Positions 1 to 30,361 of a DNA stretch of 30,361 bases are shown piece after piece. Source of the stretch: a virus; IMG/VR virus record IMGVR_UViG_3300035458_000016, positions 1 through 30,361 of that record; one strand, written 5' to 3'. The position numbers and the translations under genes are program-made. How positions within the stretch are numbered: position 1 is the first letter of the stretch; every line of letters starts with the position of its first letter. The notes under the pieces were generated by a model. That model was not told the DNA's origin, made no database searches, and worked only from the letters and a program-made list of their open reading frames with translations.

Positions 1-830
1 AGCTCGGCCAAGTCGGCGGCAGAAGGCTCGGCCGGGACGTTGGCCGCGGCGTTCTGGGACCGGGGCGGGGCGGCTCTACTCGCCGCTGGAGCCGGGGTGG
101 TCGGCGACTTAGGCTCGCTGGGCACGTTCTCTTCCATGTCCTGCGTGAAGATCCCCGACGCGCCAGTCGTGCGCAGCGTCGCATCGACATAAGCGCGCTT
201 CTCGGCCATCTTCATGATCGTGTTGGCGAGGTCGTGCGGGTCCGGGTTGTCGATCCGACCCACGTGCTGCTCAGTTACAGCCGGATCGTCATCCTTCGCC
301 GTCTGCCAACCGCAGCCACCCTTCTCGCGCCAGCAATACCAACCGCTGCGCGGCGGCCTAGAGTGTCGGAGGTCCTTGCCGCATTCCGGGCACTTCAATC
401 GATCGTCCCGGTATCGGTACTTGACCTCCCAACTCGAACAGGTGCCCTTCCCCATACCAACGACTGGACCATCGAAGGAGCCGACATGCAACCAACAGGT
501 TGCGTCATAGGCAATTCCGGGAGTGGTCACACTGTCGCCGGGCATCGACTTCGCTTCGATTCGGGCCACGAGCCCATAAGCCAGGCAGAGTTTTTCGGCG
601 CCCGGCTTGGCGAGGCTCGGCTTATCCACACCAGGAACGTTGCCGTAGTCCACCTCATCGATCAGGAGGGCGGTCTGCATCTGCTTGAGGCGCTGTTGGC
701 CCTTCTTGATCGCCTCCAGATTGCGCTCGAATTCCGCGTCGCTTAGTTCCGCCAGTGCGCGCACACCGACGGGCTGAGGAATCGTGGTCATACCCCGTTC
801 GGTGTACTCGGCTTCGATCGGGTCAGTCAT
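1..830 (-). CDS. Zinc-ribbon phage protein of the early/recombination region, C-terminus cut by window edge
   Basis: The frame is open from an ATG at 830 to the left edge, giving 276 codons without the C-terminus. The start is preceded by a purine-rich GAGGAAGAGG and overlaps the upstream nuclease gene by 8 bases. The first third contains DYGNVPGVDKPSLAKPGAEK (residues 61-80), a pattern I recall from phage and plasmid proteins of unknown function encoded near nucleases. Residues C147, C150, C166 and C173 form a probable zinc ribbon. They are followed by a conserved-looking helix with NTIMKMAEKRAYVDATLR (203-220) and FTQDMEE, then a Pro/Ala-rich linker that continues past the edge. Coupling to a RecB-like nuclease suggests a DNA-binding or recombination role; that is inference. 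The coding frame is certain and the function is not. Confidence 0.8.
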   Translation of the reverse strand, partial: MTDPIEAEYTERGMTTIPQPVGVRALAELSDAEFERNLEAIKKGQQRLKQMQTALLIDEVDYGNVPGVDKPSLAKPGAEKLCLAYGLVARIEAKSMPGDSVTTPGIAYDATCWLHVGSFDGPVVGMGKGTCSSWEVKYRYRDDRLKCPECGKDLRHSRPPRSGWYCWREKGGCGWQTAKDDDPAVTEQHVGRIDNPDPHDLANTIMKMAEKRAYVDATLRTTGASGIFTQDMEENVPSEPKSPTTPAPAASRAAPPRSQNAAANVPAEPSAADLAE

Positions 831-1662
831 CCTCTTCCTCCGCGACGGCCATCTTGCAAGGTCCCCCATACAGGGGGTTGAACCGGCATCCCTGGCAGAA
901 GCGGCCGTTGATGACGCCGCCGGGGAAGGTCCAGTTCTGGGGTTTCTGATTACGGTTCAACACTTCGTCAGCTCGCACCGCTCGGATGTAGGCCGCGACT
1001 CGTTCGTAGGCCCAGCCGCGCATGTCATCCGTGACGAACGTGGAGATGGTTTGCCAGTAGGGCGTCTTGAGACGGATCCAGGCGAGGTATCCCACCTCCG
1101 GCACGATCAGGCCGGTGTCCTCTTCGACCATGACGGCGTACAGGATCAGTTCCAAAGTTCGGGCGGTGTACTTGCGCCGCTTGGCCGTCTTCACGTCGTA
1201 GATTTCATTCGACGCGAGGATTAGATCCGGGTGCCCGTCCACTTCTCCGAGGTCCCATATAGGGACGTGGATGTGAGCTTGCCTCCGGCAGAAGGCCCAA
1301 TCGTGGTCGTTGAGCGGAGCTCGCTGGCGTTCCTCGCCCTTCTTCGCCGGCGGCTGCGCCTCGTCGTCGTAGAAGGCCCGTACTGCGACTTCCACCTCGT
1401 CCTGGTCTACTTCTATGCCGTCGCGTTCCTGCGCCTCTGCGGCCGCCGCGAGGGCTCGTGGGAGGTCAATCGGGATACCTGCCCGGGCGCACTCCACCAG
1501 GACTTCCACCCCTCGATCGACGCACGACCCGAATGTCATGTCCGGGTTGGGAATGTAGGGTCGGGGATCGTGGAGGCTGAACCAGGCCCGCTGCTGGCAC
1601 AGGTCGAAATCGATCAGCGCCGACTTGGACAGGCCGGTCCTCTCCGACAGATCAGGCCTCAT
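823..1662 (-). CDS. PD-(D/E)XK exonuclease (RecB/Cas4-like) with probable Fe-S cluster cysteines
   Basis: A 279-residue protein with the core of a PD-(D/E)XK nuclease: GHPDLIL (D146), then EIYDVKTAKRRKY with D156 and K158, then ELILYA (E171, Y175), which stands where RecB-like enzymes have Q..xY. One cysteine near the N-terminus (C22, in DLCQQRAW) and three at the C-terminus (C256, C259, C269) match the spacing logic of the 4Fe-4S cluster in Cas4 and AddB-type nucleases. The likely role is 5' or 3' DNA end resection in phage recombination or replication. ATG at 1662 overlaps the upstream gene by 11 bases. Cas4 itself is unlikely because no CRISPR or cas gene is near. The family call is firm, the Fe-S cluster is inferred and the polarity is unknown. 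Confidence 0.85.
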   Translation of the reverse strand: MRPDLSERTGLSKSALIDFDLCQQRAWFSLHDPRPYIPNPDMTFGSCVDRGVEVLVECARAGIPIDLPRALAAAAEAQERDGIEVDQDEVEVAVRAFYDDEAQPPAKKGEERQRAPLNDHDWAFCRRQAHIHVPIWDLGEVDGHPDLILASNEIYDVKTAKRRKYTARTLELILYAVMVEEDTGLIVPEVGYLAWIRLKTPYWQTISTFVTDDMRGWAYERVAAYIRAVRADEVLNRNQKPQNWTFPGGVINGRFCQGCRFNPLYGGPCKMAVAEEEDD

Positions 1663-1996
1663 GTCCCCACCTCTTGCGAACCGCAGCTACGTGAAGATCA
1701 TGGGCGATAGAGCGCAGGGTCCATTGGATATCGGCGTGAACCGACTCGATATCTTCGGTTGTGGTAAGCGCCGCGTCGCCCCAGATGTGGTCGGGGTAGC
1801 ACTCGAGGTCCTCTTGTTCGCTCTGGCGTGCGTCCGCGAGGCATTCCGCCATATCGACCGGACCCCAACCCAACGCCTTCAACGGCTCTATGTAGACGGG
1901 GTGTCCGGCTTGGATGGCGTCACACAATGCGTCGGCGTACCGGATACGCTTGGAGTAGTGCCAGACGGCATAGTAGAGGGGCCGGGTGTCGCTCAT
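1652..1996 (-). CDS. Hypothetical phage protein, 114 aa
   Basis: I do not recognise this protein. The frame is open further upstream, but I choose ATG 1996 because it forms an ATGA overlap with the stop of the HNH gene, the joining style used throughout this phage. The product begins MSDTRPLYYAVWHYSKRIRY, is soluble, and is rich in acidic and aromatic residues in the middle (SEQEDLECYPDHIWGDAALT). No signal peptide or membrane segment is visible. It sits between an HNH nuclease and a RecB-like nuclease in the leftward early genes. Confidence 0.65.
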   Translation of the reverse strand: MSDTRPLYYAVWHYSKRIRYADALCDAIQAGHPVYIEPLKALGWGPVDMAECLADARQSEQEDLECYPDHIWGDAALTTTEDIESVHADIQWTLRSIAHDLHVAAVRKRWGHEA

Positions 1997-2340
1997 GGCT
2001 CGACCTCCGCCAGGTACTTCCGCTCGGCCTCGCGCTCGATCGCCGTGGGCGGCTTGGTATTGCCGGCGTGGCACATCGCCACGAGGTGACGTTTGTCTGA
2101 GGGAGCTCGCTTGCCCATCCCCAACTCATCTTTGACGTGATCGAGGGTCAGGCGGCTCAGGTTCCAAGCGGAGTGCCGGTTGCCCCATTGGTCACGGCAA
2201 ACGTGAATCCCATTCGGATCAACCTCCGGCCGATGGAGGAAGCACATCCCGTCTCTTTCCAAGATGTAGCGCCGGAGTTCTAGAGTCACTTTGGGTTCAG
2301 GCGGTTTCCGAACACGGACGGTCGGCGAAGTAAGGGCCAC
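1993..2340 (-). CDS. HNH endonuclease (early region)
   Basis: A 115-residue protein starting at GTG 2340, with GAGGG upstream. The N-terminal part LRRYILERDGMCFLHR resembles the lead-in of phage HNH nucleases (an arginine-rich helix then a first Cys). It is followed by LTLDHVKDELGMGKRAPSDK, where the DH pair is the catalytic motif, and HLVAMCHAGN, which supplies the last metal-binding His and the closing Asn. C33, C49 and the final Cys may hold a structural zinc. It would be a metal-dependent DNA nicking or cutting enzyme. It is distinct from the second HNH gene beside the terminase. It could act in replication or recombination or be a homing-type nuclease; the sequence does not decide. Confidence 0.8.
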   Translation of the reverse strand: MALTSPTVRVRKPPEPKVTLELRRYILERDGMCFLHRPEVDPNGIHVCRDQWGNRHSAWNLSRLTLDHVKDELGMGKRAPSDKRHLVAMCHAGNTKPPTAIEREAERKYLAEVEP

Positions 2341-2357
2341 TGTGACGAACCCTCGGG

Positions 2358-2705
2358 TTAGTTGCCTTGCGCCTCAGTACGGAGGTCGGCGAGCATTGAC
2401 ATATACCGGTCCATTCGAGGATCCCGCTTCCTCAGAGACAGGAAGGGTTTGTGAGTCGGCAGGAAGATGGGATGCCGGTTCACGACGGGATGAAAGGCCG
2501 GGCAGAGGCTAGACAACCCAGCGGCGCCGTAGGTCGTTGACGCTGGGACCGACCAGGGGTCACCTCTGGCCCGGCGGAGATTGCGGAAGGCGCCGAGCCA
2601 GACGTGAGGGGTACGCCTAGCTCGGCGGGAATTGCGCGGGGGCTGGCGCCGCGCGGTGTCATCGGAGAGCCCACGCAGCAAGGCCGAAGGGCGCCACACC
2701 CACAA
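2358..2705 (-). CDS. Uncertain small gene, start unclear
   Basis: An open frame that begins with TTG at 2705 and ends at TAA 2358, just before the HNH gene. Its last part (RKRDPRMDRYMSMLADLRTE) reads like a genuine protein end, but the upstream half is Arg/Pro-rich and less convincing. No clear start with a ribosome site is visible. A competing frame, 2480-2662, begins at an ATG that overlaps the stop of the upstream 44-residue gene (ATGA), but its product is Pro/Ala/Ser-rich and looks less natural. One of the two may be real, or this 300-base stretch may hold a decayed gene. Confidence 0.3.
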   Translation of the reverse strand: MWVWRPSALLRGLSDDTARRQPPRNSRRARRTPHVWLGAFRNLRRARGDPWSVPASTTYGAAGLSSLCPAFHPVVNRHPIFLPTHKPFLSLRKRDPRMDRYMSMLADLRTEAQGN

Positions 2706-2793
2706 CGGGGAACGTGGCGAAGATGGGACCGAGGAACCATGAGCCCACGATCAGGACCGCGGCCAGGACGATGGCGTAGCGCAGTGGCTTCAT
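2659..2793 (-). CDS. Small membrane protein, 44 aa
   Basis: ATG 2793 overlaps the stop of the Cro-like gene as ATGA, and the frame ends in TGA at 2659. The product starts MKPLRYAIVLAAVLIVGSWF and stays hydrophobic almost to its end (ATFPVVGVAPFGLAAWALR), so it is probably one long or two short membrane segments. It is the second gene of the leftward early transcript. Tiny membrane proteins next to immunity regions often act in superinfection exclusion or delay of lysis; here that is only an inference from position. Confidence 0.6.
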   Translation of the reverse strand: MKPLRYAIVLAAVLIVGSWFLGPIFATFPVVGVAPFGLAAWALR

Positions 2794-2987
2794 GATGCAA
2801 CCTCTGACGTCAGGTTGCCGTCACGCAGCGCCTTGCGGTACTTGTAGGCGTATCGCTTGGCAGTCGGCTCGTCGTGCTCGATCAGCCAGAGGGTCTGTCG
2901 GGAGATGCCCAACCGCTTCGCCATCACGACCGTGGAGACCTCGGCGAGGCGGCGTCTGTTCCTGAGTTGCTGTCCGAGTGGGTTCAT
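2790..2987 (-). CDS. Cro-like helix-turn-helix regulator, 65 aa
   Basis: The small protein contains an XRE/Cro-type HTH at about residues 18-38 (VVMAKRLGISRQTLWLIEHD), with the usual MAKRLGISRQT turn, and little else, as expected for a Cro-like repressor. It is the first gene of the leftward early transcript and diverges from the larger HTH gene at 3117. A good promoter (TTGACA, 17 bases, TAATCT) lies so close that the predicted first base is the A of ATG 2987, implying leaderless translation. It probably binds the inverted repeats between the two genes. Whether it acts as Cro or as the lysogenic repressor cannot be settled from sequence; its small size and early-operon position favour Cro. 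Confidence 0.8.
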   Translation of the reverse strand: MNPLGQQLRNRRRLAEVSTVVMAKRLGISRQTLWLIEHDEPTAKRYAYKYRKALRDGNLTSEVAS

Positions 2988-3022
2988 GCCCAGAGATTAG
3001 GCGTTCGTCTGCCAGTTGTCAA
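2987..3022 (-). promoter_or_regulatory. Leftward promoter of the early operon, predicted leaderless
   Basis: On the minus strand, TTGACA (3022-3017), a 17-base spacer and TAATCT (2999-2994) are followed by six bases and then the ATG at 2987. The normal start point 7 bases after the -10 box falls on the A of the start codon. The -35 box lies within an 11-base inverted repeat (3014-3024), so a bound repressor would block it. Confidence 0.7.
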
Positions 3023-3095
3023 CTAGTTCTGACGCTTGCTAACTGTCAGCGCGTTGACAGCGCGCACCGCGCGCAGCCGACATTGACAGGTGTCA
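3014..3095. promoter_or_regulatory. Three-operator region between divergent regulators
   Basis: Three perfect inverted repeats built on TGTCA/TGACA or the related TTG.CAA lie in 82 bases: AGTTGTCAACT at 3014-3024, CTGTCA(6)TGACAG at 3043-3060 and TGACAGGTGTCA at 3084-3095. The first covers the -35 box of the leftward promoter and the third covers the -35 box of the rightward one. The second lies between them. The layout resembles a lambda-type right operator with three sites. That they bind the flanking HTH proteins is inferred. Confidence 0.65.
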
Positions 3096-3117
3096 GCCGC
3101 ATGGCAGACTGCACACA
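3083..3117 (+). promoter_or_regulatory. Rightward promoter of the repressor gene, predicted leaderless
   Basis: TTGACA at 3083-3088, a 16-base spacer and CAGACT at 3105-3110 are followed by six bases and ATG 3117. This is the same geometry as the leftward promoter, again placing the expected transcription start on the A of the ATG. The -10 box deviates from TAnnnT in its first base, so the promoter is weaker on paper than its leftward partner. Confidence 0.5.
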
Positions 3118-3566
3118 TGGCATACCGCCCAGCACTACATGGACCCAAGGGGGACTGGGGAAGGTTCCTCGACCAGATGCGCCGGGAGCGCGATTGGAGC
3201 GCGGTCCAGGCGTGGGAGAACCTGCACGGCCTGTTGGGGCTGAGTCCCAAGAGCGTCGCGGTCTACAAGGCCCTCGAGTCCGGCACGCGCAACGTGGCTC
3301 CGGAGGAGGCGGAGGCGCTAAGGGCCTACTTCGGCGGCGGCCCCGAAGGACATCCCGAGTTCGCAGACCCGATGGTCACCGCCCTCACGGCGCAGACGGA
3401 GGCTATAGGAGCCCTCGTTGACGAGCTTCGTTCCTGGAGAACCGAAGATCGCGGACGCCTCTCGGAGTTGGAGGCGTCGGTGCGGACCCTGGTCGCAGGA
3501 GTCCTTGGCGAACCAGGAAACGCAGCCGGAGCCACCCCTCGCGTTCTTCCGGAGACAACGGAATGA
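3117..3566 (+). CDS. HTH repressor-like protein (probable lysogeny regulator), 149 aa
   Basis: Residues 1-75 look like an XRE-family DNA-binding domain: GRFLDQMRRERDWSAVQAWE, then LGLSPKSVAVYKALESGTRN and APEEAEALRAYFGG. The C-terminal half (about 85-130) is a probable coiled coil (ALTAQTEAIGALVDELRSWR, GRLSELEASVRTLVAGVL) suited to dimerisation. There is no LexA/CI-type peptidase domain, so induction would need a mechanism other than self-cleavage. I choose ATG 3117 over GTG 3090 because the promoter and third operator would otherwise lie inside the coding region. It heads a rightward set with a small membrane protein and a lipoprotein hydrolase. The call as the immunity repressor is inference from position. 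Confidence 0.75.
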   Translation: MAYRPALHGPKGDWGRFLDQMRRERDWSAVQAWENLHGLLGLSPKSVAVYKALESGTRNVAPEEAEALRAYFGGGPEGHPEFADPMVTALTAQTEAIGALVDELRSWRTEDRGRLSELEASVRTLVAGVLGEPGNAAGATPRVLPETTE

Positions 3567-3692
3567 GCCCAGCATGCTCATCCACCCCGACACCCCTTCT
3601 GGCCTGTGCGGCCCGGAAAGACGCTAACCACTTGACGTCAGATTGACCATTAGACAGGCGACGTAGGGGTCCACCACTAGAGGGAGACCGTC

Positions 3693-3833
3693 ATGGACGA
3701 CTGGTTTGCACGTCAGAGCAAGACCAAGACTGACAAGGGCCGGTTCCTGCGCTTCTACGTCATCAACTTCGTGCTGGGGCTCGTCGTACTCGCGATCATG
3801 TGGGTCCTGCTCGGCCAGCCCCGACTCTGGTGA
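3693..3833 (+). CDS. Small single-pass membrane protein, 46 aa
   Basis: ATG 3693 follows AGGGAG with six bases between, a good ribosome site. The basic head MDDWFARQSKTKTDKGRF precedes one hydrophobic segment (about residues 22-40, YVINFVLGLVVLAIMWVLLG) and a short tail ending QPRLW. The gene lies between the repressor-like gene and the SGNH lipoprotein on the same strand, which suggests expression in the lysogen. The 126 bases before it contain TTGACG and TTGACC near 3632-3648, but no convincing -10 box. I do not recognise the family; superinfection exclusion or assistance to the lipoprotein are possible but unproven roles. Confidence 0.6.
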   Translation: MDDWFARQSKTKTDKGRFLRFYVINFVLGLVVLAIMWVLLGQPRLW

Positions 3834-3864
3834 ACCTCGACGCCACGGAGTGAGTCCCACGAGC

Positions 3865-4524
3865 ATGAAGCGCTTCGCACTCCTGGCGCTGCTCGTGGCA
3901 GCCTGCGCCGCGCCTGCTCAGGCCCTGGCACCGGCGGCCTCCGTCGCGCCGACCGCCAGCCCGACGCCAGTTCCGTCCGCGAGCCAAGCCCCGATCCGTC
4001 TCGTGACGCTGGGCGACTCCATCACCGCACCGACGAACCCCTGCGGAGCCGGATGGCCGACCCTGCTGCCTCCCGGGATGCTCGTTCACGATGCAGGGGT
4101 CGGGGGGAACGACACGACACAGATGCTCGCCCGCCTCCAGTCCGACGTTCTCGCCTACCACCCCACCGACGTTGCGGTCATGGCCGGGACGAACGACGTG
4201 AACCGAGGCATACCGAGGACGATCACCCTCGCCAACCTCGGCAGCATCATCGGCCAAACACAAGCGAGCGGCGCGACCGTCTGGCTGCTGACGATCCCGC
4301 CGTATGAGGCGCCGTGGGGCAAGTCCTCAGACGCGGCGGTGGCGGCCTACAACGCTGACCTCCGCACGCTGACCGTAGCCAGCGGTGCCCGCCTGATCGA
4401 CTCGTGGAACAAGTTGGCGATGCCGGATGGGGCATGGTCGGTCGCTCTCACTTGCGATCTGATCCATCCCTCGGGTCCCGGCGCCTATCTGGTCGCGCTC
4501 ACGGTCGAGGCGGCCCTGCTCTAG
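3865..4524 (+). CDS. SGNH/GDSL-family hydrolase, predicted lipoprotein, 219 aa
   Basis: The protein starts MKRFALLALLVAACAAPAQA, a short signal peptide with a lipobox (VAAC, Cys14), followed by an Ala/Pro/Ser/Thr linker to about residue 43. The catalytic domain carries the SGNH blocks: GDSIT (S52), a GVGGND block (G80-N82), GTND (N110) and DLIHPS (D198, H201). Such enzymes are serine esterases that remove acetyl or acyl groups from sugars or lipids. Phages often have them in tails, but here a lipoprotein signal and separate plus-strand transcription point to anchoring on the lysogen's own surface, perhaps altering a receptor. Its stop overlaps the stop of the convergent tail gene in one CTAG. 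Substrate unknown. Confidence 0.85.
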   Translation: MKRFALLALLVAACAAPAQALAPAASVAPTASPTPVPSASQAPIRLVTLGDSITAPTNPCGAGWPTLLPPGMLVHDAGVGGNDTTQMLARLQSDVLAYHPTDVAVMAGTNDVNRGIPRTITLANLGSIIGQTQASGATVWLLTIPPYEAPWGKSSDAAVAAYNADLRTLTVASGARLIDSWNKLAMPDGAWSVALTCDLIHPSGPGAYLVALTVEAALL

Positions 4525-7500
4525 TTGTCGGCCTCGAATGTGACGCCATCCAGGGCGAACCACGTCGTGCTTCCCGCGGCCGGAGTGACCACCCCCGCAG
4601 AGGTGATGTTGAGCGCGCCGAAGGCATTGTTGGCCGGGCAGGAGAAATAGGCCGTTCCGGACGGCCGGAACCCGACAGGCAGGGTGAACGCCGCCGTATT
4701 GATCGTCCCCGACTTGATGACGCCTTGGAGGTGGACGACGCCGTGGTCATCCTTCCAGTAGGCAGCCGCTCGCGTGGCGCCACCGTAGTTCACCCAAGAG
4801 CCGCTGAATGAGGTCACGGCCGTGGGGGCGTGATTGGGAACACCCGCTGCGGCGACGGTGATCCCCCCGATGATGACCGTCCCGTCGCCCTTGAGGTCGG
4901 TCGTGGCGAGGGCCGACTTGATCTCCGCTCCCGTGCCGCCCGGGAATGCCGTTCCGCCGCCGTCAGCCGCGCCGGCGACGTTGTAGCCCGTGAGGGTCCT
5001 GTTCGTCAGCGCGTCGGTCGTCTGGAGGTGGTAGTGCGTCGGCCCCGGGTCGGTGGAGCCGTAGACCATATAAACGCGCACCTTGTCCGGATCGTCCGCT
5101 CCTCCCACCGGGATGGCCGCCGTGGTGATGCTGAGGTTCCGCCGGGCCACCATCGTGATCGAGGCTCGCGGGCTGACTGAGGTCTCGTGAGCCGTGCCTA
5201 CGTCGTCGTACCAGGCGTAAGAGAGCCACGCCTTGCCGCCGGCCAGGTTCGAGTAGGTCTGGAGGGTCTGATAGACCCCATCGAACTCACGGAAGTTGGC
5301 GCCGTCCCAGATCAGGCCCATCGGGTATAGGCCGCTGCCGAATGACATCCCCGGCCAACTGGTGCCCGCGACGACTGCTCCGGTGGCGATCGTGAACTGG
5401 TAGACGTTGTAGGCCGTCGAGTTGTCCCAGTAGATGTCGGCCCACCACGTTGTGCCGGCTCCATCACCATCATCGGCGATGGCGAAGTCCGCGAAAGAAA
5501 CGAGGCCCGCGCCCCCGGGGGCGGTCGGCAGAGTGAGTGCTTGGGTCGAGGTATAGGCAGGGACGGTAGAGAACTTCACGACCCGTCCCGTGAGAGCGGA
5601 CGTCGCCAGGCCCATCACAAACAGATTCGAGCCATCGGTGGCAATCGGCAAGCCACCTGAGTCGGAATAGAAGCGTGCGCTGATGTTCAGATAGGCCGAG
5701 AAGGCGCCCGTGGCCCGAGTGACCACAGCGAGGAAGTCAGGAGCGGAATCGTTCTGAACCGTCAGGTACCAAGAGGTCCCGATCCGGGTGATGCCCAATA
5801 TGCCCAAGAGCGTGCCCCCGCCGCCCCATGCGCCCAGAGTCGTGGTCCGGTTTAGCGCCCCGGTCGCCAGGGTCCACTCCGCAACCCGGAATGTGCTGCC
5901 ATTCCCTTGGACCTGGACATAGCAGGGCGTGGCACCACTGACGCCCCCGACAGGGTCGTAGAATCCCGCCCCCGGCTGAACGTCAACCCACCCCGGCGTA
6001 GCCGCCAGACTTAATGGTGCCGCGAGCCCCTGCGAGAGCGTCGGCGCCGCAAGGGGCGGCTGTACGCCGGCCTGGAGCGTCATGACGGCGGTCTTGTCCA
6101 GGGACACGGTGGACATGAACTCGACCGCACCCGAGGCCGTGATGGTGGTGGCGAGCACCTGGCCCGACGAGAGCTGGAGCAGCTTGAAGCCGCCCCATTC
6201 CCAGTAGTTGGCGGCGTTGTGGCCGGCCGTCTCGGTGAGGGTCACGATCAGGCGGCCGAAGGACGCGTTGGCCGGGGCGATGATCGGAGAGCCGATCTGC
6301 GCCGTGGTCTGCGGGAGGGTGTAGTCCGCCCCGGCCTCGGCGAACGTGTCGTCCGCGATGGTCGAGTTGGAGATCACCGTCGTGCCGTCGCCGGCGAGCC
6401 AGTCCACGGAAAAGCCCCGCTGGAGCGTGGAGCCGTCCTTGACCAGGGCCGCCTGGGTGACGATGAGCTGGAGGGCCTGGTTAGCCCCCACGGGGAATGC
6501 GTCGGTGGCGATGATGGCCGAATCGCTGAGGGCGTTGAACTGGACCAGGATGTAGTTCTCACCGGGCCAGAGCGGGTCTTCGACCACCGTGAGAGTCGGG
6601 GCGCCGGCGTTGTTTACGACGGTGTACCAGGGCAGTTCGTCGTTCTGGCCCGCCTCGTCGGTCACCGAGGTCCCGCCCGTGAGAACTCCAGGCGCGGCCA
6701 CGGTCATCTGGGAGTTCACGATCGGGTTGGACGCCTGCCCGCTGGCCGCCTGCGCGGTCGAGAGGCCGACATTGAGAGCTCGGGTACTGGGATTGAGGAT
6801 GCCTTGCTTGTGACCTACCCCCCAGAAGCCGGTCAGGATCGGATTGCGGAGTTCGAGCGTCACGTCGTACAGCCCACCGGCAACCGGGCCCACGCCACGG
6901 CGGATGATCGCCATGTAGGTCCCGGCGGTATAGCCGTCGACTTCGGACAGTCGGACGCTGATTCTCTGACCGGGGCGCATCTTGCCCAGAGACGCCGGAG
7001 GGACATTGGCGAGGTGGACCGTCATGTGGTCCTCTTCGGTCGCGCACCTCGCGAGATACGCCGTCGCCAGGCGCTTCGCACTGGCAGGCTTGCCGACGGT
7101 CATGTCGGTGGCGCGGATCTCGCGCTGCCGGAAGTTCGACGCCGTGGTGGGATTCGTGACGTACACCCGCCCGCCGGCGTATTCGAAGAGGCATCCGGAA
7201 TAGACCCGCTGGGGATCCCGGACCAGCCTGTCTCCTGCGGCGGGCGCGAACACGGTCGAACCGTTTGCTGCTCCGAAGACGTTGGAGATCGAGGCCGCCG
7301 CGGTGTTGCCGGACCACACTACTGGGTGGTAGGCGAGGCAAATCTTGGTGCCGTCCCAGTAGAGATAGAAGGTGTAATTGGACTCGTTCGACGCATCCGC
7401 GAGCACGTCATGGGGAGTCCGGCCGTAGTAGTCGGCGGCGTCAAGCGACGTCCCTCCGGGAGAGTAGAGCGAGCCGGTGCTGAACCAGGCCGAGGTCAGA

Positions 7501-7895
7501 TAGCCCTTGAGCCAGTTCAACCGCGCCGTGTCGGACTCGGCCGGCCGCTTGGAACCGGTGGACTTGATGATTACGTCCGAGAGGCGGGAGTTGAGGTCCA
7601 CCACGTTGCATTGCCACTGCCGGTCGGCGCCAGTCAGTAGCGCGGCCCCACGTCCGATGGAGCGGTCGGCCATGTACCCCATGAAGAACCGGTGCGGTGT
7701 GGCAAGCGACTCTTCGGCGTAGATGTCCTTGAGCCCCACCATAGCCCACGAACTCGCCGTATCGTCCAGATTGAACCCCGACATGGCCGCGTCGCCACGG
7801 TCCGCCGCCTCGACGAACTGCCAGGCAGGCTCCGATCCCCCGGGGGCCCGGACACCTATCAGCGGAGCGCCGGCGTAGTTGAACGTGATCGTCAT
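4521..7895 (-). CDS. Large tail-tip / receptor-binding protein, 1124 aa
   Basis: This is the last and largest gene of the late transcript, joined to the tape measure gene by an ATGA overlap. Residues 1 to about 360 (starting MTITFNYAGAPLIGVRAPGG, ending near DVTLELRNPILTGFWG) look like the tail-associated hub part of siphovirus minor tail proteins. The middle has Gly/Thr/Ser-rich beta regions. From about 640 to 880 there are repeated blocks such as VAEWTLATGALNRTTTLGAW and VYQFTIATGAVVAGTSWPG, suggesting a beta-propeller, followed by a fibronectin-like stretch. The last 100 residues (KDDHGVVHLQGVIKSG, FTLPVGFRPSGTAYFSCPAN) match the common phage tail-fibre C-terminal domain used in host binding. 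It therefore probably combines baseplate and receptor-binding functions. Domain borders are estimates by eye. Confidence 0.8.
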   Translation of the reverse strand: MTITFNYAGAPLIGVRAPGGSEPAWQFVEAADRGDAAMSGFNLDDTASSWAMVGLKDIYAEESLATPHRFFMGYMADRSIGRGAALLTGADRQWQCNVVDLNSRLSDVIIKSTGSKRPAESDTARLNWLKGYLTSAWFSTGSLYSPGGTSLDAADYYGRTPHDVLADASNESNYTFYLYWDGTKICLAYHPVVWSGNTAAASISNVFGAANGSTVFAPAAGDRLVRDPQRVYSGCLFEYAGGRVYVTNPTTASNFRQREIRATDMTVGKPASAKRLATAYLARCATEEDHMTVHLANVPPASLGKMRPGQRISVRLSEVDGYTAGTYMAIIRRGVGPVAGGLYDVTLELRNPILTGFWGVGHKQGILNPSTRALNVGLSTAQAASGQASNPIVNSQMTVAAPGVLTGGTSVTDEAGQNDELPWYTVVNNAGAPTLTVVEDPLWPGENYILVQFNALSDSAIIATDAFPVGANQALQLIVTQAALVKDGSTLQRGFSVDWLAGDGTTVISNSTIADDTFAEAGADYTLPQTTAQIGSPIIAPANASFGRLIVTLTETAGHNAANYWEWGGFKLLQLSSGQVLATTITASGAVEFMSTVSLDKTAVMTLQAGVQPPLAAPTLSQGLAAPLSLAATPGWVDVQPGAGFYDPVGGVSGATPCYVQVQGNGSTFRVAEWTLATGALNRTTTLGAWGGGGTLLGILGITRIGTSWYLTVQNDSAPDFLAVVTRATGAFSAYLNISARFYSDSGGLPIATDGSNLFVMGLATSALTGRVVKFSTVPAYTSTQALTLPTAPGGAGLVSFADFAIADDGDGAGTTWWADIYWDNSTAYNVYQFTIATGAVVAGTSWPGMSFGSGLYPMGLIWDGANFREFDGVYQTLQTYSNLAGGKAWLSYAWYDDVGTAHETSVSPRASITMVARRNLSITTAAIPVGGADDPDKVRVYMVYGSTDPGPTHYHLQTTDALTNRTLTGYNVAGAADGGGTAFPGGTGAEIKSALATTDLKGDGTVIIGGITVAAAGVPNHAPTAVTSFSGSWVNYGGATRAAAYWKDDHGVVHLQGVIKSGTINTAAFTLPVGFRPSGTAYFSCPANNAFGALNITSAGVVTPAAGSTTWFALDGVTFEADN

Positions 7896-9682
7896 GACGG
7901 GTTCATTCCTACGTGGTAGCTGGTGGCCGTCTTCTGACCGCTCGAGATGTCCCGGGTTGTGACTACGACCTGGATGGAGGCGCCTGAGATACCGTCGCGC
8001 ATCGCGTTGGTGATCTCCTTGGCCGTCAGGCCCTTGGCCTCGGTCTTGGAGCCCTGGACGATCGAGGCACCCAGGGCGGTCATCCCCGCCTGCCCGAACG
8101 TCTTCCCTTGGGCGCCCGAGACGCGCGACCCGATGCCAGCGATGTACTGCGCGGCAGCCTGAGCCAGACCGAGTGCGCCTTTTCCTTGGTCGGGTGTGAT
8201 CCCGACGTAGGGACCGTATTTCGTCGGGTCTGTGATGTTGTTGATCGGCAAGGTGGGGTTGGTTGCGGTGTAGACCTGGCCGCTGATCGGGTTAGTGCGG
8301 GTGGTCTGTGGGCCGGACTTCCCGGTGATCTCCATGATCTTCTCGCCCACGACGAACGTGAGCGTGTTGATACCCAGCGCAAGTCCACCAAGACCAAGAG
8401 CGGGAAGGAGAGATACTCCAGCGTCACCGGCCATGAGTTGGCCCACGGTCGATGTTGCGGCAGCCCCGGTAAGAGGGCCCGCCTTCGGAATGAGTCCGCC
8501 GACCCCGCCTGCGCCACCAGCCCCAAACCCGGGGTTGTCAACCCAGACGTGCTGGACGCCACCCAGGCCCGTGGCCTTCGCTGCGGTGCCTCCCAGGCCC
8601 CCCAGGAGCGACGTTGCGGCCCCGATGATGCCTCCGCCTCCAAAGAGCCAGGAGGAGGCTTTCTGGGCCACGATGCCGCCTATCAGGAGTTTCTTGAAGT
8701 CGTCCGGGAGGCCGTTCCACCAGTCCCGGATGGACACGAAGGCCGGGATCAGATCATCCTGAATGACCTTGCCCATGTCCTGCGCGAATTGGGCACCCTG
8801 CCGGAACCACTGTCCGACTTCCTTCGCTCCGCCTGCTCGTACCCAGTTGGTGATGTCCCCGGCGAAGCGCGTCATGACGGGGGCCAGGCCGATGCCGATT
8901 TGCAACCGGAGGGCATCGCCGGCCATCCCCAGGGACCCCATGCCCTCGTGGTACTTCTGGAGTGATTCGAGGTCCGCCCCGGACATGACCAAGCCGAGAT
9001 CGTCGGCGTTCTGAATCAGATCCTTGATGCCCTTGGAACCGAGATTGAGGATCGGGACCATGTCGATGTAGCCACGGCCCAACAGCTTGGCTGCGAGGGC
9101 GGCTTTCTCCGTCGCGGAGATGCCGGTATTCGTCCAGTAGTCGGCCAACTGTTCGAGAGCCGTTTCGGCGTCGATCCAGCCGTGGGCATTGGCGGCGGCG
9201 GCCTTGTACCCACCGGAAACCGCTCCGAGGTGGAAGGCGTATTGCTTGACGAAGGCGGAATAGGTCGTGCCCTTGGCCGTCAGGGTGCCCATCGTCTTCT
9301 CGAGGAAGCCGATGCGGGTCGTGGCAGTGTCGGTATCGATCCCGAACCGGCTGAAGACGGCCACGAGTTCGGAGGCCTTGGTGGCGCCCAAACCGGTGAC
9401 GCCCGCCATCTTCTCGATCGCTTCGGCGTACGAGTCGGCGTAGGACGTGGATTGGCGGATGATGTTCTGGAGCTCGTACAAGCCTCCGGTGAGGCCGATG
9501 ATCCCCAGGGGCCCGGAGATCAGGCCCCCGATCTGGTTCTTCGCATGCCCCAGCGCGCCGCCGAGCCGCCCCAGGCCGGACTCCAGTCCCCCCACCGCTC
9601 CTACGGCGGTTTTGACGCCCGCGGAGAGATGGTCCTGGAGTTCCAGCGAGGCGATGAGCCGCGCGGTTTCAGCGGTTGCCAT
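7892..9682 (-). CDS. Tail tape measure protein, 596 aa
   Basis: The gene follows the frameshifted tail chaperone and precedes the tail-tip gene, the standard place for the tape measure. The product starts MATAETARLIASLELQDHLS, has amphipathic Ala/Gly/Leu-rich helices with typical tape-measure phrases (LGGALGHAKNQIGGLI; ATEKAALAAKLLGRG), a hydrophobic segment (LLPALGLGGLALGINTLTFV) and a polar C-terminus. At roughly 0.15 nm per residue it would set a tail near 90 nm, so it is a short tape measure. I see no peptidase or lysozyme domain in it. The start overlaps the end of the -1 frame chaperone product. Confidence 0.85.
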   Translation of the reverse strand: MATAETARLIASLELQDHLSAGVKTAVGAVGGLESGLGRLGGALGHAKNQIGGLISGPLGIIGLTGGLYELQNIIRQSTSYADSYAEAIEKMAGVTGLGATKASELVAVFSRFGIDTDTATTRIGFLEKTMGTLTAKGTTYSAFVKQYAFHLGAVSGGYKAAAANAHGWIDAETALEQLADYWTNTGISATEKAALAAKLLGRGYIDMVPILNLGSKGIKDLIQNADDLGLVMSGADLESLQKYHEGMGSLGMAGDALRLQIGIGLAPVMTRFAGDITNWVRAGGAKEVGQWFRQGAQFAQDMGKVIQDDLIPAFVSIRDWWNGLPDDFKKLLIGGIVAQKASSWLFGGGGIIGAATSLLGGLGGTAAKATGLGGVQHVWVDNPGFGAGGAGGVGGLIPKAGPLTGAAATSTVGQLMAGDAGVSLLPALGLGGLALGINTLTFVVGEKIMEITGKSGPQTTRTNPISGQVYTATNPTLPINNITDPTKYGPYVGITPDQGKGALGLAQAAAQYIAGIGSRVSGAQGKTFGQAGMTALGASIVQGSKTEAKGLTAKEITNAMRDGISGASIQVVVTTRDISSGQKTATSYHVGMNPS

Positions 9683-10267
9683 GCGTCGCCTTCCTCAACT
9701 TCGCCACCTTTTCGTCCTCCGCCTGCCCGACCAATCGAACCGTCCTGCCGACCTCCAACTCGGCGATCAGTTGCATCCGCCAGCGGGCGGTCAGGAAGTC
9801 GTCCCTATGGCGGCCGTCGGGGTAGTGGTAGTCGAGGATCGCGAGGAGTGCTTCGGGGCAGTTGACCTTGTCCGCTTCGCTGAGGTCGAGCCTCTTGTCC
9901 GCGTAGGCTTCGAGAAGGGCTCGACCTTCACCACTAAAGGGAGGATGGTCGCGCTGTAGAGGCTGTCTGCGGCGTCGGCGATCGGCATCGCCAGGAGGGG
10001 ATCGGAAAGGAGGTACTGCTCGATCGCCTCACGAGAGACGGGCAGGGGCTTGTCTTCCTCGGTGAGGCTCCAGGACTCCACGCCGTAGACGACGTAGCAC
10101 TCCGTGAGGGTCGCCAGGGCTTCCGCAGGCCTGAGGTGGCCGTCTTCGTTCAGCCCGGCCACCTCATTGCGGATCGTGAAGGCCGTCCGGAAGTCCAGCC
10201 GATCCCGGAGCGTGACGGTGTCGAACGGGTGGTGGCCTGAGCAGACGCACCTGATCGTGACGTCCAC
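9669..10267 (-). CDS. Tail assembly chaperone, -1 frameshift product (gpGT-like), about 199 aa
   Basis: Reading starts at GTG 10267 in the same frame as the shorter chaperone, shifts back one base at the heptamer CCCTTTA (9941-9935), and continues in the -1 frame to TGA at 9669, just inside the tape measure gene. The -1 extension reads like true protein (EGRALLEAYADKRLDLSEAD, then LLAILDYHYPDGRHRDDFL and WRMQLIAELEVGRTVRLVG), unlike the zero-frame tail, which is a run of Ser/Thr/Arg. The gene order tail tube, chaperone with frameshift, tape measure is that of lambda G/GT and most siphoviruses. The long form bridges the tape measure and the tail tube protein during assembly. Confidence 0.85.
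9791..10267 (-). CDS. Tail assembly chaperone, zero-frame product (gpG-like), 158 aa
   Basis: GTG 10267 (VDVTIRCVCSGHHPFDTVTL) lies just after the major tail gene stop. No strong ribosome site is visible and translational coupling is likely. The soluble body (residues 1 to about 110) contains VTLRDRLDFRTAFTIRNEV and SLTEEDKPLPVSREAIEQYL. Beyond the slippery site the zero frame runs a further 49 residues of low-complexity SKPTRTRGSTSAKRTRSTAP-type sequence before stopping at 9791, because the -1 frame is the selected one there. Most ribosomes should make this shorter form. Confidence 0.8.
   Translation of the reverse strand: MDVTIRCVCSGHHPFDTVTLRDRLDFRTAFTIRNEVAGLNEDGHLRPAEALATLTECYVVYGVESWSLTEEDKPLPVSREAIEQYLLSDPLLAMPIADAADSLYSATILPLVVKVEPFSKPTRTRGSTSAKRTRSTAPKHSSRSSTTTTPTAAIGTTS
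9935..9941 (-). promoter_or_regulatory. -1 ribosomal frameshift site CCCTTTA
   Basis: In the chaperone frame the codons read CCT TTA after a C, forming a perfect X XXY YYZ heptamer (C CCT TTA). After slippage the ribosome reads CCC TTT AGT and enters the conserved extension. Both codons can re-pair in the new frame. Confidence 0.85.
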
Positions 10268-10269
10268 GG

Positions 10270-11340
10270 CTATGCGCCGAGATCGTCGTCGGCGATCGTC
10301 GTCACGGCCACCGACTCGAAGACGCCATCGAACGTCGACGGCTCGTAGTAAGCATGAGCGGTCAGCACGACGGTCGAGTTGCCACCGCTCTCGCCGTCGG
10401 TCCGGGTGTAGACCCGAACCGGCAGCGTGACCTGCCAGGAATACGGGACGGGGGGCGGGCCGGACTGGGCGACGACCTTGGAGACGGCCTTGAGGCGCAG
10501 GTAGGCGTCGTGGACGCCCTCGGAGAGCCAGTCGTCGGAGAGTGAACCCGTGCCGACGGTCTTGGAATTCTTGGAACAGGTCAGTTCGACCTCGATTGCT
10601 CGAGCGCCGCGACCCAGGGCGTCGATGTCGAACGACTGGTCGCCGTTTGCCCAGCGCTTCTCGTCCCACGCCTGAGTAATGCGCAGGACAAAGGAGTGGA
10701 CCGTGTCCGACAGTTGTCCGGCCCCCAGCCCGGCGACTGTGGCGGCGAGGTAGACCGACAGATCCTTGAGGTAGACGATCGCCTCGTTCTGGGCGACCGA
10801 GAGCGCCGTCGGCACCGAACCCGTGACCGGCTGGTCCGTCGAGCCGGTGGAAGCGACCGAGCCGAACTTCCAGGCAGTCGTGGCCGAGAGCGGGCCAAGC
10901 CCATCGGGGCCGGTGATCTCGACCGAGTCCTCGTGACCGTCGCCGAACTGATACCAGTCGGAGGTCACGTCGTCGCCGAACTCGTAGCTGAATGGGTCGG
11001 GGTCTTCGGGCGCGGCCGGGTCCGGCTTGTGCGTCCAGGTCTTGGCCGTGCCGGCGCCCGCTGGAGTCTCGCCCCCGCCGAAGATGCCGCACATGATGAG
11101 CGGCAGGTCGTTGTAGTGGAGGCTCGGGAAGTTGAGCGAGGCGCCGAGGTCGGGGGCCTCGCGGGTCGGGGCTACCACCGGATCGATCGAGCCGGTGTCG
11201 ACTTCGGGATCCGTCCACTTGAGGTCTACCGACGGCGTGCCCTTGGCGCTGTAAGCGCGGGTGGCCGCGACGACGGTGCCGAAGGCGACCTGGCGGCCGA
11301 ACTGGTGCCTGCGATTGCGGGTGAAGCCCTCGATGCTCAT
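10270..11340 (-). CDS. Major tail (tube) protein, 356 aa
   Basis: ATG 11340 is preceded by GGAGAGGAGAACCTACAG, a strong ribosome site fitting a protein made in bulk. The product begins MSIEGFTRNRRHQFGRQVAF and is rich in beta-forming segments (SWQVTLPVRVYTRTDGES; STVVLTAHAYYEPSTFDGVF; ATTAWKFGSVASTGSTDQPV). It occupies the position between the tail terminator and the frameshifted chaperone, where tail tube genes of siphoviruses always lie. A stretch near residues 130-160 (DDVTSDWYQFGDGHEDSVEI) could belong to a surface-exposed insertion. The identification rests on position, length and composition rather than on a diagnostic motif. Confidence 0.75.
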   Translation of the reverse strand: MSIEGFTRNRRHQFGRQVAFGTVVAATRAYSAKGTPSVDLKWTDPEVDTGSIDPVVAPTREAPDLGASLNFPSLHYNDLPLIMCGIFGGGETPAGAGTAKTWTHKPDPAAPEDPDPFSYEFGDDVTSDWYQFGDGHEDSVEITGPDGLGPLSATTAWKFGSVASTGSTDQPVTGSVPTALSVAQNEAIVYLKDLSVYLAATVAGLGAGQLSDTVHSFVLRITQAWDEKRWANGDQSFDIDALGRGARAIEVELTCSKNSKTVGTGSLSDDWLSEGVHDAYLRLKAVSKVVAQSGPPPVPYSWQVTLPVRVYTRTDGESGGNSTVVLTAHAYYEPSTFDGVFESVAVTTIADDDLGA

Positions 11341-11412
11341 CTGTAGGTTCTCCTCTCCAAATGTGCTGCGCCTACCGACCGGCGCGGGTCGTGGAGGAGT
11401 TACCGATCGCCC

Positions 11413-11841
11413 CTACTCGCCATAGCCCTCCACGGTGAAAGCGGTTGCGAAATAGGCCGTCTGGTCGCCGCCCTTGATCCAGTCCGGCATATAGGCGGGA
11501 AGATCCTCGATGGCGGTGACGCCCGAGACGGTGTTAGGGCCGGCGGCGTCCTTGTTGGCGGCCCACCAGTCGATAAAGCCGTCCACAAAGGCGTCACGTT
11601 GCTTGACAGCGACCGCCGAATCGAAGAGGCCCCACACGACCAGGACGACGGCTGTAGGCGTCTGGCGCATCAGGCCGTCGTAGGCGATCTTGGAGGTCAT
11701 CGTGTCCACGAAAGCGCGCGGCAGGACGTCCATGAGCCCGGGACGCCCGGGCGAGGTCGCGAGTTTCACGCCTGCTGTCGCGGCGTAATCCTTGAGCAGG
11801 CCCACGGCCCCAACTCGCAGATCGGCGTTAAGCGTGCTCAT
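11413..11841 (-). CDS. Tail terminator-like protein, 142 aa
   Basis: The protein starts MSTLNADLRVGAVGLLKDYA, follows the HK97 gp10-like gene through an ATGA overlap and precedes the major tail gene; this is the tail terminator position in HK97-like phages. It has an N-terminal helix, then alternating strands and helices (PTAVVLVVWGLFDSAVAVKQ, FVDGFIDWWAANKDAAGP), and an acidic aromatic end (FATAFTVEGYGE). The terminator caps the tail tube and joins it to the head. No active site is expected. The 72 bases after it hold a short inverted repeat (CGACC, 6 bases, GGTCG) but no T-run. Confidence 0.65.
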   Translation of the reverse strand: MSTLNADLRVGAVGLLKDYAATAGVKLATSPGRPGLMDVLPRAFVDTMTSKIAYDGLMRQTPTAVVLVVWGLFDSAVAVKQRDAFVDGFIDWWAANKDAAGPNTVSGVTAIEDLPAYMPDWIKGGDQTAYFATAFTVEGYGE

Positions 11842-12356
11842 GGCATCCTCGTGTAACGGCCGGCCCGCTTACGGTTCCACGTCGTCACGATCACATCGGG
11901 CAGCCCGCTGAGGGCCTTCTGGGCCCCCTCGGTGATGAAAGGCCGACGGCCCTGCCGCCGCTTGTGGACCTTCTTGGCGAAGACCGTCTGGCCGCCCATC
12001 TTGAAAGCCAGGGCCTTCGGACCGCCGTAGCCCCTCTCCGGGCCTTCGGGCTGGGCTGAGGTGCCCCACTGGCGGCCACTCCCGGAGAGCGATTGGACCT
12101 TGATGTCGTGGGCTTTGGTGCCCCGATCGATGAAGATCAGCCAGAAGGCACCGAGTACGAAGGCTTTCATGTCCGAGAGGAAGCCGGGACGGATCGAGGC
12201 CATGCCCTTGCCGGTGCGATGCGGCGCGCGGGTCTTGATGTTTATCGAGGCGTTGCCCTGCCAGGTCCGGGTTATATCGAGCCGCATCTGTGAGGAGCCG
12301 AGCGACTGCAATCGCGCTCGGAGTTCCGGGCCACCCTTGACCGAAGCGGCATTCAT
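11838..12356 (-). CDS. HK97 gp10-like head-tail joining / neck protein, 172 aa
   Basis: The protein starts MNAASVKGGPELRARLQSLG and carries features common to gp10-family neck proteins: an early helix, the APHRTGKGMASIRP segment, a central strand pair (VLGAFWLIFIDRGTKAHDIK) and a basic C-terminus with RRPFITEGAQKAL, equivalent to the usual RPF...A...L ending. It overlaps neighbours on both sides as ATGA. These proteins assemble between the portal and tail tube after packaging. Confidence 0.75.
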   Translation of the reverse strand: MNAASVKGGPELRARLQSLGSSQMRLDITRTWQGNASINIKTRAPHRTGKGMASIRPGFLSDMKAFVLGAFWLIFIDRGTKAHDIKVQSLSGSGRQWGTSAQPEGPERGYGGPKALAFKMGGQTVFAKKVHKRRQGRRPFITEGAQKALSGLPDVIVTTWNRKRAGRYTRMP

Positions 12357-12934
12357 GCCGTGCCAAACCTGTTCCGGCTGCCCATCAGGAGTTGCTGTGA
12401 GCGGCTAATGCGTCGGCCGATGTCCGGGGTCTTCATGGCGTACTCGCAGGCCAGTTCGAGGGCCGATTGCGCCTGCCTCTCCGTCGGGGTATCCGTCGTG
12501 TCGTCCCAATCGCCGATCCGGGCCTTGGTCTGCGCGATGGCGGCCGCCAGCAGGCGACTGAGGCGCGATGCGCTACCGGATTCCGTTCCGTCCCAGTCCG
12601 TGTCGTCGTCGGGGATGTCTATGCGCTGCTTGAACTCGTCGAGAGTGGGCCAACCGTCAGCCAGCGCGGTCGCGTCGGAATAGCCGCTCGGACTGGTCGC
12701 ATCTGCCGGCCAAAGCGCGGTAGAGATGCGCGTTCGGTAGATCGTGGTGTCTACGCCGGTCACATCCCAGATGCGATAGGTGGTCTGAGCCGTCACCAGC
12801 GCTACCGTTCCGCCCTCGGCCCACGTCACGCCATCGTCGGGGGAGGCCTCCCAGCGGATGAGCGCGCCCGGCCCGTAGGCGTGGGCGTCGAGCAGTTCAT
12901 CGACATTCGAGACGGCGCAGTTGAACGGTTTCAC
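12353..12934 (-). CDS. Head-tail connector / DNA-packaging adaptor-like protein, 193 aa
   Basis: The frame is open much further upstream, but only as a shadow of the repeat gene. GTG 12934 overlaps that gene's stop as GTGA and is the better start. The N-terminal 90 residues look like a beta domain (ALIRWEASPDDGVTWAEGG; YRIWDVTGVDTTIYRTRIS). The C-terminal half from about residue 100 (LDEFKQRIDIPDDD, RLSRLLAAAIAQTKARIGDW, QSALELACEYAMKTPDIGRR) is helical and resembles the gp6-type connector fold with its W..... AI segment. The N-terminal beta domain is an addition relative to compact connectors. Position before the neck gene agrees. Confidence 0.7.
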   Translation of the reverse strand: MKPFNCAVSNVDELLDAHAYGPGALIRWEASPDDGVTWAEGGTVALVTAQTTYRIWDVTGVDTTIYRTRISTALWPADATSPSGYSDATALADGWPTLDEFKQRIDIPDDDTDWDGTESGSASRLSRLLAAAIAQTKARIGDWDDTTDTPTERQAQSALELACEYAMKTPDIGRRISRSQQLLMGSRNRFGTA

Positions 12935-14655
12935 TGGCCCGACCTCACCTTCGGTATGTCGCTGGGCCCCTCGGTCATGCCGATGTAGGTTGGGCTGACC
13001 CAGACGTGCATCTGCGCTCGAGGACCCGGTGCCGACCCAAAGACCACCGTGGCGTCCCCGGCGGAGCCGGAGCCCTGAGCCATGGCGACCGCGATCAGGA
13101 GTTGGGGCGAGGCGCCGAACGCCTGCCCGACACCGGCCGCCTGCTGCGCGGCGACAAACACGAACGGCAGCAGCTCGGCCCCGGCATCGAATGCGTTTCC
13201 AGATCCGGAAGCGAGACCCGCAGGGGCAAGCGTCTCGTGCAGCGTGGAGATCGCGGCGGTCCATGACGCGCCGGACCCGCTCGCGAGGCTGGCCGCGGCT
13301 GTGACGCCGGCCGCCGCCGGCTGGGCCAAACCCGAGCCGGAAGCGAGGCCGCCCATGGCCCCGAGGTCGGCCAGAGCCGAGCCTGCGGCTCCGGTGGCGC
13401 TGGCAAGCCCGCAGGGAGTGCGGATGCTCGCAGTGGCACTCTGAGCCACGCAGGTGGCGGTCGCGGCGCCCGGCTGCGCGCCGACCGCTGCCAGGGCCGC
13501 TGAGGCCATACCCGATCCGCTGGCCAGGCCGCTCGAGCAGGCCCGGACCAGGACGGTGGCGCCCTGGGCCCCTGCGCTGGCCGAGGCGAGTTGCGCCTGG
13601 GCCGAGGTGATCCGGAAGGCCGAGACGGTCGCCGGCGATGCGGCGCCTGTGGCGGCAGCGTTCCCCGCCATCGCCGCGAGGAGGGCCGTGGCGCTCTGTG
13701 CCGCCCCCGTGCCCGAAGCGAGACCCGCCGGCGCGTTGCGGGCCGGGAAGGCCGCAACGGTCGCGGCGCCGGCAGCGCCGGTGGCCGAGGCGCAGGCGGG
13801 CATGGCGCTGATGAAGACGGCAGGGGCCTGCGCCGCTCCGGTTCCACTGGCGAGGGCCGCCGGGGCCACAGCCGTGTCGAGGGTCGTGGCGTTCGAGGCC
13901 GTGCCGGATCCGGAAGCCAGTCCTGCAGGAGCCACGGCCGTGTCGAGCGTGGTGGCATTCGAGGTGGCACCGGTACCCGAGGCGACACCCGCGCTGGCGA
14001 CGAGGGACGGCATCTCGAGGATGAAGACCGACTCGGCGATGTTGACCGCGGCGGTGCCGGTCCAGGTCTCCGTCGTGCCCGGTTGGTAGGTCTGCGCGGT
14101 GACGAGCTTGTAGCAGTTGGCCGATTCGACGTAGCTCGTGCCGGTCCCGCCGTTGGCCGAAGCGCCGGCGCTGTAGGTGGACGCCGCGGCGGTGCCGTTG
14201 CCGCCGTAGAGCATCGAGGCCAGGATGTTGAACGCGCCGTTGCGGCTGGCGCCGGCGGTCGTGCCGGACGTCGTGACCGTCAGCGAGCTCGAGTTGTACT
14301 TGCCGACGTAGTCGTTCGAGGATGGCGTCGCCTTGGAGGCGACCTGGTAGGCGATGCAGGTCGCGCTGGCCTTGCAGCTGGTGATGGTGACCGCGACGTT
14401 TCCCGCGGAAACTTCGGTGCTGGTGACGACCTTCCAGAAGCACTTCTGCGCCAGGGCGGTGCCGGAGTTGGTCTGTGATCCGAGGGCGGTCCAGCCGCCT
14501 GGGGTCGTGTAGGTGATGCCGGATCCGCCGACGCAGCCGATGCCCATGAGAAGGACATCGCCCACCGCGATGCCAGTCGGGAACGTGACGGTGATGGACG
14601 TGCCACCGGCGCCGTTGTTGCTCCCGACTGACGTTCCGCGAGGGGCGATGCTCAC
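12931..14655 (-). CDS. Ala/Gly-rich tandem-repeat virion protein (fibre-like), 574 aa
   Basis: GTG 14655 with AGGAG nine to ten bases upstream gives MSIAPRGTSVGSNNGAGGTS. Residues 1 to about 215 form a Gly/Ser/Thr-rich beta domain (GDVLLMGIGCVGGSGITYTT; PGTTETWTGTAAVNIAESVF), of a kind seen in phage virion decoration or fibre proteins. Residues 217-545 are about 15 imperfect repeats of 18-26 residues built on AGLASGSGTAxxATxLxxAV. A short end domain (MHVWVSPTYIGMTEGPSDIP) follows. I infer an extended, repetitive surface fibre or adhesive appendage. It sits among head genes, so head decoration is as likely as tail attachment. Confidence 0.7.
   Translation of the reverse strand: MSIAPRGTSVGSNNGAGGTSITVTFPTGIAVGDVLLMGIGCVGGSGITYTTPGGWTALGSQTNSGTALAQKCFWKVVTSTEVSAGNVAVTITSCKASATCIAYQVASKATPSSNDYVGKYNSSSLTVTTSGTTAGASRNGAFNILASMLYGGNGTAAASTYSAGASANGGTGTSYVESANCYKLVTAQTYQPGTTETWTGTAAVNIAESVFILEMPSLVASAGVASGTGATSNATTLDTAVAPAGLASGSGTASNATTLDTAVAPAALASGTGAAQAPAVFISAMPACASATGAAGAATVAAFPARNAPAGLASGTGAAQSATALLAAMAGNAAATGAASPATVSAFRITSAQAQLASASAGAQGATVLVRACSSGLASGSGMASAALAAVGAQPGAATATCVAQSATASIRTPCGLASATGAAGSALADLGAMGGLASGSGLAQPAAAGVTAAASLASGSGASWTAAISTLHETLAPAGLASGSGNAFDAGAELLPFVFVAAQQAAGVGQAFGASPQLLIAVAMAQGSGSAGDATVVFGSAPGPRAQMHVWVSPTYIGMTEGPSDIPKVRSGQ
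13021..14007 (-). repeat. Degenerate ~66-bp tandem repeats coding 22-residue units
   Basis: About 15 units encode the pattern GLASGxGxAxxAT. The two units nearest the start, beginning near 13865 and 13931 on the plus strand, are nearly identical with a 66-base period, suggesting recent duplication. Other units have diverged strongly at DNA level and vary between about 18 and 26 residues. Confidence 0.75.
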
Positions 14656-14665
14656 GAGGCGGCTC

Positions 14666-15166
14666 CTAGAGGGTCAGGCTCATGACGCCCGAGGCGTTCC
14701 ACTGGATCGTGAAGCGCCCGAGGGTGACCGACTGGGCCCCGCCGAAGTAGATGTAGCACATGCCCTCGTCGGTCGGGGTCCCGGCTGTGTGGTCGTAGAT
14801 CAGGCAGCCGTTGGCGTTGGTGATGGTGGTGGTGTCGCTGGCGCTGACCGTGTCGTCGGAGTCGAACACGATCGGGTTCGCGGTCGCGGCCGTGACGCGC
14901 GTCGCGACGCTCCAGGCCAGAGGTCGCCCGAGGGCCGGCCAGCCGGCAGGAGCGCCGGTGCCCGTGTCGACCACGCCGCCCGAGGCCCACGTGCCGCCGG
15001 CGGCGGCGTAGGCGTTGTGGGCCGCGGTGTCGACCTGGTTGGGCGTGATCGTGCCGTCGAACAGCGCCGCCTCGATCAGGGCGTCGGTGTCGAGGTCGGC
15101 CGCGCTCGTGTTGCACAGCACGTCGTGGATGTAGGCCGTGAAGATCTTGGAGTTCGTCCAGGCCAT
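14666..15166 (-). CDS. Phage structural protein of unknown role, 166 aa
   Basis: Starts MAWTNSKIFTAYIHDVLCNT, an N-terminus I recall in small structural proteins of actinophage-like siphoviruses. It is followed by a segment with many Thr/Asp (DALIEAALFDGTITPNQVDT) and a beta-rich C-terminus (MCYIYFGGAQSVTLGRFTIQ). It has no membrane segment. The gene starts on a TGATG junction with the upstream gene and its TAG stop is part of the ribosome site of the repeat gene. A head-decoration or fibre-partner role is plausible, but not shown. Confidence 0.65.
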   Translation of the reverse strand: MAWTNSKIFTAYIHDVLCNTSAADLDTDALIEAALFDGTITPNQVDTAAHNAYAAAGGTWASGGVVDTGTGAPAGWPALGRPLAWSVATRVTAATANPIVFDSDDTVSASDTTTITNANGCLIYDHTAGTPTDEGMCYIYFGGAQSVTLGRFTIQWNASGVMSLTL

Positions 15167-15393
15167 CAGAGGGTCCCTTCCCGCGCCCGAGCGGTCAGCT
15201 CGTCGGTCGCATCGAGTTGGGCCTGGATCTTGGCGCGCTTGGCCTCGAGGCCTGCGAGGACACGCGCCGGCAGGTCCTCTTCGTAGGTCCGGTGGGCCTC
15301 GCCCAAGGCCCGCTCGAGGGCCCCTATGTCATCGGCCCGGATCGTGGCCACGCGCGCGTCGCGGGCCGCTCCGGTGCCGGATGCTTTGTCCAT
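15166..15393 (-). CDS. Small helical phage protein, 75 aa
   Basis: ATG 15393 has an excellent AGGAGG seven bases before it (TAGGAGGCTGTC), the TAG being the upstream gene's stop. The product is mostly helical and charged (LERALGEAHRTYEEDLPARV; LEAKRAKIQAQLDATDELTA), with no recognisable domain. It lies downstream of the capsid gene among small head genes, and the strong ribosome site suggests high expression. Confidence 0.65.
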   Translation of the reverse strand: MDKASGTGAARDARVATIRADDIGALERALGEAHRTYEEDLPARVLAGLEAKRAKIQAQLDATDELTARAREGTL

Positions 15394-15402
15394 GACAGCC
15401 TC

Positions 15403-15705
15403 CTACGCTCGAAGCGTCGCGGTGGGGGCCAGGACAATGCAGTCCTGGCCCTCGTCGCGGGTAGTCACGATTGACATGACCGGCCTGCCCTCGGCGTCGA
15501 CCTGAACCAGTTCGTCGCCGACGTAGTCCTCTCGGTCCCGCGCCTCGATCTTGGCTGCGACGCCGACCGGCAGGAACGGAACGGCCAGGCCTCGCAGGCG
15601 CGGGCAGAGGTGCCCGGGAACCTGGTTGATCTGGCGCGTCTCTGCCGTCGCCTTGCAGTTGGGGCAGTACCAGCGCCGGACCGGGGGCTGCAGGATCGGG
15701 ATCAT
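15403..15705 (-). CDS. Zinc-motif phage protein, 100 aa
   Basis: Starts MIPILQPPVRRWYCPNCKAT at ATG 15705, immediately after the capsid gene, without an obvious ribosome site (coupling is likely). The CPNC pair with a later HLCP cysteine forms a zinc-knuckle-like element, followed by RLRGLAVPFLPVGVAAKIEA and REDYVGDELVQVDAEGRPVM. This pattern, including REDYVGDE, is one I recall from small hypothetical proteins located just after the capsid gene in actinobacterial siphoviruses. Function unknown. Confidence 0.7.
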   Translation of the reverse strand: MIPILQPPVRRWYCPNCKATAETRQINQVPGHLCPRLRGLAVPFLPVGVAAKIEARDREDYVGDELVQVDAEGRPVMSIVTTRDEGQDCIVLAPTATLRA

Positions 15706-15717
15706 AAGGCCGGGGGT

Positions 15718-17694
15718 CTAGGAGTTGACGTTGTAGACGGTGAAGGCGTCCGCCCAGCGCGGCGCCGGGAAGATGCCGCCCACGAGGGCGATATCCCGAC
15801 CGGCGAGGGACGGCTGGTCGGCCGTCAACTGGAGGGCCGGGTCTTCCGCCCAGACGAAGCCCGAGGCCGGTCCGATGATTACGTCGATGTCGCCGGAGGC
15901 GTCCATCGCCGGAACGTAGACCGGGGTCAGACCCGAGAGGAAGCCGCCCGGTCCGCCCCGAGCCGTGAAGTTCGCGGCCAGGTTGGAATAGAGCGGCTGG
16001 TTGGTGATCGGAGCCTTGGCATCGATGAAGGCGCCTACGGCGTAGGCGTTCATCCAGATGTGCGTCGGCGGGCGCTTGCAGGCGTGGATGGAGTTGTACC
16101 AGGCCACGCCGAACTGCGGGTCTTCGGGGTCCATCGCCCCGCCGCTATTGACCAGGTGCTTGTTGGTCGCGCTGTCGGTGTAGCCGGTGATCAGCGCGGC
16201 GATGGCCTTGGCCTCGGCGTCGAGGGCATAGGCCATGCCCATGTCGCCGGTGAGGAGGTCGTAGAAAGACCGCTCGGCTCGCTGGATCATCTGAATGGCG
16301 ATGTCGGCCCCGCCGAAGACGGCCTGGTACGCGAACGTGCCGGTGCCGACCTTGGTCGCCGTGGTGGTCAGAACGGTCTTCTGCCCGCCGGCCTGCGTGC
16401 CAGCAACGGCGCGCGTGGTGATGATCGGCAGAAGCATCGAGGTGCCGGTGGCCGGAGGGGCGATCTGGCGCGTGGACTGCAGGAACGGCCGATCCTGGTT
16501 GATGAGATCCTGGTAGTCGGGAATCAACATGTTCGGGACGAGGCCCGGCTGCTCGGTGGTGACCACGTCGTCGAGCGCCAGCTCCTTGAGCAGCGTCGGC
16601 GGCATCGGTTCGCCGCGGGTCTTGCGCAGGGTGTACTCGACCCAGTCGTAGAGCTTCGGCTTGCGCGCCGGGCCGGCCGGAACCTTGATCTGGGCGCGCT
16701 GGAGCTCGATCAGCTCGTCGAACTTCTCCAGCGCCTTCTCGAGCTTGGTGTTGCTGGTGTTCTGGGCGTTGGCGGCCACGATGGCGGCAGCCATGCGCTC
16801 GTAGTCGATCCCGGCCTCGATGACCGGGGGATTCTGCGGCTCAGTCACGAGGCCATTCCCTTCCTGCCTGTTGAGGGCATACAGAACGCCGGCCTCGGAA
16901 AAGGTCGGTCGCCAGGTGGTAGAAACCTCGGCGAGAGTCGCCGAGTTGGGGCCATAGACGGTGGTCCGCTTGCCGTAGATGGTCTTGGTCTGCGGCCGGT
17001 TGGGTCCGTCGGAGTAGCCGATGGAGACGCCGCGACTGACCCCGTCCTTGGCGAGCGTCAGTTGCTCGTCGCCGCGCGGGGTCTTGGAGACCTGGAAATC
17101 CATCCGGGCCGCGCCGGACGACTCCGAGAAGGAGACGCCCAGACCCGTCGGCGGGTCCTCGTGATCCATCCGAAGACGGACCGCCGAGGGATCGGGAGTG
17201 CCGAAACAGCCCGGCTCGAACAACAGCCGGCCGTATTGCGGATGTTCCGCCACCACGCCGTAGGGCATGATCTGCAGGCCGAGGATCCGCTTGGCGGCAT
17301 CGACCGTCAGGACGTGCTCATCCGCGAGGTCCAGAGTTCGCACGTCCGGCAAGCTGGCGTTGGTGCCCTCGGCCTGCCGGATGGCCGCCATGTGGGCTTC
17401 AAGGTGGCTGTGGGCGGCCTCTTCGTTGGTCAACCCCTGCGTCTGGGGAAGACGTGAAAGAGCCGCGTGAACGCCGTCGGCGTTGGGCGGATCGCCCGGG
17501 TGGGAATGATGGGGGAGCGCCCACGAGGACTGCAGAGCCGGGTCACCCTCGCGACGTCCGGCGCAGATCGCCTCATAGGCGGCAGCGGGGTCATCGGACC
17601 CGGCGCAGGCGGACATCGCTGCCGGTCCGTCCCATGCGCCCTGATCGATCTCTGCCAAAAGAAAAGACCTCCAACGCTGCGCTTGTGGGCTCAT
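15718..17694 (-). CDS. Prohead protease fused to HK97-fold major capsid protein, 658 aa
   Basis: I choose ATG 17694 (AAGAGG upstream) over TTG 17727. Residues 1-115 form an extra N-terminal domain (SSWALPHHSHPGDPPNADGV; GLTNEEAAHSHLEAH). Residues about 118-275 are a U35-type HK97 prohead protease: MPYGVVAEHPQYGRLLFEPG, H178 in RMDHED, S224 in GVSRGVSIGY and E256 in ATLAEVSTTW form the likely triad. A helical stretch at about 295-335 (scaffold-like) leads into the major capsid protein (from about 345 to the end, with IPDYQDLINQDRPFLQSTRQ, SFYDLLTGDMGMAYALDAEA and HIWMNAYAVGAFIDAKAPIT). Self-cleavage after the scaffold region would release the shell protein. No separate capsid gene exists in the window. 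Confidence 0.9.
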   Translation of the reverse strand: MSPQAQRWRSFLLAEIDQGAWDGPAAMSACAGSDDPAAAYEAICAGRREGDPALQSSWALPHHSHPGDPPNADGVHAALSRLPQTQGLTNEEAAHSHLEAHMAAIRQAEGTNASLPDVRTLDLADEHVLTVDAAKRILGLQIMPYGVVAEHPQYGRLLFEPGCFGTPDPSAVRLRMDHEDPPTGLGVSFSESSGAARMDFQVSKTPRGDEQLTLAKDGVSRGVSIGYSDGPNRPQTKTIYGKRTTVYGPNSATLAEVSTTWRPTFSEAGVLYALNRQEGNGLVTEPQNPPVIEAGIDYERMAAAIVAANAQNTSNTKLEKALEKFDELIELQRAQIKVPAGPARKPKLYDWVEYTLRKTRGEPMPPTLLKELALDDVVTTEQPGLVPNMLIPDYQDLINQDRPFLQSTRQIAPPATGTSMLLPIITTRAVAGTQAGGQKTVLTTTATKVGTGTFAYQAVFGGADIAIQMIQRAERSFYDLLTGDMGMAYALDAEAKAIAALITGYTDSATNKHLVNSGGAMDPEDPQFGVAWYNSIHACKRPPTHIWMNAYAVGAFIDAKAPITNQPLYSNLAANFTARGGPGGFLSGLTPVYVPAMDASGDIDVIIGPASGFVWAEDPALQLTADQPSLAGRDIALVGGIFPAPRWADAFTVYNVNS

Positions 17695-17753
17695 GCGCGG
17701 AGGCCTCTTACCGGGAACTGGACTCAATGGTCACTGCCCGGGAGATATTCGGT

Positions 17754-17781
17754 TCGATATCAGGTTACTACTGCCTGTCAA
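17754..17781 (-). promoter_or_regulatory. Possible promoter before the protease-capsid gene
   Basis: In the 104-base gap upstream of the capsid gene, the minus strand reads TTGACA (17781-17776), 16 bases, TATCGA (17759-17754). The -35 box is perfect and the -10 box is fair. An internal promoter would boost capsid synthesis. The gap is one of very few in an otherwise overlapping gene string. Confidence 0.4.
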
Positions 17782-17798
17782 GGCCCATTTACAGGCTG

Positions 17799-18374
17799 TC
17801 AGGCCGGCGAGTGAACGATGGTCACGTCCGAGGCCGCAGCCAGCGTCACCTTGAGATAACCGCTGTACTCGACCTCGTAGGTGTAGAACCCTTCGGCGAC
17901 GTTGGACTTGAGCACGCCGATGGTGCCGTTCTCGTCGGCCAGGGTGATCGCGCCCGCGGCGGTCGTGTTCACGATGACCCGCTCGAGGGTGCCGCTGCCC
18001 TCAGCCACGATGATGTCCGCGCCCACGCCGATGACGATGGTGTCAGCGGATGCGCCGGCTGTGGTGTGGCCAGACTGCGTCGCCTGCGTGAGCCCGGTGT
18101 ACCACTTCGTTGACAGGACCGGGACACCGGTCGCGCCGGGGGTGATCTCTTCGTTCTGTGGCCGACCTAGAAGGTCGTGGCCGTAGATCTTGATCTTGCC
18201 GACCGTGTCGCCGGTGTTCGTAACGGTTCGGGTCACGCTGACATGCCGAGCCCCTTCGGTCGGCATGTCTTGCTTGGCGAGGGTGTAGTTCCCGTCCGCC
18301 ATGTCGCAGGAAGTCACGATGTAGTTCGCCACGGCAGCGTTTGCCGCCGCGAGGTGCGTTCGCCGGTAACCCAT
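17799..18374 (-). CDS. Probable virion protein upstream of the capsid gene, 191 aa
   Basis: ATG 18374 follows AAAAGGAGACGAA, a strong ribosome site, so I prefer it to the longer open frame. The product (MGYRRTHLAAANAAVANYIV; GDTVGKIKIYGHDLLGRPQN; EEITPGATGVPVLSTKWYTG; YEVEYSGYLKVTLAAASDVT) is beta-rich, Thr/Gly/Ala-rich and has no charged cluster or membrane segment. Such composition is typical of virion decoration or accessory head proteins. Its place between a glycosyltransferase and the capsid gene makes it one possible substrate for glycosylation. No family was recognised. Confidence 0.65.
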   Translation of the reverse strand: MGYRRTHLAAANAAVANYIVTSCDMADGNYTLAKQDMPTEGARHVSVTRTVTNTGDTVGKIKIYGHDLLGRPQNEEITPGATGVPVLSTKWYTGLTQATQSGHTTAGASADTIVIGVGADIIVAEGSGTLERVIVNTTAAGAITLADENGTIGVLKSNVAEGFYTYEVEYSGYLKVTLAAASDVTIVHSPA

Positions 18375-18385
18375 TTCGTCTCCTT

Positions 18386-19324
18386 TTAGGCTGCTCTGGC
18401 GGCAAAGTTGGACATCGCGAGCTGCGCCATCTCCTCGAAGCGGGCCAGCCATGCCTCAGGCGCATGGAACCGCTGGACGTGCTCCATGCCCCGAGCCGCC
18501 CATTCGGCCCGCATATCGGCCGACTCCGCAAGGGCCAGCAGGTTGGCCCGCAGATTCGAGGCATCGGATGTCAGGAAGGGCAGGCGCCCGTATTCGGCCC
18601 TCATCCGCTCCAGGATGGGCTCAGAGGCTCCGGCGACCACCGGCAGGCCCATCGCCCACGCCTCGATCGCGTTGTTGCCGTAGCCGAGCGCGAACTGGTC
18701 GGCGTAGATGTCGCCCAGGGCCTTGATCTGGAGGCATCGGTCCCATTTGGTATTCGGGGGAACCAGCACCAGGTCCAAGCCAGTGCCCCGTATCTGCTGC
18801 TGCAGCATCGCCGTGCCCTTGATATGGCGGTTGGTCGGGGCTTGGACGACCCGAATGGGCCCGCTGGGCCGCTCGCGCGACACCTCGCGGCGAATGGCCT
18901 CCATCTTGGCCAGGTCGACGTTCTGGGGCTGCCAGTAGACCGGCCCCGGCGCATCGACGAGAAGATCGACCGTCGAAACGACCTGGACGGCTCCGAGTTC
19001 GGCGGCGTAGTGCCAGAAGAGGGCCCCGTCGCGGCGGAAACGCGAGCCATGGTGGTGGATGATGAGCGGCTTCCGCCGATCCCTGGCCAGTCGGGCGTAT
19101 AGCCCGGGCAGGTTATGGACGATGACCAGATCGGCCCACTCGAACGCCTCTTCGGTCTCCGGGTCTCCGCCCATCATGCTCGACAGTTCGGTCGGGGGAT
19201 ACCCGAAGGCATGCGGCTGCCGGGCAAAAGCCCGGACGTGATGGCCGGCAGCTTCGAGGATGGGCTTACCCCCAGCCGACTGGCCGCCGGTATCGGGTCC
19301 GGGATGGAAGTGGACGATGTTCAT
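18386..19324 (-). CDS. Glycosyltransferase (GT-B type) within the head module, 312 aa
   Basis: ATG 19324 overlaps the portal stop (ATGA). The product begins MNIVHFHPGPDTGGQSAGGK, a Rossmann-type entry for the acceptor domain. It has HHHGSRFRRDG near 90-100, a second-domain strand at GPIRVVQAPTNRHIKGT (155-171) and the donor-site signature GYGNNAIEAWAMGLPVVAG (214-232), typical of GT-B transferases that use nucleotide-sugars, with E221 the likely ribose or phosphate contact. It ends with helices around HAPEAWLARFEEMAQLA. Placement between portal and capsid genes suggests it glycosylates virion proteins, as reported for some actinobacteriophages; alternatively it changes the host envelope. Donor sugar and target are unknown. 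Confidence 0.8.
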   Translation of the reverse strand: MNIVHFHPGPDTGGQSAGGKPILEAAGHHVRAFARQPHAFGYPPTELSSMMGGDPETEEAFEWADLVIVHNLPGLYARLARDRRKPLIIHHHGSRFRRDGALFWHYAAELGAVQVVSTVDLLVDAPGPVYWQPQNVDLAKMEAIRREVSRERPSGPIRVVQAPTNRHIKGTAMLQQQIRGTGLDLVLVPPNTKWDRCLQIKALGDIYADQFALGYGNNAIEAWAMGLPVVAGASEPILERMRAEYGRLPFLTSDASNLRANLLALAESADMRAEWAARGMEHVQRFHAPEAWLARFEEMAQLAMSNFAARAA

Positions 19325-20643
19325 GCCGCGTTCATGGTCTTGCAGCGCGGGCACTGAATCCGATACGGCGGCGTGATCGGGTTCCCGAGAATGCGGTTGC
19401 AGTTCGCACAACGAATGGCACGCGACGCGAACGTGGTCGGGATCGGAGGCGGAACGGCCGCCGGAGGTGCGAACGGCACCGGGGCGTACTCCGCGTCGCC
19501 CGGGGTGTAACCCTCTCTCTGGGCTGCCTGTTCGGGAGTCATCACGCCCAACGGGATGAGCGCCTGGTAGACCTCCGCGCGAGTCTTCGGATCGGCTCGC
19601 AGCAGGCCATCCAGGTTGAACGCCGCCACCGTCGAACGGGTCAGAAGGTCCGACATCTCCTGTTGGATGGGCTCGAGATACAGCGGCGACAGACAGCCCT
19701 CCTGAAACTCTCGCCACACGGACGAATCGTTCTGGTAGGCATGCGATGTACCCGACTGGACGTATTCGATGAGGTGGCCGGGGACGCGGAACATCCGTGC
19801 CGCGTCGCCATTGGAATAACTCCGACTCTCGGTCATCTGTGCCTTGGCCGGATCGGGCGCGATGCTCTTGACATCCTCGAAGTTGATATCCACGACTCGG
19901 GGCAACCCGGGATTGTGCTCGGCCCACTGCGCCGCGATCCGCTGGGCTTCGTTCAAGCCATTGGCGTCGGGGGTTGGGTCCAGTTCGGACGCCCATTTGA
20001 TGAGGTCGGAGGCGGGACCGCCGGCGAAGTAGTTGGCGGCGAACCGTTGGGCCTCGACCGCCGCGGAAACCGCCGCGCCGCAGAGCTGGAGAGGGCCGAC
20101 GCCGCGACCGATCCTGTCGTCGTCGGGCAGGTAGGTGATGAGCCGCAAATCCTGGGGTGAGAACTCCTTGCCGAGCCAGTAGATGTGCGGCGTGAAGCGG
20201 TCGGTCGCATTGGGCCAGACAGTAACCTCCCAGGGCGGAACCACCACGAGCGCCAACGCGTTGCCGTCGCCATCCCGCATCGCGACGTTCCACCAGCACT
20301 CGCCACGGCTGGCAAGGTAGTACGCCGTGTCGCGGTAGAACGCCCGCGGAGTCGTCAACGGATTGGGTCGCACGATCAGCCGCGGCGCCTGGTCCTGGGG
20401 TTGAACCACGCCCTTGACGTAAGCCTCCATGACCAGCGATCCGACCGTGCCCGCGATGAGCGAGACGGCACTCAGGATCGACGGCACCCCGAGAGCCTGC
20501 TTGACCGACGGCACGAAGAACGGATCGACCGCCCGGCGACTGACGCGGCTCGCGATCTGCTCCTCGAAAGGCGTGGAGAGCTCACGAGGAGGCTGCATGG
20601 TTTCCAGTGAGAAGAAGGAGCGAAGAGCACGCGGGATGTTCAT
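19321..20643 (-). CDS. Portal protein with C-terminal Com-like zinc finger, 440 aa
   Basis: Ordinary HK97-type portal features cover residues 1 to about 385: GVPSILSAVSLIAGTVGSLV near the start, SRGECWWNVAMRDGDGN, the clip/stem-like GGPASDLIKWASELDPTPDA, and IEYVQSGTSHAYQNDSSVWR with the usual late-portal pattern. A Pro-rich linker (FAPPAAVPPPIPTTFASR) joins a C4 zinc finger at 410-440, with C412, C415, C431 and C434 in IRCANCNRIL and IQCPRCKTMN. This finger closely resembles the Com translational activator of phage Mu and its relatives. ATG 20643 has AGGAG upstream. The dodecameric portal would carry twelve such fingers. Portal call firm; role of the finger unknown. Confidence 0.9.
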   Translation of the reverse strand: MNIPRALRSFFSLETMQPPRELSTPFEEQIASRVSRRAVDPFFVPSVKQALGVPSILSAVSLIAGTVGSLVMEAYVKGVVQPQDQAPRLIVRPNPLTTPRAFYRDTAYYLASRGECWWNVAMRDGDGNALALVVVPPWEVTVWPNATDRFTPHIYWLGKEFSPQDLRLITYLPDDDRIGRGVGPLQLCGAAVSAAVEAQRFAANYFAGGPASDLIKWASELDPTPDANGLNEAQRIAAQWAEHNPGLPRVVDINFEDVKSIAPDPAKAQMTESRSYSNGDAARMFRVPGHLIEYVQSGTSHAYQNDSSVWREFQEGCLSPLYLEPIQQEMSDLLTRSTVAAFNLDGLLRADPKTRAEVYQALIPLGVMTPEQAAQREGYTPGDAEYAPVPFAPPAAVPPPIPTTFASRAIRCANCNRILGNPITPPYRIQCPRCKTMNAA

Positions 20644-20659
20644 CGTTCGACGCTCCTAT

Positions 20660-22099
20660 TCACACGAACACTGCGGGCATCGGCCGCGGGCCGGCGACGG
20701 CCCCGACTGCCCGGATCACCGCCAAGGCCGCGGTGATGGCTTCGTCTTCTTTGGCGGGCACGGCAACGAACCCACCCGCATTGGGTCGTTTGGTGGTCAG
20801 GGCGAGATCGGCCGCCACGGTGCGGCCGAGTTCACCGGACCAGGCGAGTTTGCCGCCTTCGAGCAGGCGGACGAATGAGGCCGAGGAATTGGTGAACTCC
20901 TCGGCGCTGATCTTGTGCAGCCGCGTCGAGTTGGGCTTTTCGTTGGGTCGGCGCAGGTAGCGCACCAGCGGTTCCGAGTAGGGGTCGTAGAAGATGCGGA
21001 AGACCCGCAACGCACGGACCAGCCGGGCGAGTTCCGGGCCGAAGGCCTCGAGGTCGATCGGTTCACCCGTCACGTCGGCGACGAGTTCCACGGCCACGCC
21101 ATTCTCGGTTGACCAGGCGATGGCTGCCGACGCGCGCGACTCGGCCTGATTGAGCGCCAGCGCCAGGATAGGGCGGACGGGTTCCCCGGTGACCTGTTCG
21201 GCGGCCGTCCAGAGTTTCGGATCCACGAGCGGCTTGGCGAGGGTATGGACCCAGCGGCACAGATGCTCGGTCTCGAAACTGGGCATCGTCTCGCCCAGCG
21301 TGGCCGAGACGTACTCGCGCTCGAGCGACGGCAGAAGTTCGGGCAGATATCCGATCGAGGGGTTGGACTCGCACCAGCCGGCGTGATCGTCCGGCGCGCG
21401 TTCGGGTGCGGCGCTCCATTCGAGATAGGCCAGTGACGGGTCGGTCTCGGCGCGCTTGCGTAGGGTATTGAGGACGATCGAGGTATCCGTGCCGGCGTTG
21501 GACAGGTAGACGACCTGACCCAGTTTGCGGGTGATCGTCGTCGGCTTGGCGGCGTCGATGAAGCCCCAATCGTCCATCTCGCGCAGCTCGTCGAGGAGGA
21601 CCAGGTCATTGGATGGCCCGCGCGCACCGCCGCGGGTCGGCGCCACGATCTTGTAGACGCCGCCGTTGCGGAGTCTGATCTCCTCCTGACCGTTGGCGAA
21701 CCGCGGCTTGGATTTGAGGTCCTTCGGGTAGTGCTCCAGCATGACGTCGGCGATGCGCATGAAGACTTCACGCGGGAGTTCGCGGTTCTGGGCCGTATGG
21801 GCAATTCTCAGTCCGGCCCGGAGCCGCTTGACGATGAGCGGCACCAGGATCTCGGTCTTGCCGTTCTGGCGAGCAACGATGATCGCCACCTCGCGGTAGA
21901 GGTAGTGATCGCGCGCCCCGAGGGCTTCCAGATACCGCCCGGTGCAACGCTGCCAGGGGAACAGCGAGATGCCGATCTCCTTGGCTTGCGCCTCGAACTC
22001 GGCAACCTGACTCCGCGCCGGAACAGGCGGTGCGATCCGGGGAGTCGGACTGCCGCGCCCTCTTCGACTGTTCTGGCGAATGGCGTCAGCCGCCAGCAT
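20660..22099 (-). CDS. Terminase large subunit, 479 aa
   Basis: The ATPase domain has an adenine-binding FPWQ (47-50), Walker A VARQNGKT (75-82), Walker B VLLDE (D170, E171) and a coupling block VYLSNAGTDTS. The C-terminal RNase H-like nuclease is recognisable from FYDPYSEPLV (D372) and PAKEDEAITAALAVI (D452). At the position of the first catalytic Asp, however, the sequence is ILALALNQAESRASAAIAWS, with Asn317 where related terminases have Asp (DVSPD-type). The protein uses ATP to drive DNA into the prohead and normally cuts it. It overlaps the HNH gene by 14 bases. No small terminase is recognised nearby. Confidence 0.9.
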   Translation of the reverse strand: MLAADAIRQNSRRGRGSPTPRIAPPVPARSQVAEFEAQAKEIGISLFPWQRCTGRYLEALGARDHYLYREVAIIVARQNGKTEILVPLIVKRLRAGLRIAHTAQNRELPREVFMRIADVMLEHYPKDLKSKPRFANGQEEIRLRNGGVYKIVAPTRGGARGPSNDLVLLDELREMDDWGFIDAAKPTTITRKLGQVVYLSNAGTDTSIVLNTLRKRAETDPSLAYLEWSAAPERAPDDHAGWCESNPSIGYLPELLPSLEREYVSATLGETMPSFETEHLCRWVHTLAKPLVDPKLWTAAEQVTGEPVRPILALALNQAESRASAAIAWSTENGVAVELVADVTGEPIDLEAFGPELARLVRALRVFRIFYDPYSEPLVRYLRRPNEKPNSTRLHKISAEEFTNSSASFVRLLEGGKLAWSGELGRTVAADLALTTKRPNAGGFVAVPAKEDEAITAALAVIRAVGAVAGPRPMPAVFV

Positions 22100-22436
22100 C
22101 TTCGGCCGGCTTTCGGCTGTAATCGCCGACTATCGGGAAGTAGCGACGTGAGGGGAGAGAGATTTTGTCAAGGGCGAACGTATTGACTGCGCGTTTACTA
22201 AAAACTGACGCCGATCGTCGCGCACGAGGGGCAGTGCCTCTGCCCTTGCTCCTGTTGCAGTGCCCGCACGCAGCCACGAGGTTGTCATCTCCGTCCCCAC
22301 CGCCATCTGCATGAGGGATGACGTGGTCGGCCGTATCTGCTGGGCCGCCACAGTACCGGCATACGCCCCCATCCCTGCGCAGTACGCGAAGACGCGCCTT
22401 GCGATAGGACCGACCCTGCCGCGAGTCGTAGGTCAT
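22086..22436 (-). CDS. HNH endonuclease beside terminase, 116 aa
   Basis: A classic small HNH protein. RLRVLRRDGGVCRYCGG provides the first zinc pair, TADHVIPHADGGGDGDDNLV carries the catalytic DH and the Asn, and AACGHCNRSKG carries the second Cys pair. ATG 22436 overlaps the upstream stop (ATGA). HNH proteins encoded next to the large terminase assist cohesive-end cleavage and packaging in HK97-like phages; that role is likely here. The C-terminal 45 residues (SKRAVNTFALDKISLPSRRY) are an extension without a known domain. Confidence 0.9.
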   Translation of the reverse strand: MTYDSRQGRSYRKARLRVLRRDGGVCRYCGGPADTADHVIPHADGGGDGDDNLVAACGHCNRSKGRGTAPRARRSASVFSKRAVNTFALDKISLPSRRYFPIVGDYSRKPAEDAGG

Positions 22437-22690
22437 CGCTGCCCAGCCTTGAGACGCTCGACTATCTCGATCAGGGTGCGTATCCCTCGCCTAGTGCGTT
22501 GCTCAGGAGTGAGGGCGTCCACCCTCTTGATCAACTCGGATTGCCAGGGCAATAGAGTGGTGCCCACCATTGCCTGGATGGGCGCAGGGTTGACCGCCTG
22601 GGTTGGAGTCGGCGCTACTCGGGCCGCAGGGCGACGCGATGCGGGCACGGAGATGGCCTTGGACTGCGCAGTGCGCTGGGCGGTCTTCAT
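22433..22690 (-). CDS. Hypothetical protein upstream of HNH, 85 aa
   Basis: ATG 22690 follows the preceding TAA by two bases. The N-terminal 35 residues are basic and Ala/Pro-rich (SKAISVPASRRPAARVAPTP), and the C-terminal part is a helical domain (LPWQSELIKRVDALTPEQRT; RTLIEIVERLKAGQR). It occupies the place where a small terminase could lie, but I see no HTH or other diagnostic element. A small packaging or DNA-binding protein is possible. Confidence 0.5.
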   Translation of the reverse strand: MKTAQRTAQSKAISVPASRRPAARVAPTPTQAVNPAPIQAMVGTTLLPWQSELIKRVDALTPEQRTRRGIRTLIEIVERLKAGQR

Positions 22691-22692
22691 GA

Positions 22693-22911
22693 TTACGCCG
22701 CCATCCGATCTGTTCGCTCGAACAGCCAACGATAGAAGTCCGCTACGTCCTGCTCGGTAGGAGTCCGGCGCAGGTTCACGAACTCGCACCATTCCTCGAA
22801 CTTGGCCTTGTGCCATGCCCGGAAGGCATCGCCGCTCGGATCGGCCGCATACGCAGCATCTGCCGTTAGGGGTTCGGCGTAGAGCTGGAAGAGGTCGTTG
22901 AACGGCGTCAT
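22693..22911 (-). CDS. Hypothetical acidic protein, 72 aa
   Basis: ATG 22911 is used because it forms an ATGA overlap with the upstream zinc-knuckle gene; an ATG six bases earlier is also possible. The product MTPFNDLFQLYAEPLTADAA continues with FRAWHKAKFEEWCEFVNLRR and DVADFYRWLFERTDRMAA. It is helical and rich in Trp/Phe, without a membrane segment. Function unknown. Confidence 0.55.
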   Translation of the reverse strand: MTPFNDLFQLYAEPLTADAAYAADPSGDAFRAWHKAKFEEWCEFVNLRRTPTEQDVADFYRWLFERTDRMAA

Positions 22912-23141
22912 GCGCAATAAGTTCGGTCACAAGGACCGGCTCCGGGGATATGCCACGTCTTGCAGATGCCACAGAAGGGTGCGGAAGTGCCGGTATCCCA
23001 GCCATTGATCCGCACCCATTGAGGACCGACAACGAACGGTTCCACGACGGATGGTTGAGTGACCGTGGGAGGCGCCAGGTGGCAGCGATGCTCCAAGCCT
23101 GCCCACCAGATGCCGCACTCAGGACACTTGTATGGGCCCAT
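22908..23141 (-). CDS. Zinc-knuckle protein, 77 aa
   Basis: The product has two cysteine clusters: YKCPECGIWWAGLEHRC near the N-terminus and FCGICKTWHIPGAGPC near the C-terminus, separated by a Pro/Val-rich stretch (PTVTQPSVVEPFVVGPQWVR). It probably holds one or two zinc ions. It sits just after the holin-like gene. No known domain beyond the CxxC motifs. Confidence 0.6.
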   Translation of the reverse strand: MGPYKCPECGIWWAGLEHRCHLAPPTVTQPSVVEPFVVGPQWVRINGWDTGTSAPFCGICKTWHIPGAGPCDRTYCA

Positions 23142-23144
23142 CGG

Positions 23145-23342
23145 TCAGTGCTTCCGGCCCAGCAGGGAGCCGGTGAGGGCCTGATTGGCGAGCAAGCCCA
23201 GGGCGGCCAGCACGACCGCAACGACCGTCGCGATCACGCCAGCGGGAACCGAGTCGCCCATGAAGGCCGCCACTGCCACAACCGCGGCAGCGATGGCCTG
23301 AACGAGGTTCGACCAGAGTTGGAGTGAGCGTCCCCAGAGCAT
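23145..23342 (-). CDS. Holin-like small membrane protein, 65 aa
   Basis: ATG 23342 has AAAGGA nine bases upstream, overlapping the end of the peptidase gene. The product has two membrane segments, LVQAIAAAVVAVAAFMG and GVIATVVAVVLAALGLLANQ, joined by a short turn, and a basic tail (TGSLLGRKH). This matches the two-segment topology of class II holins, which form inner-membrane lesions at a set time. It lies immediately downstream of the papain-like peptidase, a typical lysis-pair order. Confidence 0.7.
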   Translation of the reverse strand: MLWGRSLQLWSNLVQAIAAAVVAVAAFMGDSVPAGVIATVVAVVLAALGLLANQALTGSLLGRKH

Positions 23343-23355
23343 GTGTTTGTTCCTT

Positions 23356-24366
23356 TCAGGCGAACGTGCAGTTGCGAGCGAGCAGCCAACAAGGCTCCCC
23401 GCGATCTGAGACGAGGTAAACGTGCTGGTTCAGCCCTTCGGCTCCCAGCCAGGCGAACGTCTTGGTTCCACCGTCTACTGCCGGATAAGTCGTGGAGACG
23501 GGGTTGCGACCATGACCGGTTCGGACGGAGATGACCTGCATCGTGGAAGGAGCGGCGTTGAGGGTCGCCGTGCCTACCTTGGAGACGGTGAAGTCGCCGT
23601 AGCTCACGGGCGCCGGCGGAGCCGGATCCGGTGCGTCGGTGGTCTTCCAGCCTTCCCACAGGACGGCCATGAGATCGTCGTAGCGAACCCAAGCCTCGCC
23701 GTGCTCGCCGAAGTCCGATCCCCAAGAGTTGAGGATTTTGAAGCACCGGCCCGCTGGGTGGGAACGCCAGTATTCGATGATATCGAAGGCGTGGCCCTGG
23801 GCGCTGGCCGCGAAGACGGGCGGCGGCAGGAGTTCGTTGGCGGGGACGTTGAACCAGTTGGCCGGCCAATTTCCAGCAACCCAGGGTGCCCCGCCGACGC
23901 GCGGATTCGCCTGATCTGAGGCCGCGTAGATCGCCGTTTCGAAGTCCAGATAGGTCAGGGCGAGTTTGGCGTAGCTGCCGATCTTGAGGAGTTCGCCAGC
24001 GACCCTGCCAGTGGTGGCAAACATGCCGCGCTTGAGGCGGATGTCCGCAGCAACTCGAATGTACGTGCCGTCGCCGGTCGGGTCGCCGTCCTTCTCCTTG
24101 CAGCGGGCATAGAGTTCATCGGCATTGAAACGGACCTGACCCCCGGCTTCGGGGTCCTCCGCGATGGTCGCGTTTCCCGCACCCGAGTAGGTAACGCAGC
24201 GAGGCGTGCCGTCCTGGTCATAGGGTGGCGAGGGAATACCCTTGACTCGAGCACGATCGGGGAGCGTGAGGCCCTCGGGCAGCCGATAGATCGCCGAGAG
24301 GGGCCAATCTCGCTCGTCGGGCGGCGAAGGTTTGGCCGCAAAGATGATCTCGTGTGGTTCTGTCAT
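23356..24366 (-). CDS. Papain-like (C1 family) cysteine peptidase in the lysis region, 336 aa
   Basis: All active-site elements of a C1 peptidase are visible. Q51 in YDQDGTPRCVTY is the oxyanion residue, placed exactly six before C57 as in papain; GHAFDIIEYW carries H192; and KILNSWGSDFGEHGEAWVRY carries N213 of the NSWG motif. Residues about 255-336 form an additional beta-rich domain (GDFTVSKVGTATLNAAPSTM; TKTFAWLGAEGLNQHVYLVS). There is no signal peptide and no long inhibitory propeptide. It overlaps the upstream gene (ATGA) and is followed by a holin-like gene. No ordinary peptidoglycan hydrolase is found in the window, so it may be the lytic enzyme. Virion or host-protein processing is the alternative. 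Confidence 0.85.
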   Translation of the reverse strand: MTEPHEIIFAAKPSPPDERDWPLSAIYRLPEGLTLPDRARVKGIPSPPYDQDGTPRCVTYSGAGNATIAEDPEAGGQVRFNADELYARCKEKDGDPTGDGTYIRVAADIRLKRGMFATTGRVAGELLKIGSYAKLALTYLDFETAIYAASDQANPRVGGAPWVAGNWPANWFNVPANELLPPPVFAASAQGHAFDIIEYWRSHPAGRCFKILNSWGSDFGEHGEAWVRYDDLMAVLWEGWKTTDAPDPAPPAPVSYGDFTVSKVGTATLNAAPSTMQVISVRTGHGRNPVSTTYPAVDGGTKTFAWLGAEGLNQHVYLVSDRGEPCWLLARNCTFA

Positions 24367-24572
24367 GGCATCTCCGTGACGGCGTCCGGTGGGACTGCCA
24401 ACTCCCGGTCAGCCGTGAAGTCGCTGCGCACGGTGCGACCGGTCAGGTCCGCGTGCAGGGTGTCGCGCTTGTGGCGGGCGCACTCGGTGGCGTAGGGGCT
24501 GAGGGGCTCTGAGGCGGCGGCGCGCTCCATGTCGGCCTGTTGCTCAGCCTGGAGACGGGCAAGTCGCTTCAT
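24363..24572 (-). CDS. Small charged protein of the lysis region, 69 aa
   Basis: I choose ATG 24572, which overlaps the upstream stop as ATGA. The product MKRLARLQAEQQADMERAAA then SPYATECARHKRDTLHADLT is a charged helix followed by a short tail. There is no membrane segment. A regulator or chaperone of the membrane proteins around it is possible, but nothing is diagnostic. Confidence 0.5.
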   Translation of the reverse strand: MKRLARLQAEQQADMERAAASEPLSPYATECARHKRDTLHADLTGRTVRSDFTADRELAVPPDAVTEMP

Positions 24573-25186
24573 GGCCGCTGCCAGCCGACGTAGGTCGCTG
24601 CTGCCAGGGCAAACCCGACCATGACGGCGACAGATGTGGGGTGGGCGTTCGCCCAGTTCCATAGGATCCTGATCGGCGCGATGCGAGCGTTCATCCGAAT
24701 TCCGGCATCCGTCCGCGCCTTGAGGTCAGTCTCGAGCGGCCCCATGTGCGCCTTGCAGAAGTCGCTCTGATCGATCCAGTGCCGCTCGTTGCGTAGGCTC
24801 TCGTCCTCGTGGAGTTTCTGGTGGTCGGCTTTGTCGCGGTCGAGTCGATCGTTGAGATCGTCGAACCGGCCGTTTATCAGCGAAGTGACAAGGGCGATCA
24901 TGCCTTCGTCTCCCCTGGGCTCCGGATTGGGAAAGGCAGGTTCGGTGCTCATGCGCCGACGCCGCGGACCGGCTGCCGCGTATGCCAGAAACGTGCCAAT
25001 GGCGAGGGCAGCGCCGATCAGCAGGACCCCTGACGCGATCAGGAAGCCCGTGCCGACATGGACGCCAGCCGCAAGAGACGTCGCGCCGACGGCGGCTATG
25101 ATGCCGGCTGCGAACAGCGCCCGAGCTCCAGCCAGCCAGCCCTCGGGATGAATGGCGAGCCGCACAAGGGAGCCAGGGACCATCAT
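24569..25186 (-). CDS. Multi-pass membrane protein with coiled-coil domain, 205 aa
   Basis: ATG 25186 overlaps the upstream stop (ATGATG). Two membrane segments follow a short head (LFAAGIIAAVGATSLAAGV; FLIASGVLLIGAALAIGTFL), then a basic RRRR stop, a charged coiled coil with many Asp/Lys/His (LNDRLDRDKADHQKLHEDES), and a final membrane segment (TSVAVMVGFALAAATYV). An internal ATG 24952 could give a shorter form lacking the first two segments, but without a ribosome site. Location between a two-segment protein and the peptidase suggests lysis or its control. Confidence 0.6.
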   Translation of the reverse strand: MMVPGSLVRLAIHPEGWLAGARALFAAGIIAAVGATSLAAGVHVGTGFLIASGVLLIGAALAIGTFLAYAAAGPRRRRMSTEPAFPNPEPRGDEGMIALVTSLINGRFDDLNDRLDRDKADHQKLHEDESLRNERHWIDQSDFCKAHMGPLETDLKARTDAGIRMNARIAPIRILWNWANAHPTSVAVMVGFALAAATYVGWQRP

Positions 25187-25401
25187 CGCCAGAGTCTCTG
25201 TTCGACAGGCGACGTGAAGTGAGCCACCAACCAACCGACCAAGAATGAGACGAGGGCAAGGAGCTGGACATTCGCCGCTGCCCATTCCTGGAGACGGTCG
25301 GAGATCGTGGGTTGACCTGTCAGGACACAGAACCCCTCCAAGAGCACCAGGAAGACGAGGAAGGCTCCGGCGCCCAGCTGGAGGAGGCGGTTGACGGTCA
25401 T
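25183..25401 (-). CDS. Two-segment membrane protein, holin/antiholin candidate, 72 aa
   Basis: ATG 25401 overlaps the HicB-like gene stop (ATGA). The product has membrane segments LLQLGAGAFLVFLVLLEGF and VQLLALVSFLVGWLVAHFT separated by a polar loop (GQPTISDRLQEWAAAN). It is similar in size and topology to the protein at 23145, and the two might form a holin-antiholin pair; this is inference. Confidence 0.6.
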   Translation of the reverse strand: MTVNRLLQLGAGAFLVFLVLLEGFCVLTGQPTISDRLQEWAAANVQLLALVSFLVGWLVAHFTSPVEQRLWR

Positions 25402-25691
25402 TCCTGCGCCTCAGTCCACGCCTCAATGGCATCGGCGACTTGAACGACCGCCTCAACCATCGTCAGACCGCCGGCGATACATCCCGGCATCTCAGGGACT
25501 TCGGCAGTCCAACTCGAATCCTCTAACTCTGGGTAGACCTGGATGCTGAATCCGTGGTGCCAATCAACAAGCCCGGGAGCCGAGAGGGGGATCGGCCCCC
25601 GGGCAGGAGTCCCGTCAATCCGAGCACAGGAGGACGGGAAGGAGTCGGCTCGTTCGTCACCACGAGCCTTCGGAGGAAGGAGGGGCGTCAT
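25398..25691 (-). CDS. HicB-like protein (orphan antitoxin-type fold), 97 aa
   Basis: The second half has the HicB pattern: GFSIQVYPELEDSSWTAEVP, EMPGCIAGGLTMVEAVVQVA and a closing DAIEAWTEAQE. The N-terminal 40 residues are Pro/Arg-rich and may not belong to the fold. HicB normally neutralises a HicA mRNA-cleaving toxin, but no HicA-like gene (about 60 residues with a catalytic His) is adjacent. It also lacks an obvious C-terminal DNA-binding domain. It may be a phage antitoxin that protects against a host HicA, or just a small regulator. Confidence 0.7.
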   Translation of the reverse strand: MTPLLPPKARGDERADSFPSSCARIDGTPARGPIPLSAPGLVDWHHGFSIQVYPELEDSSWTAEVPEMPGCIAGGLTMVEAVVQVADAIEAWTEAQE

Positions 25692-25900
25692 TTGGTCACC
25701 CGATGAACGACTGGCTCGAACTCGATCCGCTGACCTGAGTCCAACTGAGCCAGCGCCCGAGCCATCCCCTCATTGAAACCCGGCTGTGCCTCCAGGATCG
25801 CCCAGACTTCCTCTGCCGATAGGGAACAGGTGTCCGACAGCAGTCGCTGCTCGGAGTTGCGGTCCGAGCGTGCCCTGAGCGTGACGGCTGGGCTATGCAC
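25688..25900 (-). CDS. Small hypothetical protein, 70 aa
   Basis: The frame is open further upstream, but GTG 25900 lies where the previous gene ends (8-base overlap) and gives a plausible product starting VHSPAVTLRARSDRNSEQRL and ending with the helical part SLSAEEVWAILEAQPGFNEG and DSGQRIEFEPVVHRVTK. Its ATGA overlap with the HicB-like gene implies coupled translation. The combination of a small helical protein upstream of a HicB-like gene is reminiscent of a toxin-antitoxin pair, but no HicA residues are visible. Confidence 0.5.
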   Translation of the reverse strand: MHSPAVTLRARSDRNSEQRLLSDTCSLSAEEVWAILEAQPGFNEGMARALAQLDSGQRIEFEPVVHRVTK

Positions 25901-26231
25901 GAGATGAGCGTAGCTGCGAAGGATTCGTGGTGGCAAGGGACTTACCCACATGCCGACCTGGATGACGGCGGTCATATTCACGCCATGCGGCGCGCCTTCG
26001 AGCCACCCTCTCCTCTTCTGGAATCTGTGCTCGAGGATGACCTCCCAATACGCTGGGGATCTCGCCGTTACACCTTCCCTGAGACAGCGCATGGCGCCGG
26101 AACTCCATCGTGCAGGCGACACAGGGTCTCTCCTGGTAATGGCGTTGCCACGCTTCTCGTTCGGCGGGTTCCATGCAAGCCGGCTCCCAGCGAGACGTAG
26201 GAGGCGGTGGGAAGTGGCCCTGGTAGCTCAT
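25893..26231 (-). CDS. Cys-containing hypothetical protein, 112 aa
   Basis: ATG 26231 overlaps the upstream stop as ATGA, so the longer open frame is rejected. The product MSYQGHFPPPPTSRWEPACM contains RPCVACTMEFRRHALSQGRC, a possible zinc knuckle, then an Arg-rich stretch (ERVARRRAAWREYDRRHPGR). A small nucleic-acid-binding protein is likely from composition only. Confidence 0.55.
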   Translation of the reverse strand: MSYQGHFPPPPTSRWEPACMEPAEREAWQRHYQERPCVACTMEFRRHALSQGRCNGEIPSVLGGHPRAQIPEEERVARRRAAWREYDRRHPGRHVGKSLATTNPSQLRSSRA

Positions 26232-26434
26232 CGCGGCGCCCGTTGGAGCCTCAGAACCTGCCCATCTCGGACGACTCGGCCGTAGTGGCTGACACAGCGT
26301 GGTACCCAGCCCTGTCCTTGACAGACCTCTGTATTGACAGGGATCCGGCACATCTCCTTGTCCTTGCAACACCAGCCGCACGGTTTGGAGTCGGCGACGA
26401 TGCGCCAGATGGGGTCCGGGCAGAGGTCGTTCAT
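26228..26434 (-). CDS. Cys-rich hypothetical protein, 68 aa
   Basis: ATG 26434 overlaps the methyltransferase stop (ATGA). The product contains MNDLCPDPIWRIVADSKPCG, WCCKDKEMCRIP and WVPRCVSHYGRVVRDGQVLR, with seven cysteines that could bind a metal. It is coupled to a DNA methyltransferase upstream. Function unknown. Confidence 0.55.
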   Translation of the reverse strand: MNDLCPDPIWRIVADSKPCGWCCKDKEMCRIPVNTEVCQGQGWVPRCVSHYGRVVRDGQVLRLQRAPR

Positions 26435-27090
26435 GCCGTCTCCAACCCGAGGACGCCCTGAGCGCAACGTTGAGCCGCAATCTCGCAGTAGCGTTCCTCG
26501 ATCTCGATGCCGATGGCGTGACGGTTCAGGGACTTGGCGGCGACCAGGGTGGTGCCGGAGCCCATGAAGGGGTCGAGGATGGTGCCGGGAGGGGCGGCTT
26601 CAATCAACCAGACCATCAAGGCGAAAGGTTTGGTGTGGGGATGACCAGTCGCGGTAGTCGTGCCGGCCTGCCCCGCCATTACTCGGAGAACGCTGCTGCG
26701 CGTGCAGAGGAACACGGGCCAGGGGCCGACCAAGAAGATCGGTTCGGCGTCCCGGCGATACCCGGTGGCGGAGCCCACGAGCCCCGCGTCGGGCGGCTTG
26801 TGCCAGACCAAAACCTGCCGCAGTTGATCCGGGAAGGGAGCATAGAACGAGCCGAAGACGATGCCGGGGAGTTGTCGGAGTTGGGCTAGGACTTCATCCC
26901 GGATCGACGTATCCCCGTCTCCGATGATCCCAGAGTGCGCCCGACTACCACGAGCATGGTTGACACCTCGCCGCCAACCTATCCCGTAAGGCGGGTCCGT
27001 CACGACCACATCCGCCTCAATGGACGGCAGCAACTCCCGGCAGTCCCCGTGGTAGATCGTCACCAGCTCGTCCTGGTAATACGGCGTCAT
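26431..27090 (-). CDS. Site-specific DNA methyltransferase (beta-class, N6-adenine or N4-cytosine), 219 aa
   Basis: The catalytic motif DPPY lies at residues 32-35, ahead of HP.TKP at 150-154 and the AdoMet-binding DPFMGSGTT (173-181), with IGIEIEERYCEIA closing the fold. Catalytic motif before the FxGxG motif is the beta-class order. The enzyme is short, with a small recognition region between about 45 and 145 (HSGIIGDGDTSIRDEVLAQL; HKPPDAGLVGSATGYRRDAE). No restriction enzyme is adjacent, so it is an orphan phage methylase that probably protects phage DNA or modulates expression. ATG 27090 overlaps a small upstream gene. Confidence 0.9.
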   Translation of the reverse strand: MTPYYQDELVTIYHGDCRELLPSIEADVVVTDPPYGIGWRRGVNHARGSRAHSGIIGDGDTSIRDEVLAQLRQLPGIVFGSFYAPFPDQLRQVLVWHKPPDAGLVGSATGYRRDAEPIFLVGPWPVFLCTRSSVLRVMAGQAGTTTATGHPHTKPFALMVWLIEAAPPGTILDPFMGSGTTLVAAKSLNRHAIGIEIEERYCEIAAQRCAQGVLGLETA

Positions 27091-27170
27091 CGCCCGCTAC
27101 CCGCAGAAAGTCCCGCAATCTCGGTCACGCCGAGCCGCTGGAGCATCTGTAGCACGAGGTTTCGGCTCAT
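27087..27170 (-). CDS. Micro-gene before methyltransferase, 27 aa
   Basis: The frame ends at the ATGA overlap with the methyltransferase and the nearest clear start is ATG 27170: MSRNLVLQMLQRLGVTEIAG plus a short tail. A TTG at 27185 and a GTG at 27275 are other possible starts, but none has a ribosome site. The helical LQMLQRLGVTEIAG segment looks natural. It may be a real small protein or only a translation-coupling leader. Confidence 0.35.
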   Translation of the reverse strand: MSRNLVLQMLQRLGVTEIAGLSAGSGR

Positions 27171-27219
27171 GGCTGGTTCAGCCAAGCGTGGTGCGGTAGA
27201 CTTGGAAAGACTACGGGAA

Positions 27220-27516
27220 TCACTCGCCGGCCCTCGTGGATGGGTCGGTTTGGAGCGGTTCGACCGCAGTCTCACCCGCAGAACGAGCCAAACACTCAGG
27301 GCAATCAGACGGTAGAGATAGGCCGAAGATACTCGTCAGACCATGGCCCGAGACGGCGGCGCCCGTTCGGCCGCACTTGCTCCTGCGAATGTCAGCCGGG
27401 TCTACAAGATGGATCGTTTCCTCAACGAAGCCCCATCTGACCAATGCATCCAATTCCAAGCTGGCAGGTGCGCCGTCTTTGAGGAACCGCATGCGCTCGA
27501 AAAGCGAGTCAATCAT
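27220..27516 (-). CDS. Hypothetical protein, 98 aa
   Basis: Starts MIDSLFERMRFLKDGAPASL and continues LDALVRWGFVEETIHLVDPA. The C-terminal half has scattered cysteines (RRSKCGRTGAAVSGHGLTSI; SDCPECLARSAGE), with a CPEC pair that could bind zinc. It is part of the small-gene string downstream of the integrase. No family recognised. Confidence 0.55.
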   Translation of the reverse strand: MIDSLFERMRFLKDGAPASLELDALVRWGFVEETIHLVDPADIRRSKCGRTGAAVSGHGLTSIFGLSLPSDCPECLARSAGETAVEPLQTDPSTRAGE

Positions 27517-27578
27517 GACGCGCCCCTCTCACTGAACTCGCCGCGCAGATGCTCGGCATAAGCCGCCTCACGGCTCAA
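27513..27578 (-). CDS. Possible micro-gene, 21 aa
   Basis: A short frame from TTG 27578 to the TGA that forms the ATGA overlap with the gene at 27516. The peptide LSREAAYAEHLRGEFSERGA looks like a natural protein end. It overlaps the stop of the upstream gene by 11 bases. It could instead be the original C-terminus of that upstream gene, cut off by a frameshift. Confidence 0.3.
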   Translation of the reverse strand: MSREAAYAEHLRGEFSERGAS

Positions 27579-27798
27579 TGTCCCGCATGCACTGGTAGAA
27601 CATGCCAGTCCACCAGTCGACGCGCCCGCCGGTCTCCGGGAGGTCGATACCGTCCTCCCACTCCTCCTGGCTGATCCAATGCATCCAGGAACCCGTCCGG
27701 ACCAGATGCCAGGTCATCCCGAAGTCATCGACTCGGACATGCGCCGCCGTCTCAGAGCAGGGCAGACGCTGGAGATTGGGGCAGATGTGCTCGCTCAC
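27568..27798 (-). CDS. Hypothetical protein, 76 aa
   Basis: GTG 27798 overlaps the upstream stop as GTGA. The product VSEHICPNLQRLPCSETAAH continues with a Trp-rich core: MTWHLVRTGSWMHWISQEEW, then VDWWTGMFYQCMRDIEP. Five or more Trp residues in so small a protein are unusual. Three cysteines and a His near the N-terminus may bind metal. Confidence 0.55.
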   Translation of the reverse strand: MSEHICPNLQRLPCSETAAHVRVDDFGMTWHLVRTGSWMHWISQEEWEDGIDLPETGGRVDWWTGMFYQCMRDIEP

Positions 27799-28169
27799 GA
27801 CTTCTCCTCCCGCAACTTCGCCGCGAGGGCTCGGAGAGCGGCGGCAGGGGTGGGACCTGTTCCATATGGCGCGCCCGATAGCCCCGCCGTCTCCGGCCAA
27901 TCAAACAATTCCGCATATGTCCCACCTGAGGCAGTCGGCCCGATGGTTACATGGAGCGGCCGAAACCATCCTTCTGGCAGCGCCGCCTCTGCCTCAGGCC
28001 AGGCGGCATCAAGTTCAGGGATCGGGAGGTGTGGCGCGATGCGGGTCGCCACATCGTATGCCCCGTCCCAAGTCAACCCGAGTGCATGGGGTTCAGCCAC
28101 CAGTCCGACCGTAATCGCGTCAACGAGCCGCTTGTATGCATCCACTTGCGCCCGTGAAAGTCCCATCAC
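27795..28169 (-). CDS. Hypothetical protein, 124 aa
   Basis: ATG 28169 overlaps the upstream stop (ATGATGGG). The product begins MMGLSRAQVDAYKRLVDAIT, is mostly helical with Ala-rich stretches (LDAAWPEAEAALPEGWFRPL) and ends in an Ala/Lys/Glu helix (AAALRALAAKLREEKS). No domain recognised. It lies in the accessory string after the integrase. Confidence 0.6.
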   Translation of the reverse strand: MMGLSRAQVDAYKRLVDAITVGLVAEPHALGLTWDGAYDVATRIAPHLPIPELDAAWPEAEAALPEGWFRPLHVTIGPTASGGTYAELFDWPETAGLSGAPYGTGPTPAAALRALAAKLREEKS

Positions 28170-28465
28170 TTCGCTCCTATCGCATGGTCTAGATCGGCAG
28201 CAGCTCGTTTGTCAGCTTCCTCTGCGCGCCGGATGTATGTCCCTTGGCGACGGGCATAGACCTCGATCCTGTCCATGAACCAGTCGTCGTGTCGAGCTGT
28301 GGAGGTCACCGGACCCAGGTGATAGCGGCCGCCGCGCGGACCTCGGGCCTCCGTCATATCGGCAAGCACACGCGCGATTTCGGCCTCAGCCCCTTCGGGA
28401 TTGTCGCGATAGAACTCGCCAGAAACCATAACTATCGACACCATTGGCCGAGTTCGCGCCATCAC
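28166..28465 (-). CDS. Hypothetical protein, 99 aa
   Basis: ATG 28465 overlaps the integrase stop as ATGA. The product starts MMARTRPMVSIVMVSGEFYR and shows strand, helix (DNPEGAEAEIARVLADMTEA), strand (GRYHLGPVTSTARHDDWFMD), and a long basic helix ending in TYIRRAEEADKRAAADLDHA. It is a small mixed fold of unknown function, translationally coupled to the integrase. Confidence 0.6.
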   Translation of the reverse strand: MMARTRPMVSIVMVSGEFYRDNPEGAEAEIARVLADMTEARGPRGGRYHLGPVTSTARHDDWFMDRIEVYARRQGTYIRRAEEADKRAAADLDHAIGAK

Positions 28466-29622
28466 TTACCTCCGATCACTCGGTTGAGGGTGGCGGCGGC
28501 ATCTTTGTCCGGCTGCTCTCCGCCGCCCGCGTAGTACCTTGCCATCGTGACCGTGGCGTGCCCGAGACGAGCCATTCGGACGTCTTCGGGAACTCCGGCG
28601 TTTTGTAGTAGGGCCGCATTGGAATGCCGTAATCCGTGACAGCCCACTCTCGGGAGTCCGAGTCGGTCTTCGGCGGCGTAGAGCGCCTTTATGACGTCGC
28701 GTTCGTGGAGGGGCCAGCCTCGCGGGGAGGTGAAGACCAACCCGAACTCCACGCCCATGCGGCGCTTGTGCTCCGTCAGGGCCGAGAGAGCGAATCCGGG
28801 AAGCGCCACGCGTTCGACGCTCCGCGCGGCTTTGGTGGGGACGCGGACCCATTCACCGTTTCGCCTTGCGAGTTGGGCGTGAACCCTCACAGATCCTGTG
28901 AGGTCCACGTCGCCCCAGGTCAGCCCCAGGGCTTCGGATATCCGCAGTCCGGTTCCCAGGAGGAGCGCCCACAAGGGTCCAAGACGATCTGAGGCGGTGC
29001 CTTCCAGGAGAATCCCGGCTTGTGAAGCGTCCAAGGTGGTGGCATGGAACGCCGGGACCTTCGGGGCTTCGGTGCCGTCCATCGGGTTACGTAGCAGGAT
29101 CCGCCGCCTCACGGCTCGGTTGAGCGCGGCGCGCAAGACGGCCCGGCGCTTGGCGATCGACGCCGGACCCCCCTCCATGCCATCCAGCCATCTCTGAATG
29201 GCTCTGGGTCCAAGGGATCCCATCATCACCGTCCCCAGAGTCGGGATGATGTGCTGCTCCACTGCTCCGCGGTAGCTCACGATTGTTGCGGGAGAGGCAT
29301 CCATGTCAGCGATCCAGGAGCGGAGGTACGCCGCGAGGGTCAAGCGGCTGGCTGGGATGTCGAGTTCGGCGTCCCGCTCCGCCAGCATCTCGCGCAGCAG
29401 CTCCTTGGCCGCCTCGTGGCACTCGCGACATTTGGGATCGGCGGCGGGTCGATGCCTCGGGCAGTTCTGATGCCACGGCACCTGGCGCTCGGCCCGGCCG
29501 CCCGGCATCGTGACGGCCACGAAGAACCGGCGCGACCGGCTCCGGAAGATGATCGAGCCCTCGTTGTGAGCTCTCAGGGGTGACGCCTCCTGGCGCCAGT
29601 TTACGCGCGGCGATCCAGGCAT
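28462..29622 (-). CDS. int: Tyrosine-family integrase, 386 aa
   Basis: Catalytic residues of a tyrosine recombinase are all present: R227 in GTGLRISEALGLTW, K264 region (RVPTKAARS), H329 and R332 in CHGLRHSNAALL, H355 in ARLGHATVTM and Y364 in ARYYAG. The N-terminal arm-binding part (GSIIFRSRSRRFFVAVTMPG) carries an unusual Cys/His insertion around 54-69 (CPRHRP, CREC). The core-binding helices run from LTLAAYLRSWIADMDASPAT. I choose ATG 29622, preceded by GGAGG at six bases; a CTG at 29577 after AGGAGG is an alternative. The start lies inside the HTH gene. It inserts the phage at an attachment site that I could not identify. Confidence 0.9.
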   Translation of the reverse strand: MPGSPRVNWRQEASPLRAHNEGSIIFRSRSRRFFVAVTMPGGRAERQVPWHQNCPRHRPAADPKCRECHEAAKELLREMLAERDAELDIPASRLTLAAYLRSWIADMDASPATIVSYRGAVEQHIIPTLGTVMMGSLGPRAIQRWLDGMEGGPASIAKRRAVLRAALNRAVRRRILLRNPMDGTEAPKVPAFHATTLDASQAGILLEGTASDRLGPLWALLLGTGLRISEALGLTWGDVDLTGSVRVHAQLARRNGEWVRVPTKAARSVERVALPGFALSALTEHKRRMGVEFGLVFTSPRGWPLHERDVIKALYAAEDRLGLPRVGCHGLRHSNAALLQNAGVPEDVRMARLGHATVTMARYYAGGGEQPDKDAAATLNRVIGGK

Positions 29623-29767
29623 CGACGTCCTCCACTGCGAACCGGACCAGCCGGCCGAGCCGGGCATAGGGCAGGTGGCCGGCCCGGGCCTCGCGGCGCA
29701 CGAAGTCAGGCGATGCTTCGATCATCGTCGCGACGGTGCGGGCGGAGACCCAGCCGGCGTTGGTCAT
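29306..29767 (-). CDS. Excisionase-like HTH protein, ORF overlapping integrase, up to 153 aa
   Basis: The first 65 residues form a winged-helix excisionase/AlpA-type domain: WVSARTVATMIEASPDFVRR, EARAGHLPYARLGRLVRFAV and EDVDAWIAARKL, with the recognition helix, the GHLPYARLG wing and the closing DAWI helix. Related proteins usually stop soon afterwards. Here the frame stays open another 86 residues inside the integrase gene with low-complexity Arg/Pro sequence, so only the N-terminal part looks selected. ATG 29767 overlaps the upstream gene (ATGA). It would bend DNA at the attachment site and direct excision, or regulate the integrase. Transcription is shared with the integrase. Confidence 0.75.
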   Translation of the reverse strand: MTNAGWVSARTVATMIEASPDFVRREARAGHLPYARLGRLVRFAVEDVDAWIAARKLAPGGVTPESSQRGLDHLPEPVAPVLRGRHDAGRPGRAPGAVASELPEASTRRRSQMSRVPRGGQGAAARDAGGAGRRTRHPSQPLDPRGVPPLLDR

Positions 29768-30111
29768 GCGAGAGCCGCTCGCGCCAGGCCATGGTCGATG
29801 CGGTGGTGGACCACCTTGACCCGGACGGGCGGGTCGAAGAAGGTGCGGAAGCCGACGTCCGAGCTCGAGCAGCCCATGGCCCGGCGGTGGGCCGCGAAGG
29901 CGTCGGCGAGGGCCGAGTCGATCGAGTAGAAGGCCCGCCGGGGCGCCGGCAGGACGAGCTCGCCGCAGTCGCAGCGGGCGCAGGCGAGCCGGTAGGGCGC
30001 CGCGAACGAGACCGTCTCGACCAGATGGCTGGGCGGCCGGATCCGGTTGTGCGCCAGCTGGCCCGGCGTCGGATCCAGGAAGCGGCCGGCGACCCCGGTC
30101 CTGACCTTCAT
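29764..30111 (-). CDS. Hypothetical zinc-knuckle protein, 115 aa
   Basis: ATG 30111 overlaps the upstream stop. The product starts MKVRTGVAGRFLDPTPGQLA and contains LACARCDCGELVLPAPRRAF, a CxxCxC cluster that could bind zinc, then a helical part (DSALADAFAAHRRAMGCSSS) and a basic His-containing end (VRVKVVHHRIDHGLARAALA). Unknown function, upstream of the excisionase-like gene. Confidence 0.6.
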   Translation of the reverse strand: MKVRTGVAGRFLDPTPGQLAHNRIRPPSHLVETVSFAAPYRLACARCDCGELVLPAPRRAFYSIDSALADAFAAHRRAMGCSSSDVGFRTFFDPPVRVKVVHHRIDHGLARAALA

Positions 30112-30361
30112 GGGCTGACCGCTCCAGTCCGCTGGCGCAGCCAGGCCAAGCTGCCCCGGGGAGCTGGGTAGCCAGCCGCCCGAAGGATGCGGCGCGCGTA
30201 CACAGCCATCGTCCAGGCGCGAGCCGCCTCGATTGGATCCTCGAGCATCGGACAGATCACCTGGGCCCGCCTGATCAGGCTGGCGAGTTCGTCGGCATAA
30301 GCCTCGTTCGACTGCTCAACGAATCCGAACCACTCCCGAAGATCCTCCTGGGCGCTGCTCA
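30108..30361 (-). CDS. Helical hypothetical protein at the right edge, about 84 aa
   Basis: The frame runs from the right edge to TGA at 30108. Its first complete codon follows the two bases TG at the edge, so an ATG, GTG or TTG start may lie exactly on the boundary. The product SSAQEDLREWFGFVEQSNEA, LASLIRRAQVICPMLEDPIE, AARAWTMAVYARRILRAAGY is helical and acidic at first, basic at the end. It overlaps the next gene as ATGA. No domain recognised. Confidence 0.6.
   Translation of the reverse strand, partial: SSAQEDLREWFGFVEQSNEAYADELASLIRRAQVICPMLEDPIEAARAWTMAVYARRILRAAGYPAPRGSLAWLRQRTGAVSP

Follow-up and report, generated by a model that had tools for sequence, protein, structure and literature searches.

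A compact divergent regulatory region with three related operators and predicted leaderless or near-leaderless regulator genes in five uncultured high-GC phages

Results

The window analysed here is the whole of IMG/VR virus record IMGVR_UViG_3300035458_000016, with a length of 30,361 bp and a GC content of 66%. Its genes, which include those for tyrosine integrase, terminase, portal, capsid, and tape measure, are nearly all oriented leftward. The preliminary description had reported two divergent HTH genes separated by 129 bases, and the ORFs confirmed this: two genes for XRE-type HTH proteins diverge from an intergenic region of 129 bp (2988-3116). The two regulator genes flank a short operator region, which is a layout of the cI/Cro type. 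The window also has features of a temperate phage, that is, an integrase gene and a lytic arm with early genes (Table 1). The nearest relatives of the terminase are those of actinophages (26%), and therefore the host is probably actinobacterial, although this indication is weak. A host search with the tail gene of the window in GTDB genomes gave no match. Downstream of the repressor-like gene, a small probable membrane protein (3694-3833, +) and a GDSL/SGNH lipase (3859-4524, +) are encoded, which are possible lysogenic-conversion or exclusion genes. Elsewhere in the window, a pair of TTGACA hexamers with 16 bp between them was found near a DNA methyltransferase gene (26318-26339, +).

Table 1. 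Positions of the regulator genes, operators, promoter elements, and marker genes in the window
Feature	Position	Strand	Remarks
PD-(D/E)XK exonuclease-like gene, leftward arm	823..1662	-	Pfam PDDEXK_1 above cut-off, PHROG 1706; marks the arm as early lytic
Cro-like HTH gene (65 aa)	2790..2987	-	First in leftward early arm; predicted leaderless; Pfam HTH_31 at cut-off
Leftward -10 box TAATCT	2994..2999	-	17 bp from -35, 6 bp from ATG; A-11 and T-7 invariant in five phages
Left operator TGCCAGTTGTCA	3010..3021		1 mismatch to TGACANNTGTCA; overlaps leftward -35
Leftward -35 box TTGACA	3017..3022	-	
Middle operator TGCTAACTGTCA	3037..3048		2 mismatches; perfect copy at the middle in L016 and L022
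Middle inverted repeat of the preliminary description, CTGTCAGCGCGTTGACAG	3043..3060		Present in the sequence, not conserved
Rightward -35 box TTGACA	3083..3088	+	
Right operator TGACAGGTGTCA	3084..3095		Exact; overlaps rightward -35
Rightward -10 box CAGACT	3105..3110	+	16 bp from -35, 6 bp from ATG; TG one base upstream (extended -10)
Repressor-like HTH gene (149 aa)	3117..3566	+	Predicted leaderless or near-leaderless; weak HTH_31
Tyrosine integrase gene	28462..29667	-	PHROG 1, E 6e-53; marks a temperate phage

The repressor-like protein has an N-terminal HTH, which is weak at the sequence level, and a probable C-terminal coiled coil. A profile of the Cro-like protein, built from five homologues, matched the HTH protein 2k9q (E 7e-7) and, weakly, 434 Cro (E 0.006). 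The profile search with the repressor gave no meaningful relative, and the two proteins thus do not both show sequence homology to their lambdoid counterparts. A tblastn search of the regulators against 50,697 phage records gave no match and revealed no homology to a known phage repressor. Nothing was found among named phages with the regulators, among plasmids with the L014 repressor, or among GTDB genomes with the window repressor. The AlphaFold model of the Cro-like protein was of moderate quality (pLDDT 73) and that of the repressor was too poor for use (pLDDT 48); structure searches with both models gave no significant match. GTG at 3090 was considered as an upstream start of the repressor gene and was rejected, since conservation starts at the ATG and L002, one of the relatives described below, lacks that GTG and has an in-frame TGA upstream. 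An antisense ORF (LIPLSPEEREGWLRLRFLVRQGLL; 3403-3585, -) lies within the 3' end of the repressor gene and is similar to a minus-strand ORF of L002 (~4156-4302). Possibly this ORF is a small gene in convergent orientation; codon-position GC did not clearly favour either strand as the coding one.

The same operators and promoter plan were present in four further uncultured high-GC phages (L002, L014, L016, and L022). L002 was the sole relative found by protein search, with 78% identity over 63 aa for the repressor and 40% for the Cro-like protein; a search for relatives by the exonuclease gave nothing. A DNA pattern combining both -35/operator boxes with the -10 box of the repressor arm returned 17 loci, including the contig of L002 itself. 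L014, L016, and L022 were recovered by this pattern alone and proved to have homologues of the two regulators at the expected positions, which provides independent confirmation. AT-rich matches in L012, L013, L015, L017, L019-L021, and L023-L026 lacked a homologous HTH pair and were judged to be chance matches. At L011 7637-7725 and L018 4170-4258 there is an unrelated divergent pair, in which the right arm looks leaderless (TTGACA-N16-TACTGT-N7-ATG) and a purine-rich leader precedes the XRE gene on the left. Within the family, the L002 repressor (4010-4207) is only 65 aa long, with the HTH present and the coiled coil at the C-terminus missing. The L022 repressor (11433-11726) diverges after ~32 aa; both differences are either real variants or sequence errors. 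L008, which shares the tail gene of the window (52%), carries at the corresponding position two divergent HTH genes unrelated to those of the window (13301-13657, -; 13769-13981, +), with an operator-like palindrome, GGACGGGGTACCGTCC. Therefore, the immunity module appears to have been exchanged.

Comparison of the window with its relatives defined a 12-bp operator, TGACA-N2-TGTCA (TGACANNTGTCA). The region had previously been described as a three-operator switch with three perfect inverted repeats of related sequence. All three repeats exist (AGTTGTCAACT at 3014-3024, CTGTCAGCGCGTTGACAG at 3043-3060, and TGACAGGTGTCA at 3084-3095), but their spacers differ (1, 6, and 2), and therefore they are not copies of one operator. 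The three-operator plan itself is conserved in the five phages, with 3037-3048 as the best position for the middle copy in the window; the repeat described before (3043-3060) lacks such conservation and was rejected as the middle operator. The overlap of the outer operators with both -35 boxes, also proposed earlier, is directly visible and is supported by its conservation in all five phages; repeated operators thus cover both promoters. The window and L002 each have three operators, with the same position of the left operator and the same left-to-middle spacing (offsets of 23 and 50 from the cro start), and neither record has any other site with one mismatch or less. L016 and L022 have three exact operators each, and the middle operator of L014 is TAACAACTGTTA. 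Twelve sites in the five whole records (165 kb in total) match the operator with no more than one mismatch, and every one of them lies inside the switch; a control with the reversed pattern found no such site in the same 165 kb. None of 20,000 dinucleotide shuffles gave three TGACANNTGTCA sites with two mismatches or fewer. An agnostic palindrome test, in which the motif was not assumed, gave a weaker result (p = 0.009 for the window and 0.001 for L002).

The promoter sequences proposed in the preliminary description, TTGACA-N17-TAATCT-N6-ATG leftward and TTGACA-N16-CAGACT-N6-ATG rightward, were both confirmed. Not one of 20,000 dinucleotide shuffles had, on both arms, an exact TTGACA, a spacer of 16-18 bp, NANNNT, and 5-9 bp to the ATG. 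A generic sigma-70 scan gave no promoter matches: its threshold of 9 of 12 matches is too strict for -10 boxes as weak as these, and they are weak across the family (CAGACT, CAAACT, CACCAT).

On the cro-like arm, TTGACA-N17-NANNNT-N6-ATG was found in four phages, and L022 has a spacer of N18 with N6 kept; the distance from the -10 box to the ATG is 6 bp in all five. Within the 22 nt preceding the ATG, where pairwise identity is 27-55%, the only invariant columns are A-11, T-7, and C-1 (shuffle p = 0.00035). A-11 and T-7 are the two key bases of the -10 box, and C-1 is the initiator pyrimidine expected when RNA starts at the A of the ATG. Since the cro-arm -10 box was left out of the DNA search pattern, this is an independent test, though one subject to common descent. 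The pairing energy of the Shine-Dalgarno region of the cro-like gene is -0.9 kcal/mol, compared with a median of -5.6 for the other 32 genes of the window. A leaderless cro-arm mRNA that starts at the A of the ATG is thus a strong prediction from the sequence.

The repressor arm is less exact. The spacer to the -10 box is N16 in all five phages, three of which (L014, L016, and L022) had been recovered with this box in the search pattern, and the distance from the -10 box to the start codon is 6 bp in the window, 9 bp in L002, L014, and L016, and 7 bp in L022, where the start is GTG. The six-base distance noted earlier therefore holds for the cro-like arm and varies on the repressor arm, and a leader of 0-3 nt is predicted for the repressor mRNA. 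Of the two mRNAs that had been proposed to begin at the A of AUG, the leftward one is strongly predicted from A-11, T-7, and C-1, while the rightward one may be off by 1-3 nt. RNA polymerase usually starts ~7 bases past the -10 box, which together with the longer distances in the relatives argues for a leaderless cro arm combined with an ultrashort leader of 1-3 nt on the repressor arm. Since the window itself has exactly 6 bp and start sites can move to reach a purine, we give this variant a little less than an even chance. The repressor gene of the window has weak Shine-Dalgarno pairing. The repressor genes of L014 and L016 have stronger pairing farther upstream, within the promoter, which is too distant to serve the ATG; in L016 this is GGAGG (-10.7 kcal/mol), ~15 nt from the ATG and within the promoter spacer.

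Since TTGACA sits within the operator palindrome, its exact match to a -35 box is not independent evidence. The hexamers could then be operator half-sites only, with the true promoters elsewhere and ordinary leaders on both genes, and the weakness of the -10 boxes would agree with this. However, NANNNT lies 16-18 bp from TTGACA on both arms of all five phages (on the repressor arm it was in the search pattern for three), the cro ATG is preceded by the invariant A-11, T-7, and C-1, and no Shine-Dalgarno site was found at a usable distance from either ATG of the window. Thus, it is quite unlikely that the hexamers serve as half-sites alone.

Discussion

It is highly probable that this region serves a temperate high-GC phage as its lysis-lysogeny switch, in which three TGACA-N2-TGTCA operators control two divergent promoters. 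The leftward RNA would begin at the A of its ATG and be translated without a leader, and the rightward RNA would begin at its ATG or at most ~3 nt earlier. In the window, L002, and L014, the leftward arm includes genes for an exonuclease or an SbcD-like protein; hence we infer that its first gene encodes a Cro-like early protein, which would open the early lytic operon (exonuclease and others), and that the rightward gene is likely the lysogeny repressor. One or both proteins are predicted to bind the three operator copies as dimers. Because the outer operators contain the -35 boxes, such binding would compete with RNA polymerase, and a bound dimer would block the promoter concerned. The middle operator probably adds cooperativity or helps choose between the arms. 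It is very unlikely that the pair is instead a regulator with a toxin-antitoxin or other non-lysogeny module: antitoxin families are among the weak NCBIfam matches of the 65-aa protein, but the pair adjoins early DNA genes in an integrase-bearing phage, the genes are divergent and do not form an operon, and in the tail-sharing L008 this position is taken by a different pair of divergent HTH genes.

As a probable phage switch, the region is of interest in several respects. Its proteins have no recognisable relative among 50,697 phage records, and the operators, promoters, and start codons of five phages can be aligned base by base. The cro-arm alignment provides an evolutionary argument for leaderless translation for which no RNA data are needed. 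The switch is compact and symmetric, with a -35 box inside an operator on both arms. A link to 70S control is a speculation: selection might keep both arms leaderless, so that the repressor and Cro share a dependence on 70S-type initiation and the lysis decision senses the condition of the ribosome or of initiation factors, which we regard as rather improbable. If the leaderless starts are confirmed, these phages would be a good high-GC model for asking whether leaderless translation affects the lysis decision.

In the OR region of lambda, three related operators lie between the divergent repressor and Cro genes, and the same holds for the three related operators between the repressor and Cro-like genes of the present switch. 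Lambda cro has a leader and the lambda operators are 17 bp long; unlike in lambda, each outer operator here contains a -35 box, and the operator is nearly the same on both arms. The lambda repressor mRNA (cI from PRM) is leaderless (PMC4488713, PMC8630535). The paaR2-ydaS switch of an E. coli O157:H7 prophage is likewise divergent and short (97 bp), and its regulator gene paaR2 is leaderless, as is predicted here; it differs in that only the paaR2 arm has been described as leaderless and in its link to a toxin-antitoxin module (PMC8630535). In the 33-34 region (Prep/PR) of mycobacteriophage BPs, which is also a divergent switch, a 12-bp palindromic operator (CGACATATGTCG) lies over promoter elements, within PR, and immunity depends on integration (PMC4557955). 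The operator of this actinophage has the same length as the one described here and a half-site close to TGACA, whereas the regulators of the window have no sequence match to any named phage. Leaderless transcripts make up close to a quarter of the total in mycobacteria, where a 5'-terminal ATG or GTG suffices (PMC4633059), so that leaderlessness alone would be unsurprising in such a host and need not be a special control.

The closest precedent for the proposed design is PY54, a telomere phage of Yersinia, in which the divergent cI and cro genes give mRNAs that both start at the AUG by RACE (PMC4488713). The present genes are predicted to be leaderless or nearly so, in another host group and with another operator. 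The Cro protein of PY54 has one binding site (OR3) and probably does not repress its own synthesis (PMC4488713), in contrast to the near-identical operators over both -35 boxes here. The double-leaderless cI/cro design is thus already known from PY54; what is new is the switch family, its operator, and its conserved geometry.
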